From a virus, in IMG/VR virus record IMGVR_UViG_3300045120_000566, positions 1-43,936 of that record: a stretch of 43,936 nucleotides of DNA; one strand, 5' to 3'. Of this stretch, positions 1-43,936 are shown piece by piece. The notes below the pieces were generated by a model, which was given only the letters and a program-made list of their open reading frames with translations, searched no databases and had not been told where the DNA came from. Position 1 is the first letter of the stretch; the number at the start of each line of letters is the position of its first letter. Both the position numbers and the translations under genes were made by a program.

Positions 1-258
1 CCCGCTTGACGGACGGGCGCGCGCATAGCGGGCATGTGGTACCCGTACGGGCGCCCTTTTGAGCGTTCGAGTCGGCCGCGGCCGAGCACGCGCTGTCACG
101 TCCAGGTAGGCATGCTGTCGTCTAGCGCGCGGTAGAGGATGTTCTCGCGGAGCTCCGTGCCAGACTCGTGAGCTGGCGTCCAAGTTGGGCTGGTATGCAG
201 CTGCCGAGTCGACGGCGGCCGTGCTTCATCAAACCTTCACCTAAAATTGTGGCGGCAT

Positions 259-271
259 CACCAAATTGGTG
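259..271. promoter_or_regulatory. operator-like palindrome upstream of the 356 operon
   Basis: CACCAAATTGGTG is a perfect 6+1+6 inverted repeat about 85 bases before the first gene of the rightward operon. It lies just after an AT-rich TAAAAT stretch. Symmetric sites like this commonly bind dimeric HTH repressors, and the phage encodes two HTH proteins. Binding is inference. Confidence 0.35.
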
Positions 272-292
272 GTAGATTGCTTGTAACGGATC

Positions 293-317
293 CGCTGGCC
301 GCTTGGAACGGCCAGCG
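293..317 (+). promoter_or_regulatory. leader hairpin before the GP88 gene
   Basis: CGCTGGCCG (293-301) pairs perfectly with CGGCCAGCG (309-317) around a 7-base loop. There is no T-run after it, so it is more likely a leader RNA structure or protein-binding site than a simple terminator. Confidence 0.4.
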
Positions 318-355
318 AACCCTCACCACATCGCGAGAGGTTAGGACTCACGACA

Positions 356-1201
356 ATGGCTACTGCCACAGTACTGGACTACGCACCGACAGCCACGGCT
401 ATGAAGGTGCACCACCATATCCCGGCCGAATACCGGGTTAGCTCATTGCTCACGCCGGAAGGCTATGCGCCAAAAACAGATAAGGGCCGGGCCCGTGGCT
501 ACTCAACAGCCATCATGTATTTCGCACCCAACAAAGTTGGTGGGGTGAACGTGTGTGGCAAATGGGCTACCGCCGGCTGCATTCAAACGTGCCTAGATGA
601 GGCTGGCCATGGCGGAATCTGGTCAAAGAAAACCGGCATTAACGCCGTACGCGAGGCGCGTATCAAACGGAAGCGCTGGTTTGCGGAAGATCGCGCCGCA
701 TTCAATGATCGGCTGCTACAGGAATTGACCCTATGGCGCGCCGGCAAGCTAGCCAAAGGGAAGACTCCAACAACGCGCCTCAACGGCACGGCAGATCTAC
801 CGTGGGAACATCGTTCACTGGCAATGAATGATGGCCGGACCGTATTCGAGCACTTCCCGGACGTGCAGTTTTATGACTACACCAAAAATCCGGTGCGCAT
901 GCTCGCATTCTGCCGGGGTGAAATGCCGGCCAACTATCACTTGACATTCTCGCGGTCCGAGTCAAACGACGACGACTGTCGCGCAGTGCTCGCGGCCGGG
1001 GGCAATGTTGCCGTGCCGTTCATGGTCAAAGATGAGTCGGGATTCCCGGCGACGTTCATGGGTGCACCGGTAGTGTCCGGCGATCATGACGACTTGCGAT
1101 TCCTTGACCAGCCCGGCGTCGTGATTGGATTGAAGGCTAAGGGTCGGAAGGCTAAGAAGGATACGTCCGGGTTCATTGTTCGCCTACCGGTGGCGGCATG
1201 A
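356..1201 (+). CDS. GP88-family phage protein
   Basis: This 281-residue protein resembles the GP88 (gene product 88) family found in many actinophages, whose function is unknown. Family-like features are an N-terminal three-cysteine cluster (C67, C75, C79, in GKWATAGCIQTC), the LTFSRSESN motif, a GDHDDLRFLD segment, and a C-terminal VIGLKAKGRKAKKDTSGF stretch. The cysteine cluster could bind metal or an iron-sulfur centre, which is inference. ATG at 356 follows AGGA with a 9-base gap. The next gene starts inside the stop codon (ATGA), so the two are translationally coupled. It is the first gene of a rightward operon that runs to 2248. Confidence 0.75.
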   Translation: MATATVLDYAPTATAMKVHHHIPAEYRVSSLLTPEGYAPKTDKGRARGYSTAIMYFAPNKVGGVNVCGKWATAGCIQTCLDEAGHGGIWSKKTGINAVREARIKRKRWFAEDRAAFNDRLLQELTLWRAGKLAKGKTPTTRLNGTADLPWEHRSLAMNDGRTVFEHFPDVQFYDYTKNPVRMLAFCRGEMPANYHLTFSRSESNDDDCRAVLAAGGNVAVPFMVKDESGFPATFMGAPVVSGDHDDLRFLDQPGVVIGLKAKGRKAKKDTSGFIVRLPVAA

Positions 1202-1383
1202 CTCCGGAATCGCGGTTCGCGACGTTGAGGCGCGCCGTGCTCGCCTACGATCGCGCGCTCAAAGCCTATGGGCTACTAGGCACGGAATGGGTCGACAGCG
1301 ACGCACTAGACAAGCTGTGGCATGACGTACTGGCCGCGGCCGAACCACCCGAAGACACTTCCGGACAGCCTGTCCAGAACTAA
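1198..1383 (+). CDS. small hypothetical phage protein
   Basis: A 61-residue, mostly helical protein begins with MTPESRFATLRRAVLAYDRA and has an acidic, proline-containing C-terminus. I do not recognise a family. Its ATG overlaps the stop of the GP88 gene by four bases, which strongly supports this start and coupled translation. Confidence 0.7.
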   Translation: MTPESRFATLRRAVLAYDRALKAYGLLGTEWVDSDALDKLWHDVLAAAEPPEDTSGQPVQN

Positions 1384-1408
1384 CCCCGGACTTTAGAGGA
1401 GTACCCCA

Positions 1409-1729
1409 ATGAACCAGTACCTAGTGGACTACACGGTCCGCAACATCACCACCGGCGATGAGGAGGACATCCGCGTCCTCGAGTTGGAAACGGAAGAATT
1501 CGACGGATTCCCCGAACAGGTTCGCGATGACATCCGCAACCTGATAGGACTGATTGCCTGGCAATGGCACGCCGGCCAGCCTATCGCCGCAGATTGGCTG
1601 ATCGCTCAGGATCAAATCCTCAAGCTGCTACTGCCGTACATCACGGATCGCGCCCTGTATGACAGTGACTATGAGGCATGGGAAAACAACGTGCTCGAAG
1701 GCACGTATGACGCGCCGGTCCAATCGTGA
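1409..1729 (+). CDS. hypothetical acidic phage protein
   Basis: A 106-residue acidic protein whose N-terminus reads like a short beta strand (NQYLVDYTVRNITTGDEED), followed by helical segments. No family is recognised. AGAGGAG lies 8 bases before ATG, a strong ribosome site. The following small gene begins at a GTG inside its stop (GTGA). Confidence 0.7.
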   Translation: MNQYLVDYTVRNITTGDEEDIRVLELETEEFDGFPEQVRDDIRNLIGLIAWQWHAGQPIAADWLIAQDQILKLLLPYITDRALYDSDYEAWENNVLEGTYDAPVQS

Positions 1730-1887
1730 CCGGCTCAACGCTCGACTATGACGACATGCGCGAAGCACGTCGTCAGATTCTCGCGGTTCAGGATCCACAG
1801 GCTCAGACCGCGCTGTTTACGTTGCTCGGTCTCCTGGACAAAGTCGCCGAGGACCTCGAGCGACGGAAGGCTCCAATCAACCCATGA
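1726..1887 (+). CDS. very small hypothetical protein (53 aa)
   Basis: The reading frame starts at a GTG overlapping the upstream stop and ends in an ATGA overlap with the next gene. The 53-residue product is charged and helical (TGSTLDYDDMREARRQ at its start, DKVAEDLERRKAP near its end). Both overlaps match the coupling style of the whole operon, which is the main support. Function is unknown. Confidence 0.6.
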   Translation: MTGSTLDYDDMREARRQILAVQDPQAQTALFTLLGLLDKVAEDLERRKAPINP

Positions 1888-2033
1888 CACAGATTGAAGC
1901 GCTCGAGTATGTGCTCGAGCGCCTGACGCACGAGGCAAGCATCCGCCCAGCCGAACAGAACAAAGATGCCCTCGCTCGCAAACTGGCCGCCATTGAAGCG
2001 CTGGTAGCGCTGCGCGAGGACCTGCAGCCATGA
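1884..2033 (+). CDS. very small hypothetical protein (49 aa)
   Basis: A 49-residue helical protein (TQIEALEYVLERLTHEASI...) sits exactly between two genes, with ATGA overlaps at both ends. Evenly spaced leucine and glutamate residues suggest a short coiled coil. No family is recognised; small proteins of this kind are common in actinophage-like early operons. Confidence 0.6.
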   Translation: MTQIEALEYVLERLTHEASIRPAEQNKDALARKLAAIEALVALREDLQP

Positions 2034-2248
2034 CGCCGCTTGACCTGAAAGTCTGGCGCACGCGCCAGCGACTCACCCAGGGGGACCTCGCGCATCGGCT
2101 GGGCGTGCATATCAATACCGTCAACCGGTGGGAGACGGAAGGGTCCAACATCCCGCCGTTCCTCCCGCTGGCACTTGAAACCCTCGAGCGCCGTTCACAC
2201 GACTCAGGCACCGCACCGTATGGCGACGTGACGCTGGCCGCGGTCTGA
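2030..2248 (+). CDS. XRE-family helix-turn-helix DNA-binding protein
   Basis: The 72-residue protein contains a compact Cro/CI-type HTH: RQRLTQGDLAHRLGVHINTV followed by NRWETEG, at about residues 12-44. Proteins of this size usually bind operators as dimers and act as Cro-like regulators. It is the last gene of the rightward operon, overlaps the previous gene by four bases, and is followed by a hairpin at 2271-2302. Likely targets are palindromes in 1-355 or near 12911, but this is inference. Confidence 0.8.
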   Translation: MTPLDLKVWRTRQRLTQGDLAHRLGVHINTVNRWETEGSNIPPFLPLALETLERRSHDSGTAPYGDVTLAAV

Positions 2249-2270
2249 GTCCCGCGAACGCAAGGCTCCG

Positions 2271-2302
2271 ATGAGCCGTCAGCCGATGGGCTGGCGGCTC
2301 AT
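2271..2302. terminator. bidirectional hairpin between convergent operons
   Basis: A 14-bp stem, ATGAGCCGTCAGCC (2271-2284) with GGCTGGCGGCTCAT (2289-2302), closes a 4-base GATG loop and has one G-U pair. It sits between the end of the rightward operon and the end of the leftward dpdA-like gene, whose stop lies inside the stem. The T-tail is weak on both strands, so factor-dependent or structural function is possible. Confidence 0.6.
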
Positions 2303-3072
2303 TCGACGTTTAGCGGAAAGCCGAGTTGCACCGCGCGCGTCCCGGTCGCCTGAAGCACTCGATCGCGCCACTCGAGCGCGTAGTGCAGGTGATTGGCGCA
2401 CGCCGCGAGTGGCTCGCCACAGCGCGTACGTTTCTTCATCGCCTCGTAACTCCACGCCATGCTGTCGGACGAGGCGAGGAACGCGTCCAGTGACCGCAAA
2501 GCGGTCGTCTTCAGCCCGAAGCCGTGCAGCCGAATGCCGGCCGCGGACAGCGCCACGAGCACATCGACCGCGCCGCGGGTGCTCTGGCGCCGGCACACAC
2601 TGCCGATGCCGACGATGGGCAGCCTGTCCAGACTAACCCCGGCCTGCTCGTACATGTCAGCATGGCGCAGGTAGTCACTGGCCTCCCAGCCCTGCAGAAC
2701 AGGCGCCCACGGGAGCTCCGGGGCTCGTAGCCGTAGTTCGAGATAGCTGACCACGCTGTGGTACTGGTGCTCGGCGAGGTCCTGGCCGGTTTTCTTGAGG
2801 ATCCACGGCTCGCACATCCAGTCCTGGCTTGCTGCCCACGCCAGCTGGCCGATCTCGTCGGCGTAGCGGCGGACGGAAGTGACGTACGCCTTCGGCGTGG
2901 TCTGCCACGCACCGTACAGGCTCAGTTCCGAAAAACCGCCCGAGTCGAGGATCCACGGTGCCGACGCACGCGGCAGGGTCTTGCGGACGCTGAGCGTACG
3001 GTGGGACACCATGAGCGGAACGTCAGTGCGGCTGAGCCAGTGGGCCTTGTGCGTGCCGAGCCAGAACTTCAC
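2299..3072 (-). CDS. dpdA: DpdA-like 7-deazaguanine DNA transglycosylase
   Basis: This 257-residue protein resembles phage DpdA, a relative of tRNA-guanine transglycosylase that exchanges guanine in DNA for a 7-deazaguanine base. Visible motifs are the N-terminal FWLGTHKAHWLSRTDVPLMV, the TGT-type ILDSGGF around D43, SQDWMCEPW with D84, and GIGSVCRRQ near residue 160. Base specificity cannot be read from sequence. The start at 3072 lies 50 bases inside the upstream transporter gene, and the conserved N-terminus supports that start. Its coupling to a queuosine-precursor transporter supports the role. It is the last gene of the leftward early operon and ends in the 2271-2302 hairpin. Confidence 0.85.
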   Translation of the reverse strand: MKFWLGTHKAHWLSRTDVPLMVSHRTLSVRKTLPRASAPWILDSGGFSELSLYGAWQTTPKAYVTSVRRYADEIGQLAWAASQDWMCEPWILKKTGQDLAEHQYHSVVSYLELRLRAPELPWAPVLQGWEASDYLRHADMYEQAGVSLDRLPIVGIGSVCRRQSTRGAVDVLVALSAAGIRLHGFGLKTTALRSLDAFLASSDSMAWSYEAMKKRTRCGEPLAACANHLHYALEWRDRVLQATGTRAVQLGFPLNVE

Positions 3073-3541
3073 GATATGCCCAGAGGACCGCGACGGCGAG
3101 GATGGTCATCTCGAGTTTGCCGACCACCTGGCCAGCCAGGAACTCGAGCGAGCCGAAAGCTAAGAACAGGAACAGCGCCGAGTCGACGACCAGCCCGACC
3201 ACGTTCGATGCCGCTATCGCCCCGAGCCAGTGGCGCTCCTTGAGCGGCGTGTAGATCAGCAGATCCGCGGTCTCGGATGCGAGGAAGGCTGCGCCTGATG
3301 CGACGGCTAGCGGCCCACTCACGAGTCCTGAGAGAGCGGCGCCGACAATGATGGCGAGATAGGTCCAGCGTCGGCCGAGCTGATCCTGGGTCAGGTCGCG
3401 GAAGGTGAAGGCGAGCCCAGCGAAGTACACGCCCGCGGGCGCCAGCAATCCGAAGCCGACGGGCACGAGCCCGAAGGTCGTGATCGCCCAGTTAGCGCAG
3501 AAGATCGTAGCGATGTAGGCAACCAGTGGCCAGTACTTCAT
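3023..3541 (-). CDS. VUT/YhhQ-family queuosine-precursor transporter
   Basis: A 172-residue inner-membrane protein with about five or six hydrophobic helices. It carries the family-like LAFTFRDLTQDQLGRRWTYL motif and the segment ASETADLLIYTPLKERHW. VUT (YhhQ) proteins import preQ0 or preQ1, precursors of 7-deazaguanine bases. Here it would supply the base for the dpdA product encoded just downstream, whose start overlaps this gene by 50 bases. No preQ0 synthesis genes (folE, queD, queE, queC types) are visible in the window, which suggests salvage. Its start overlaps the stop of the upstream zinc protein (ATGA). Confidence 0.85.
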   Translation of the reverse strand: MKYWPLVAYIATIFCANWAITTFGLVPVGFGLLAPAGVYFAGLAFTFRDLTQDQLGRRWTYLAIIVGAALSGLVSGPLAVASGAAFLASETADLLIYTPLKERHWLGAIAASNVVGLVVDSALFLFLAFGSLEFLAGQVVGKLEMTILAVAVLWAYREVLARHAQGPLAQPH

Positions 3542-3885
3542 TCGGCTGGTCCTTTCAAACAGTCGTGGTGCCGACCGGGCGTCAGTGCGTCATGGTCGAC
3601 ACACAAGAAGTGCTCGCACAGCGGACACCACGTCTCGACGGGGCTGAGACAGCCAGCCTGCTGACACGAGTCGGGGACCGCGGCGACGCGCGACTGCCGT
3701 TCCGTCTTCCGCGGTCGGCCCATCCTCGGCTGCGCAATCTTGCGATCGAGCTGACACGCGAGACACAAGTTGAGACCATTCGGCTTGACGATGAACGTGT
3801 AGCAGCCGGGCGTCACGCACACCGCGCGCTGGTGCGTCTGGTGAAGTTGCCAGCTCACCTCGAGCCCGTCGCGCCGCTCAGTCAC
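3538..3885 (-). CDS. small double zinc-finger-like protein
   Basis: I place the start at a GTG overlapping the upstream nuclease stop (GTGA), giving 115 residues; a longer frame exists but only overlaps the nuclease gene. The protein has two cysteine clusters: CVTPGC...CLAC, then CQQAGC...CPLC...C with a nearby CVDHD. A basic link (RMGRPRKTER) between them resembles an AT-hook-like DNA contact. It probably binds zinc and perhaps nucleic acid. It lies between a PD-(D/E)XK nuclease and the 7-deazaguanine transporter/DpdA pair. A role in DNA modification or replication is possible but unproven. Confidence 0.6.
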   Translation of the reverse strand: MTERRDGLEVSWQLHQTHQRAVCVTPGCYTFIVKPNGLNLCLACQLDRKIAQPRMGRPRKTERQSRVAAVPDSCQQAGCLSPVETWCPLCEHFLCVDHDALTPGRHHDCLKGPAE

Positions 3886-4664
3886 GCCGCGGAACGCCTC
3901 GTCAAGCTGATGCGCCGGCTGTGGTGCTCGTCGCACACGTGATCGTGTGACCAGCGTTCGCCACACTCGGGGCAGTAGCCGTGCAGGTTGTGGCACTCGA
4001 GGTGATCCTGGGCGACGGCGACCGCCGTCTCGCACATGTGCCGCCAAGCGGCATTCATCTGGTCCCACCATTCCTCAGATGTCCACTGCCGACGGAAGCG
4101 ATCCAGCTTGCCGGTCACGCGGTTCATGACGATGTACTCGAACGCCGGCCAGTCGCCCGTCTCCTCGACGACAGCCCACGTGTACAACATCGGTTGCCAC
4201 ACCTCAGCCTGAGCACGCTCCTGGGACCACACGCCGCGGGTGGTCTTGAAGTCGTAGATAACGCCGCTTGCCGCGTCGTACAGGTCGAGGGCGCCAATGA
4301 TGGGCGCGCCCAGCTCGACGTTGGTGTCGAGGGCGAAGCCCCGCTCGGGAACGCCTTTCAGCCCGAGGTCGAGGACCTGGTCGATCAGACTGAGGCCGAT
4401 GGCCGTGAGGCCACGCTGCACCACACGCCCCAGAGCAGCGAGGGCGGCGGACTCAGCCTTCCAGGCCGCGCGGAAGGCGCGCTCGCCGTCCTGGCCGTTG
4501 TAGTGACTCTCCAGCCCCATGTGAACGGCTTTGCCGAAGCACATCGCCTCGGTCGGCTCGATCGCCACACCGTCGACGTACCGCGCGCGGAACTCTGAGC
4601 GACACTGATCGAAGAGCATGAAGCGGGTCGCGCTCCAGTGAGGCATGACGATGCTGCGCTTCAC
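3882..4664 (-). CDS. PD-(D/E)XK nuclease, RecB/Cas4-like exonuclease
   Basis: The 260-residue protein has the RecB/Cas4-type nuclease motifs: FGKAVHMGLE with H48, IGALDLYD with D127, VIYDFKTT with D138 and K140, and a following QPMLY motif. These form a two-metal nuclease site. A C-terminal HxxCPxCGxRW-type segment (LHGYCPECGERWSHDHVC) looks like a zinc finger. Phage proteins of this type usually act as recombination exonucleases that resect double-strand ends. The gene lies directly downstream of the primase/helicase block, in a tightly coupled leftward operon. Confidence 0.85.
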   Translation of the reverse strand: MKRSIVMPHWSATRFMLFDQCRSEFRARYVDGVAIEPTEAMCFGKAVHMGLESHYNGQDGERAFRAAWKAESAALAALGRVVQRGLTAIGLSLIDQVLDLGLKGVPERGFALDTNVELGAPIIGALDLYDAASGVIYDFKTTRGVWSQERAQAEVWQPMLYTWAVVEETGDWPAFEYIVMNRVTGKLDRFRRQWTSEEWWDQMNAAWRHMCETAVAVAQDHLECHNLHGYCPECGERWSHDHVCDEHHSRRISLTRRSAA

Positions 4665-4945
4665 GAGCGTCGCTTCGCCTCAGTGGCAATCCGTTTCCAG
4701 CCGGTCGGCGCCTGGTCGGACGGGATCGAAAACCACGTACCGTCGACGGGATCCTGGACGTTGATCCACCCGCGCGCGCGTGACCAGACAAGGGCTGGCG
4801 GCCAGAGCGCCTCAGCGGCAATGTCCATTCCCTTTTCCTGGCTATATAGGTGGGAATGGGGAATGGACATTTTTTGAGATTGCGCGCGGCCCAAAATCGA
4901 GGGTCCGTTCCCGCCCTTCGGGAATGGACTTTTGCGTTCAGTCAT
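4661..4945 (-). CDS. small hypothetical protein after the primase gene
   Basis: The longest sensible frame starts at 4945, just inside the primase stop, and gives 94 residues. Its first third is encoded by inverted repeats (4820-4929) with unusual codon use, so translation may really start at ATG 4870 or ATG 4828. The core, WPPALVWSRARGWINVQDPV followed by DGTWFSIPSDQAPTGWKRIA, has regular high-GC codons and looks like a real small domain. No family is recognised. It overlaps the nuclease gene by four bases. Confidence 0.55.
   Translation of the reverse strand: MTERKSPFPKGGNGPSILGRAQSQKMSIPHSHLYSQEKGMDIAAEALWPPALVWSRARGWINVQDPVDGTWFSIPSDQAPTGWKRIATEAKRRS
4820..4929. repeat. four alternating copies of GTCCATTCCC, origin-like
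   Basis: On the minus strand the motif GTCCATTCCC occurs twice, and its near-perfect complement twice, forming two hairpins. AATGTCCATTCCC (4820-4832) pairs with GGGAATGGACATT (4859-4871) around an AT-rich loop that contains the palindrome CTATATAG. GTCCGTTCCCG (4903-4913) pairs with CGGGAATGGAC (4919-4929), with one G-U pair. A T6 run follows the first stem on the plus strand. The array sits beside the primase/helicase gene, as phage origins often do. Confidence 0.6.
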
Positions 4946-6860
4946 CGTCGTCGAACGCATGCTGAAAGTAGCGGTACGGATCGCCCGCTTTGCCCAGCCC
5001 GAGCCGACGCACGAAGCCTTCACGCACCAGGGCTCGCAAAACACGCCCGCGGTCCTCATCCTTCCCGCCGACCGCTTCCTTCAGCTCGCCCGTGCTCAGC
5101 GCGTCGTCAGGGTTCGTCGGCAGATTAGCCAGGATGTCCCGCCGCAGCACCTGATCGCGCACCACGTCGGCGTCGCCCAACGCGGTATAGACGTACGGCT
5201 CCTGCGGCCCCAGTTCGACCAGAATTTTGTCCGGGGTCTCCTCGAAGCGCGAGATGCCCTCGAGCAACCGCTGGCGCTCCTTGCCCGCCGTGTTGCCCGT
5301 CAGCCGCTGCAGGTGGAGCACGATGTCGACGGCGCCGGCGTACGCGGAGCTGCCCCTACCACTGTCGCCCACCTCGCCGCCTGACTTGCGATCGTGCCGA
5401 CTTACGAAGATCGCCAGCCCGGTCGCGGCGGCCGCCTGCAGCGGCTCCATCACCACCATGGCCGTGCCGGCGCTGTTCTCGGTGTCGCCGCGTACGCCGC
5501 TGAACTGGCCGAGCGTGTCGACGATCAGCACCCGCGCGCCCACCTGTGCTGCGTACGCCGTCGCCTGCGCCACCACGTACTCCCACTTCATACCGATGGC
5601 GCGGTGGAACAGCAGCACATGCAGGTCGTTTCGTCCGAGCAGCCCCGCGCGGCGCAGGTTCCTTTTAAAGGATGGACCCGACTGCTCGGTCAGGTACACG
5701 ATCGGCGAGTACGTAGTCGCCTGGCCGAGGAAGGGCTCGCCTTCAAGAATGGCGCGCACCATGGCCAGCACGAGCGTGGTCTTGCCGGCCTGCTTCACCT
5801 TGCCATCCAGCTCGGTGATCAGCCCACCACCCAGCATGCCGAACGCATGCCAGACGATGTGCTCGTCTTCCATAGCGGCGATCTCCGCGGCCGTCAACCA
5901 CTCGACCAGCCGCGGGCGGGACGGTGCTCGCCCCGTGCCGTTGACACTCGACGCTGGGCCCTGACCCAGGACAATCCGCCGCGGTCCCTTCGACCGCACA
6001 GCGCGATCGACAATGACGTGATACCGCACGCTGGCATTGCGCCGGCCGCTGAACTTCGTCCAGCCCAACGCCATGTCGCGTTCGGCGAGCAGGTCCTCGA
6101 CGAAATGCGGCGCGCAGCCAGCATCCAGCAAGACGACCGCCAGCCGCCACAGCGAGTAACTGCGATCGAGTGCGCCCGTCTCAGGACTCGTGTCATAGGC
6201 GCGCCCATACCAGCGCTCAAGTGCTTCGCCGCGCAACGCCACCGGCGGTGCACCCGGATCGCGCGGAACGGCGCCAACCCCCGTTGGCGGCTTCTGCTTC
6301 GCCCTCAGCATGGCTACCACCCACTCGGGCTCAGGTACGTAAGGCGAGGTCGTCAGATCCTCGGGATCCGCAGGATCGAGCCAGGTATACAGCCGTAAGC
6401 TCTGGTGCAGACTCGGCGGCATGACCGCATAGCCGGCCGACAGCACGTCGTACTGGCCGGTCTCCGTCAGCCGATAGATCGGACAGTCGGCCGTACGCGC
6501 GTACAGATGGTGCTCGTGGCCGGCGCCACCGCCCGAGGCAAACGTGAGCGTCGGCGGCATGCCGCGCGCCTCGAACTCGGCATACCACTCGATACCATCG
6601 GGCGCGAGGTCCACCAGCCCCGCCCGCGCGAGGTCGACACCGATGTTCGCCGTCGGCCACATGCTCCACCAGCGTCTGATCTTCGCCTCCTCGGTCGAGG
6701 CGTCCTCGAGCCCGTGCATCGTGCGCGGGTGCTTGCCGGTGTTCCGCCCGCAGTCCACCTTCTTCGGGCAGTCGCACACACCCTGGCCATCCGGCGTGTG
6801 GAGCGGCACGACCGGCCAGCCGAGGGCAGCGTAGCGCAGTGCCGCCTCGATCAGGCTCAT
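4938..6860 (-). CDS. primase-polymerase/RepA-like helicase fusion
   Basis: The 640-residue protein has an N-terminal Prim-Pol domain (about residues 1-180) and a C-terminal RecA-fold AAA_25/RepA-like helicase (about 315-560). Prim-Pol signs are GWPVVPLHTPDG, the cysteine/GKHPR segment at 29-46, SGGGAGHEHHLY near 109-120 and GYAVMPPSLH near 143. The helicase has Walker A GKVKQAGKTT (353-362) and Walker B VLIVD (444-448). It would unwind DNA and make primers at the phage origin. Motif I reads VDLAP at 83-87, where the family usually has DxD, so priming activity may be reduced or use other residues. It is coupled to the VRR-NUC gene by an ATGA overlap. Confidence 0.88.
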   Translation of the reverse strand: MSLIEAALRYAALGWPVVPLHTPDGQGVCDCPKKVDCGRNTGKHPRTMHGLEDASTEEAKIRRWWSMWPTANIGVDLARAGLVDLAPDGIEWYAEFEARGMPPTLTFASGGGAGHEHHLYARTADCPIYRLTETGQYDVLSAGYAVMPPSLHQSLRLYTWLDPADPEDLTTSPYVPEPEWVVAMLRAKQKPPTGVGAVPRDPGAPPVALRGEALERWYGRAYDTSPETGALDRSYSLWRLAVVLLDAGCAPHFVEDLLAERDMALGWTKFSGRRNASVRYHVIVDRAVRSKGPRRIVLGQGPASSVNGTGRAPSRPRLVEWLTAAEIAAMEDEHIVWHAFGMLGGGLITELDGKVKQAGKTTLVLAMVRAILEGEPFLGQATTYSPIVYLTEQSGPSFKRNLRRAGLLGRNDLHVLLFHRAIGMKWEYVVAQATAYAAQVGARVLIVDTLGQFSGVRGDTENSAGTAMVVMEPLQAAAATGLAIFVSRHDRKSGGEVGDSGRGSSAYAGAVDIVLHLQRLTGNTAGKERQRLLEGISRFEETPDKILVELGPQEPYVYTALGDADVVRDQVLRRDILANLPTNPDDALSTGELKEAVGGKDEDRGRVLRALVREGFVRRLGLGKAGDPYRYFQHAFDDDD

Positions 6861-7210
6861 GGCAGGAACGTCCTTTCAATCTCCGCCCAGTCCGACGGAC
6901 GCCACACCTTGCAGTCGACGCCGCACGCCGCAAGTTCGGCGATCACCTGCTTCTGGGCCGGCAGCACCACCCCCTTCTGCGACTTCAACTCGCGCAGCAT
7001 GAACAGCCCTTTCCGCGGATGCCAGAACGCCCAGTCTGGCCAGCCGTACGCGTCACTGGGCGACACGCCCATGACGACGCCGTAACTCTTCCTGGTGTGG
7101 TAGCCGCGCCACCCGCGCAGTCGAGCGAGCAAGATGACCTGCTGCTCGAAGCGGTCCTCGGAGATGCTGCCGCGCGTCGTGCGGCGACCGGGTGGACGCA
7201 CATGGATCAC
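6857..7210 (-). CDS. VRR-NUC domain nuclease
   Basis: I start this at a GTG overlapping the stop of the upstream zinc protein, giving 117 residues, close to the family length. It shows the VRR-NUC (PD-(D/E)XK-like) pattern: SEDRFEQQVI with the first acidic residue, YGWPDWAF with the metal-binding Asp, and RELKSQKG with the E-x-K pair. The family includes phage and FAN1-type structure-specific nucleases acting on branched DNA. Its place directly before the primase/helicase suggests a role in replication or recombination. Confidence 0.8.
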   Translation of the reverse strand: MIHVRPPGRRTTRGSISEDRFEQQVILLARLRGWRGYHTRKSYGVVMGVSPSDAYGWPDWAFWHPRKGLFMLRELKSQKGVVLPAQKQVIAELAACGVDCKVWRPSDWAEIERTFLP

Positions 7211-7404
7211 TCGGCCGCAAGCTTCCGCCAGTACGCCGCGAGGCGAGCCGACCAGTAACTGCTGCGCGACCGACAGTTCGGCCCGCACCACTGCTTCTGC
7301 TTCCGCTCGAGCACCCGGTCGCAACGCCAACACCGCGGCAGGAACGGCTCGAGCTGTGTGCTCGGCCGTACCCGCCGGATGAACCGCGGTTCATCACTCG
7401 TCAA
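7207..7404 (-). CDS. small CxxC zinc-finger protein
   Basis: A 65-residue protein with CWRCDRVL followed by WCGPNCRSRSSYW, a four-cysteine treble-clef-like zinc finger, and a basic, aromatic tail. The start is a TTG that overlaps the end of the upstream gene; no ATG is in frame. The fold type often binds nucleic acid. It is coupled to the VRR-NUC gene by a GTGA overlap. Confidence 0.6.
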   Translation of the reverse strand: MTSDEPRFIRRVRPSTQLEPFLPRCWRCDRVLERKQKQWCGPNCRSRSSYWSARLAAYWRKLAAE

Positions 7405-7948
7405 TACGGCGCCGCCCCCGAGCTGCTGCTGGCGCTGCTGCCGCCGGTTCGGGCTCTGGGTCGGGCGCCGTAGGCGCCCCCGCTACCGCGCGTGCCGCCT
7501 TCGGCGGGGCCTTGTCGGGCCGCAGCAGCAGCAACTTCAGCCGCTCGTTGCCGTCGGATGTGGTGTAGATCTCGAAGCTGGCGCGCGCGGTCTTGCCCAC
7601 CAGCCCTTCGGCGAAGCCGCTGTCGATGAGCGCGTCAACTTCTTCGTCCTTCATCGAGCCGCCCACGAACGCCTCGATGTAGCCGCGGCCTTTTGACGTC
7701 CCGAACGTGCTATCGCTCGTCCACGCCCAGCATTCGAAGGCTTCACCGGTGCGCGGATCCTCGAACGCTGTGCCGTCGTCGCGATAGATATTCAGTTTCC
7801 ACACGATCGCCATGGCGCCCGCCTTGGCATCGGTGAACTGACTCTCGCGCTCTTCGATCTCCCACAATTTGACCCTGTAACTCGACGACTCATCGAAGTC
7901 GTCGTCGATCGACAGGCTGAAGCCTGATGAACTTGGCCGTCTCGGCAT
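7394..7948 (-). CDS. putative single-stranded DNA-binding-like protein
   Basis: The 184-residue protein has an about 140-residue beta-rich core (for example YRVKLWEIEERE, AIVWKLNIYRDDG, ASFEIYTTSDGNERLKLLLL) and a disordered Pro/Ala/Glu-rich tail ending RRRIDE. This layout resembles phage SSB or Gp2.5-like OB-fold proteins, which cover single strands during replication. The neighbours are replication and recombination genes. I do not recognise a definite family, so the assignment rests on fold pattern and context. Confidence 0.5.
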   Translation of the reverse strand: MPRRPSSSGFSLSIDDDFDESSSYRVKLWEIEERESQFTDAKAGAMAIVWKLNIYRDDGTAFEDPRTGEAFECWAWTSDSTFGTSKGRGYIEAFVGGSMKDEEVDALIDSGFAEGLVGKTARASFEIYTTSDGNERLKLLLLRPDKAPPKAARAVAGAPTAPDPEPEPAAAAPAAARGRRRIDE

Positions 7949-7988
7949 GCTGGTCTGTCCTTCCGTCCAGTGGCGCCTTGCGCCGAAT

Positions 7989-8144
7989 TCACCCCTTCAA
8001 CGCTCGGTAGATCACGATGGTGACCACGATGATGGCGACCCACATCGCCAGCCCGACCAGGATGGCCACGACGTGCGCCAGACGCATGTGGTAGTGCGGC
8101 GCACAGTCATCGAAATAGATGCCTTTGCGCGGGTGCTCGATCAT
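7989..8144 (-). CDS. single-pass small membrane protein
   Basis: A 51-residue protein starting at the ATG that overlaps the upstream stop (ATGA). After a polar N-terminus (IEHPRKGIYFDDCAPHYH) comes one strong transmembrane helix, from about residue 24 to 46, and a short basic tail. It has no signal-peptide cleavage site that I can see. It might be an early membrane factor, for example against superinfection, but the function is unknown. Confidence 0.6.
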   Translation of the reverse strand: MIEHPRKGIYFDDCAPHYHMRLAHVVAILVGLAMWVAIIVVTIVIYRALKG

Positions 8145-8953
8145 GCTGCGAGCGCCACCCGAGGGAATGGGAACTGCTTGACCTCGTAGCCATCGAGCAG
8201 ACAGCCGCCATCGGCGTGGTGCACGCCCCCGACCTGCTTGAAGAAGTGGCTCACGCCGAAGCCACGGCACTGCTCGTTGATATCGCGCACCCAGCCGAGC
8301 TCGAACTCGCGATGCTTCGGCCCGCTCTCTCCGCCCGTGATCACCCAGTTAATCCGCGGCAGCCACTGCGTCAGGTTGAGCGGACCAAGCAGTGGTTCAG
8401 CGCTGAGGAAGTGCACCACCGCCGGTACTTCGAGCAGTGCCTCGATGCGCAGCGGCGCCCACTTCTGCAGCTCAACGCTCGTGCCCAGCCACACGTTTGG
8501 CCGAGGCGATCGCTGCCACGCGCTCGGCAGCATCTTCTTGATGTTCATCGGCCGCTTGGTCAGCAGCAGCCAGTCGAGATACGGCGTCTGCTCGATCATC
8601 TTCCACAGCCGCTCGCGCGCGTAGTCCAACTGCGGGTTGAACTCGAAGATGTCGGCCATGCTCGAGCAGAACACCAGCCGTCGCTGGCCACCGCGGACCG
8701 ATGGCTGCCAGATCTTTGTCCAGTCCGTATCGTTGGCCGCGGCCTTCTTGTTCCAGCGGACCGGCTTGCGCCAATTCTCTTCGCCGGTCACCAGCCGGCC
8801 GCTCGTGGCTGGTGGACCCCAGTAGCCAGGGCCGCGCGTGTAGTTCGTCCAGTTACGGGCGTAGCAGTGGTCACACCCTTCAGAGACTTCGTTGCAGCCC
8901 CACCAGGCGTTCCAGGTGTGGTCGCACCAGTAGATCCGTGTCGTGTCGCCCAT
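8141..8953 (-). CDS. Gp37/Gp68 family protein (DUF5131)
   Basis: The 270-residue protein belongs to the phage Gp37/Gp68 or DUF5131 family. The signature is WWGCNEVSEGCDHCYARNW, with C20, C27 and C30 spaced C-x6-C-x2-C, a pattern that recalls radical-SAM iron-sulfur clusters. Other family parts are VFCSSMADIFE, LLLTKRP, VWLGTSVE, FLSAEPLLGP and WVITGGESGP. Its biochemical reaction is not established as far as I know. Start ATG 8953 is preceded by GAGAGGAG, a strong ribosome site. Confidence 0.85.
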   Translation of the reverse strand: MGDTTRIYWCDHTWNAWWGCNEVSEGCDHCYARNWTNYTRGPGYWGPPATSGRLVTGEENWRKPVRWNKKAAANDTDWTKIWQPSVRGGQRRLVFCSSMADIFEFNPQLDYARERLWKMIEQTPYLDWLLLTKRPMNIKKMLPSAWQRSPRPNVWLGTSVELQKWAPLRIEALLEVPAVVHFLSAEPLLGPLNLTQWLPRINWVITGGESGPKHREFELGWVRDINEQCRGFGVSHFFKQVGGVHHADGGCLLDGYEVKQFPFPRVALAA

Positions 8954-8969
8954 CAGCGAAACACTCCTC

Positions 8970-9329
8970 TCAGCAGAGCCCCATACGAACAACGTCGAAC
9001 TCGCGGGCGCGACCAACGCTCAGCATCCAGCACACCGCGGCATGGTTGGCGTACGCGTCGAAGACCGACCGCGACGCATACGGCGTCGTCAACCACGTCG
9101 ACCTCAAAAACTGCCCCAGCCCAGCCGCGCCACTCCTCGCATTGACCGCGTTGGCATTCCAATGCGACTCGTACGTGACGATGCAGTCCGCGCGAGCTGA
9201 GTACGGCGAGACCTGTACGTCTTCTTCCTCAGCGCGAGCCGGCGCGGCCAGCCAGATGAGCGTGAACGCGATCAGTAGCGCGCATAGAAGGAACGTCAGC
9301 GACCACACCTCGCGGCGCGACAGCGCCAT
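8970..9329 (-). CDS. membrane-anchored lytic-transglycosylase-like protein
   Basis: The 119-residue protein starts with a hydrophobic helix (about residues 9-29) followed by an AxA-like PARAEEED site, typical of a signal peptide or anchor. The outer part has VTYESHWNANAV with a likely catalytic Glu at 54, then GAAGLGQFLRSTW, matching the lysozyme-like goose/SLT fold. It is short, so only a minimal domain is present. It lies in the early block, not with the lysis genes, so it may act at entry or in superinfection rather than in lysis. Its start overlaps the upstream stop. Confidence 0.75.
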   Translation of the reverse strand: MALSRREVWSLTFLLCALLIAFTLIWLAAPARAEEEDVQVSPYSARADCIVTYESHWNANAVNARSGAAGLGQFLRSTWLTTPYASRSVFDAYANHAAVCWMLSVGRAREFDVVRMGLC

Positions 9330-9643
9330 CAGGCGCTCTCCTCGTCGTCCAGCCGCGCACCGCAGTGCGGACAGACGGGTGGAGCTGCGTCCTGTGCCTG
9401 AGCCAGCAGCAGGATGTACTCGGCCGCCGTCTGCAGCGCTGGACTGAGTGCCGCGCTGTTGCGCAGTGCGTGCACCATGCCGTCGCGCCAGATGAGCCAA
9501 AACGTCGCGGCATCGACGTGTCCGACATCCGGGTGCCAGTGGCGTAGCGCGAAGCGACGGCGAGTAGCCGTCTGCTCAATGTCGAGCGTGGCGATGCTGG
9601 TGTCCGCGCGAGGCATAGCTTCGCCCTGGGTCGTTCTGGGCAT
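9329..9643 (-). CDS. hypothetical protein with C-terminal zinc ribbon
   Basis: A 104-residue protein with a helical body (GMVHALRNSAALSPALQTA) and a C-terminal CPHCGARLDDEE half-zinc-ribbon. Start ATG 9643 follows directly after the upstream stop; a second ATG ten codons on is possible. No family is recognised. Confidence 0.6.
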   Translation of the reverse strand: MPRTTQGEAMPRADTSIATLDIEQTATRRRFALRHWHPDVGHVDAATFWLIWRDGMVHALRNSAALSPALQTAAEYILLLAQAQDAAPPVCPHCGARLDDEESA

Positions 9644-9647
9644 CGGA

Positions 9648-9896
9648 TTACGACGCCAACTCGAGCGGTTCGACCGAGCCGAGCAGTTCGTTCAGTTGGG
9701 CGCGGGTCAGCTCGGTGTCGTCACCCTGGAGCGAGCGCCACACCGCCCAGCGCAGCAGCGCCAGGACCTGCTGCCGCGGCTTACGACCACGCAGGTCCGC
9801 GAGTTCGTGGAGGGCATGCCAGCCGGCTGGCCCGAGGTCCGTACGCACCACCGCCGGCACACTGACCGGCTTGGCGTCGGCGAATCCGTCGTGCAT
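9648..9896 (-). CDS. small putative ribbon-helix-helix-like protein
   Basis: I use ATG 9896 (82 residues); a GTG at 9968 would add 24 very basic residues. The segment VRTDLGPAGWHALHELADLR with following GRKPRQQVLALLRWAVWR looks like a short strand followed by two helices, as in ribbon-helix-helix DNA-binding proteins. The region upstream (9928-9968) has an inverted repeat GTGCGCCA/TGGCGCAC, which could be its operator. Function is unproven. Confidence 0.5.
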   Translation of the reverse strand: MHDGFADAKPVSVPAVVRTDLGPAGWHALHELADLRGRKPRQQVLALLRWAVWRSLQGDDTELTRAQLNELLGSVEPLELAS

Positions 9897-9986
9897 CCCG
9901 CCAGCATGCCGGCACACCCAAAACCGCGTGCGCCATCTTTTTCGCCGCGTGGCGTTAGCGTGGCGCACCTCCCGTCTGCGCCATTG

Positions 9987-10520
9987 TCACGCCAACATGT
10001 CGCACAGCCAGGGCAGCAAGGTCTCGAACGCGTGCCTCAGAAAACGTGCGATCTGCACCGTGCCATCGACGCGACCATCGATCACGTCCAGCACACCGTA
10101 GACGAAGGCCGCGGCCGCGGCCCCAATATGACCGAGCTGTTTCAGGATGCGCTTTTCGACGAACTTACCGCTCTTGTCGAAAACCTCGTCGACGATCTGG
10201 TGGACCAACCCGTCGCTGCCGTCAGGCTCGACTAACGCTGGCGCCGCGGCGATCAGCCCCTCCCAGGACGGACGCCAGCCGCGCTGTGGCGGCCACACCT
10301 CGACCCAATCGCGCCCGCCCAGCTTGAGGCTGCGCAGGAGGTGCTTGCGATGATCCCACCCGCGCGCCGAGAGGCGCGGGATGTGGTTCGCGGCAATATC
10401 GACGTTAGTCGGCGGCCGCGTTACCCCTGGCGCGAAGTGGCGCCCCACAGCAGCCAGGTACTCGAGTGCCTCGTGCGGTACACCGGGCTCTGGCAGCCCG
10501 AGCTGTGTCTTGTTTTCCAC
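9987..10520 (-). CDS. hypothetical early protein
   Basis: The frame is open from 10685, but codon quality improves from about 10520, where a GTG begins ENKTQLGLPEPGVPHEALEY; this gives 177 residues. A central segment (HIPRLSARGWDHRKHLLRSL) is basic and aromatic. The C-terminal half is helical with a glycine/alanine-rich hydrophobic stretch (IGAAAAAFVYGVLDVI) that could touch a membrane. No family is recognised. It is the first gene of the leftward block after the 10521-10744 spacer. Confidence 0.5.
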   Translation of the reverse strand: MENKTQLGLPEPGVPHEALEYLAAVGRHFAPGVTRPPTNVDIAANHIPRLSARGWDHRKHLLRSLKLGGRDWVEVWPPQRGWRPSWEGLIAAAPALVEPDGSDGLVHQIVDEVFDKSGKFVEKRILKQLGHIGAAAAAFVYGVLDVIDGRVDGTVQIARFLRHAFETLLPWLCDMLA

Positions 10521-10744
10521 CCGACCATGCGTCCCCCATGCAACAACAGATTGGTTCGATTCGGCCCCTTCGTTAACGGATCCTACGCAGTTTTTGATGC
10601 GCTGTGTTACGCCTTTTGCACGCCAGTCTACCCTATAGAACGGGCGTTCGGGAGAAAAAGGGGTGGTTGAGCACGCACTGAGCACGCCACAATCTCAATA
10701 ATATTGGCGTACCGACTTTTTCGAACGCCGGCACACTTGCCGGC
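10521..10744. promoter_or_regulatory. spacer between divergent transcripts, with repeats
   Basis: No gene is convincing here. The stretch holds two direct repeats GAGCACGC at 10669-10676 and 10680-10687, one helical turn (11 bp) apart, and a palindrome CAATAATATTG at 10696-10706. It lies between a leftward gene ending at 10520 and a rightward gene starting at 10745. It likely holds promoters for one or both and an operator, though I cannot fix -35/-10 boxes. Confidence 0.45.
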
Positions 10745-10924
10745 ATGGCACAGCCACGTGACGCCGGCGCGACGCGCCCTGAGGCACCTGACGCCGCGCG
10801 CCTGTTGCGCCCGGTGCCGCGCGAGACAGAGGTACTGGCACCCGTCTACGCGCTCATTCGGGAGATCGCTGAGCGACTCCGCCGCGACCAGGACTCAGGC
10901 GACGAACGCCAGCCTCGGCGATAG
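10745..10924 (+). CDS. small charged protein facing the integrase gene
   Basis: A 59-residue frame, AQPRDAGATRPEAPDAARLL through VYALIREIAERLRRDQDSG, is a plausible small helical protein. It ends at a TAG inside the left arm of the candidate attP (10918-10971) and overlaps the 3' end of the integrase gene by 30 bases on the opposite strand. A recombination directionality factor would be an attractive guess, given its place, but nothing in the sequence proves it. No clear ribosome site is visible before ATG. Confidence 0.45.
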   Translation: MAQPRDAGATRPEAPDAARLLRPVPRETEVLAPVYALIREIAERLRRDQDSGDERQPRR

Positions 10925-12673
10925 CACTTGCAGGTCGTACTTCAAGAAGCACGGCAGACAATTGCTATCGCTTGTCTGAGCCACGCTGACCTGGACCGTA
11001 CCGCTCCAGCGGATCGCCACCGTGCGCTGAGGTCTTGTCTGAACCATCACCTGCTCGCCGTCCGACCCGACCACCGCGCGCAGATTGGCCAGTCCGATGA
11101 TGCGTCGGCGATCGGCCGCAGTGGCGTGTTCAGCCACAAGCTGCACGTCGCCCGCCAGTCGCTGTAACTCGTCGACTTCAGCCGAGCTGAGTCCAGCACC
11201 AGGCGCCGCCTCGACTTCCCGCAATTCCCGTCGAAGTCGTACCAGCAGTGCTTTGGCGTCATCGCGTTCGGCTGTGTGGATGGCGGCCTCTTCCTTGGCC
11301 ATGTCGTCACCTTCAGCCTCGAGCTCCGTGAGCCGCTTGACGTGAACGCGCAGGCGACGCTCGCAACTCGCGATCTCGCCCTCCACCGCGCGCCGTCGGT
11401 CATCTCGTCCACGATCATCAAGCCGACGCCGTTCTCGCGCGGCCTCAAGCTCAGCGCGCAATCGATCTGGATCCGACAGCACCTCGACCAGCGCAGCCCA
11501 TGCCTGCGCCTCGATCAGGTCTGCACGCACACGCGGCACCGAACAGCGCTCACGGCCCACTGGTGCCCGCAGGCTGCCGCGGTCAGCTTCGCTCAGGGAA
11601 CGCGAGCAGACGTAGTAGCGATTGTTCGCCTGGTTGGCGATCTTCGTTTGGAAGATGACCGCGCGCCCCTCACGCTCAGTGCAGGGACCACACTCCAGCC
11701 GCCCCCTGAACAAGTAAGGGTCATCTTCGGCCTTGATTCGTGCGGCACCGCGGCGACCGCGCCGTGCAGCCATTGCTTCGGCCACCAGTTCGAAAGTGTC
11801 GGTGGTGACGATCGGCGTGACCGGGAACTCCCGCCCGCCCCACGTGTACGTGCCGGTGTAAACGCGATCGGTGAGGATGCGATGCACGCTGTGGCCTTCC
11901 CAGTGCCTACCAGCGCTAGCCGTGTACCACGCCTTTCGAAACGTCAGGGTGGCGCCGGGCGGCGGGATTGCTTCAGCCTGAAGCCAGACCAGGAGTGTTG
12001 CGAGTGAACCGACCAGCGCACGCGCGTAGAGTTCGCGCACCACTCGCGCCTCGGGCTCGTAGACCTCTAACCCGCAGACAGCGTGTTTCGGTGTCTCATC
12101 GCGTACGTAGCGGAATCCATACGGCGGCCGCCCACTGCCGGGCACGCGTCCTTCGTCAGCTTTGTCGCGCCGTCCATGCATCGTTCGCCACCTGATCCGA
12201 GCACGCTCGAACTCAGCGTCCATGAATGCTTCTGATTCCATCTTCTGGCGCCAATGCGTCGCGTACGGGTTGCCGTCGCCAGGATCAGGCACATCAGGCA
12301 GGTCACCCCACACCACACGTACGCCGTAGTCGCGGACCTGTCGCGTAAATGCAAGCCCCTTAGGCGTGTCGCGCGTCCAGCGATCAGTCGTTGGCACGAG
12401 CAACGTCTTGAAACGTCCAGCACGAGCGAGCTCGACAACGCGCTCGAGCTGTGGCAGATCCCAGCGAGCACCGCCAGCGTCCTCGTCGACGCCATCGCGG
12501 AAGCGCAGTTCGGCAGGCAGCGTCAGCCCGAGGTCCTGAGCCATGTCGTCGACACTGCGCTCGGTTCGCCGCAGACCGCGGCCATAGATCGCTTGAACCT
12601 GACGGCTGACACGTTCGTAGGAGGCAGCAGTCTCGACGGGGTCAGTCGCCCATGTCACCGGCGCTCTTCCCAT
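10895..12673 (-). CDS. int: large serine recombinase (phage integrase)
   Basis: The 592-residue protein has the N-terminal resolvase domain (about 14-170), with the catalytic serine in SYERVS at S23 and DRWTRD at 97-102. A recombinase domain follows (about 180-310, with GSGRPPYGFRY). Next comes a zinc ribbon with cysteines at 328, 331, 356 and 377, and a coiled coil (about 400-500). This is the classic large serine integrase layout, which joins attP and attB. The C-terminal tail after WSGTVQV is encoded by a candidate attP, so it would change upon integration. The start overlaps the end of the regulator gene by 19 bases, suggesting co-transcription. Confidence 0.92.
   Translation of the reverse strand: MGRAPVTWATDPVETAASYERVSRQVQAIYGRGLRRTERSVDDMAQDLGLTLPAELRFRDGVDEDAGGARWDLPQLERVVELARAGRFKTLLVPTTDRWTRDTPKGLAFTRQVRDYGVRVVWGDLPDVPDPGDGNPYATHWRQKMESEAFMDAEFERARIRWRTMHGRRDKADEGRVPGSGRPPYGFRYVRDETPKHAVCGLEVYEPEARVVRELYARALVGSLATLLVWLQAEAIPPPGATLTFRKAWYTASAGRHWEGHSVHRILTDRVYTGTYTWGGREFPVTPIVTTDTFELVAEAMAARRGRRGAARIKAEDDPYLFRGRLECGPCTEREGRAVIFQTKIANQANNRYYVCSRSLSEADRGSLRAPVGRERCSVPRVRADLIEAQAWAALVEVLSDPDRLRAELEAARERRRLDDRGRDDRRRAVEGEIASCERRLRVHVKRLTELEAEGDDMAKEEAAIHTAERDDAKALLVRLRRELREVEAAPGAGLSSAEVDELQRLAGDVQLVAEHATAADRRRIIGLANLRAVVGSDGEQVMVQTRPQRTVAIRWSGTVQVSVAQTSDSNCLPCFLKYDLQVLSPRLAFVA
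10918..10971. other. attP: candidate attP within the 3' end of int
   Basis: This 54-bp block is an imperfect inverted repeat in which 20 of 27 base pairs match. The outer arms GCGATAGCA and TGCTATCGC pair perfectly, and the centre reads CTTC-AA-GAAG with a non-palindromic AA at 10944-10945. Serine-integrase attP sites are about 50 bp, imperfectly symmetric and have a central dinucleotide, so length and form fit. The adjacent integrase and lack of any other such symmetry nearby support it. The site lies in the last codons of int and the last codons of the 10745 gene. Confidence 0.6.
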
Positions 12674-12924
12674 AGGTCAGTGGGTTTGACCTTGAGGGCA
12701 CGCGCGAGTTTTCTGAGCGTAGTAGGGAGGACGTTCGGGTCGCCCTGCTCGAGTCGGATGATGGTCGCACGTGAGACACCTGCACGTTCGGCGAGGTCGA
12801 TCTGCGTGAGCGCGGCACGCAATCGTAAGTCGCGTAGCCTGACCAGGGCCGGCACGTGTCCCACGGTAGTTGAATGAGGGATTAACAGGGGTGGCCTGAG
12901 TGTACTGCCGATGTCAATTGCCAT
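12655..12924 (-). CDS. XRE-family repressor-like protein
   Basis: The C-terminal part is a clear Cro/CI-type HTH: LRAALTQIDLAERAGVSRAT, then IIRLEQGDPNVLPTTLRKLA and a DLWEERR end. From ATG 12924 it has 89 residues; a GTG at 12864 would give a shorter protein starting near the HTH. It is divergent from the rightward genes starting at 12984 and directly upstream of int. This is the usual place for a lysogeny repressor. A near-palindrome ATGTCAATTGCCAT covers the ATG and may be its own operator. Confidence 0.8.
   Translation of the reverse strand: MAIDIGSTLRPPLLIPHSTTVGHVPALVRLRDLRLRAALTQIDLAERAGVSRATIIRLEQGDPNVLPTTLRKLARALKVKPTDLWEERR
12911..12924. promoter_or_regulatory. near-palindromic operator candidate
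   Basis: ATGTCAATTGCCAT matches its own reverse complement at 12 of 14 positions, with core CAATTG. It sits in the divergent region between the HTH regulator and the rightward genes, covering the regulator's first codon. That place would allow autoregulation of both directions. Binding is inference. Confidence 0.35.
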
Positions 12925-12983
12925 AGGTCGGGCAGTGTAACATACAGGTTGCACCGGTGTCGGCTAAGGGGTATCCTCAGGGG

Positions 12984-13133
12984 ATGCCAAGCAAGACCGA
13001 GCGCCTGATCACCTGCCTGGCCGTCTATCGCATCCAGCGTGTGAACCACCACTGCTCGCTGCCGCGGCCGCATACGACCCACCGCTGCTCGTGTGGTATT
13101 GAATGGCCCGAGGGTGATGGACTCGTTGGCTAA
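12984..13133 (+). CDS. small cysteine-rich protein (49 aa)
   Basis: The 49-residue frame begins PSKTERLITCLAVYRIQRV and contains histidines and cysteines (HHCSLP...HRCSCG) that could bind zinc. It starts just downstream of the divergent regulator and is the first gene of the rightward block. AAGGGG lies about 11 bases before ATG. Its end overlaps the next gene by 17 bases. No family is recognised. Confidence 0.55.
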   Translation: MPSKTERLITCLAVYRIQRVNHHCSLPRPHTTHRCSCGIEWPEGDGLVG

Positions 13134-13323
13134 GCTGCAAGCCGAACTGGCCGAAGAGCGCCAGTGGCGCCAGGAGCTGGCCGACCTGAGCGTCGATCAG
13201 CAGCGCGAGATCGAGCGGCTCAAGGCGGCATTGCGCCAGATTCTCGAAGACCCCGACGTGCGCCTACTTGACGCCCACCGCGACGATGGCTGGGAGGCCT
13301 TAGCCAGAGCTAATGGCGCATAG
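13117..13323 (+). CDS. small coiled-coil protein
   Basis: From ATG 13117 it has 68 residues. Most is a charged coiled coil (LAKLQAELAEERQWRQELAD, then REIERLKAALRQILED), with a short WEALARA end. It shares the pattern RL+xAL++I with three other small proteins in this block (13313, 13757 and 14497), so these look like paralogs. It overlaps both neighbours slightly. Confidence 0.6.
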   Translation: MDSLAKLQAELAEERQWRQELADLSVDQQREIERLKAALRQILEDPDVRLLDAHRDDGWEALARANGA

Positions 13324-13576
13324 GTCTGATAAGCGCGCCGAGCAGATCACGGTTGTCCGCGCCGAGTTGATCGCGGCCCTCAACAACCTTGACGCCCTGC
13401 GCGCCGAGGTCGAGCGGCTCAACGCTGAACGCCAAGGGTGGGCAGATACGTTCGCACAGAACATGAAGGTCATTGGAGCCGAGAACGCGCGGCTGCGAAT
13501 GGCGCTGGAAGGGGTTCTCGCTGAAGCGGATCGAAAGACAGATGCTTTTGACAGAGCGCACGCTGCGCTTGAGTGA
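13313..13576 (+). CDS. small coiled-coil protein, paralog
   Basis: An 87-residue coiled-coil protein with ALRAEVERLNAERQGW and ENARLRMALEGVLAEA. The latter matches the ENxRLRxAL motif of the neighbouring paralogs. The start overlaps the upstream gene by 11 bases. Function is unknown; it may form oligomers. Confidence 0.65.
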   Translation: MAHRSDKRAEQITVVRAELIAALNNLDALRAEVERLNAERQGWADTFAQNMKVIGAENARLRMALEGVLAEADRKTDAFDRAHAALE

Positions 13577-13579
13577 CCT

Positions 13580-13738
13580 ATGGTGAGCAAGCCGGAACGT
13601 CGGCAGCGATTGGTCGAGATCGCGGCCTGGGTGGCACAGATGTGCCTGATGTTCGGCTCGTCGCCGCACACGGCGTACACCGTCGCTGGCCTATTTGTGG
13701 AAGGCATCGACCGCGAGTGGTCGAAGCAAGGCCGCTGA
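13580..13738 (+). CDS. small hypothetical protein (52 aa)
   Basis: The 52-residue frame starts three bases after the previous stop and encodes VSKPERRQRLVEIAAWVAQM followed by a small hydrophobic helix and WSKQGR. The continuous packing with its neighbours supports expression. No family is recognised. Confidence 0.5.
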   Translation: MVSKPERRQRLVEIAAWVAQMCLMFGSSPHTAYTVAGLFVEGIDREWSKQGR

Positions 13739-13756
13739 TGTTTGGCAGATCTTGGT

Positions 13757-14023
13757 ATGTCTGACAAGATCAACACCATCCAACAACGCCTCGAGTTAGC
13801 CGGGCACATGCCAGAAGCCTTCGACACTGGCGACAGCGCCGCGTTCCGCTGGCGTGAAGATGTGACTACGCTGCTGGCCGAGAACGAACTGCTACGGGCA
13901 GCGCTTCAGAAGATCGCTGAAGGCGCACACGGCGATTACGTGGGTGCCGGGATCGGGTGGCGCTTGGGTCATCAAGCCATCGAGCACATCGCCCGAACGG
14001 CGCTTGCCAGACATAACGCTTGA
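13757..14023 (+). CDS. small protein of the ENxRLRxAL family
   Basis: From ATG 13757 the protein has 88 residues. It contains LLAENELLRAALQKIAEGAH and a C-terminal IEHIARTALARH. Both elements recur in the protein at 14497 (ENERLRAALEEIADVAH ... NIARRAL), so they are paralogs. Such motifs are common in small phage proteins, with unknown function. A TTG at 13742 could be an alternative start. Confidence 0.65.
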   Translation: MSDKINTIQQRLELAGHMPEAFDTGDSAAFRWREDVTTLLAENELLRAALQKIAEGAHGDYVGAGIGWRLGHQAIEHIARTALARHNA

Positions 14024-14034
14024 TCGACCTAAAG

Positions 14035-14256
14035 ATGGATAGATCTGACTCGATTGAAGCGAGCTACATCGCCTGGCAGTGGTGGAGCGATACGTCCGAC
14101 TACTCCCGGCCTGGCCGCTGGTCGAAGGTGCATCGGATGATTGAGCCAGGACGAACGTTGTGCGGGCTGACCCTGCCGAAGCGGGGCGACGTAGCCGACT
14201 TCGGTGATGACGTGATGGGAGACGGAGCATGCCAACGTTGCCGGAAGGCAGCCTAG
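14035..14256 (+). CDS. small zinc-binding phage protein
   Basis: The 73-residue protein (longer if a TTG at 14020 is used) has KVHRMIEPGRTLCGLTL followed by GACQRCRKAA. This H/C...CxxC pattern is typical of small phage zinc proteins with unknown role. It overlaps the next gene by 28 bases. Confidence 0.6.
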   Translation: MDRSDSIEASYIAWQWWSDTSDYSRPGRWSKVHRMIEPGRTLCGLTLPKRGDVADFGDDVMGDGACQRCRKAA

Positions 14257-14474
14257 ACAGGTTGACAGCCGAGCAGGCGGCAGTCCTAGCGCAGGGCGAA
14301 TTGCACGACCTGCGGGGAACGATGGCATCTGTGGATGAGGCAATCCGATTGATCGAATCGGGCGTCTGGTCAGGGAGCGACTTTGCTCAATGGTGGCGGG
14401 AGCGTAAAGCCGAACACGAGGCAACGATGCTGGAGCGGTTCAAGAATGCCCTTCGGCGCTCTTATCAGACCTAA
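14229..14474 (+). CDS. hypothetical helical protein
   Basis: An 81-residue, mainly helical and charged protein (DRLTAEQAAVLAQGELHDLR ... FAQWWRERKAEHEATMLERF). It overlaps the preceding gene. No family is recognised. Confidence 0.6.
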   Translation: MPTLPEGSLDRLTAEQAAVLAQGELHDLRGTMASVDEAIRLIESGVWSGSDFAQWWRERKAEHEATMLERFKNALRRSYQT

Positions 14475-14496
14475 GTGCCGTTAGATGGAGCAACCT

Positions 14497-14709
14497 ATGA
14501 CTGACGAGCCACAAGTGCGCTTCTGGATAGACCATGGGACGGAGGTCGCCGGGCTGACGGCGACCGACTTCCGCATCGCTATGCGTGAGCGTGACATGCT
14601 TCGCCGCGAGAACGAACGGCTGCGAGCTGCGCTAGAAGAGATCGCTGATGTTGCTCACCCGCCAGACATGCGCTCCGTCAACATCGCCAGACGTGCGCTG
14701 GGTCGTTAG
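14497..14709 (+). CDS. small protein of the ENxRLRxAL family
   Basis: I choose ATG 14497 because GGAG lies seven bases before it; an ATG at 14485 would place this Shine-Dalgarno sequence inside the gene. The 70-residue product ends with RRENERLRAALEEIADVAHP and NIARRALGR, matching its neighbour at 13757. This suggests a tandem duplication. Confidence 0.65.
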   Translation: MTDEPQVRFWIDHGTEVAGLTATDFRIAMRERDMLRRENERLRAALEEIADVAHPPDMRSVNIARRALGR

Positions 14710-14776
14710 ATCTACCCGAACTGGTGTCTTTAATGCCTGGTCAACGTGACCACACGGTGATTAAATTTCGCCCAGC

Positions 14777-15508
14777 GTGGCCCTCGTCCTCAGTCTCTTT
14801 CCTGGCATTGGCTTGCTCGACATGGCGTTCGAGGAAGAGGGCTTTACGGTCGTCCGTGGCCCCGATGTGCTCTGGGGTGGCGACATTCGTTCCTTCCACC
14901 CACCAGCCGGCGTGTTCGATGGTGTCATTGGCGGCCCACCGTGCCAGACCTTCTCACGACTGGCGATCCTTCAACGGTCGAACGGCCACGAACCGCGGTT
15001 CGGCAACCTGATCCCCGAGTTCGAGCGCTGCGTGGCTGAAGCGGCGCCGGCCTGGTTCATCATGGAAAACGTGCCCGACGCACCGCGGCCCGAGATCGCC
15101 AGCTACCGGGTATCGACGCACAAGCTCAACAACCGTTACTTCGGCGCCGAGCAGAACCGCGTCAGGAACATCTCGTTTGGCACCCAGGACGGTCGCTCGC
15201 TCGTGGTCGACGTGGCACTGTTCGAGGCGCCCTACACGCGCGGCCGGTTCTCCGTCACCGCTCGTCATTCGGGGCGACTATCGTGGGTGCCCAAAGCCGT
15301 CACCGCCGGGCACGGCGGTGCGCCCAAGCGCGACATCTTCGTGTACTCGCTCGAAGACTCGTGTGAGCTTCAAGGGTTGCCGCGCGACTTCACCGAGCAC
15401 ATGCCGTTCACCAAGCAAGCGAAGCTCAAAGCCGTCGCCAATGGCGTGCCGCTACCAATGGGCCGCGCGATCGCTCGAGCCGTGAAGCGCGCGGTTTATC
15501 AGATCTAA
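14777..15508 (+). CDS. C5-cytosine DNA methyltransferase
   Basis: The 243-residue protein has C5-methyltransferase motifs in order: LSLFPGIGLLDMAF (I, SAM binding), GGPPCQTFS with catalytic C56 (IV), FIMENVPD with E97 (VI), QNRVRNISF (VIII) and VANGVPLPMGRAIARA (X). It transfers a methyl group to carbon 5 of cytosine in a defined DNA site. It is short for the family, so its target-recognition region is small. No paired restriction enzyme is visible, so it is likely an orphan phage enzyme that protects DNA from host nucleases. The start is a GTG. Confidence 0.9.
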   Translation: MALVLSLFPGIGLLDMAFEEEGFTVVRGPDVLWGGDIRSFHPPAGVFDGVIGGPPCQTFSRLAILQRSNGHEPRFGNLIPEFERCVAEAAPAWFIMENVPDAPRPEIASYRVSTHKLNNRYFGAEQNRVRNISFGTQDGRSLVVDVALFEAPYTRGRFSVTARHSGRLSWVPKAVTAGHGGAPKRDIFVYSLEDSCELQGLPRDFTEHMPFTKQAKLKAVANGVPLPMGRAIARAVKRAVYQI

Positions 15509-15616
15509 CTGTCCTTCTGTCTGACAAGCTAGCTGTCGCGCCGGCCCTATACTGAGTACGCCGCGGCCAGGCTAGCGACCGCGGCGCACAGCACAAACGA
15601 AGGAGTATCTTCGCCC

Positions 15617-15856
15617 ATGCATGATCGATCGTACGACCTCGAAGCGCTTGAGGGTCGCCTCATCAATCGCCTGGCCGAGATGGAAACTCGTCTGGTACGC
15701 GACATCAACAGCGCCTTCTGGCGTCAGGCATTGGCTTTCGCCGGGATCCTTCTGGCGATCCTGGGGCTGCTGACAACGGCTGTGTTCTTCACGCTCTCCA
15801 ATCTGTGGGCGCAGATTGGCGCCCTTCAAGCGGCCGTGCAGAAGCTCACTCCATGA
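15617..15856 (+). CDS. small membrane protein with N-terminal coiled coil
   Basis: The 79-residue protein has an N-terminal charged helix (DLEALEGRLINRLAEMETRL), a hydrophobic stretch from about residue 38 to 62, and a short C-terminal helix. AAGGAG lies about 11 bases before ATG. It could be a holin-like or antiholin-like protein, but it is transcribed against the lysis-like genes downstream. Its 3' end overlaps the convergent gene by 11 bases. The region just before it (15509-15616) has an inverted repeat CGCCGCGG/CCGCGGCG. Confidence 0.6.
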   Translation: MHDRSYDLEALEGRLINRLAEMETRLVRDINSAFWRQALAFAGILLAILGLLTTAVFFTLSNLWAQIGALQAAVQKLTP

Positions 15857-16025
15857 GCCGGTTCATGTGGTCGATGAGCGCCTGCTGAAGCTTGGCGTTC
15901 TCCTCGCGCATGGTCGCAATGGTCTTCGCGTGGTCGCGCCGGTCCTGCCAGATGAAGATCAGCAGCAGCGCCACCACGGGCGTCTGAACGAGCAGGTCGC
16001 GTAGCAGCGTCCCGTCGAAGATCAC
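15846..16025 (-). CDS. holin-like small membrane protein
   Basis: A 59-residue frame starts at a GTG overlapping the upstream stop (GTGA). It has one transmembrane helix (about residues 11-26, LLVQTPVVALLLIFIW) followed by a charged coiled coil (DRRDHAKTIATMREENAKLQ). This layout resembles small class-III-like holins or spanin-type helpers. It is the last gene of the leftward late block and overlaps the convergent gene. The function is inferred from size, shape and position only. Confidence 0.5.
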   Translation of the reverse strand: MIFDGTLLRDLLVQTPVVALLLIFIWQDRRDHAKTIATMREENAKLQQALIDHMNRLME

Positions 16026-16228
16026 CTGAACTCCTCGGCCAGCAGTCGCTCAGCCATCTGGTGCGCGAACATCAAGCCGTCGAGGAAGCGCTGGTCGAGC
16101 AGCGCGCGGTGGGCGGGACACTTGCCTTTGCCGACCTCAGGATCGGCGCACGAACAGTTGCGTTCGATGGCATTCAGCAGGGCGATCAGTTGCGCGGGGT
16201 CACCGTGAAACACCGCGCTGACAACCAC
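16022..16228 (-). CDS. small cysteine-containing protein
   Basis: A 68-residue protein with NCSCADPEVGKGKCPAHRAL and a helical end (LDGLMFAHQMAERLLAEEF). The cysteines and histidines could bind zinc. It lies in the late cluster between small membrane proteins. No family is recognised. Confidence 0.55.
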   Translation of the reverse strand: MVVSAVFHGDPAQLIALLNAIERNCSCADPEVGKGKCPAHRALLDQRFLDGLMFAHQMAERLLAEEFR

Positions 16229-16241
16229 GCCATACCCCTAC

Positions 16242-16385
16242 TTAGACTAAGAAGTGTGCGGCGAAAAAGGCCAAGCCTAACGGGGTGAGTCGGCTCGTCC
16301 ACGGTGCATTGGGCATCCACCACATGAAGCCATCGATAACGAAGAGCACGATCGCAACAACTAGGAACACTTGACCCAGGGCCAT
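16242..16385 (-). CDS. small two-helix membrane protein (47 aa)
   Basis: The 47-residue protein is nearly all hydrophobic, with two likely helices (ALGQVFLVVAIVLFVIDGFM and LTPLGLAFFAAHFLV) joined by a short turn. GGGGAGGAG lies 8 bases before ATG, a very strong ribosome site. Its small size, two helices and neighbours make it a holin candidate. Confidence 0.6.
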   Translation of the reverse strand: MALGQVFLVVAIVLFVIDGFMWWMPNAPWTSRLTPLGLAFFAAHFLV

Positions 16386-16401
16386 CAGAAAACTCCTCCC
16401 C

Positions 16402-16575
16402 TCAGATACGCACCGCTCCGACCAGGAGCAGAATCAGAAAGATCACGATGATGAGCCCGACGATGCCCAAGCCCGGCCCGTAGTAAGGATTCGTTCCATA
16501 GCTGCCGCGACCGGCATAGCCGCCGAACACCAGCAGGACCAGCAGCACAATCAGAATGATGCCGAGCGTGCTCAC
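16402..16575 (-). CDS. DUF3309-like small membrane protein
   Basis: GTG 16575 is preceded by GGAGG at 7 bases, which decides the start and gives 57 residues. The protein has two hydrophobic helices flanking a glycine/tyrosine-rich turn (GRGSYGTNPYYGPGLG), a layout like DUF3309 proteins. Function is unknown; it may form part of the lysis or membrane group here. Confidence 0.55.
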   Translation of the reverse strand: MSTLGIILIVLLVLLVFGGYAGRGSYGTNPYYGPGLGIVGLIIVIFLILLLVGAVRI

Positions 16576-16617
16576 CCTCAGCCCTCCACGGAGATACACG
16601 AGAACGTGGACGCATAT

Positions 16618-17058
16618 CTAGACGATCGAGATCGCACTCCAAGGCCCGAGCCGCTGCCAGTCCTCACGACTGAGCACGTCGTAGATACCGCGGTACCCAG
16701 GGCCGGAGTTGGCGATCCAGATGTTCGAGCCTTGCACCCCGCGGAAGGCTACCCAGTGGTAGAACGCCGCGCCCGACCCCAGTCCGAACGTCTGACTGTA
16801 ACGCTCGTACGCCTCGTCGAAGCTCAGCCAGTCGTGGCGTGTGTCCAATCCCGCATGCTCGCGCAGTACCCGACGGAGCTCCCTGCCCGTGGCGTCCATC
16901 AGGCCGTACGTGGCGTTGATGTTGTCGGGATAGCCGATCGCTGCACCGACTACCTCACGATTGGCGTACACGTCGTCCGAACGCCCAGCACCACTGCCAC
17001 GCTCAACGTATTCGGTGGCGCACACCGAGCAGGTCCAGTTGTAGTACTGCGGCGGCAT
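16618..17058 (-). CDS. C39-like cysteine peptidase-fold protein, lysis candidate
   Basis: The 146-residue protein shows a papain/C39-like layout: an N-terminal cysteine in NWTCSVCATEYV (C10), a central helix region, then YHWVAFRGVQGSNIWIANSG with H101 and N117, and a terminal beta strand. This gives a plausible Cys-His-Asn triad. Such domains cleave peptide or peptidoglycan cross-bridges. It has no signal peptide, and is placed beside holin-like genes, so it is a candidate for the endolysin or a virion hydrolase. An Asp/Asn partner is not certain. Confidence 0.6.
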   Translation of the reverse strand: MPPQYYNWTCSVCATEYVERGSGAGRSDDVYANREVVGAAIGYPDNINATYGLMDATGRELRRVLREHAGLDTRHDWLSFDEAYERYSQTFGLGSGAAFYHWVAFRGVQGSNIWIANSGPGYRGIYDVLSREDWQRLGPWSAISIV

Positions 17059-17113
17059 CGTCGTCCACGGGTTCCACTCAATGGTGTCTGGCGGTGGCTC
17101 CTCAACGTCCCTC

Positions 17114-17296
17114 TCAAAAGGGGGACATCTTCACGTCGTTGTCGCGCTCCATCCAGTAGTAAATGAAGTCGCGGCCAAACGTTTGCGACACCTTGTCGCC
17201 CTCGCGCAGGATGATGAACTGCTCGTCGCTCCTGGCCTCGTCGCCGTTGTCGGCGATCGCCTGGGCGACACCTGGTCCGATCGAATAGTCGCTCAT
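17114..17296 (-). CDS. small conserved-looking phage protein
   Basis: From ATG 17296, preceded by AGAGGAGG at 7 bases, the protein has 60 residues: SDYSIGPGVAQAIADNGDEA ... KVSQTFGRDFIYYWMERDND. It looks like a folded domain with a central hydrophobic strand. It might work with the cysteine-peptidase-like protein encoded next, but I recognise no family. Confidence 0.6.
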   Translation of the reverse strand: MSDYSIGPGVAQAIADNGDEARSDEQFIILREGDKVSQTFGRDFIYYWMERDNDVKMSPF

Positions 17297-17571
17297 GACG
17301 GTCCCTCCTCTGGGCGCAGCGTGACGGTGCTGGTGCGCCAGTCGATCGAGTAGCGGTCGCTTGATGCCATGCTCAGCCCAGCGTTCTCGAACGCTTCGAT
17401 CAGTGCTTGCTGGAACGCGAGCTGCGCAGCCTGGTGCAATTCGGCTGCCCACTCGGCGCGGGTGTACAGACGGTGAACCCGCCGAGCGGCACTTGCGCTA
17501 AGCATGACCTCGTTTGGCTTGCCCACGGTCTGCCACTCGTGCGTATCGTTGAGCCGCTCGTCGATTGTCAT
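17293..17571 (-). CDS. hypothetical helical protein downstream of the fibre gene
   Basis: The ATG 17571 overlaps the upstream fibre gene stop, giving 92 residues. The N-terminus is charged, the middle is a helix (YTRAEWAAELHQAAQLAFQQ), and the end forms a short beta hairpin (YSIDWRTSTVTLR). It may be a fibre-associated or chaperone-like protein, which is inference. Confidence 0.55.
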   Translation of the reverse strand: MTIDERLNDTHEWQTVGKPNEVMLSASAARRVHRLYTRAEWAAELHQAAQLAFQQALIEAFENAGLSMASSDRYSIDWRTSTVTLRPEEGPS

Positions 17572-18497
17572 CACTCGTTCCAGTACGCCAGGTAGGCGAC
17601 CGACACACCCTCGGTATTGCCCGTCTCGTTTCGGACACGAGCCGTGAACCCGGTGTAGGTGCTCGTGCCGAACTCCACGTTGATACGCCACTGGGTGTGA
17701 TCACCCGAATTGCGCAGCAGGGTCAGCATGGTCGCCGGGCTGGCCGTAGAGGGGAACGCGGGCGTGAACGTCACGCCAACCGTCGTCTCCGCGGCGTTGG
17801 CCACCGCGGGCGTGGTGAAGTAGCCAACGCGTACGTGCGGCGTGCCGTGAACGCGCGCCCCGTCATAGGCACCGCCGTGCATGATCGGGCCGGCACGGCC
17901 CGAATCAAACCGTAGGCCGATGCCCAGGTTCTGATTGATTAGACCCGTGCCAGGGGTGTTGTTGCGGTGCCAGCCGGTGGTGGCGGTCAGATCGGTGGCA
18001 CTGAGTGTCGAGGCCGCCGTCAGCACACCGGTGACACCCAGGGCGCCCGACACGTTCAGAGCAGCGGTCGCATTGACCGTGTTGTTGAACGTGGCTACCC
18101 CGGTCACGGCGAGCGTGCCGCTGAACCCGACATTGGTGGCATTGAGCGCACCCAGCGCGGTCGCACCGGTGACCCCCAGCGTGCCCGTGATGGTGGCGTT
18201 GCCGTCGGCCGAGATGTTGCCCGAGTGGGTGACGTTGATGGACTGGAAACGCAGCGTGGTACCAGTCGCAAACGGCCCGAGCGTGGCGCCGTTGGCGAAC
18301 TGGATCGAGGTCGTGCTCAGTACGCCGAAGACCAACGCACCACCCTGGTGGGCACCGTTGTGGTTGTGCCCGGTCGTGCTCGAGAACTCGCCGTCGATCG
18401 TGTTGAGTGCTGAAGCCAGAGTGATCGTTAGATAGTTGGCTGTATCGTCTCCCCCGACTGCCGTGCCCAGTGCCAGTTCTGAAGTCAATCCGCTCAT
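17571..18497 (-). CDS. tail fibre protein with beta-repeat shaft
   Basis: The 308-residue protein starts with a short helical region and the motif TTGHNHNGAHQGG, often seen in fibre proteins. Then come about eight repeats of a V/G/T pattern (TGTLGVTGATALGALN and similar) that should form a trimeric beta-helical shaft. A C-terminal domain of about 120 residues (TGWHRNN ... AYLAYWNE) is the likely receptor-binding head. It is exposed on the virion. Coupled to both neighbours by overlaps. Confidence 0.75.
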   Translation of the reverse strand: MSGLTSELALGTAVGGDDTANYLTITLASALNTIDGEFSSTTGHNHNGAHQGGALVFGVLSTTSIQFANGATLGPFATGTTLRFQSINVTHSGNISADGNATITGTLGVTGATALGALNATNVGFSGTLAVTGVATFNNTVNATAALNVSGALGVTGVLTAASTLSATDLTATTGWHRNNTPGTGLINQNLGIGLRFDSGRAGPIMHGGAYDGARVHGTPHVRVGYFTTPAVANAAETTVGVTFTPAFPSTASPATMLTLLRNSGDHTQWRINVEFGTSTYTGFTARVRNETGNTEGVSVAYLAYWNE

Positions 18498-20536
18498 CAG
18501 AGGTACCTCAAACTATCGATGGTGTAGCCCGACAAGTCGGAGACTTTGGTCCCAAGTAAGCGGGAGATAATTCCATAAACCGTCAAAATCCGGAACTCGG
18601 TAGCTTGGAAATCGATCAGCCAACCGCCGCCACCGCCGGCACTCCGCGGCAGCATCCGTTCCGAGTAGTTGAAGAAGGCGAGCGCCTCGACCGTTTCGTC
18701 AGGCATCTCGAGTGTGGCGAGCTGCGGCGCGGTGACCGCGTTCATCATCGCCTGATGCACTCGCTCTGCCGACAGCCGCGCCGCGGCGCCGTCTAATCGC
18801 GCGGTATACAGCCGTCCGTCGACGGTGCCTGAAAAATCGCGGCGGAAGGCGGGCACCACCCGTTCGTGGATGGCGATCGTGTCAATGACGGGCGTGGTCG
18901 CCGTGCTCGAGTTGACCAGCCCGACCTTGAGTGACAGACCGCCGCCAGCTAGAGCCGGTGGAGCCTCGATAGTCTGGCCATTGGCCTGGAAGGTGCCCAG
19001 TGTGAGCCAGTTGCCAGTCGGGTCAGTCGGTGGACCTCCAGCGCTGGCCATGACGCGGTAGCTCACAACTGCCTCGTCGCCCACGCGCATGACCGGCCCG
19101 AAGATGGTGAACGAGGTCCACTGTTTGATGTCAGCCTGGAACATAGCCGTATGGAGTGGGAGGACAAGCTCGCTTGGTCCGAGGCTGAACTCGGCGCCAC
19201 TGCCCGTGGCCAGTGGTGACTGAACCAGCTTGATCCAATCCCAGCCGCCGTCCGCGAAGCCGATGTAGAGTCGCTCCTGGCCCGAGGCGCCACTGACTGA
19301 CATTGCGGTGATCTTGCGCCCGGTCCAGTGGGCAAGTGCGCCATCCCATTGGTCGTCGAAGACCGAGCTGGCGCCGTCCTCGGCCTGCTTCATCTCCCAC
19401 GAGCCGTAGGTCAGCAAGTAGCTGATGTTGTCCTGTGGGTTCCACAGCCCCAGGTAGCCCTGGTACCCACCCCAACCACAGAACACTCTGGACTCACCCC
19501 GAACGGGTGAGCCGTTGTCGAGCAGCTTGCCGGGGCCGATGGGTACAAGGCTGGCGCCAGGCATATCCAGACGGTAGAAGGATGGGCCGACGCGGAACCA
19601 TAGCGCGTTCATCCACGCCTGGGCGCGCAGGCCATTCTCGGCATTGATTGGGCCACTCAGCCCTGGGTACAGGTCATTGGTGGTGCCGTCGCTATTGAGC
19701 GTGTAGAGCGTGCCATCCTCTTTGAAAATGACCAGCGTGTTGGCTGTCTGGCGAATAGTGGTGATCCTGACGGACGGGTCGCCCACAAAGAACGGGCCGC
19801 TCCAGTTGGCAGCCACCTTGGGATCGGCCGTAACCTTGCGCACCACGCTGTTGACGATGTCGGCCGCCCATAACTCGGTGCCGACGACCTCAAGCGCATA
19901 AGCCGCAAAGCCAGCTGGCAGCGTGGCCTGGGTCCATACATTGGCCGGCGTGCGCTCCCACAACGCGCCGCCATTGGTCACCACGTACAGGCTCGCCGTA
20001 GCACCCGCGAAGCCACCCTGGAAGACCACCCCGTCCTGCACTACGTTGGGCGTGAAGTCCCGCAGGACCGTCTGGCCGCCATTGGTGTCGTCGGCGCGAC
20101 GATACGCCTTGGTCCCAGCCAGGATGACCTGGTCGCGCGTGCCGCCCACGTTGGGTACGTCGACGAACTTATAGACCGAGCCACCCGGCACCGAGGTCGG
20201 CACGATCGGGTGGACCAGTGGTCCCTTACCCACTAAGCCGCCACTGACCGTGACATCCATACCCCAGTAGTAGCGTCGGTCGGTATGCGAGGACTGGACG
20301 CGTTCGCCGTAGCCGCCCGTGGGTTTACAGGTGAACGTTCGTTCGCGGTAGATCGGTGCCGAGTCGTACTCCTGCTGGGTGGGCACCACCCCTTCGAGCG
20401 TCTGCTGCTTCTTGCCAATCAGCAGTCCGTCCTGGTTGGCGAGCAGCATGAGGCCGATGCGGTCGTTGGCGCTGGAGATCGATGAGCCGAGACGCAGATG
20501 CCACGGGAACGGGCGTCTGCGCGATGACAGTTGCAC
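18497..20536 (-). CDS. large beta-rich tail protein
   Basis: The 679-residue protein is rich in beta strands with repeated aromatic/Gly motifs, for example DGTLYTLNSDGTTN and YLGLWNPQDNISYLLTYGSW, as in a beta-propeller or tail-hub protein. Conserved-looking repeats near LWERTPANVWTQATL fit blade structures. Its C-terminal 150 residues are a separate beta domain. It lies in the tail gene group, so it is likely a tail-nozzle or tubular protein, but the exact role is not clear. The start is a GTG overlapping the upstream stop. Confidence 0.6.
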   Translation of the reverse strand: MQLSSRRRPFPWHLRLGSSISSANDRIGLMLLANQDGLLIGKKQQTLEGVVPTQQEYDSAPIYRERTFTCKPTGGYGERVQSSHTDRRYYWGMDVTVSGGLVGKGPLVHPIVPTSVPGGSVYKFVDVPNVGGTRDQVILAGTKAYRRADDTNGGQTVLRDFTPNVVQDGVVFQGGFAGATASLYVVTNGGALWERTPANVWTQATLPAGFAAYALEVVGTELWAADIVNSVVRKVTADPKVAANWSGPFFVGDPSVRITTIRQTANTLVIFKEDGTLYTLNSDGTTNDLYPGLSGPINAENGLRAQAWMNALWFRVGPSFYRLDMPGASLVPIGPGKLLDNGSPVRGESRVFCGWGGYQGYLGLWNPQDNISYLLTYGSWEMKQAEDGASSVFDDQWDGALAHWTGRKITAMSVSGASGQERLYIGFADGGWDWIKLVQSPLATGSGAEFSLGPSELVLPLHTAMFQADIKQWTSFTIFGPVMRVGDEAVVSYRVMASAGGPPTDPTGNWLTLGTFQANGQTIEAPPALAGGGLSLKVGLVNSSTATTPVIDTIAIHERVVPAFRRDFSGTVDGRLYTARLDGAAARLSAERVHQAMMNAVTAPQLATLEMPDETVEALAFFNYSERMLPRSAGGGGGWLIDFQATEFRILTVYGIISRLLGTKVSDLSGYTIDSLRYL

Positions 20537-20824
20537 TCAGGCTCCGTTCACGTCGTCAATGAGCTGCACGATGCGCTTGTCGGCGACATTCCAGGCCATG
20601 TGGTCCAGCTTGTTTTTGAGCACGGCGTAATCCGCGTCCTCCAGTTCCAGCGTGCCGTTGGCTGCATCGATGGCATCGAGTAGTCGGATGCTGGAACGCA
20701 TCTCGGTGATGTCGATGCCCTTCTGCGCATCGAGCGGTCGGCGCACCACCTCTGTGAGCACCGACCTGTAGTCGATGGGAGGACTGTCAGGACTTTCCAG
20801 GGTCTTGAGTGGGATCTGTCTCAC
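20537..20824 (-). CDS. small tail-region hypothetical protein
   Basis: The 95-residue protein has a polar N-terminus and a helical body (ITEMRSSIRLLDAIDAANGT, then LELEDADYAVLKNKLDHMAW). Its C-terminus ends beside the start of the large beta-rich tail gene. Proteins of this pattern are common between tail genes in phages and may be chaperones or minor components. No family is recognised with certainty. Confidence 0.55.
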   Translation of the reverse strand: MRQIPLKTLESPDSPPIDYRSVLTEVVRRPLDAQKGIDITEMRSSIRLLDAIDAANGTLELEDADYAVLKNKLDHMAWNVADKRIVQLIDDVNGA

Positions 20825-20984
20825 GTGTCTTCCTGTTGCTAGAGGGCGTCACATTGACCACGGACGGGCCGACTGGCCCCAGGGTCGACCACGCCGTGGC
20901 AGACCCGTCGGACCAGTCGGGTGGACCAGGCGTGCCCTCGTAAGGCGTCCAATTGATAATCACGGATTCCAGTTTCGAGGTCAT
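20787..20984 (-). CDS. small proline-rich tail-region protein
   Basis: The 65-residue protein starts at an ATG overlapping the upstream stop (ATGA) and overlaps the next gene by 38 bases. It begins TSKLESVIINWTPYEGTPG and is rich in Ser, Thr and Pro. It looks like a short, partly disordered tail component. No family is recognised. Confidence 0.5.
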   Translation of the reverse strand: MTSKLESVIINWTPYEGTPGPPDWSDGSATAWSTLGPVGPSVVNVTPSSNRKTRETDPTQDPGKS

Positions 20985-21352
20985 GGCGCTAACTCGAAGT
21001 GGTCGGTTTGCCAGATCACGATTGGCGCACTCCCGGAGGTATCGAACGCACTGCCTGCCCAGCGCACAACGGGCGAGCTGGTGCCCATCTCGAACAGACT
21101 GCCCGACCAGCGCACCGCCGTCGTCGGGATCAATGAAGGCACGTAGTCAATCAGCACGCCCAACGTGCCCATCCGCCGCAGCACGGTCGGCATCAGATCG
21201 ACGTTTAGTCCGAGATTCGACACCACACCGCCGGCGCCGGCGAGGTGCGGCAGAACCACGTCGACATTGAGGCCGACGCTGGCTGCCGAGCGCTGGGCGA
21301 GTGCCCGGATATCGACGTTCAGCCCGTCGCCACCAACCTGACGGTCTGTCAT
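20981..21352 (-). CDS. repeat-containing tail-region protein
   Basis: The 123-residue protein holds three GLNVD-type repeats near residues 11, 27 and 49 (GLNVDIRAL, GLNVDVVLP, GLNVDLMPT). Its second half has three repeats of a V-x-W-x5-F type: VRWSGSLFEM, VRWAGSAFDT and VIWQTDHFEL. Both halves suggest stacked short beta repeats. It overlaps the next gene and is likely a minor structural or fibre part. Confidence 0.55.
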   Translation of the reverse strand: MTDRQVGGDGLNVDIRALAQRSAASVGLNVDVVLPHLAGAGGVVSNLGLNVDLMPTVLRRMGTLGVLIDYVPSLIPTTAVRWSGSLFEMGTSSPVVRWAGSAFDTSGSAPIVIWQTDHFELAP

Positions 21353-22425
21353 CAGCGCACGGTCACCCCTGCCTCGACGGCGTTCAAACCGCTGAGCGTC
21401 CAGGCCACGCTCGTCGCCGGGTCCGTTTCCCAGCGACTGGTGACATATCCCGCCGTGGTGCCCAGCGAGATGGCGGTCGCCTCGTTCACGGTTGCCCCGC
21501 TCTTGAGCGTTGGTGCGATCGAGCCAGCACCAGCGTCCGAGTTCTGCGCGAGCACAATCGCCTCGACACAGTTGATCGACGACACGGCTACGGCCAGGTC
21601 GGCCATCGCGTACAGATCACGGTCGGCAACGGTCGACGACAGCACGTACTGCGCCAGTGACGGCGGGAGTTCATTCACCTGGCCGTAGTTCGTGCCCGTG
21701 TCCACACCACCGCGCGCCAGCATGGTTGATGAGCCAGCCCCAGTCGGCATGAGCAACAACACGCGGCCATCCCCTATCTGAGCGTTGTTGGGCGTGGCGG
21801 GTGTCGTGTCATTCACAGCGAGGTCGTCAAATCCGAGATACAGACCCGTCGGACTCGCCAGACCTGCACCGTTCACGTAACCAAATCGGATGCTCTGCAC
21901 ATTCAATGTGGCGGTATTTGAGTTATCGCCCGAGAAATTGATCACTCGGTTGCCGTCGAGCCACACCTCGCTGGTACCCGTCGTCGCCGTTGAGATGAGC
22001 GTGCGCCATTCGATGACGTGCCAGGTGTCTTGGGGAATGCCTGTACCCGAAGTGCCCAGCAGATTCGTCGTTGGCGCTCCGCGATACAAGCGCAGAAATG
22101 TATCCACAGGGCTATACGTCAGTGCAGTCTGCACTCCTGCGACGGCATCATTTAGCAGGACAATTGGGACTTCAGTAATAGATGCGGCATTGTGTGCCAG
22201 AAAAGCGAACCGAGCCCATACTTCGGTCTTCGCGGCTGCGAACGTAAAGGTCTTGTACGTCGGATTGAACGTAGCGCCAGTCGAGGCAACCTTCAGGCAA
22301 TAGCTCCCTGCGCGCGGCGTGGGCGTGCTGTTGGCAGCAGTGATCGCTCCACCGGTGCCAAGAGTCGTGACACCCGCTTCGTTCGCGTCACCGGTTTCGT
22401 ACCCCGTTGTCAGCAGTCGGGTCAT
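21352..22425 (-). CDS. LamG/concanavalin-like tail protein
   Basis: The 357-residue protein begins with a beta-sandwich domain of about 210 residues that has the LamG/concanavalin-like signature: EVWARFAFLAHN, DTWHVIEWRTL and SEVWLDGNRVINF. Such domains bind sugars or other surface ligands. A second, beta-rich domain follows (GQVNELPPSLAQYVLSS ...), ending in the LSGLNAVEAGVTV strand. It is probably displayed on tail or capsid to bind the host surface. Coupled by overlaps on both sides. Confidence 0.7.
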   Translation of the reverse strand: MTRLLTTGYETGDANEAGVTTLGTGGAITAANSTPTPRAGSYCLKVASTGATFNPTYKTFTFAAAKTEVWARFAFLAHNAASITEVPIVLLNDAVAGVQTALTYSPVDTFLRLYRGAPTTNLLGTSGTGIPQDTWHVIEWRTLISTATTGTSEVWLDGNRVINFSGDNSNTATLNVQSIRFGYVNGAGLASPTGLYLGFDDLAVNDTTPATPNNAQIGDGRVLLLMPTGAGSSTMLARGGVDTGTNYGQVNELPPSLAQYVLSSTVADRDLYAMADLAVAVSSINCVEAIVLAQNSDAGAGSIAPTLKSGATVNEATAISLGTTAGYVTSRWETDPATSVAWTLSGLNAVEAGVTVR

Positions 22426-22691
22426 GGCGGTGGTGGCGGTGGGCCGCCAGGATTGATGGTGCCCATGATCAACTGGATGTAGGTGCGCAATGCCGCATCC
22501 GTCCCACTCGCTGGCCCTTGCGGCCCCATTGGGCCCACCGGTCCCTGGATACCTTGCGGTCCTTGCGGACCGGTCGGGCCAGGTGGACCAACCAGCGAGT
22601 TATGGCTGGTGCACGAGTCGGTCACGACGGGGATCGTGCTGCGATGCTCGGCTGTTACCGTCACCACCGGAGTGCGGTAGACCATGGTCAT
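22422..22691 (-). CDS. collagen-like repeat protein
   Basis: From ATG 22691 it has 89 residues. A short N-terminal domain is followed by about nine Gly-X-Y triplets (GPPGPTGPQGPQGIQGPVG and more), which form a collagen-like triple helix, and a C-terminal PGGPPPPPP tail. Such proteins link trimeric fibre parts. Its start overlaps the stop of the upstream gene. Confidence 0.7.
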   Translation of the reverse strand: MTMVYRTPVVTVTAEHRSTIPVVTDSCTSHNSLVGPPGPTGPQGPQGIQGPVGPMGPQGPASGTDAALRTYIQLIMGTINPGGPPPPPP

Positions 22692-23611
22692 AACGCCAGC
22701 GACACCACTTCCTTGAACGCCACACTGCCCTGAAGCGGTGGATTCCAGATGAACGCTTGACGGGTGAACTCTTTGGCCGCCATCTCCTGAGTCGCCTGCA
22801 GGTTGCCCGCCGCGGCATAGAACATCCTCGACGGGAACATGCGCCACGCCTCGATATGCGCCGCCGCCGCGGCATAATCCAGATCGACCGAGAGCTCGTC
22901 GAGATCAGATGTTGGCCCCTGGAGCGCATCGGTGCCATTGATCCACACGGCGTGGTTGTGCAGGACCGTCACGCGCAGCCCGCCGTAGTACCCACCGCCC
23001 GCGCGGATCCACACGTGGCCGCACTCGCTGAAGACCGAGAACGGCACGTCGCGCACCGCGCTATACGGCCACCCCGTCTGCAAGTTCAGCACCTGGCGCG
23101 GATCGATCAGCCACGGCAAGGCCGCGGTCAGGTCAGCCTCGTACATAAACCCGCCCAGCCCGTAGCGGTCCTCGAAGAAGCAGCGCCGCAATCCAGCGAT
23201 CACGGCCATACGCAACTCCTGGGCAGGGTCGAGGTGGTGCAGCTCGGCGATCTCGCCGGGCGCCATGGGCACGTTCCAGTTGTGGTCCACCACCACCCGC
23301 CCGGCGGCACTGTCGAAACTGAGTATCAAGCGCTGACGGTCGGCAGCTTGAACGACAATGTCGGCGCCACCCTGGACGTGGCCGCGTCTGAGCAACCACA
23401 GATTCTCGGGACCGCCGATCAGCGCGGTGCTCTGCAGTGTCGGCATGATCGCCGAGGTCGAGGTCGACGACGTGGGCGAGCCGGTGGCCTGGTAAGCCAG
23501 AAAGTACGGCCCGAGTCGCCGCGCAGTCTCCTGCTCGAGTTTTTCGAGTGTGACCGCGCCCAGTGCTGGGAGTGTGGACCCGCCGCCGAAGGTGCCGCTA
23601 CCAAAGGTCAC
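22688..23611 (-). CDS. putative neck/tail-connector protein
   Basis: The frame starts at a GTG overlapping the fibre gene stop (GTGA), giving 307 residues; a longer frame only enters the upstream gene. It opens with LEKLEQETARRLGPYFLAY, a helical segment typical of head-tail connector proteins. Beta-rich and helical parts follow (for example DHNWNVPMAPGEIAELHHLD and EAWRMFPSRMFYAAAGN). Connector-like proteins plug the portal and join the tail. The assignment rests on pattern and context. Confidence 0.5.
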   Translation of the reverse strand: MTFGSGTFGGGSTLPALGAVTLEKLEQETARRLGPYFLAYQATGSPTSSTSTSAIMPTLQSTALIGGPENLWLLRRGHVQGGADIVVQAADRQRLILSFDSAAGRVVVDHNWNVPMAPGEIAELHHLDPAQELRMAVIAGLRRCFFEDRYGLGGFMYEADLTAALPWLIDPRQVLNLQTGWPYSAVRDVPFSVFSECGHVWIRAGGGYYGGLRVTVLHNHAVWINGTDALQGPTSDLDELSVDLDYAAAAAHIEAWRMFPSRMFYAAAGNLQATQEMAAKEFTRQAFIWNPPLQGSVAFKEVVSLAL

Positions 23612-25317
23612 GCGATGACCACACCCTTCCACGTACCACCACATCTGGCCCAGATCTTGTTGGCCGTAGTATCAACAATCAGCATGCCGTCCGTCGGTGT
23701 GTTCACGTCGGCATCAACAGGCGTACCAGCCTTCGTACGGTTAGCTACCGCTCCCGCCACAAAGATGTTGCGCGGCTTGTTACCGGCGACCCCAATGTCG
23801 ACCGAGTTGTCCGTGGTTGCCCACAAGCCCCCGGTGTTGATCCGCCAAACGGCAGTATTGGATGGGTTGAGCCGGATCTCGTTATTGCTCTGGATAGTTA
23901 GAGTGCGAACAACTCCAGTCCCAGCATTCTGCACGATAATGGATGAAGGTGTAATTTCCAACCGCTCATAGTTCGCACCGGCGCTGCTATATGTGCCGTA
24001 AATTCTCCACGATTGCGAATTAACCCCGTTTCGTTGTTCGATTGCGTTACCTGTCGGCTGGAACAATGGCGTATCGACAAGCGTCGTCGTTGTAGATCCA
24101 ACTACATTGAGTGAGCCGCCAGGACTGAATCGACCTCCCTCCGCACCGTTCACGTAGAAGATGAGATGACCATTAGTGGTGGGTGCCGAGATCCAGCCGA
24201 CCCTGACTGTGTTATCCGAATGGGCGTACAGTATTGCCCTTGGCGTTCCGCCCGTATCGCTGGCCGCAACACCAGACATGTTCGGCATGACCAGTGCATT
24301 GGACCAGCCCGGACCATCGATACGGATAGCCTCCGGTGATCCCGCCGCCGGGTTCGTCAGATGCACGCCGGTCGTCGTGACATCTCGAATGGTGATCCCC
24401 TTACCGAGCAAACTTGACGGGATACCCCAACCACCACCCGCACCGCCAATCTGCAAGCCCGTCTCATAGCCCCGCAAGGTGCCGCCGGTACTCGTACCCA
24501 CAATAGCGATACCCGCACCAATAGGATAAGTCGTCGCCGCACGGTGGATCGAGTCTGTGGCGCCAGAGGCCGAGTACGTTTGCACCGCGAAGCCAACCGA
24601 CAGCGCGGACGTGGGCTGGCCGTTGTAGTAATTGTTGATCAGCATATTGATTCCGCTGAGCAACGACTGCTGCACACCGACAGCACCGTGGATATTTCCA
24701 TCTATCAGCCAGCCACGGCCAGCCGGTCCGACACTCTGCGTATAACCCGCCCCGATGTTGTACTGAACGGACATGAATGCGGCGGCATGCTCGTTCAAGT
24801 CATTGCCACTGGCTTTGACAAACACTTCATGCCCGGAAGCCCACACGGACCCCACCGTTGCTGCACCATTGTCTCCAACGCTCGCTGCGCTGCTGACTCC
24901 GGTTGAGATCACCGAATAAGGGTCGGCCGTATCAGTCGCATTGAAGCGCGTGTACAACTTCCACGGTCGCACGTTTTGCCCAGCAACGCCGGTCACATAC
25001 GTTACGTCGCTTGAGATCTTCGCCGTGCTCAGCAGCCCGGATGAATCAAGCGCGACCCGCTGGACGCCCCCCGTTGAGAACCCAATCGTGTCCGTCGCAG
25101 GGTTGTACAGACCCGTATTCAAGTCACCAGCGAACGTGATCGACGGACTGGCTGCGCTGCCCGCACCGAAGGGCATGGCAGTCAGCAGCGACGTTTCGAG
25201 TGCGTTGACGGCTGACGCGAGCTGGTTGTGCAGGTCGGGATGGGTATCCGCCTCGGCCGTGGTGTTGACCACGTCGGTACGGATGTTGTCGGGCGCGGCC
25301 GGGAAGGTGCTGGTCAC
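23608..25317 (-). CDS. tail fibre protein
   Basis: The 569-residue protein has a fibre-like N-terminus (DLHNQLASAVNALETSLL), long beta-rich repeats full of Gly, Ser and Thr, and a C-terminal module KAGTPVDADVNTPTDGMLIV ... RCGGTWKGVVIA. The same module closes the small protein at 41194-41442, so it is probably a shared tip or assembly domain. The protein is likely the main receptor-binding or side fibre. Its stop overlaps the next gene's start. Confidence 0.7.
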   Translation of the reverse strand: MTSTFPAAPDNIRTDVVNTTAEADTHPDLHNQLASAVNALETSLLTAMPFGAGSAASPSITFAGDLNTGLYNPATDTIGFSTGGVQRVALDSSGLLSTAKISSDVTYVTGVAGQNVRPWKLYTRFNATDTADPYSVISTGVSSAASVGDNGAATVGSVWASGHEVFVKASGNDLNEHAAAFMSVQYNIGAGYTQSVGPAGRGWLIDGNIHGAVGVQQSLLSGINMLINNYYNGQPTSALSVGFAVQTYSASGATDSIHRAATTYPIGAGIAIVGTSTGGTLRGYETGLQIGGAGGGWGIPSSLLGKGITIRDVTTTGVHLTNPAAGSPEAIRIDGPGWSNALVMPNMSGVAASDTGGTPRAILYAHSDNTVRVGWISAPTTNGHLIFYVNGAEGGRFSPGGSLNVVGSTTTTLVDTPLFQPTGNAIEQRNGVNSQSWRIYGTYSSAGANYERLEITPSSIIVQNAGTGVVRTLTIQSNNEIRLNPSNTAVWRINTGGLWATTDNSVDIGVAGNKPRNIFVAGAVANRTKAGTPVDADVNTPTDGMLIVDTTANKIWARCGGTWKGVVIA

Positions 25318-25517
25318 TTCTTCTCTTGTGCGGCTGAACGCACGGGTGGTTCAGGATCGGGCGTGTAGTTCAGGATTTCGGCTTTGCCCTCGTTGCGCAG
25401 TTGGCGCACCCAGTCCTCGTCTTCGGACACGAAGTCCATCTTGTGGCCGGCCCCGTACACCACGTCGGGATCGGCCGGATCGGCCGCCGCCACCAACAAT
25501 CGCAGCGTGCCTGGCAT
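25314..25517 (-). CDS. small virion-region protein with VYGAGH motif
   Basis: The 67-residue protein contains DVVYGAGHKMDF and a GKAEILNY segment. It is clearly related to the N-terminal part of the protein at 25793-26206 (TVYGAGHTAAI ... DGKVSVVG). So these are paralogs or a domain shared by a short and a long form. Its start is four codons before the end of a small spacer. Function unknown. Confidence 0.55.
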   Translation of the reverse strand: MPGTLRLLVAAADPADPDVVYGAGHKMDFVSEDEDWVRQLRNEGKAEILNYTPDPEPPVRSAAQEKK

Positions 25518-25520
25518 GCC

Positions 25521-25781
25521 TCAGCCCTTCTTCGCCTTGGGCGCTTCTTCCGTGGTCGGTGTCACCTCGCCCGCATCCGCGCGACTGACACGTGCGTTGT
25601 AGACACCCTCCGGACCCGCTTCCTGCTGTCCAGCTTTCTGTTCCTTCTCGCTGGCCGCAACGGTGCCGTTAGCCCGCAGGTTGGCGTAGTCCTCGTCGGA
25701 CAGGGTGATCTCGGCGCCGGCTGCCACCGGTTCGCCGGTGGTCGGATGGATGATCGGCGCGAGTGTGGTGGTCTTCGGCAT
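25521..25781 (-). CDS. hypothetical structural-region protein
   Basis: ATG 25781 follows AAGGAGG by five bases, giving 86 residues. It begins PKTTTLAPIIHPTTGEPVAA and includes ITLSDEDYANLRANG, ending in a polar, Ala/Glu/Lys-rich tail. It sits between the two VYGAGH proteins and may be a decoration or head-completion protein. No family is recognised. Confidence 0.55.
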   Translation of the reverse strand: MPKTTTLAPIIHPTTGEPVAAGAEITLSDEDYANLRANGTVAASEKEQKAGQQEAGPEGVYNARVSRADAGEVTPTTEEAPKAKKG

Positions 25782-25792
25782 CGCGTTCCTCC

Positions 25793-26206
25793 TTATGCCG
25801 TGGTGAAGGTTGCGTCCGGTGTGAGCGTGACCGCGGTCCCGACCGTCACGGTGATTCGATAGTGATAGAGCGTGGCCGTAGTCAACCCAGTCAGGTTGGC
25901 CACAATCGCGCCTGAGCCCGAGGCTGGTGTAGCGGCCTGAGTGCCACCGTATGCGGTGGTGGTGCCGTAGTTGACGGCCATCGCCGTGCACGGCTGATCG
26001 ACCGTGAAGTTGACCGTCGCCGTCGTGGCGGCGATGGGAGCAACGTACTGACCGCGGACCTGGGCGCCCACCACCGAGACCTTGCCGTCGCGCTGGAACG
26101 CACGCAGCATCGCCTCGTCGGCGATCGCCGCGGTATGACCCGCGCCGTAGACCGTGGTGGGCGTGGTCGTGTCTTGGGTAGTGACCAGGAAGGTGACAGT
26201 GCTCAT
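25793..26206 (-). CDS. VYGAGH protein with fibronectin-III-like domain
   Basis: The 137-residue protein has an N-terminal domain with TVYGAGHTAAIADEAMLRAF, paralogous to the 67-residue protein at 25314. Its C-terminal 90 residues are rich in Thr and alternating strands (NLTGLTTATLYHYRITVTVG), like a fibronectin type III or Ig-like domain. Such domains often decorate capsids or tails and bind surfaces. Coupled by an ATGA overlap. Confidence 0.6.
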   Translation of the reverse strand: MSTVTFLVTTQDTTTPTTVYGAGHTAAIADEAMLRAFQRDGKVSVVGAQVRGQYVAPIAATTATVNFTVDQPCTAMAVNYGTTTAYGGTQAATPASGSGAIVANLTGLTTATLYHYRITVTVGTAVTLTPDATFTTA

Positions 26207-26367
26207 TTCTTCTTCTTCCTCGCCGGCAGTTTGGACTCGTCCACGCCCTTCAATTTCTTCTGAGCTTCCGAAGCGGAGAAGCCAGGTATCTGGCCTCCCG
26301 CTGCAGCTCCGAAGAACCTGGCTTGAGCCCTCGAGACGGGCCGTTTGTACGCACGCCCACCGGGCAT
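26203..26367 (-). CDS. small basic protein downstream of the capsid region
   Basis: From ATG 26367 the protein has 54 residues: PGGRAYKRPVSRAQARFFGA, then SEAQKKLKG and a lysine-rich end. The SRAQARFF...G pattern recurs in small phage proteins near structural genes. It may bind DNA or capsid. The longer open frame upstream would overlap the opposite-strand endonuclease insert. Confidence 0.5.
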   Translation of the reverse strand: MPGGRAYKRPVSRAQARFFGAAAGGQIPGFSASEAQKKLKGVDESKLPARKKKK

Positions 26368-26435
26368 GAGGTTTAACCCTCGCCTCTGCTGCGGCTCAAC
26401 CGCTTTCCATACTTTCTCATGCGACAATCCACCTC

Positions 26436-27188
26436 GTGCATCTTGATTCGATCGAGCGTTCGGGCCGCCATCTGGCCGCCCTGCCAATGCTCAGCGAGAT
26501 TCTTGGTCATCCTCTCATTCCAGCCATGGAGGATTGGTCCAAATGGGGTCGGTACTGGCAACAGATTGTCTGCATGGTCAGCACGCGCTGTTGGGTATGG
26601 ACTGGCAAAGTGACTCGTGATGGGTATGGCGTAGCTCGCATCCGAAGTGCTGCCAGCGGCGATGTAGCCATGGCGCACCGAGTGATGTTTACGTGGCTCA
26701 TCGGACCAATCCCACCGCAAATGACCCTCGATCACCTCTGCCGCAATACTGGATGTGTGAACCCTGACCACCTTGAGGTCGTGCCTCGTGAGGAAAACTC
26801 GCGGCGTGCCCGAACCAAGGATTTCTGTATTCGCGGTCACCAGTTGACATCCGACAACGTTGTACCCACGAGTGAAGGAGGTCGTCGCTGCCGGATCTGC
26901 CGCGACTCTTATTACAGCGAACATCGCGAAACGATCCGCACTCGGCAAGCCAAGGCATACCGCGTCCGTGCAGGACGAGAAGTCCTGCCGCCGAACGGGG
27001 AGCGGACCCACTGTAAGTGGGGCCACCCCTTCGACGAAGCGAACACTCGGATAACGACGGCCGGCGTTCGCCAGTGCCGCGCGTGCGGCAACCGTCGTGA
27101 TCGTGAGCGTTATGCAAACGACCCATCCCGTAATGCATCGGTCAAAGAAAGAGCCAAGGCTGCCAAAATTGCCACGCAGAATGCGTGA
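26436..27188 (+). CDS. HNH homing-type endonuclease on the opposite strand
   Basis: The 250-residue protein (GTG start; ATG 26487 is an alternative) has an HNH_3-like core: CWVWTGKVTRDGYGVARI ... MAHRVMFTW ... LDHLCRNTGCVNPDHLEVV. Two C-terminal zinc-like repeats follow, each C-x2-GH ... RxCRxC (FCIRGHQL/RRCRICRD and HCKWGHPF/RQCRACGN). It lies against the late genes, between the capsid gene and its neighbour, as a free-standing homing endonuclease would. It would cut DNA at a specific site and promote its own spread. The zinc repeats probably read DNA. The frame at 26373-27317 on the other strand is its antisense. Confidence 0.85.
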   Translation: MHLDSIERSGRHLAALPMLSEILGHPLIPAMEDWSKWGRYWQQIVCMVSTRCWVWTGKVTRDGYGVARIRSAASGDVAMAHRVMFTWLIGPIPPQMTLDHLCRNTGCVNPDHLEVVPREENSRRARTKDFCIRGHQLTSDNVVPTSEGGRRCRICRDSYYSEHRETIRTRQAKAYRVRAGREVLPPNGERTHCKWGHPFDEANTRITTAGVRQCRACGNRRDRERYANDPSRNASVKERAKAAKIATQNA

Positions 27189-27198
27189 ACAAATATGA

Positions 27199-28206
27199 CT
27201 AACCCTCCCCTCCTGTGGCCGCTTTTTGCTGGACCGCGAAGAAAGGGTACCTGCTAGCTTTCGTCGACTGTTGACGATTAACAGGGTTAGGAACAGCCCA
27301 AGCAAACCTGGCAACAATACGGAGGGCCACCATGTCTTGCTGCATCAGGTTGTACTGAATGATCGGGGGCGAGCCGTTGTCAGTGATCACACCAGTATCA
27401 AAAAGTTCCATACTGATGTCATCGCGAACAGCGAGCATGGACTGGTCCCACTGGCCGCCAATCATCGAGTAGTTGGCCGCACCCGTAGCGAAGCCCGACA
27501 GGCCAGCATTGCTGAACACGACCGGCTCGCCGTACAGGCTGCCCACGTTGGGCGACTCGGTCGGCGCCGTCTCGGGGTAGTACAGCATGCCCTTGGTCGT
27601 ATCACGCAGGCCGCGCAGTTTGGCTTTCACCTGACGCCTGGCCCAGAAGCCGGTCACATCGAAGCCATCAGCTTCAACCGTCGCCATGGCATTGTTCACG
27701 TCGTCGAGGTAATCGACCGCTGACGCGCCCGCCAGGATGATGTTGCCCGCGGAGCTCGCGCTGGCCACGATGCTAGTGGGGAACGTGGACGGGGCGTTCA
27801 CGCCGAAGAAGATCGCTTCATCTAAGGCCACCCCAAAGGCTTCCGTTACCTTGGGTTTGATCTCGGTCCAGAAGTCGAAGTCCATGTCATCGAGTAAATT
27901 TTTCGCTATTGGGACAATAACTGCCATCTCCTCTGCGTTGAGGTAAACATTGTCCCAAGCAAGACTTGTAGTCTGCTTCATACCAATATCACGAGCATCA
28001 AGCGAAGCACCCGCGACCCAGTATGCAATTGGAAGCTGACTTAACACAGGAATACGCTGCTGTGCCCTCTTCATGCGAACATGCGGCATAAGCTGCAATG
28101 CAGCACTTTTTACCTCGATTGATTGTACAATCGACTTTTGCACGTCCTCAGGAATCAATGGTCCTGAACCAGGTACCGCCCTAGAAGCGATGCTGTTATA
28201 TGGCAC
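27199..28206 (-). CDS. major capsid protein, HK97 fold
   Basis: The 335-residue protein matches HK97-type capsid proteins, with an N-terminal arm, YLNAEEMAVIVPIAKNLLDD, VTEAFGVALDEAIFFG, DGFDVTGFWARRQVKAKLRG and YGEPVVFSN. No large propeptide is visible, so a separate scaffold is likely; the gene upstream fits. It forms the icosahedral shell. The start is a GTG with AGAGG about 8 bases before it. A 160-base spacer with a hairpin lies upstream. Confidence 0.9.
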   Translation of the reverse strand: MPYNSIASRAVPGSGPLIPEDVQKSIVQSIEVKSAALQLMPHVRMKRAQQRIPVLSQLPIAYWVAGASLDARDIGMKQTTSLAWDNVYLNAEEMAVIVPIAKNLLDDMDFDFWTEIKPKVTEAFGVALDEAIFFGVNAPSTFPTSIVASASSAGNIILAGASAVDYLDDVNNAMATVEADGFDVTGFWARRQVKAKLRGLRDTTKGMLYYPETAPTESPNVGSLYGEPVVFSNAGLSGFATGAANYSMIGGQWDQSMLAVRDDISMELFDTGVITDNGSPPIIQYNLMQQDMVALRIVARFAWAVPNPVNRQQSTKASRYPFFAVQQKAATGGEG

Positions 28207-28366
28207 TAATGTTGCCTCTTTCAGATAGGACTAACACCACTAACGTGCCGAAAGCACCTCGTGGGCTGGTAGAATGACAAAAAGCCCTGGCGCTGTGTAA
28301 CCAGCTGGATTGCGCCTGTCACTACTTGGTGGCTTCCTCTGGCTAAGCCACCAACCCCGTTAGCGA
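28207..28366. promoter_or_regulatory. spacer before the capsid gene, with hairpins
   Basis: No gene is visible. On the minus strand it holds the perfect 10-bp stem described at 28326-28354 and a weaker GGCGC/GCGCC pairing at about 28293-28320 followed by CTTTTT. The long leader and structure could raise or modulate capsid expression, through RNA stability, attenuation or an internal promoter. I cannot fix a promoter. Confidence 0.4.
28326..28354. promoter_or_regulatory. perfect 10-bp hairpin between scaffold and capsid genes
   Basis: TTGGTGGCTT (28326-28335) pairs with AAGCCACCAA (28345-28354) around a 9-base loop. It lies 12 bases after the scaffold-like gene in the transcription direction. 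There is no T-run, so it may be an RNA processing or stabilising element rather than a terminator. Confidence 0.45.
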
Positions 28367-29143
28367 CTAGCCCGAACTGTTGTTGTGTTCTCTGGGTGTT
28401 GGCAGGTCGTAGAACCCGCGCAAAATGCTCGATACCGTCTGATCTGATCCTGAGCCGCCGCTCGTCCCTGGGATGAGCTCCGGCTCGGCATACCCGCCCC
28501 GCGCCTCACTCAGGATCTGTTTGCGGAATGCGGCGTTGCGACGGAGTTTTGCCTCGGCGGCTTTTTCGCCTTCGGCTTTCCAATGCTTCTCGAGCGCCTT
28601 CAGGCTCTCGCTCACAACCAGCTTGCGGCCCGCTAGACCTACCCCTGCGCCCTCGAGCTTGGTGATCCGCTCCTGCTCACTCTTGGGGAGGGCCAGGAAG
28701 ATCGGATCGATCGTCACCCGGTCGTGCTCTGAACCGACGTTGGTGACGAACTGCTCGAGCTGAACATTGCCCATCTGGGCCTGTTCGGTCTTGCGTTCTT
28801 CCTCGGCGTATGCCCACGGGTCCTTGTCGCGAAGTTCGCGACGAGCGCGGGCTGCAGCTTCTGAAGCTCGCTTGGCCTCACGACGATCGGTTTCGGCCTG
28901 TACGCGACGCTCTAATTCCGTCTGTGACAGCACCACCTTGTCTGGTTCGGCACTCGTCTCGGACTCCTGGTTCGATTCGGTCTCCTCCCGGCCGCCGCGA
29001 GGTTGTCGCCTCGTGATGCGCTGCCACCAGTTGGGTGACGATTCGGAAGAAGACTCGGAAACCTGCTCAGAAGTCTGGGCCGATGCCTCGGCGTCAGGAC
29101 TGGGTGATGGTTCCGCAGATGAAATATTTGGTTGTTCCTGCAT
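28367..29143 (-). CDS. scaffold-like protein
   Basis: The 258-residue protein is acidic and disordered at the start (Ser/Glu-rich) and then strongly helical and charged (LSQTELERRVQAETDRREAK, then KAEGEKAAEAKLRRNAAF). It lies directly before the capsid gene, the normal place of a scaffold. Scaffolds guide procapsid assembly and then leave. The short C-terminal tail (FYDLPTPREH) could bind the capsid. Confidence 0.7.
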   Translation of the reverse strand: MQEQPNISSAEPSPSPDAEASAQTSEQVSESSSESSPNWWQRITRRQPRGGREETESNQESETSAEPDKVVLSQTELERRVQAETDRREAKRASEAAARARRELRDKDPWAYAEEERKTEQAQMGNVQLEQFVTNVGSEHDRVTIDPIFLALPKSEQERITKLEGAGVGLAGRKLVVSESLKALEKHWKAEGEKAAEAKLRRNAAFRKQILSEARGGYAEPELIPGTSGGSGSDQTVSSILRGFYDLPTPREHNNSSG

Positions 29144-29169
29144 ATCTTACGCGCCTTTCTCGTCTCGTT

Positions 29170-31101
29170 CTATGGCCCGGCGGTGAAGCCGCTATTCCCG
29201 CCACCGCCCCCGCCGTATGGCCACTCGTACGGGTTGCGGAATTGCTGCGGGTTGGCGCCTGGCAACAGCGGGATCAGGCCGCTGAACACAGCGGGGTTGT
29301 ACGGCAGTGGTCCACTGCCACTCGCCATGGCCAACTCGGGTGGTGGTGGGAGTGATGCCCGGAAATCCGCCAGCCCCAGGCCGCCGGGCATCATGCTCGG
29401 ATTCAAGCCAGGGATGGTGTACGAGCTCTGCCCCGGTGGTACGGGGCCGGTGCCCTGAGCAAGACCGGGATACACCGGATGCTGCGGTATCTGACCCGCC
29501 GTCGTTGGTGGCGTACCACCGCCAGCATCAGGAGGTGGTGTCCCGCCAGGCGTCCACTGATTGCGACCGAGCATGCTCTGAAAATCCATGCCTGGCGCAA
29601 CCGTAGGTTGAGCACTCGCCAGACTCTGGATCTGCTGGTCGAGATTAGGCGCCTTGAACGTCGACCAGCCCGTGCCCAAGTCGGTCGGCGGACCCGTCTC
29701 ACCAGGGAAGCGCGTATTCATCGTGTGCTGCACGATGCCCTCGAGCGCCTGGCCGTAGCCTGGCCCGACGCGATACGGCATCAAGCCCTGCATGGCCGTC
29801 GACGCCGAGGTCAGGTTCTTCTGCTGCAGCTCGAGCGCTTTCTGCGTCTCGTCCTGGATGATCGCCTGCTGCTGCTGACCGAGCGCGTCCACCTGTGGCG
29901 CCACGTGCTGGTCGTACCAGGTGCTGAAGCGTGCGGCTTGCTGATCTGCAGGGATCGACTTGTCCGCGGCGATCTTGTCCTTCATCTGCATCATCTGCGA
30001 CTGCAAAAGGGCTGTTCGCTGGGCGAGCTCGCCGCGTGTGGTCGGCGCTTTCGGCCCCTGATAGTTGGGGTTGTCGGAGGTGGTGATGCCACCCTGCGCG
30101 CCGGTCTGGACGATGTACGGCTGTTCCGTCCCCGCGGTCAGTTGCTGAATCTCTTGTGGTGTGGCGCGCTCGCCGATGCTGGTTGTCGTCCAGTCGCCGC
30201 CACTGTAGAGCTGCTTGACCTTGTAGCCGCCGACGATGTTGTCGCGCGTGTCACCCTGTTTGGGTTGGCCAGCGAGTTTGGCGGCTGCAGCCTGCGTCTC
30301 AGGACTCCACGCCTCAGGTGTGACCGACGGATCGACCTCGTACTTCTTGGTCCCCTCGTTCCACACCTTGTGGACCTTGTAGCCGCCTTCGATGAAATCG
30401 CTTGGCGGATGGGCGCCCTCTGCAAAACCTTCAGCAAGTTTGAATGAGCCGCCGCCTGGCTTCGTTGCATCCGGCAGCCACTGGTACGTCTTGCCTTCAA
30501 ACTCTCTGAAGGTCGGCGTTGCGGCCGCGGTCTTGTCGACCTCAGTCGGCAGTCCGGCGTTGACCCAGGCGTTCGGATCCGATGACCCCGCGGGTCGCTG
30601 CATCCACGTGCCGTTGACCTTCTGCATCTCCGGCGCGGGCGTACTCTTCGCCGTCGCTGGAACAGGGGCGACGCCACCCACGTCCTGCATCAGGTTGGTG
30701 TCGGGATTGAGTGCCTGCCAGCGTTTACTGCCGTCCGGCTGATCCATCCACTTTGCGTTGTCCTGCCAGGACGTTTCCTTCGGCAGATTGACGCTGACGC
30801 CCTGCCCGATCATGGCGATCGGCTTGTTGGTACGCGGGTCGATGACGGTCTGGAGTTGGTCGGGTGTGGCCTTGGACACCTTCTCGTCGAGGTTCTTCAC
30901 GGCGCCCGCGCCGTTCACGTCGATCGTCGTGCCATCGCCGAGTTCGTAGTGGTAGAAGGGATCCTGGACCGCTGGACCAGTCAGCCGGCCGCCCTCTTTG
31001 TCGGGGCTGATCTTGGTTGCTTCGCCGGCCAGCCCACCGTGGCGGGCGACGAACTTCGCCCAACCTTCGTAGGTGGTGAGATCTTCGCCAGGCAGTGGCA
31101 T
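29170..31101 (-). CDS. large Pro/Gly/Gln-rich virion protein
   Basis: The 643-residue protein has an N-terminal domain (TYEGWAKFVARHGGLAG ...), several similar beta-hairpin modules (GYKVHKVWNEG, GYKVKQLYSGG, YQWLPDAT), a helical middle with QSQMMQMKDKIAADKSIPAD, and a Pro/Gly-rich C-terminus. Its place between the polyvalent protein and scaffold suggests an internal virion or ejection protein. No family is recognised. Confidence 0.5.
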   Translation of the reverse strand: MPLPGEDLTTYEGWAKFVARHGGLAGEATKISPDKEGGRLTGPAVQDPFYHYELGDGTTIDVNGAGAVKNLDEKVSKATPDQLQTVIDPRTNKPIAMIGQGVSVNLPKETSWQDNAKWMDQPDGSKRWQALNPDTNLMQDVGGVAPVPATAKSTPAPEMQKVNGTWMQRPAGSSDPNAWVNAGLPTEVDKTAAATPTFREFEGKTYQWLPDATKPGGGSFKLAEGFAEGAHPPSDFIEGGYKVHKVWNEGTKKYEVDPSVTPEAWSPETQAAAAKLAGQPKQGDTRDNIVGGYKVKQLYSGGDWTTTSIGERATPQEIQQLTAGTEQPYIVQTGAQGGITTSDNPNYQGPKAPTTRGELAQRTALLQSQMMQMKDKIAADKSIPADQQAARFSTWYDQHVAPQVDALGQQQQAIIQDETQKALELQQKNLTSASTAMQGLMPYRVGPGYGQALEGIVQHTMNTRFPGETGPPTDLGTGWSTFKAPNLDQQIQSLASAQPTVAPGMDFQSMLGRNQWTPGGTPPPDAGGGTPPTTAGQIPQHPVYPGLAQGTGPVPPGQSSYTIPGLNPSMMPGGLGLADFRASLPPPPELAMASGSGPLPYNPAVFSGLIPLLPGANPQQFRNPYEWPYGGGGGGNSGFTAGP

Positions 31102-31130
31102 CAGTTCGTTATCCTCCGTCTCGCCCCAAT

Positions 31131-31331
31131 ATGCGAGTACCGCCTATTCCCAAGTGGATCAGCGCGTCCATCTTTCTTGGCTGGTTGGCTGCCTTCACCT
31201 ACTTCGTCAACGCCGAAGGTCGCGACCACCTCACCATTTCGCTCATCCTCGGCCTGGCCGCAGTGGCGTTCATCGCCGCCCTGTTCATCGACGACCGCTG
31301 GTTCCACGCGCGCCGCAGACGCAAGCACTAG
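31131..31331 (+). CDS. antisense two-helix membrane protein
   Basis: The 66-residue protein has two hydrophobic helices (about 10-24 and 34-53: ISASIFLGWLAAFTYF and ISLILGLAAVAFIAALFI) and a basic C-terminus (HARRRRKH), as in a small inner-membrane protein. It is on the opposite strand in a 226-base gap between two large late genes and overlaps the polyvalent protein stop by four bases. Its third codon positions are strongly GC-rich, like real genes here. A minus-strand frame in the same gap is less protein-like. It could be a moron gene expressed in lysogeny. Confidence 0.6.
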   Translation: MRVPPIPKWISASIFLGWLAAFTYFVNAEGRDHLTISLILGLAAVAFIAALFIDDRWFHARRRRKH

Positions 31332-34300
31332 CGGACTCCCTGCGCTTCGAGCAGCCTGCGGCGCCGATCGATTTCCGCCTGACCGATCCGATCGACGATG
31401 TCCGCGCGCGCCTGCTGGCGAGTCTCAGTCGCAACCTCTTGCACGTAGTCAAGACGGTCCTGCTTGGGCATGCTCTGGAGCGTGCCGCTCTGCTCGAGTC
31501 GGTGGATCTCGTCATCGAGGTAGCGGTTCGCCATCTGCTGGTACTGCGTCTCCTCGTCGCGGCGTAGCGGGATGCCTTCGATGTTGCTGTCGACAGGCGA
31601 CGGCACGTACTCCACACCTTGCGACTGCAGGAACGTCTGTGCTGACGGCGTGAGCACGTTCTCGCGCGCCTGACGGCTCGTCTCACCTATCAGGCCACCC
31701 TCGCCGGCCGCCCGAAGGGCACCGCCCAATACAGGCACCTTCTGCGGCTCATTACCCTGCTGTGGCTCAGCGCCAGGCAGCAGTGCGCGGGCGCCAAGGC
31801 CCATCTCGCCGATCCCGCCGAGCATGTCCTTGACCGCGAAGTCGACCTGGGCAGGCTGAATCTCGTACTTCGGATCGATCGTGCGCGCAACGCTGGTCAG
31901 GCCACCCGCGATCTCACGACCAGCCTGCGACGCTTCCTTATTGGTCCGCTCGGTGGCGATCTGCGTCCCGCGGAAGAAGTCGCGATTCAGTCCGAGCTGG
32001 GTGGCCGTATTCACGCCCGGCGCAATCTCGGGCAGGAGCTGACGGGGCACGTCCCCCAGCGAACCCGCCTTGGTCGGCGCCGCCGTCCACAGGATGTCTT
32101 GCAGCAGGTGCTGCCAGTCTTCGGGCTTGGCATTCTCGTTGCCCGCCGCCGACAGGACGTTGCTCGCAGCTTCGCGTGCGATATTGGAGAACACGCCGCG
32201 GCTGCCGAAATTCATGCCCCAGTACTGGGGGTGGCGATTGCCGTCCTTATCGACGGGGGCTTCGCCCGGCAGCATGATCACTGGCCCCTGGCGCTTGACG
32301 CTCTGCGGCACGTCGTCGTAATCCTTGCTGCGCTGGGCGTCGCTGCGGTTCCACGCTTCGGCGAGGATCGTCGGCAAGCCCACCAGCATGGCCATCGACG
32401 CGGTCGCGCCCTTCGGGTTCTCCTTGAACATGCGCGCCACCTGGGCCACATCCTGGGGGCCGACGTTGAAGAACGGGATGAACGAGTTGAGGGTCTTGGA
32501 CAGCGTGCCGCCCTCGTTGAAGTCGAGCGTGGTCGTGCGTCCCTCGAGGATGGCGCGCTGGGGGGTGGCGCCACGTGCTTCAGCGAGGCGCATGGCGGCG
32601 ATGCGCGGTCCTGCTTCCGAACGTTCAGCGATCGCCTGGACCGGGTCGAAGATGCGACGCACGATACGCGCGATGTCGTTGCCGCTGGTGATATCGATCT
32701 TCTCGCCGCCGGCGATCTTTGCGATCTCCTCAGCCCGCTTCTCAGCAGTGCTGACGATCGTCGAGCCCGAGCCTCCACCAGCCATGTACTGCTGCATGCC
32801 CGGCCCGCGGAACTCGCCCTGCGGCAACCCCTGAAACGCGTCGGCGTAACCGCTGAACAATGCCGAGACGACGCGTTTGAGCTGGCGCGGATCCCCGCCC
32901 TCGCGCGCCATCTGGCGCTGCAGGTAGAGCGGAACGTCGAGGGTCGGGTTGCGAATCAACGCGAACGCCGGGCTCAGCACGGTAGTCACGCCTCTCTGGA
33001 AATTGACCCAGTCGCGCGTGAAACCTGGCGCCTGCTCGATCTGCGCACCATTGATCACCTCGGCCACGTCTGGTGGTGCGACGTGCCGCTCCACCACCCC
33101 GTTGCGGATGTACTGAATGACGCTCTCGCCGGTCTTGACCGGAGCATCGGTCGGCAGGATGCGCGGCGGGTCCGGGCCGAGTTTGTCGAGGTCGAGCACC
33201 GCGCGAACCGCCTCATTCTTGCGGGCGTTCTTCTCCACCTGCTGGACCAGGCCGAGCACCGACGCCAGTGGATCCTCGCGGAACTTCTCCGTGCCCACGT
33301 CGCTGTAACTGCGCACGCCGTTATCGGATAGCGAAATCTTCGAGCCGACGCGCGGTCCGCCCGCCTCGTCGAGATAATCGAGGATGCGCGTGGGCACCCA
33401 GTTCGGATACTGCCCGTTCCACATGTTGAAGTCGTGCTGGTCGATGAGCCCCGAGTCGAGCATGCGTTTGCGCAATTGGCCGACCAGGTCGTAGACCTGC
33501 GAACCCGATCCCTGGAGCGTCTTCCACGCCTCGGGTCCAAGCTCGGTCTGCATCTGACGCAGGGCGTTTTGCGATTCCATCAGACTGCCGCCGCCGGGGA
33601 ACGTGCGGTACGTCTGCCCAGTGGCGGCCGCGATGTCGATGTTATTGCGGTGGATCAGATAGCTCGACAGGAGCTTGCCGGCCGCCTCATCACCACCCAG
33701 CGCCGCGACAGCGGGCTTGAGATAGGTATCCTCGGCGATCTTGACCGAGCCATCGGTCGACATGTTGCGGATCTTTGCCGACAGGTCGAGCCCTTCGGGC
33801 GTTTTACCGGGCGTGTCGGGCGTCAGATTCGCATCGCGCAACGCGTCTTCCATATACCGATCGGCCGCTTCGAAACGGTTCGTGGTCGCGCGCACGAACT
33901 TGTTGAGCCGACTGCTCGTATTCTCGACCTGCGGCAGTGGCGCCTCGAGCATGGTCTTCGTGCCCTGATTAGCCGGCACCTCGTACGCGCGACGGATCGC
34001 TTCGGGATCCAGCTTCCCCGGCTTCCCACCCGGCGTGTGGGTCCCGGCGTACGCCTCGCCAAGCCGCGTACCGCGCAACGCCTCAGCCACCTGAGCGTCG
34101 GTCGGCTCCACACCCCTGGTGCTGAGTCGCGCGAGCTGGCGAGCCGTGTCGATCGCTTCAGGCGAAGCCTGCTGCAGCAGCTCCTCGTCGGTCATCAGCG
34201 CCGGCCCCTTGAGCATCGGGGCGACGACATCCCCCGCGGCGACATCGCTCGCCACGTTGATGTCCTGCCCTTGCTGCATCACGCGGCCGGCACCCGTCAG

Positions 34301-37231
34301 CGCGTCACGGATCCCACCGCCGATCTGATCTCGCAGGGCGTATGCCCCGGCGCCAACTGCTGCCGCGCCGCCCAGACCAGCCGCGAACCCAGCATTGGCT
34401 TCACCACCCTGTTGTCCGCTGATCGCATTGCGGAGTTTGTTTAGCGATGAGCCAAAGATCACGGTCCCCTCGTCGCCGCCCCGAATGCCGTCATAGCCCG
34501 CTCGCTCAATGAGACGATTGGCCTCAGTCACACTCAATGCGGCACGGCCGGTGGTCAGAAACCTCCAGAGCGCATCCGGCGAAGCAAGGTCCGTAGCCTC
34601 ACCGCCCGCGTCTGTAATGGTCTGTTTGACGTATTGGAGCGTGGCAGCCCGCTCGGGGTCACGAGTCCGAAGAACCTGACTCAGGCGCTCTAACTCGTCA
34701 GGGGCTACATCATCAACCGTTTGAAGATCGAACAACTTCACGTTCGATGGCATGTCAATGGCGCGGACATTTGCGCCGACCTGTGAGGGCTCGTCATAGT
34801 GCCCACGCCAGTCGCGGGCGTAACTACTCGCGTAGTCAGGATTGGGGGTGACGTAGTACCCCGGCCCGAGCGTGTTTTCGCCTTCAACCGCGGGTAAATC
34901 TGCACGAGCGGTGGCGAAGTCCGCGGTTGTCCCGTGGTACATACGCGTACTGCCCGGCTCGTGTGTGCCCGCATACGCCTCGCCCAGTTTCGTCGAGCGC
35001 AGCACACTCGCAATATCCGCGGCTGTCGGCTCCTTGCCGCGCGTGCTGACCTGATACAACCGGCGCGCGTTCTCAATATCCTGCGGTCCGGCTTGATCGA
35101 GCAACTCCTGGTCGGTCGTGAGCTCGGGGCCGCGCAGAATCCCCGGAATCCGCGTCGGATCCTGGAAGATGGTCGACTGTGGGGGACCGATACCGCCCGC
35201 TGGCTGGCCCGTCAGGCGCGCTGAGGGCGCGCCCAGGGCATTGCCCGTACCGAGCGGGTTGGTGAGCACGTCTGAGGGGATCGGCTGCATGCCCGCGGTC
35301 TGCGAGGTGTCCGTCGACCCGCCAATGCCCAGGTTCTTGAGGCCGCTAGTGATGGCATTGGCAATATTGCTGCCCATCTCCTCGAGCGGACTCTTGGGCG
35401 GCTCGAGCGGCTGTGGAGTGCCTACCTGAGCGGCTTGCTGAGTGGTAGGGCCGAACACGTTCGAGGTATCGCTGAACACCGACGACTGTCCAGGCAGGAC
35501 CGCGGCACCGGGGAGCTCCGTCGACGGCTTTGGCGGCAGCAAACTATCGACCATGGCGTCTTTCGCCCGCCCGAGCCAGCCCAGCGGATTGCTGTCCTGA
35601 TCGGCCAGACTCGGCGACGCCACCTGTGGGTTGTCAGCCAGCAAGCCACCCTGGACGGGACCCATGATGGCCGTCATCTGCTCAGGCGTCATCCATTCCG
35701 AGCCGCCCTTCAGGTCCAGGCCAGAGCGACCAACGTGGAAGCGATTGGTCTGCGGATCCCACCCGTCCGCGGTGAAGTAGTGGCCAGTCGTGGAGATGGT
35801 GACGGGGTTGCCGGTCCTCGCCTCGTTGGCGAACGTCCCCCAGTCGGCGCCACTGACCAGTTTCGTTGGCACGCCCAGTTTGTCCATAAGCGCCTTCTCG
35901 GAGCCGAGTCCAGCCATGCCCTGGCTCGAGGTCCAACCAACCGTCTTGGCCAGGTCGGTCGCCTCGCGTAGGGTGGGGTTCCGTCCGAAGCGCTGAGCGA
36001 AGCGCACAGCAGCCGCTGGTCCACACGCGGCGTACGCCTCGTCATTGGTGAGCTGGCTATCGCCAAACTGGCTGACATCACGTCCGCCAGCGGCCTGCTG
36101 AGCCCAGCCACCTGTCTGGCTGAGTGCCTGCTCGGCCGCGGTCGTCCCCGTCCGAGTGCCGGTGAGTTGCATCAATGGCGTGATCGACTGATCAGCAATC
36201 TGCCCGATCTTCTTCCCCCATACTGGATCGGTGGCATAACCCGCTGCGTTGATGCCCTGCATGAACTGGTCGGGCGAGATCTGGCCGCTACGGAGTTGCT
36301 GGTAGATGGGCTGGTAGCGACGACCTTGCAGGAACTGATCGAGCGACGCGAACGCTTCGTCCGGCGAGTTGTAGTTGGCGAAGGTGTCGGTCGTCGCACC
36401 CTGACCCTGTTCCCAGGTTGCGCTCGTGAGACCAGGCGCCGTACCGGGCTGACTGCCCTGCTTGATGCCGAACAAGGCATTGCCAGCCTTGCCCCAATTG
36501 GACTCGCTGGCTGCCCACGCTGTCAGATAGCTGGCCGGAATACCAGTAATACCGGCCCACTTCTCGGCGTACGGCTGCATCGATTGCACAAAAGACGCGT
36601 GATTCGAAGCATCGATTTGTCCACCGGGTGCCGGCCCGCCACTCGCGAGTGAACGAGTGGGGGCCGACGTGGTCGGACGCAGATTCTGCAAGAACTGATC
36701 GACATCACCACCCGCCTGCAGGACGGCGTTCATGGCGTCCATGGTGCGATCGCCCGACCCCTCACCGAGTCCACTGACGAACTTGCCAACGTCCGCTCCA
36801 GCGGACACCGCGGCGCCGAACGCACTCTGCAGCCAGTTATCGTCGCCGGCTGGAGCGGATACCGGCGGCGAGGGTGGTACCGCTGGCGCAACAGGTGTCG
36901 CAGCCGGCGCCACCGGTCCTGGCGGAGCGGGTGGCGCGGCCAGCGACGGCTCGGGAGACGGTGGTGCCTCCGGAGGGGGAACCTCCGAAGCGGGAGCCGG
37001 CTCAGGAGCCGCGGGCTCGGAAGGAGGAGCCGCGAGCTGTGCTGGTGTCGGCTGCGCCGACTGCTGATACTCGGTAGCCGCCCACGAGCCGATGCGATTC
37101 AGGTCGGCGAGTCGGTCGTTCGCCGTCTGGGTGAGGTCCAGGCTGTGGATCTTCCGATCGGCCTCTTCGCTGAAGAGTTGGTTATGCCAATCGTCATACC
37201 CCTGCTCGTCGACATCCGGCAGCATCGTCAC
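31328..37231 (-). CDS. giant polyvalent virion protein: lysozyme-like, C39, ART, LPD38
   Basis: This 1967-residue protein looks like a phage polyvalent protein. After a Pro/Ala-rich segment (60-130) comes a glucosaminidase-like wall hydrolase (about 206-350, SESNWGK with E243). A C39-like peptidase domain follows (about 395-530, C403 in AACGPAAA, H484 and D492). An ADP-ribosyltransferase-like domain (about 764-940) has MYHGT with H766, GPGYYV at 789-794 and DEGTVIFG with E921. An LPD38-like region lies at about 1400-1780 (STAEKRAEEI, FDPVQAIAERSEAGPR). A duplicated module (699-760 and 1007-1068) flanks the ART domain. Such proteins are thought to be injected with the DNA to open the wall and act on host targets. 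It is encoded between the portal and scaffold groups. Confidence 0.75.
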   Translation of the reverse strand: MTMLPDVDEQGYDDWHNQLFSEEADRKIHSLDLTQTANDRLADLNRIGSWAATEYQQSAQPTPAQLAAPPSEPAAPEPAPASEVPPPEAPPSPEPSLAAPPAPPGPVAPAATPVAPAVPPSPPVSAPAGDDNWLQSAFGAAVSAGADVGKFVSGLGEGSGDRTMDAMNAVLQAGGDVDQFLQNLRPTTSAPTRSLASGGPAPGGQIDASNHASFVQSMQPYAEKWAGITGIPASYLTAWAASESNWGKAGNALFGIKQGSQPGTAPGLTSATWEQGQGATTDTFANYNSPDEAFASLDQFLQGRRYQPIYQQLRSGQISPDQFMQGINAAGYATDPVWGKKIGQIADQSITPLMQLTGTRTGTTAAEQALSQTGGWAQQAAGGRDVSQFGDSQLTNDEAYAACGPAAAVRFAQRFGRNPTLREATDLAKTVGWTSSQGMAGLGSEKALMDKLGVPTKLVSGADWGTFANEARTGNPVTISTTGHYFTADGWDPQTNRFHVGRSGLDLKGGSEWMTPEQMTAIMGPVQGGLLADNPQVASPSLADQDSNPLGWLGRAKDAMVDSLLPPKPSTELPGAAVLPGQSSVFSDTSNVFGPTTQQAAQVGTPQPLEPPKSPLEEMGSNIANAITSGLKNLGIGGSTDTSQTAGMQPIPSDVLTNPLGTGNALGAPSARLTGQPAGGIGPPQSTIFQDPTRIPGILRGPELTTDQELLDQAGPQDIENARRLYQVSTRGKEPTAADIASVLRSTKLGEAYAGTHEPGSTRMYHGTTADFATARADLPAVEGENTLGPGYYVTPNPDYASSYARDWRGHYDEPSQVGANVRAIDMPSNVKLFDLQTVDDVAPDELERLSQVLRTRDPERAATLQYVKQTITDAGGEATDLASPDALWRFLTTGRAALSVTEANRLIERAGYDGIRGGDEGTVIFGSSLNKLRNAISGQQGGEANAGFAAGLGGAAAVGAGAYALRDQIGGGIRDALTGAGRVMQQGQDINVASDVAAGDVVAPMLKGPALMTDEELLQQASPEAIDTARQLARLSTRGVEPTDAQVAEALRGTRLGEAYAGTHTPGGKPGKLDPEAIRRAYEVPANQGTKTMLEAPLPQVENTSSRLNKFVRATTNRFEAADRYMEDALRDANLTPDTPGKTPEGLDLSAKIRNMSTDGSVKIAEDTYLKPAVAALGGDEAAGKLLSSYLIHRNNIDIAAATGQTYRTFPGGGSLMESQNALRQMQTELGPEAWKTLQGSGSQVYDLVGQLRKRMLDSGLIDQHDFNMWNGQYPNWVPTRILDYLDEAGGPRVGSKISLSDNGVRSYSDVGTEKFREDPLASVLGLVQQVEKNARKNEAVRAVLDLDKLGPDPPRILPTDAPVKTGESVIQYIRNGVVERHVAPPDVAEVINGAQIEQAPGFTRDWVNFQRGVTTVLSPAFALIRNPTLDVPLYLQRQMAREGGDPRQLKRVVSALFSGYADAFQGLPQGEFRGPGMQQYMAGGGSGSTIVSTAEKRAEEIAKIAGGEKIDITSGNDIARIVRRIFDPVQAIAERSEAGPRIAAMRLAEARGATPQRAILEGRTTTLDFNEGGTLSKTLNSFIPFFNVGPQDVAQVARMFKENPKGATASMAMLVGLPTILAEAWNRSDAQRSKDYDDVPQSVKRQGPVIMLPGEAPVDKDGNRHPQYWGMNFGSRGVFSNIAREAASNVLSAAGNENAKPEDWQHLLQDILWTAAPTKAGSLGDVPRQLLPEIAPGVNTATQLGLNRDFFRGTQIATERTNKEASQAGREIAGGLTSVARTIDPKYEIQPAQVDFAVKDMLGGIGEMGLGARALLPGAEPQQGNEPQKVPVLGGALRAAGEGGLIGETSRQARENVLTPSAQTFLQSQGVEYVPSPVDSNIEGIPLRRDEETQYQQMANRYLDDEIHRLEQSGTLQSMPKQDRLDYVQEVATETRQQARADIVDRIGQAEIDRRRRLLEAQGVR
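34028..34213 (-). repeat. duplicated module, copy 2 (after the ART domain)
   Basis: Residues 1007-1068 (LKGPALMTDEELLQQASP through GEAYAGTHTPGGK) repeat the module at 699-760 with clear divergence. This suggests an old duplication that may have let the ART cassette be inserted or exchanged by recombination. Confidence 0.75.
34952..35137 (-). repeat. duplicated module, copy 1 (before the ART domain)
   Basis: Residues 699-760 of the polyvalent protein (LRGPELTTDQELLDQAGP through GEAYAGTHEPGS) recur almost whole at 1007-1068. The copies share the pattern L+GPxLxTDxELLxQA...ARxLxxxSTRGxEPT...LRxTxLGEAYAGTH. They bracket the ADP-ribosyltransferase-like domain. Confidence 0.75.
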
Positions 37232-37238
37232 CGCTGCA

Positions 37239-38333
37239 TCATCCCCTCAGTCGCCACGTCCCGGCGCTAGCCGCATTGCTGCCGTACTTGGGCAGACTCT
37301 GATTCATCAGCGCCGTGACGTCATCCTTGTTCCACCCCTGCGCTTCATAGCCCCCGAGCAGCATCTGCTGCTGTGATGGCGCCATGTTGTTCCAAGACTG
37401 TGCGGCGATCTGGTTCGGTGCGGGCAGGTTCAATTGCTGCGCTTGCGTCGGTTGCGCACCCATCGTGTTGGTGCCATTACCCAGCGCATTCTGCGCTTGC
37501 GTTGGCTGCCCGCTAGCTCCAGCCCAGCCGCTCTGATTGATCCTCGAGCCCGTATCGGTCGGGCTGTACTGGTAGTTCGCTCCAGCTTGAGCGGGAGCCG
37601 GTATGGATCCCTGAGGCGTGAACGCCGCAACATTCGGCTGCGCCTGGTAGGCAGTTGGCTGGTAGCCGCCGGCACCCGCGACCTGGCCGTAGAGCGTGTT
37701 CAGGTTGGCAGCCTGGGGCTGCACGCCGCTGGTGGCGCCACCCCCTGGGATGTACTGACCCATGGCTGCAGCCGCCAGGCTATTCATATTCCCGCCAGCG
37801 CCGAGGACCTCCTGGTACTTGGCCCAGTCCGCCGGTCCTCTGAGATTCGAGAGGAGCGTCAGGTACTGATTGGCGGCCTGCTGCTGAGCAGACTGCTCGG
37901 CAAGCGCCTGTTGCTGCGCTCTCAGCCACTGGGTGTACTGCTGTTCCTGGGCAGTTTGCGTCTGGGTGCCCGCACCTGGCGTTTGGCCAGGCGCGTAGTA
38001 CTGGCCGTACATTGCAGCCAGGTTCTGCGCTTGCGTGAAGCCCTGGTTCTGGCCAGCCAGCGTCTGTTGGCCAGGAGTTGGTGCCCCCCAGGTGCCGAAC
38101 ATCTGGGCGAAGTCCTGCTGCACGGGCATCGTGTACTGGCCTTCGAACATGCCCGTGAGATTGGCCCGGTCGAGGGTCTGCTGCCAGGCAAACTTGGCCG
38201 CGGCCTGTGCCCGATCCTCAGTCTCGCCACGTAGCTTGGCCTGGTTGTAGGCATTGGTGCGGTCGTTATTCGCGGCAGTCAGAACATTCTGGTTCTGCTG
38301 CCAGCTCGCGTATTGGGTATCGGACATCGTCAT
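37239..38333 (-). CDS. Gln/Ala-rich internal virion protein candidate
   Basis: The 364-residue protein is very rich in Gln, Ala and Gly, with repeated Q-rich segments (TQTQTAQEQQYTQWLRAQQQ) and a structured-looking end (SWNNMAPSQQQMLLGGYEAQ). Low-complexity Gln/Ala-rich proteins between portal and capsid are often ejection or internal virion proteins. A second ATG two codons on is an alternative start. No family is recognised. Confidence 0.5.
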   Translation of the reverse strand: MTMSDTQYASWQQNQNVLTAANNDRTNAYNQAKLRGETEDRAQAAAKFAWQQTLDRANLTGMFEGQYTMPVQQDFAQMFGTWGAPTPGQQTLAGQNQGFTQAQNLAAMYGQYYAPGQTPGAGTQTQTAQEQQYTQWLRAQQQALAEQSAQQQAANQYLTLLSNLRGPADWAKYQEVLGAGGNMNSLAAAAMGQYIPGGGATSGVQPQAANLNTLYGQVAGAGGYQPTAYQAQPNVAAFTPQGSIPAPAQAGANYQYSPTDTGSRINQSGWAGASGQPTQAQNALGNGTNTMGAQPTQAQQLNLPAPNQIAAQSWNNMAPSQQQMLLGGYEAQGWNKDDVTALMNQSLPKYGSNAASAGTWRLRG

Positions 38334-38782
38334 GCAGCAGGTACCTCCATCATCGGGTCAGGCGGCGGCGGCTTCCATTCTGGATGCGCTCTAAGGACCG
38401 CCTCATACACACTGGCAAATTGCTCGACGCCCAGGCGCGCCACCTCGCGCTGGCGACCCTGCTGATTGGGGCTACCGTCAGGGTTGAACAGCGCTCTCGA
38501 GTAGTAGTCCATTTTCTGCTGCTCGGTCAGGTTCGCCGCGAACGGAGCTCTGCCTGGGGCAAAGCCGAGTGCCACTTCCGTAGCCGTCTGGTCAATCCAC
38601 AGCGCGAGGTCGTTGGCGACCTCCTCGAGCATTGACTGGCGGTGTGGTGGTCGATGCGTGCGCGCGGGCTCGGGAGGAGCCGGGGTCTGCACGCCCGGCT
38701 CCTCCGTCGCCACCCCGGCCGACTGAGGAGTACCCGTTCCAGTCGGCACGTCCGCACTCGCTGGCGCCACATACATGCTCAT
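38330..38782 (-). CDS. hypothetical virion-region protein
   Basis: The 150-residue protein has a Pro/Ala-rich N-terminus and a helical C-terminal domain (SMLEEVANDLALWIDQTATE ... VEQFASVYEAVLRAHPEW). It overlaps both neighbours. Its place after the portal suggests an internal or connector component. No family is recognised. Confidence 0.5.
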   Translation of the reverse strand: MSMYVAPASADVPTGTGTPQSAGVATEEPGVQTPAPPEPARTHRPPHRQSMLEEVANDLALWIDQTATEVALGFAPGRAPFAANLTEQQKMDYYSRALFNPDGSPNQQGRQREVARLGVEQFASVYEAVLRAHPEWKPPPPDPMMEVPAA

Positions 38783-38898
38783 CGTCTACGCCGCGGCCCT
38801 ATCAGGGCCCCGTCGCTCGAGCAGTACCCGCCACTGATGCCGCTCAGAACCACGAACCAGTAGTAGTAGCGGCTGTGGTGCAACGCGGGACGTTTCAT
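38779..38898 (-). CDS. tiny gene downstream of the portal (39 aa)
   Basis: A 39-residue frame starts at an ATG overlapping the portal stop (TAATG) and ends in an overlap with the next ATG. It encodes KRPALHHSRYYYWFVVLSG and a basic end. The exact fit with both neighbours is the main support; the product could be a short membrane peptide. Confidence 0.4.
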   Translation of the reverse strand: MKRPALHHSRYYYWFVVLSGISGGYCSSDGALIGPRRRR

Positions 38899-41039
38899 TA
38901 CGGCCCACCGCCCGGTAACTGGAGCATGTTGGCTGGCGGCCCCTGCACGTTGGGGTTGCCAGAAATCCCACCTGGCGGCATGCCACCACCAGCCATGCCC
39001 GCCGGAGGCGGCGGGGCAAGCGGCAATCCGGCTCCTGGTGAAGGGACTGGATTGGGCGGCATGCCACCAGGTGAGCCAGGATTGGGTGCTCCAGGAGTGC
39101 CGCCGGGGACGCCAGTGGCGCCCGCGGTCGGCGCGCCGGACAACTCCTCGGGTGAAGGAGCGCCGGCGGCCGCCATACGCTCGGTCTGGATGGTGGCCAC
39201 CTTCTCGAACACTGCTTTCTTGAGCATGGCTTGCACTTCCTGCGAGTTCTTCAGGTCGTGCAGGAGCCATGACTTCTCGACCTCGTCGGGGTTGGAGCCC
39301 GATTGCTCGACAGCATCCTCGTACGTGATCAGCTTGAGTTGCATCTTCTCGCCGATCGCGCGGGTCGCCACAATCTCGTTGCTCGGCGTGGAGGGCGCCA
39401 GGGCGGCCTCGTAGCGGTGGACGCCTTTTAAATCCTCGGGACCGAGCGCTAACCAGGCCGCCTTACTCTGGCCCGAGATCGTCTTCTTGCCCCTGGTTGC
39501 CTCGATCTCGCCCCAGGCGTAGACCTTCTCGGAGATGCGGTTCTCAATGATCCACGACTCGTGGCCGACCCGCTCGCCGAGGGCAACTTCCGCGTTCTTG
39601 ACAATCGGGTCCCATTGAAGTCGTGCGAGGTAGGCCGCCTGATTCAGGGCGTAGCCCGAGGTGTCTCCGGAGACCATGCCCTGGACCGAGGATGGCAGTG
39701 CGGACTCGAGCATCTGTTTGACATTGCCATACAGTTTGTCGGAGTCCACACCGCTCCGCGGCTGATCGATCGGACTGACATCGTACGGATACAGTTTGCC
39801 CGGCTCGATCTGTTCAGCCTTACGGCCTTCTCTGCCATCCTGGCCATACGGTGCCGTACCCAGCCCAGGCACCTGACCCGGTGGCGTGTTCTTCTTGAAT
39901 GCGGGGAAGCCCGTCATATACGCCGCGTTGGCCTGCATCGTCAGCAGACTGTCGACCAGCGGAAACAGGCTCAGGTACTGGTACAGGACTGACAGTCCCG
40001 CATGCTCCGGCAGTCTGGACCCGGTCGTGATCCCCAGCGCATGGAAGTAGGGTCCCTTCAGAACCTTGAGCAGTGGATCCCCGTATGCATGCCTGACTAC
40101 CTTGCACAGCGTCCCCTCGCCCAGCTTGCCTGATTTGTTTCGCTGATTCGGTCCCTGCAGCAAAATCACCTGGCACTGCCAATCCCACGCTTCGATACAC
40201 CGAATCGTGTTCTGTGTACCCACCTTGCCGCTGCCACTCGACTTCATCAAGTGACTCCACTCAGCTCGAGCGAGCTCCGCCGCGCGTGGATCCAGGCCTG
40301 ACCACGTCTTGGGGTCGACGACGTTGCCGCTGCTGTCGAGGCCGGCGCCGAATCGCTCGAGCGCGGTCTGGTAGGGCACCTCCTTGATCTCGACGCAGGA
40401 CGTGAAGCCGTTCTCGTTCTTGGTGTAGTAGAAGGTTTCGGGCGGTACGTCGGTGGTAGCGATCGGGTAGGGCAGCCCGAGCTTCAGTTGCTCGGTCTGG
40501 TGGTCGTACATGGTGTCCTGCGCGTGCTGGTCGTAGGCGTCTGCTTCATCGAGCAGCTTCTGGATGTCGCTCGCCTTCTTTGGATAGTCCGCCCACGCCG
40601 TATGACACCGTTCGACAGTTTTCAGAATGCCTTCGCCCTTCACCACCAGACTCCACAGGAAGAGCCTGAGTAGTGGCCGGCGGGCCTCTTGTTCCTGGCG
40701 GAGCCAACTGGCTTCGAAGAACTTTTCCCGCAGTGTGGAGTTCTGCTGGTAGACATCGCCGAAGCCGATCGGCTTGAAGCTGACGTTCATCGGATTGGTG
40801 CTGAGCGCCGCGGTCACGCTGGTGGCAATGTCCAATGCCATCGGACTGCGCACTTCGATGGCCGTCTTGCGGTATGCCTCGGGGATCTGAATCGGTAGAT
40901 TTCCAAACAGGACGGCGTCAATGTCGCTGTACAACTGGTCGCGATCACGAAACTGATTCTTGAGGTCCTCGGCCAGCTCCATGGTGGCCTTCTCCATCGC
41001 TTCTTCCTGCGATGGCGTGTACGCTCGCGACTCAGCCAT
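38898..41039 (-). CDS. portal protein
   Basis: ATG 41039 overlaps the upstream stop (TAATG) and is preceded by a GGGCGAGGGA ribosome site, giving 713 residues. The protein has portal features: an N-terminal helical region (EEAMEKATMELAEDLKNQFR), RSPMALDIATSVTAALSTNP, LLRLFLWSLVVKGEGILKTV, LEHAG-like segments, QANAAYMTGFPAFKK and a long C-terminal helical part with a Pro/Gly-rich tail. Portals form the dodecamer through which DNA enters and leaves. The large size fits podovirus-like portals. Confidence 0.8.
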   Translation of the reverse strand: MAESRAYTPSQEEAMEKATMELAEDLKNQFRDRDQLYSDIDAVLFGNLPIQIPEAYRKTAIEVRSPMALDIATSVTAALSTNPMNVSFKPIGFGDVYQQNSTLREKFFEASWLRQEQEARRPLLRLFLWSLVVKGEGILKTVERCHTAWADYPKKASDIQKLLDEADAYDQHAQDTMYDHQTEQLKLGLPYPIATTDVPPETFYYTKNENGFTSCVEIKEVPYQTALERFGAGLDSSGNVVDPKTWSGLDPRAAELARAEWSHLMKSSGSGKVGTQNTIRCIEAWDWQCQVILLQGPNQRNKSGKLGEGTLCKVVRHAYGDPLLKVLKGPYFHALGITTGSRLPEHAGLSVLYQYLSLFPLVDSLLTMQANAAYMTGFPAFKKNTPPGQVPGLGTAPYGQDGREGRKAEQIEPGKLYPYDVSPIDQPRSGVDSDKLYGNVKQMLESALPSSVQGMVSGDTSGYALNQAAYLARLQWDPIVKNAEVALGERVGHESWIIENRISEKVYAWGEIEATRGKKTISGQSKAAWLALGPEDLKGVHRYEAALAPSTPSNEIVATRAIGEKMQLKLITYEDAVEQSGSNPDEVEKSWLLHDLKNSQEVQAMLKKAVFEKVATIQTERMAAAGAPSPEELSGAPTAGATGVPGGTPGAPNPGSPGGMPPNPVPSPGAGLPLAPPPPAGMAGGGMPPGGISGNPNVQGPPANMLQLPGGGP

Positions 41040-41197
41040 TACGTGTCCCTCGCCCAGTCCCACGGTGGCGTTCGTAACCCCGTCTGAGGCTTCGGCTCAC
41101 GTAACGCCAGTGCGATGAGTTGAAAGATCACCAGCTTCACCTCAGCATCCAGGTCCGGTAGCAGGCGTAATCCCGTCAGAATCTGCGCCAGCGTCAT
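41039..41197 (-). CDS. small protein before the portal gene (52 aa)
   Basis: The 52-residue protein (TLAQILTGLRLLPDLDAEVK ... LREPKPQTGLRT ...) has a strongly helical N-terminal half. It starts in an ATGA overlap with the upstream gene and ends in a TAATG overlap with the portal gene. These two overlaps make it convincing. Function unknown. Confidence 0.6.
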   Translation of the reverse strand: MTLAQILTGLRLLPDLDAEVKLVIFQLIALALREPKPQTGLRTPPWDWARDT

Positions 41198-41442
41198 GCG
41201 AGGACCACCGACTTCCACAATCCCCCACTACGGACGTACAGACGCAGCGTGCTCGTGTCCAGCATCATCAGCCCGTCCACGGGCACTGTGAAGTCGGCAT
41301 CAACCGGAGCCCCCACCTTGGTCCGTATGGCGCCCTCCAGCGGCCCGCCGCGTACCACCAGTTTCCCCCTGTGCGTCCACAAGCCATCGCTCATCCGCTC
41401 GCCTCCGAGGACCGCGTCTTCGGCCGCGTGGCTGACCGTCAT
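41194..41442 (-). CDS. small protein sharing a fibre C-terminal module
   Basis: From ATG 41442 (ATGA with the terminase stop) the protein has 82 residues. Its last 40 residues, KVGAPVDADFTVPVDGLMML ... RSGGLWKSVVLA, match the C-terminal module of the 569-residue fibre (KAGTPVDADVNTPTDGMLIV ... CGGTWKGVVIA). So one module is used in two virion-region genes. It may be a trimerisation or tip element. Confidence 0.6.
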   Translation of the reverse strand: MTVSHAAEDAVLGGERMSDGLWTHRGKLVVRGGPLEGAIRTKVGAPVDADFTVPVDGLMMLDTSTLRLYVRSGGLWKSVVLA

Positions 41443-42794
41443 GCCGCCCATACCATCGCCGAAGGCGATTCGTCAGCCTGCGGCTGCGCCTCAGCACACA
41501 GGCCGTAGCGCAGGGCATCCGCCTCATCGTCAGGTGTACGGACACTGCGGATCTTGTCCGCCACATCTTCTGGATCCAGAGGGTCCATGACCATGGCCGG
41601 CAGGTTGCGCATCAGGTTCGGGCAGCGACTGCCCATGATTCTCAACCGCGGCAGCTCCTCGGGCTCCACCCCGCGCTGTGCTGCTACGGCATCGCCGTGT
41701 GCTAACGCGCGGCGGACTATGGCCCAGCCCTGCCTGCGGCTGTTCATGCCTGGCACGATGCCGTTCCTGCTGATCTGCTGGACGCCCACCTGGGCGTACA
41801 CGGTGGCGATACTGGGTCGAGCCTGCTCGCCGCGCTGGTTGAACATGCTCGGGTCGAGCACCACCAGATCTATCCGCTCGTCGCCCGTCCGCTCGAGGAT
41901 CAATTGGGCTTGCTGCTCGTCCCTGAGCCCGGTCGCGCTCACCTCGCGGTAGACGTAGATCGGCCCGCCAGGACGTTCTCTGGCAAACCACAGCGCGACG
42001 AACGGGTGAGCGTAGCCGTAGTCGACGCTGATCCACCTGGTCCAGTCCTCGGGTGGGTCGAACGCCTCCACAATGTGGAGTCGCGGATCGAATTCCGTAA
42101 AGTACATGCCCTCACTCGCCACGCGTAAGCCAAGCAGGAGGCGATCCCTGAGGTAGCCCGACAGGGCTTCGAGCGGCGCCAGCCGCTCAGGCGTAATGGT
42201 GGGGTTATCGGCGTGCTTGGCGAACAGAAACGTAGTTTTCTTCGCCGCTTCACGCTCGTACAGCCACCAGCCCGGCTCGCGCGGGTTGAGGTCGGCCAGG
42301 ATCTGCTGGTAGGGCATCGTCCCGCCACGACCTGTTACACGGGTGGTGAGGATTTCCCAGTCTGATTGCTCGAGCTCGCTGACTTCCTGCACGTACGCGA
42401 GGTCCAGCTCCGCGGACTTGAGGCGTTCGGGGTCGTCGAGGCCGAACAGGTAGATCTTCGAGCCGTTGACGAAGCGATATTCCTCGCCTTGCCACAGCTT
42501 GCATGCCCCTTCTGGCGCCACCTGTCGTTCAAAGGTCTGCATGGCCGTCGCCGTGAGGCTCTTTCTGGTTTTTCGGACGAACGCCGCGCGTGCGCCTGGG
42601 TACTTGGCCAGCGCCATGTACACCTTCTCGAGACACGCGCGGCTCTTGCCCGTGTCGGCCGGCCCTTCCAGCACGACCTCGTGGTCCCGGCAGCGGAACA
42701 GCTCGAGACACGCGCCGTGTGGTCGATAGGGGCGCGTGTTCGAATCGAAACTCATGCCCCGACGGTGTGCCTCGACAAGCAGTTCGACAGGCAT
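41439..42794 (-). CDS. terL: terminase large subunit
   Basis: Start ATG 42794 gives 451 residues; upstream codons are in repeat DNA, so I do not use them. ATPase motifs are Walker A EGPADTGKS (43-51) and Walker B DLAYVQE (131-137). The nuclease domain has SVDYGYAHPF with D258, VVLDPSMFN and DEADALRYG. It packages DNA into the prohead and cuts the concatemer. Upstream lies an unusual repeat array (42795-42885), and downstream a TerS-like gene precedes it in transcription order. Confidence 0.9.
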   Translation of the reverse strand: MPVELLVEAHRRGMSFDSNTRPYRPHGACLELFRCRDHEVVLEGPADTGKSRACLEKVYMALAKYPGARAAFVRKTRKSLTATAMQTFERQVAPEGACKLWQGEEYRFVNGSKIYLFGLDDPERLKSAELDLAYVQEVSELEQSDWEILTTRVTGRGGTMPYQQILADLNPREPGWWLYEREAAKKTTFLFAKHADNPTITPERLAPLEALSGYLRDRLLLGLRVASEGMYFTEFDPRLHIVEAFDPPEDWTRWISVDYGYAHPFVALWFARERPGGPIYVYREVSATGLRDEQQAQLILERTGDERIDLVVLDPSMFNQRGEQARPSIATVYAQVGVQQISRNGIVPGMNSRRQGWAIVRRALAHGDAVAAQRGVEPEELPRLRIMGSRCPNLMRNLPAMVMDPLDPEDVADKIRSVRTPDDEADALRYGLCAEAQPQADESPSAMVWAA

Positions 42795-42885
42795 CAGGAA
42801 ACCGCAGATTGCCGTGGAAAGCCGCAGATTGCCGCAGATTGCCGCACCGAATGTATTCGGCCGAATAGATTCGGCGGGTTCGCCA
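42795..42885. promoter_or_regulatory. TerS-TerL spacer with 10-bp repeats and tandem palindromes
   Basis: Positions 42801-42850 hold five 10-bp units of GCCGCAGATT type; units 1, 3 and 4 match well, units 2 and 5 are degenerate. Next are two adjacent perfect 14-bp palindromes, CCGAATGTATTCGG (42847-42860) and CCGAATAGATTCGG (42861-42874), sharing CCGAATnnATTCGG. The helical-turn spacing suggests a multimeric protein binding site. It could be a pac or cos site, or an operator or transcription start control for terL. Confidence 0.65.
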
Positions 42886-43509
42886 TCAGACCGCCACCCA
42901 GGCATCCGCGTCGACGGTCTTCACGATCTGCGTCTGTGTCACTTGCAGCTTCTCGGCATAGACCTCGGGCTTGAGCGCCTGCAGCAACTTGACCAGGAGC
43001 GTTTCCTGCGGCCGCCACTCGATCACCCGTTCGATTAGTCGCTCGTTGCGCCATACCTCTCTGATCAACTGGGCCCCGTGCATCGCTCGATCCAGCGCTG
43101 TTGCCTCGAGCTGATCCACTACCGCGGCCTTGGCCTGGTGGAACCGCAGGCTGAACTCGTCGTCATGCTCGAGCCACACCTGGATGGTGGCGCGCGTGAT
43201 GCCCGCGGCGAGGGCCGAACCCAGGAAGTCGCCGTTCCCCGCGTACTCAGTGAGGAAGTGTTCCTTGGCGTCCGCTTCGACTTCAGGCGACGGCGGCGGG
43301 ATAGCCGGGTTGCGATTGATGCGCAGGCTGTCCTTACGAGTCGCGCGCGCCACTGGTGGCGCCACGTTGTGGCCGTCTCGATGACGCATGATCGCGAACC
43401 TGGTCAGGTGAAAGCGTCGCGCCAATGCACTGACCGAGGTCCCCTCGCGTAACCCCGCCTCGACGGTCTCGAGGTCGGAATGAACGCACACCCTACAGCG
43501 CTGCGGCAA
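42886..43509 (-). CDS. terminase small subunit-like protein
   Basis: The 207-residue protein has an N-terminal HTH-like region (SVSALARRFHLTRFAIMRHR) and a middle part typical of small terminases: GNGDFLGSALAAGITRATIQ, VWLEHDDEF, then a helix with EATALDRAMHG. These bind the packaging site and guide TerL. The start is a TTG at 43509 with AAGAGG nearby, or a GTG at 43494. It lies directly upstream of the repeat array and TerL, as expected. Confidence 0.65.
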   Translation of the reverse strand: MPQRCRVCVHSDLETVEAGLREGTSVSALARRFHLTRFAIMRHRDGHNVAPPVARATRKDSLRINRNPAIPPPSPEVEADAKEHFLTEYAGNGDFLGSALAAGITRATIQVWLEHDDEFSLRFHQAKAAVVDQLEATALDRAMHGAQLIREVWRNERLIERVIEWRPQETLLVKLLQALKPEVYAEKLQVTQTQIVKTVDADAWVAV

Positions 43510-43515
43510 TGCCTC

Positions 43516-43827
43516 TTACCAGTCCATGTAGTCGACTATGCGCTCGTAGCGCCATATGCGTGAAGGATGTACTGGGTCAAATCGACGATCACGAAGGTTG
43601 TAGACGACAGAGCGGCAACGGTCGGCGAACTCTTCGATCGTCCATGCGCCCTTCAAACGGTTGCAAGCTCGGCAGCATGGCCGCAGGTTCGATGGGTCAT
43701 GTGCACCACCCTTGCTGCGCGGGAGGACGTGGTCCTTGCCAATGCCCGATGAGGGGGTTTCAACCCGGCCACCGCACAAGTAGCAACCCTCAATCGCAGT
43801 CATCAGGGAGTGTTTCACGTGTTTCAC
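43516..43827 (-). CDS. HNH endonuclease next to the terminase genes
   Basis: The 103-residue protein has a canonical HNH fold: CYLCGG, GKDHVLPRSKGGAHDPSNLR, CCRACNRLKG. HNH proteins beside terminases in many phages help cut packaged DNA. The start is a GTG at 43827 within the repeat GTGAAACAC x2, or an ATG at 43803. It leads the long leftward late block. Confidence 0.85.
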   Translation of the reverse strand: MKHVKHSLMTAIEGCYLCGGRVETPSSGIGKDHVLPRSKGGAHDPSNLRPCCRACNRLKGAWTIEEFADRCRSVVYNLRDRRFDPVHPSRIWRYERIVDYMDW

Positions 43828-43836
43828 GGCCAGTGT

Positions 43837-43855
43837 AACCGCACAGGGTGCGGTT
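43837..43855. promoter_or_regulatory. hairpin at the right end
   Basis: AACCGCAC (43837-43844) pairs perfectly with GTGCGGTT (43848-43855) around a 3-base loop. It lies just upstream of the first late gene on the minus strand. It could be an operator, a terminator-like structure, or part of the packaging or late-promoter region. The T-tail is missing. Confidence 0.45.
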
Positions 43856-43900
43856 CGCGAGTTCAGAATGGTGCGGAAAGCCGGCCAGGGTGTGCGGTTC
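43848..43900. repeat. three GTGCGG repeats, about two turns apart
   Basis: GTGCGGTTC occurs at 43848 and 43892, and GTGCGGAAA at 43871, so starts are 23 and 21 bases apart. That is about two helical turns, which suits binding to one face of DNA. The array lies in the spacer before the late genes, so it may be a late-promoter operator or a packaging signal. Confidence 0.45.
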
Positions 43901-43936
43901 CCGTCGAAACCTCAGTTCGTGAGTACCTGGGGCCCA

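What the first reader, a model, noticed from the sequence alone, without database searches (positions are those of the whole stretch)
10918..10971. Candidate attP hidden in the 3' end of the serine integrase gene
A 54-bp imperfect inverted repeat (20 of 27 pairs match, against about 7 expected by chance) with perfect 9-bp outer arms and a central CTTC-AA-GAAG lies in the final codons of int. It has the size, symmetry and asymmetric central dinucleotide expected of a serine-integrase attP. If it is used, integration would replace about the last 15 codons of int and cut the end of the 10745 gene. The free and integrated forms would then encode different protein tails, possibly a switch that affects excision or RDF control.
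Basis: partly seen in the sequence, partly recalled or inferred. Interest (0 to 1): 0.85.

Follow-up and report, generated by a model that had tools for sequence, protein, structure and literature searches.

The report
Phage insertion site inside integrase gene
A soil-type virus of bacteria appears to keep the DNA site it uses to insert into its host inside the end of its own integrase gene, so inserting would swap the integrase's tail, and that tail ends in what looks like a protein-destruction tag.

Summary
The 54-bp inverted repeat is real and is very probably attP of the large serine integrase (LSI). Five relatives (int 55-82% identical; one contig carries a 127-bp terminal repeat, so probably a complete circular genome) hold a palindrome in the same register in the last codons of int. 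Its arms covary, its codons favour symmetry beyond what the protein requires, and synonymous sites are depressed. Both half-sites carry TAG 20-22 bp from the centre, where the published Listeria LSI attP has its zinc-ribbon motif. It is the only such site in the window. The same scan recovers the A118 and phiBT1 attP sites.

No lysogen was found, so recombination, attB and host are unproven. The convergent 10745 gene would not be cut: its stop codon lies on its own side. In A118 and three distant relatives the attP (or its candidate) centre lies 46-47 bp past the int stop; here the reading frame runs on through it. The added tail ends RLxF[AV]A in five of six, is conserved beyond the palindrome and is ssrA-like. 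Integration may therefore remove a degron from Int itself. That last step is inference.

The parts
10895..12673 (-). int, large serine integrase, 592 aa; YERVS motif with presumed catalytic Ser23; Resolvase + Recombinase + zinc-ribbon domains
   Evidence: Pfam PF00239, PF07508, PF13408 (the zinc-ribbon match is below Pfam's cut-off); PHROG 95 integrase E 2.8e-52; low-confidence model still finds phiC31 integrase structures first
10918..10971 (.). 54-bp imperfect inverted repeat, candidate attP (on int sense strand GCGATAGCAATTGTCTGCCGTGCTTC-TT-GAAGTACGACCTGCAAGTGCTATCGC)
10944..10945 (.). central dinucleotide AA (TT on the int strand), predicted 2-bp crossover; TT in all six relatives
   Evidence: register inferred from symmetry and from A118/Listeria attP
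10920..10928 (+). outer half-site, positions 24-16: GATAGCACT, zinc-ribbon (ZD) motif with TAG at 22-20
   Evidence: register versus TTTAGTATC at 24-16 of Listeria attP (PMC3783163)
10961..10969 (-). outer half-site, positions 24-16: GATAGCAAT, ZD motif with TAG at 22-20
10895..10942 (-). 3' end of int beyond the crossover (Lys578-Ala592 and stop), lost from Int on integration
   Evidence: geometry
10895..10917 (-). last codons outside the palindrome, ending RLAFVA; RLxF[AV]A in five of six phages and MLAFVA in L002; ssrA-like candidate degron
   Evidence: pS 0.61, pN 0.18 in the last six codons versus pS 0.34 in the palindrome
10745..10924 (+). 59-aa ORF convergent with int, related ORF in all six phages (LAPxYxxIR core); ends in the outer arm of attP and stays intact on integration; RDF candidate by position only
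   Evidence: (69% identity over 48 aa to G001); no Pfam match
12655..12954 (-). Cro/C1-type helix-turn-helix gene upstream of int; HTH genes lie near int in all six
   Evidence: PF01381 E 3.3e-14

Best explanation
The repeat is attP of the phage's own large serine integrase. An Int dimer binds it with the recombinase domains on the inner bases and the zinc-ribbon domains on the outer arms (TAG at positions 22-20). It is cut at the central AA/TT and exchanged with a host attB that must carry the same central dinucleotide. Because the site lies inside int, the free phage encodes a 592-aa Int with a C-terminal extension of about 31-35 residues that passes through attP. The prophage would encode an Int cut after Leu577 and continued by host sequence to the next in-frame stop. 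The convergent small gene on the other side of attP would stay intact at the opposite prophage end. Shown here: the conserved, covarying, correctly registered site and its place in the gene. Inferred: that it recombines, and the tail exchange that follows. More tentative: the lost tail is a degron that keeps Int short-lived in the infecting phage.
For: (1) The same palindrome in the same register occurs in the int 3' end of five relatives, centred on TT, 51-54 nt before the end of the stop codon. (2) Covariation: 78% of cells paired versus 29-46% when slid 1-3 columns; covariation score 0.254 versus 0.152 +/- 0.023, reached by 0/500 shuffles; nine pairs with changes on both sides. (3) With the Int residues fixed and codons drawn by usage, summed symmetry is 107 observed versus 74.6 +/- 5.1, never reached in 20,000 draws; each phage alone gives P 0.0008-0.044. 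(4) Synonymous divergence is depressed in the palindrome, pS 0.34 versus 0.62 over the gene. (5) Published attP half-site of 25 bp with ZD motif TTTAGTATC at 24-16 (PMC3783163); here GATAGCAAT/GGTAGTAAT at 24-16. TAG at 22-20 in both halves occurs once in the window and marks this site in all six phages. (6) The same scan ranks the A118 attP first (GG centre as in PMC3556126) and the annotated phiBT1 attP first. (7) Three distant relatives have a TAG-bearing, TT-centred palindrome 47 nt past the int stop. (8) A related phage gene lies downstream of attP in G002, G004 and G005 as in the window, so the site is internal to unintegrated genomes; G001 has a 127-bp terminal repeat.
Against: No integrated copy, attL, attR or attB was found in 84,980 genomes or in about 1,640 further genomes drawn from Chloroflexota, Actinomycetota and Acidobacteriota groups; those draws partly overlap and the host is unknown. 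All six members carry the intact site, so none shows the integrated form. Three distant relatives also have a palindrome inside int, 75 nt before the stop, without the TAG register, so not every palindrome there is attP. Six related sequences are not independent.
Confidence: 0.85

Rival explanations
1. The palindrome is an RNA hairpin between two convergent genes, for example a bidirectional terminator or a brake on the int message, not a recombination site.
For: Both strands fold well as RNA (-24.9 and -23.1 kcal/mol, z -4.8 and -5.8), and it lies between convergent genes.
Against: No terminator-like site is found and there is no T run after it. It lies in codons, 23 nt before the end of int. 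The conserved parts are the outer arms at 15-24 and the core TTCTTGAA, with poorly paired stretches at 4-6 and 11-13, which fits two protein domains on DNA better than a hairpin. The ZD register match is unexplained.
Confidence: 0.07
2. It is an Int binding site used for autoregulation or for resolving multimers of an extrachromosomal prophage, not for chromosomal integration.
For: No lysogen found in large genome sets; G001 looks circular.
Against: The anatomy matches attP of chromosomally integrating phages in size, symmetry and register. Absence of lysogens is weak evidence when the host is unknown and probably unsampled.
Confidence: 0.06
3. The palindrome is a by-product of selection on the Int tail and the convergent small protein.
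For: Both reading frames overlap the region, and the int tail residues FLK[YF]..Q.L are conserved in most members.
Against: With the Int residues held fixed, symmetry still exceeds the codon-usage null in each of six phages; the small gene ends at or before the outer arm; arms change on both sides together.
Confidence: 0.02

Closest known systems
Large serine integrase attP x attB systems (A118, Listeria innocua Int, TP901-1, Bxb1, phiBT1, phiJoe)
   Same: About 50-bp imperfect palindrome next to int, asymmetric central dinucleotide, ZD motif at positions 16-24; A118 and TP901-1 also have attP on the 3' side of int (centres 46 and 26 bp past the stop)
   Different: Here attP lies wholly inside the int reading frame, its centre about 50 nt before the stop, so integration changes the Int C terminus
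Integration-dependent immunity of actinobacteriophages (BPs, Brujita, MabB; PMC8092301, PMC9262239)
   Same: attP inside a coding sequence near its 3' end; viral and prophage proteins differ at the C terminus; viral form ends in an ssrA-like motif; there too Int itself carries such a tag
   Different: Those are tyrosine integrases and attP lies in the repressor gene; here it is a serine integrase and attP lies in int. Degradation is not shown here
Archaeal 'suicidal' tyrosine integrases (SSV1, pTN3, pT26-2; PMC8371274)
   Same: Attachment site inside the element's own integrase gene
   Different: Serine not tyrosine recombinase; integration trims a disordered-looking tail instead of splitting off a catalytic part, so the prophage Int could stay active

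Membership tests
Large serine integrase attP | Encoded next to, and used by, a large serine integrase | tested here: met
   Resolvase, Recombinase and zinc-ribbon domains in one 592-aa protein; the site lies in its gene. Adjacency is met; use is not tested
Large serine integrase attP | About 50-bp imperfect inverted repeat | tested here: met
   54 bp, 20/27 pairs; conserved in six phages
Large serine integrase attP | ZD motif at positions 16-24 in both half-sites | tested here: met
   TAG at 22-20 as in the Listeria motif TTTAGTATC (PMC3783163)
Large serine integrase attP | Non-palindromic central dinucleotide shared with attB | tested here: inconclusive
   Centre TT/AA in all six; attB unknown
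Large serine integrase attP | Recombines with attB to give attL and attR | not testable with these tools
   No lysogen found
Integration-dependent immunity | attP inside the repressor gene | tested here: not met
   attP candidate is inside int; the HTH gene at 12655-12954 has no such site and ends EERR
Integration-dependent immunity | Tyrosine integrase | tested here: not met
   Serine recombinase domains
Integration-dependent immunity | Viral form ends in an ssrA-like tag that drives proteolysis | tested here: inconclusive
   Int ends F[AV]A in six of six; proteolysis not testable here
Archaeal suicidal integrases | Tyrosine integrase gene split by integration into its own att site | tested here: not met
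   Serine family; only the last 15 codons lie beyond the crossover

The most novel reading that the evidence does not exclude
Integration-dependent control of a serine integrase by its own attP: the infecting phage makes an Int with an ssrA-like C-terminal degron encoded beyond the crossover, so Int is short-lived; integration removes the degron, leaving a stable Int with a host-encoded tail in the lysogen, ready for excision when the RDF appears. This would be a self-editing recombinase in bacteria, made possible by loss of the ancestral stop codon before attP.
Probability: 0.3. Interest if true: 0.8.

Novelty: new variant of a known kind. Interest (0 to 1): 0.6.

Why it matters
Serine integrases are workhorses of genome engineering, and the control of their direction and level in nature is still incompletely understood. 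A site inside the gene would couple the integration state to the Int protein itself. A review of archaeal integrases states that recombinases disrupting their own gene are found only in archaea (PMC8371274), so a bacterial-virus serine integrase that rewrites its own tail would be a notable exception. It also gives six new int/attP pairs that can be tested directly.

Tried and rejected
Searches for lysogens: genome contigs with Int alone and with an eight-sequence alignment, and HMM searches of sampled Chloroflexota, a Solirubrobacteraceae class, Actinomycetota, Acidobacteriota and a Frankiaceae class: no family member. Plasmid and phage collections: only 22-30% relatives. A seven-sequence alignment was too diverse to scan with. 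An attP half-site pattern scan of viral contigs returned the five known relatives plus one contig, L121, that is a chance AT-rich match. The 4820-4871 palindrome was considered as a rival attP: it is 6 kb from int, lacks the TAG register, and no relative has a palindrome of that strength with those repeats. The structure model is poor (mean pLDDT 57); only the lack of predicted structure in residues 556-592 and the LSI fold match were used, and lightly. The literature search found no serine integrase with attP inside its own gene, but only open-licence papers are held and no systematic survey of phage LSIs was made. Broussard 2013 could not be read.

Full report
OBSERVATION. The window is a 43,936-bp virus record, 63% GC, with terminase, capsid and replication genes. 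The integrase gene runs 12673 to 10895 on the minus strand and encodes a 592-aa large serine integrase. The repeat at 10918-10971 is as described: 20 of 27 pairs, 9-bp perfect outer arms, central AA. In dinucleotide shuffles a repeat this good appears in 1.7% of whole-window shuffles, so sequence alone does not settle the matter.

RELATIVES. Scans of viral contigs gave five members of the same integrase family: L002 (82% identity) and L012, L013, L014, L020 (55-57%). Every one has an imperfect palindrome in the same register in the last codons of int, centred on TT (int strand), 51-54 nt before the end of the stop codon. Contig G001 (L002) repeats its first 127 bases at its end, the mark of a complete circular assembly, although the tool's summary does not class it so. 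A phage gene related to the window's 8970-9500 ORF lies downstream of attP in G002, G004 and G005, so the site is internal to unintegrated genomes.

IS THE SYMMETRY SELECTED? Three tests say yes. First, covariation: 78.2% of cells are paired; sliding the partner by 1-3 columns gives 29-46%; the covariation score of 0.254 exceeds all 500 shuffles (mean 0.152, sd 0.023), with nine pairs changed on both sides. Relatedness can inflate the shuffle control; the slid control keeps relatedness. Second, with the Int residues fixed and codons drawn by the gene's own usage, summed symmetry over six phages is 107 against 74.6 +/- 5.1 and no draw of 20,000 reached it; each phage alone gives P between 0.0008 and 0.044. 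Third, synonymous divergence falls from 0.62 in the gene to 0.34 in the palindrome, then returns to 0.61 in the last six codons.

WHY attP. The crystal structure of the Listeria integrase on its attP half-site (PMC3783163) puts a 9-bp zinc-ribbon motif, TTTAGTATC, at positions 24-16 from the central dinucleotide. Here positions 24-16 read GATAGCAAT in the window and GGTAGTAAT in L012 and L013, with TAG at 22-20 in both halves of all six. A site with TAG at 22-20 in both halves occurs once in the window, at this place; in the relatives it marks this site as the best of at most four. The A118 attP needs 50 bp with an asymmetric centre (PMC3556126). The same scan placed A118 attP first, 46 bp past the int stop, with TTTAG at 24-20 and the published GG centre (CC on the strand shown); phiBT1's annotated attP first; the Bxb1 attP fourth; and, for TP901-1, a site 26 bp past the int stop second, taken here as its attP. 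Calling the Bxb1 and TP901-1 sites attP rests on general knowledge.

HOW IT AROSE. In three distant relatives (L015-L017, about 25% identity) a TAG-bearing, TT-centred palindrome sits 47 nt past the int stop, as in A118. In the window family the frame continues through the site for about 31-35 further residues. The likely event is loss of the ancestral stop before attP (inference). The extension follows the last predicted strand and has no predicted structure (residues 556-592; low-confidence model).

CONSEQUENCE. The crossover at 10944/10945 falls in the codon of Leu577. Lys578-Ala592 and the stop would be lost from Int in the prophage and replaced by host-encoded residues. The convergent ORF 10745-10924 would not be cut, because its stop (10922-10924, the same TAG as the outer motif) is on its own side. 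A related ORF converges on int in all six phages and ends at or before the outer arm. In phiJoe the RDF gene lies on the far side of attP from int and was first suspected partly on such grounds (PMC5311408), so this ORF is an RDF candidate by position only.

THE TAIL. Beyond the palindrome the last six codons show pN 0.18 and pS 0.61 (ratio 0.29, gene 0.42). Leu588 uses CTG, CTT and CTC, and Ala592 uses GCC, GCG and GCT, while the opposite strand's residues vary, so selection acts on Int. All six end F[AV]A. Among the other 196 ORFs of at least 100 aa in these contigs, about 3% end in a hydrophobic residue followed by [AV]A. In integration-dependent immunity, attP lies inside the repressor gene, the viral protein carries an ssrA-like tag ending in AA, and Int carries one as well (PMC8092301, PMC9934374, PMC9262239). 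The parallel suggests that the viral Int is degraded and the prophage Int is not. This is inference: 151 of 578 six-codon windows of the gene have a pN as low, six related tails are few, and F[AV]A is not the classical LAA.

LIMITS. No integrated form was seen in 84,980 genomes or in further sampled genomes. The host is unknown, so attB is unknown. The literature search found no serine integrase with attP inside its own gene, but the library is incomplete and known LSIs were not surveyed systematically; TP901-1 attP already touches the int stop. I therefore call this a new variant of a known kind.

Noticed in passing
window 4820-4871: A second strong palindrome (26-nt arms, 81% complementary) with three copies of GAATGGAC/GTCCATTC at 4823, 4861 and 4922, followed by a T run; possible terminator or operator. 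Not found at that strength in the relatives.
   Followed up: partly
L015 3493, L016 7398, L017 5156 (centres): A 19-20/26 palindrome inside int, 75 nt before its stop, in addition to the TAG-bearing palindrome 47 nt past the stop. Its role is unknown.
   Followed up: partly
window 31328-37231: A 1,967-codon ORF with glucosaminidase and LPD38 polyvalent-protein domains, as in virion-injected polyvalent proteins.
   Followed up: no
window 9925-9975: Inverted GTGCGCCA / TGGCGCAC elements with a TTTTT run near 9930-9966; possible regulatory site or terminator.
   Followed up: no
L005, L006, L010: Plasmid-borne serine recombinases flanked by a CopG-like gene and a group II intron maturase-domain gene, a recurring trio in Rhizobium, Mesorhizobium and Rhodococcus.
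   Followed up: no
window 12655-12954; L002, L012-L014, L020: The Cro/C1-type HTH gene lies upstream of int in the window and G003 but on the far side of attP in the others, so the module has been rearranged.
   Followed up: partly
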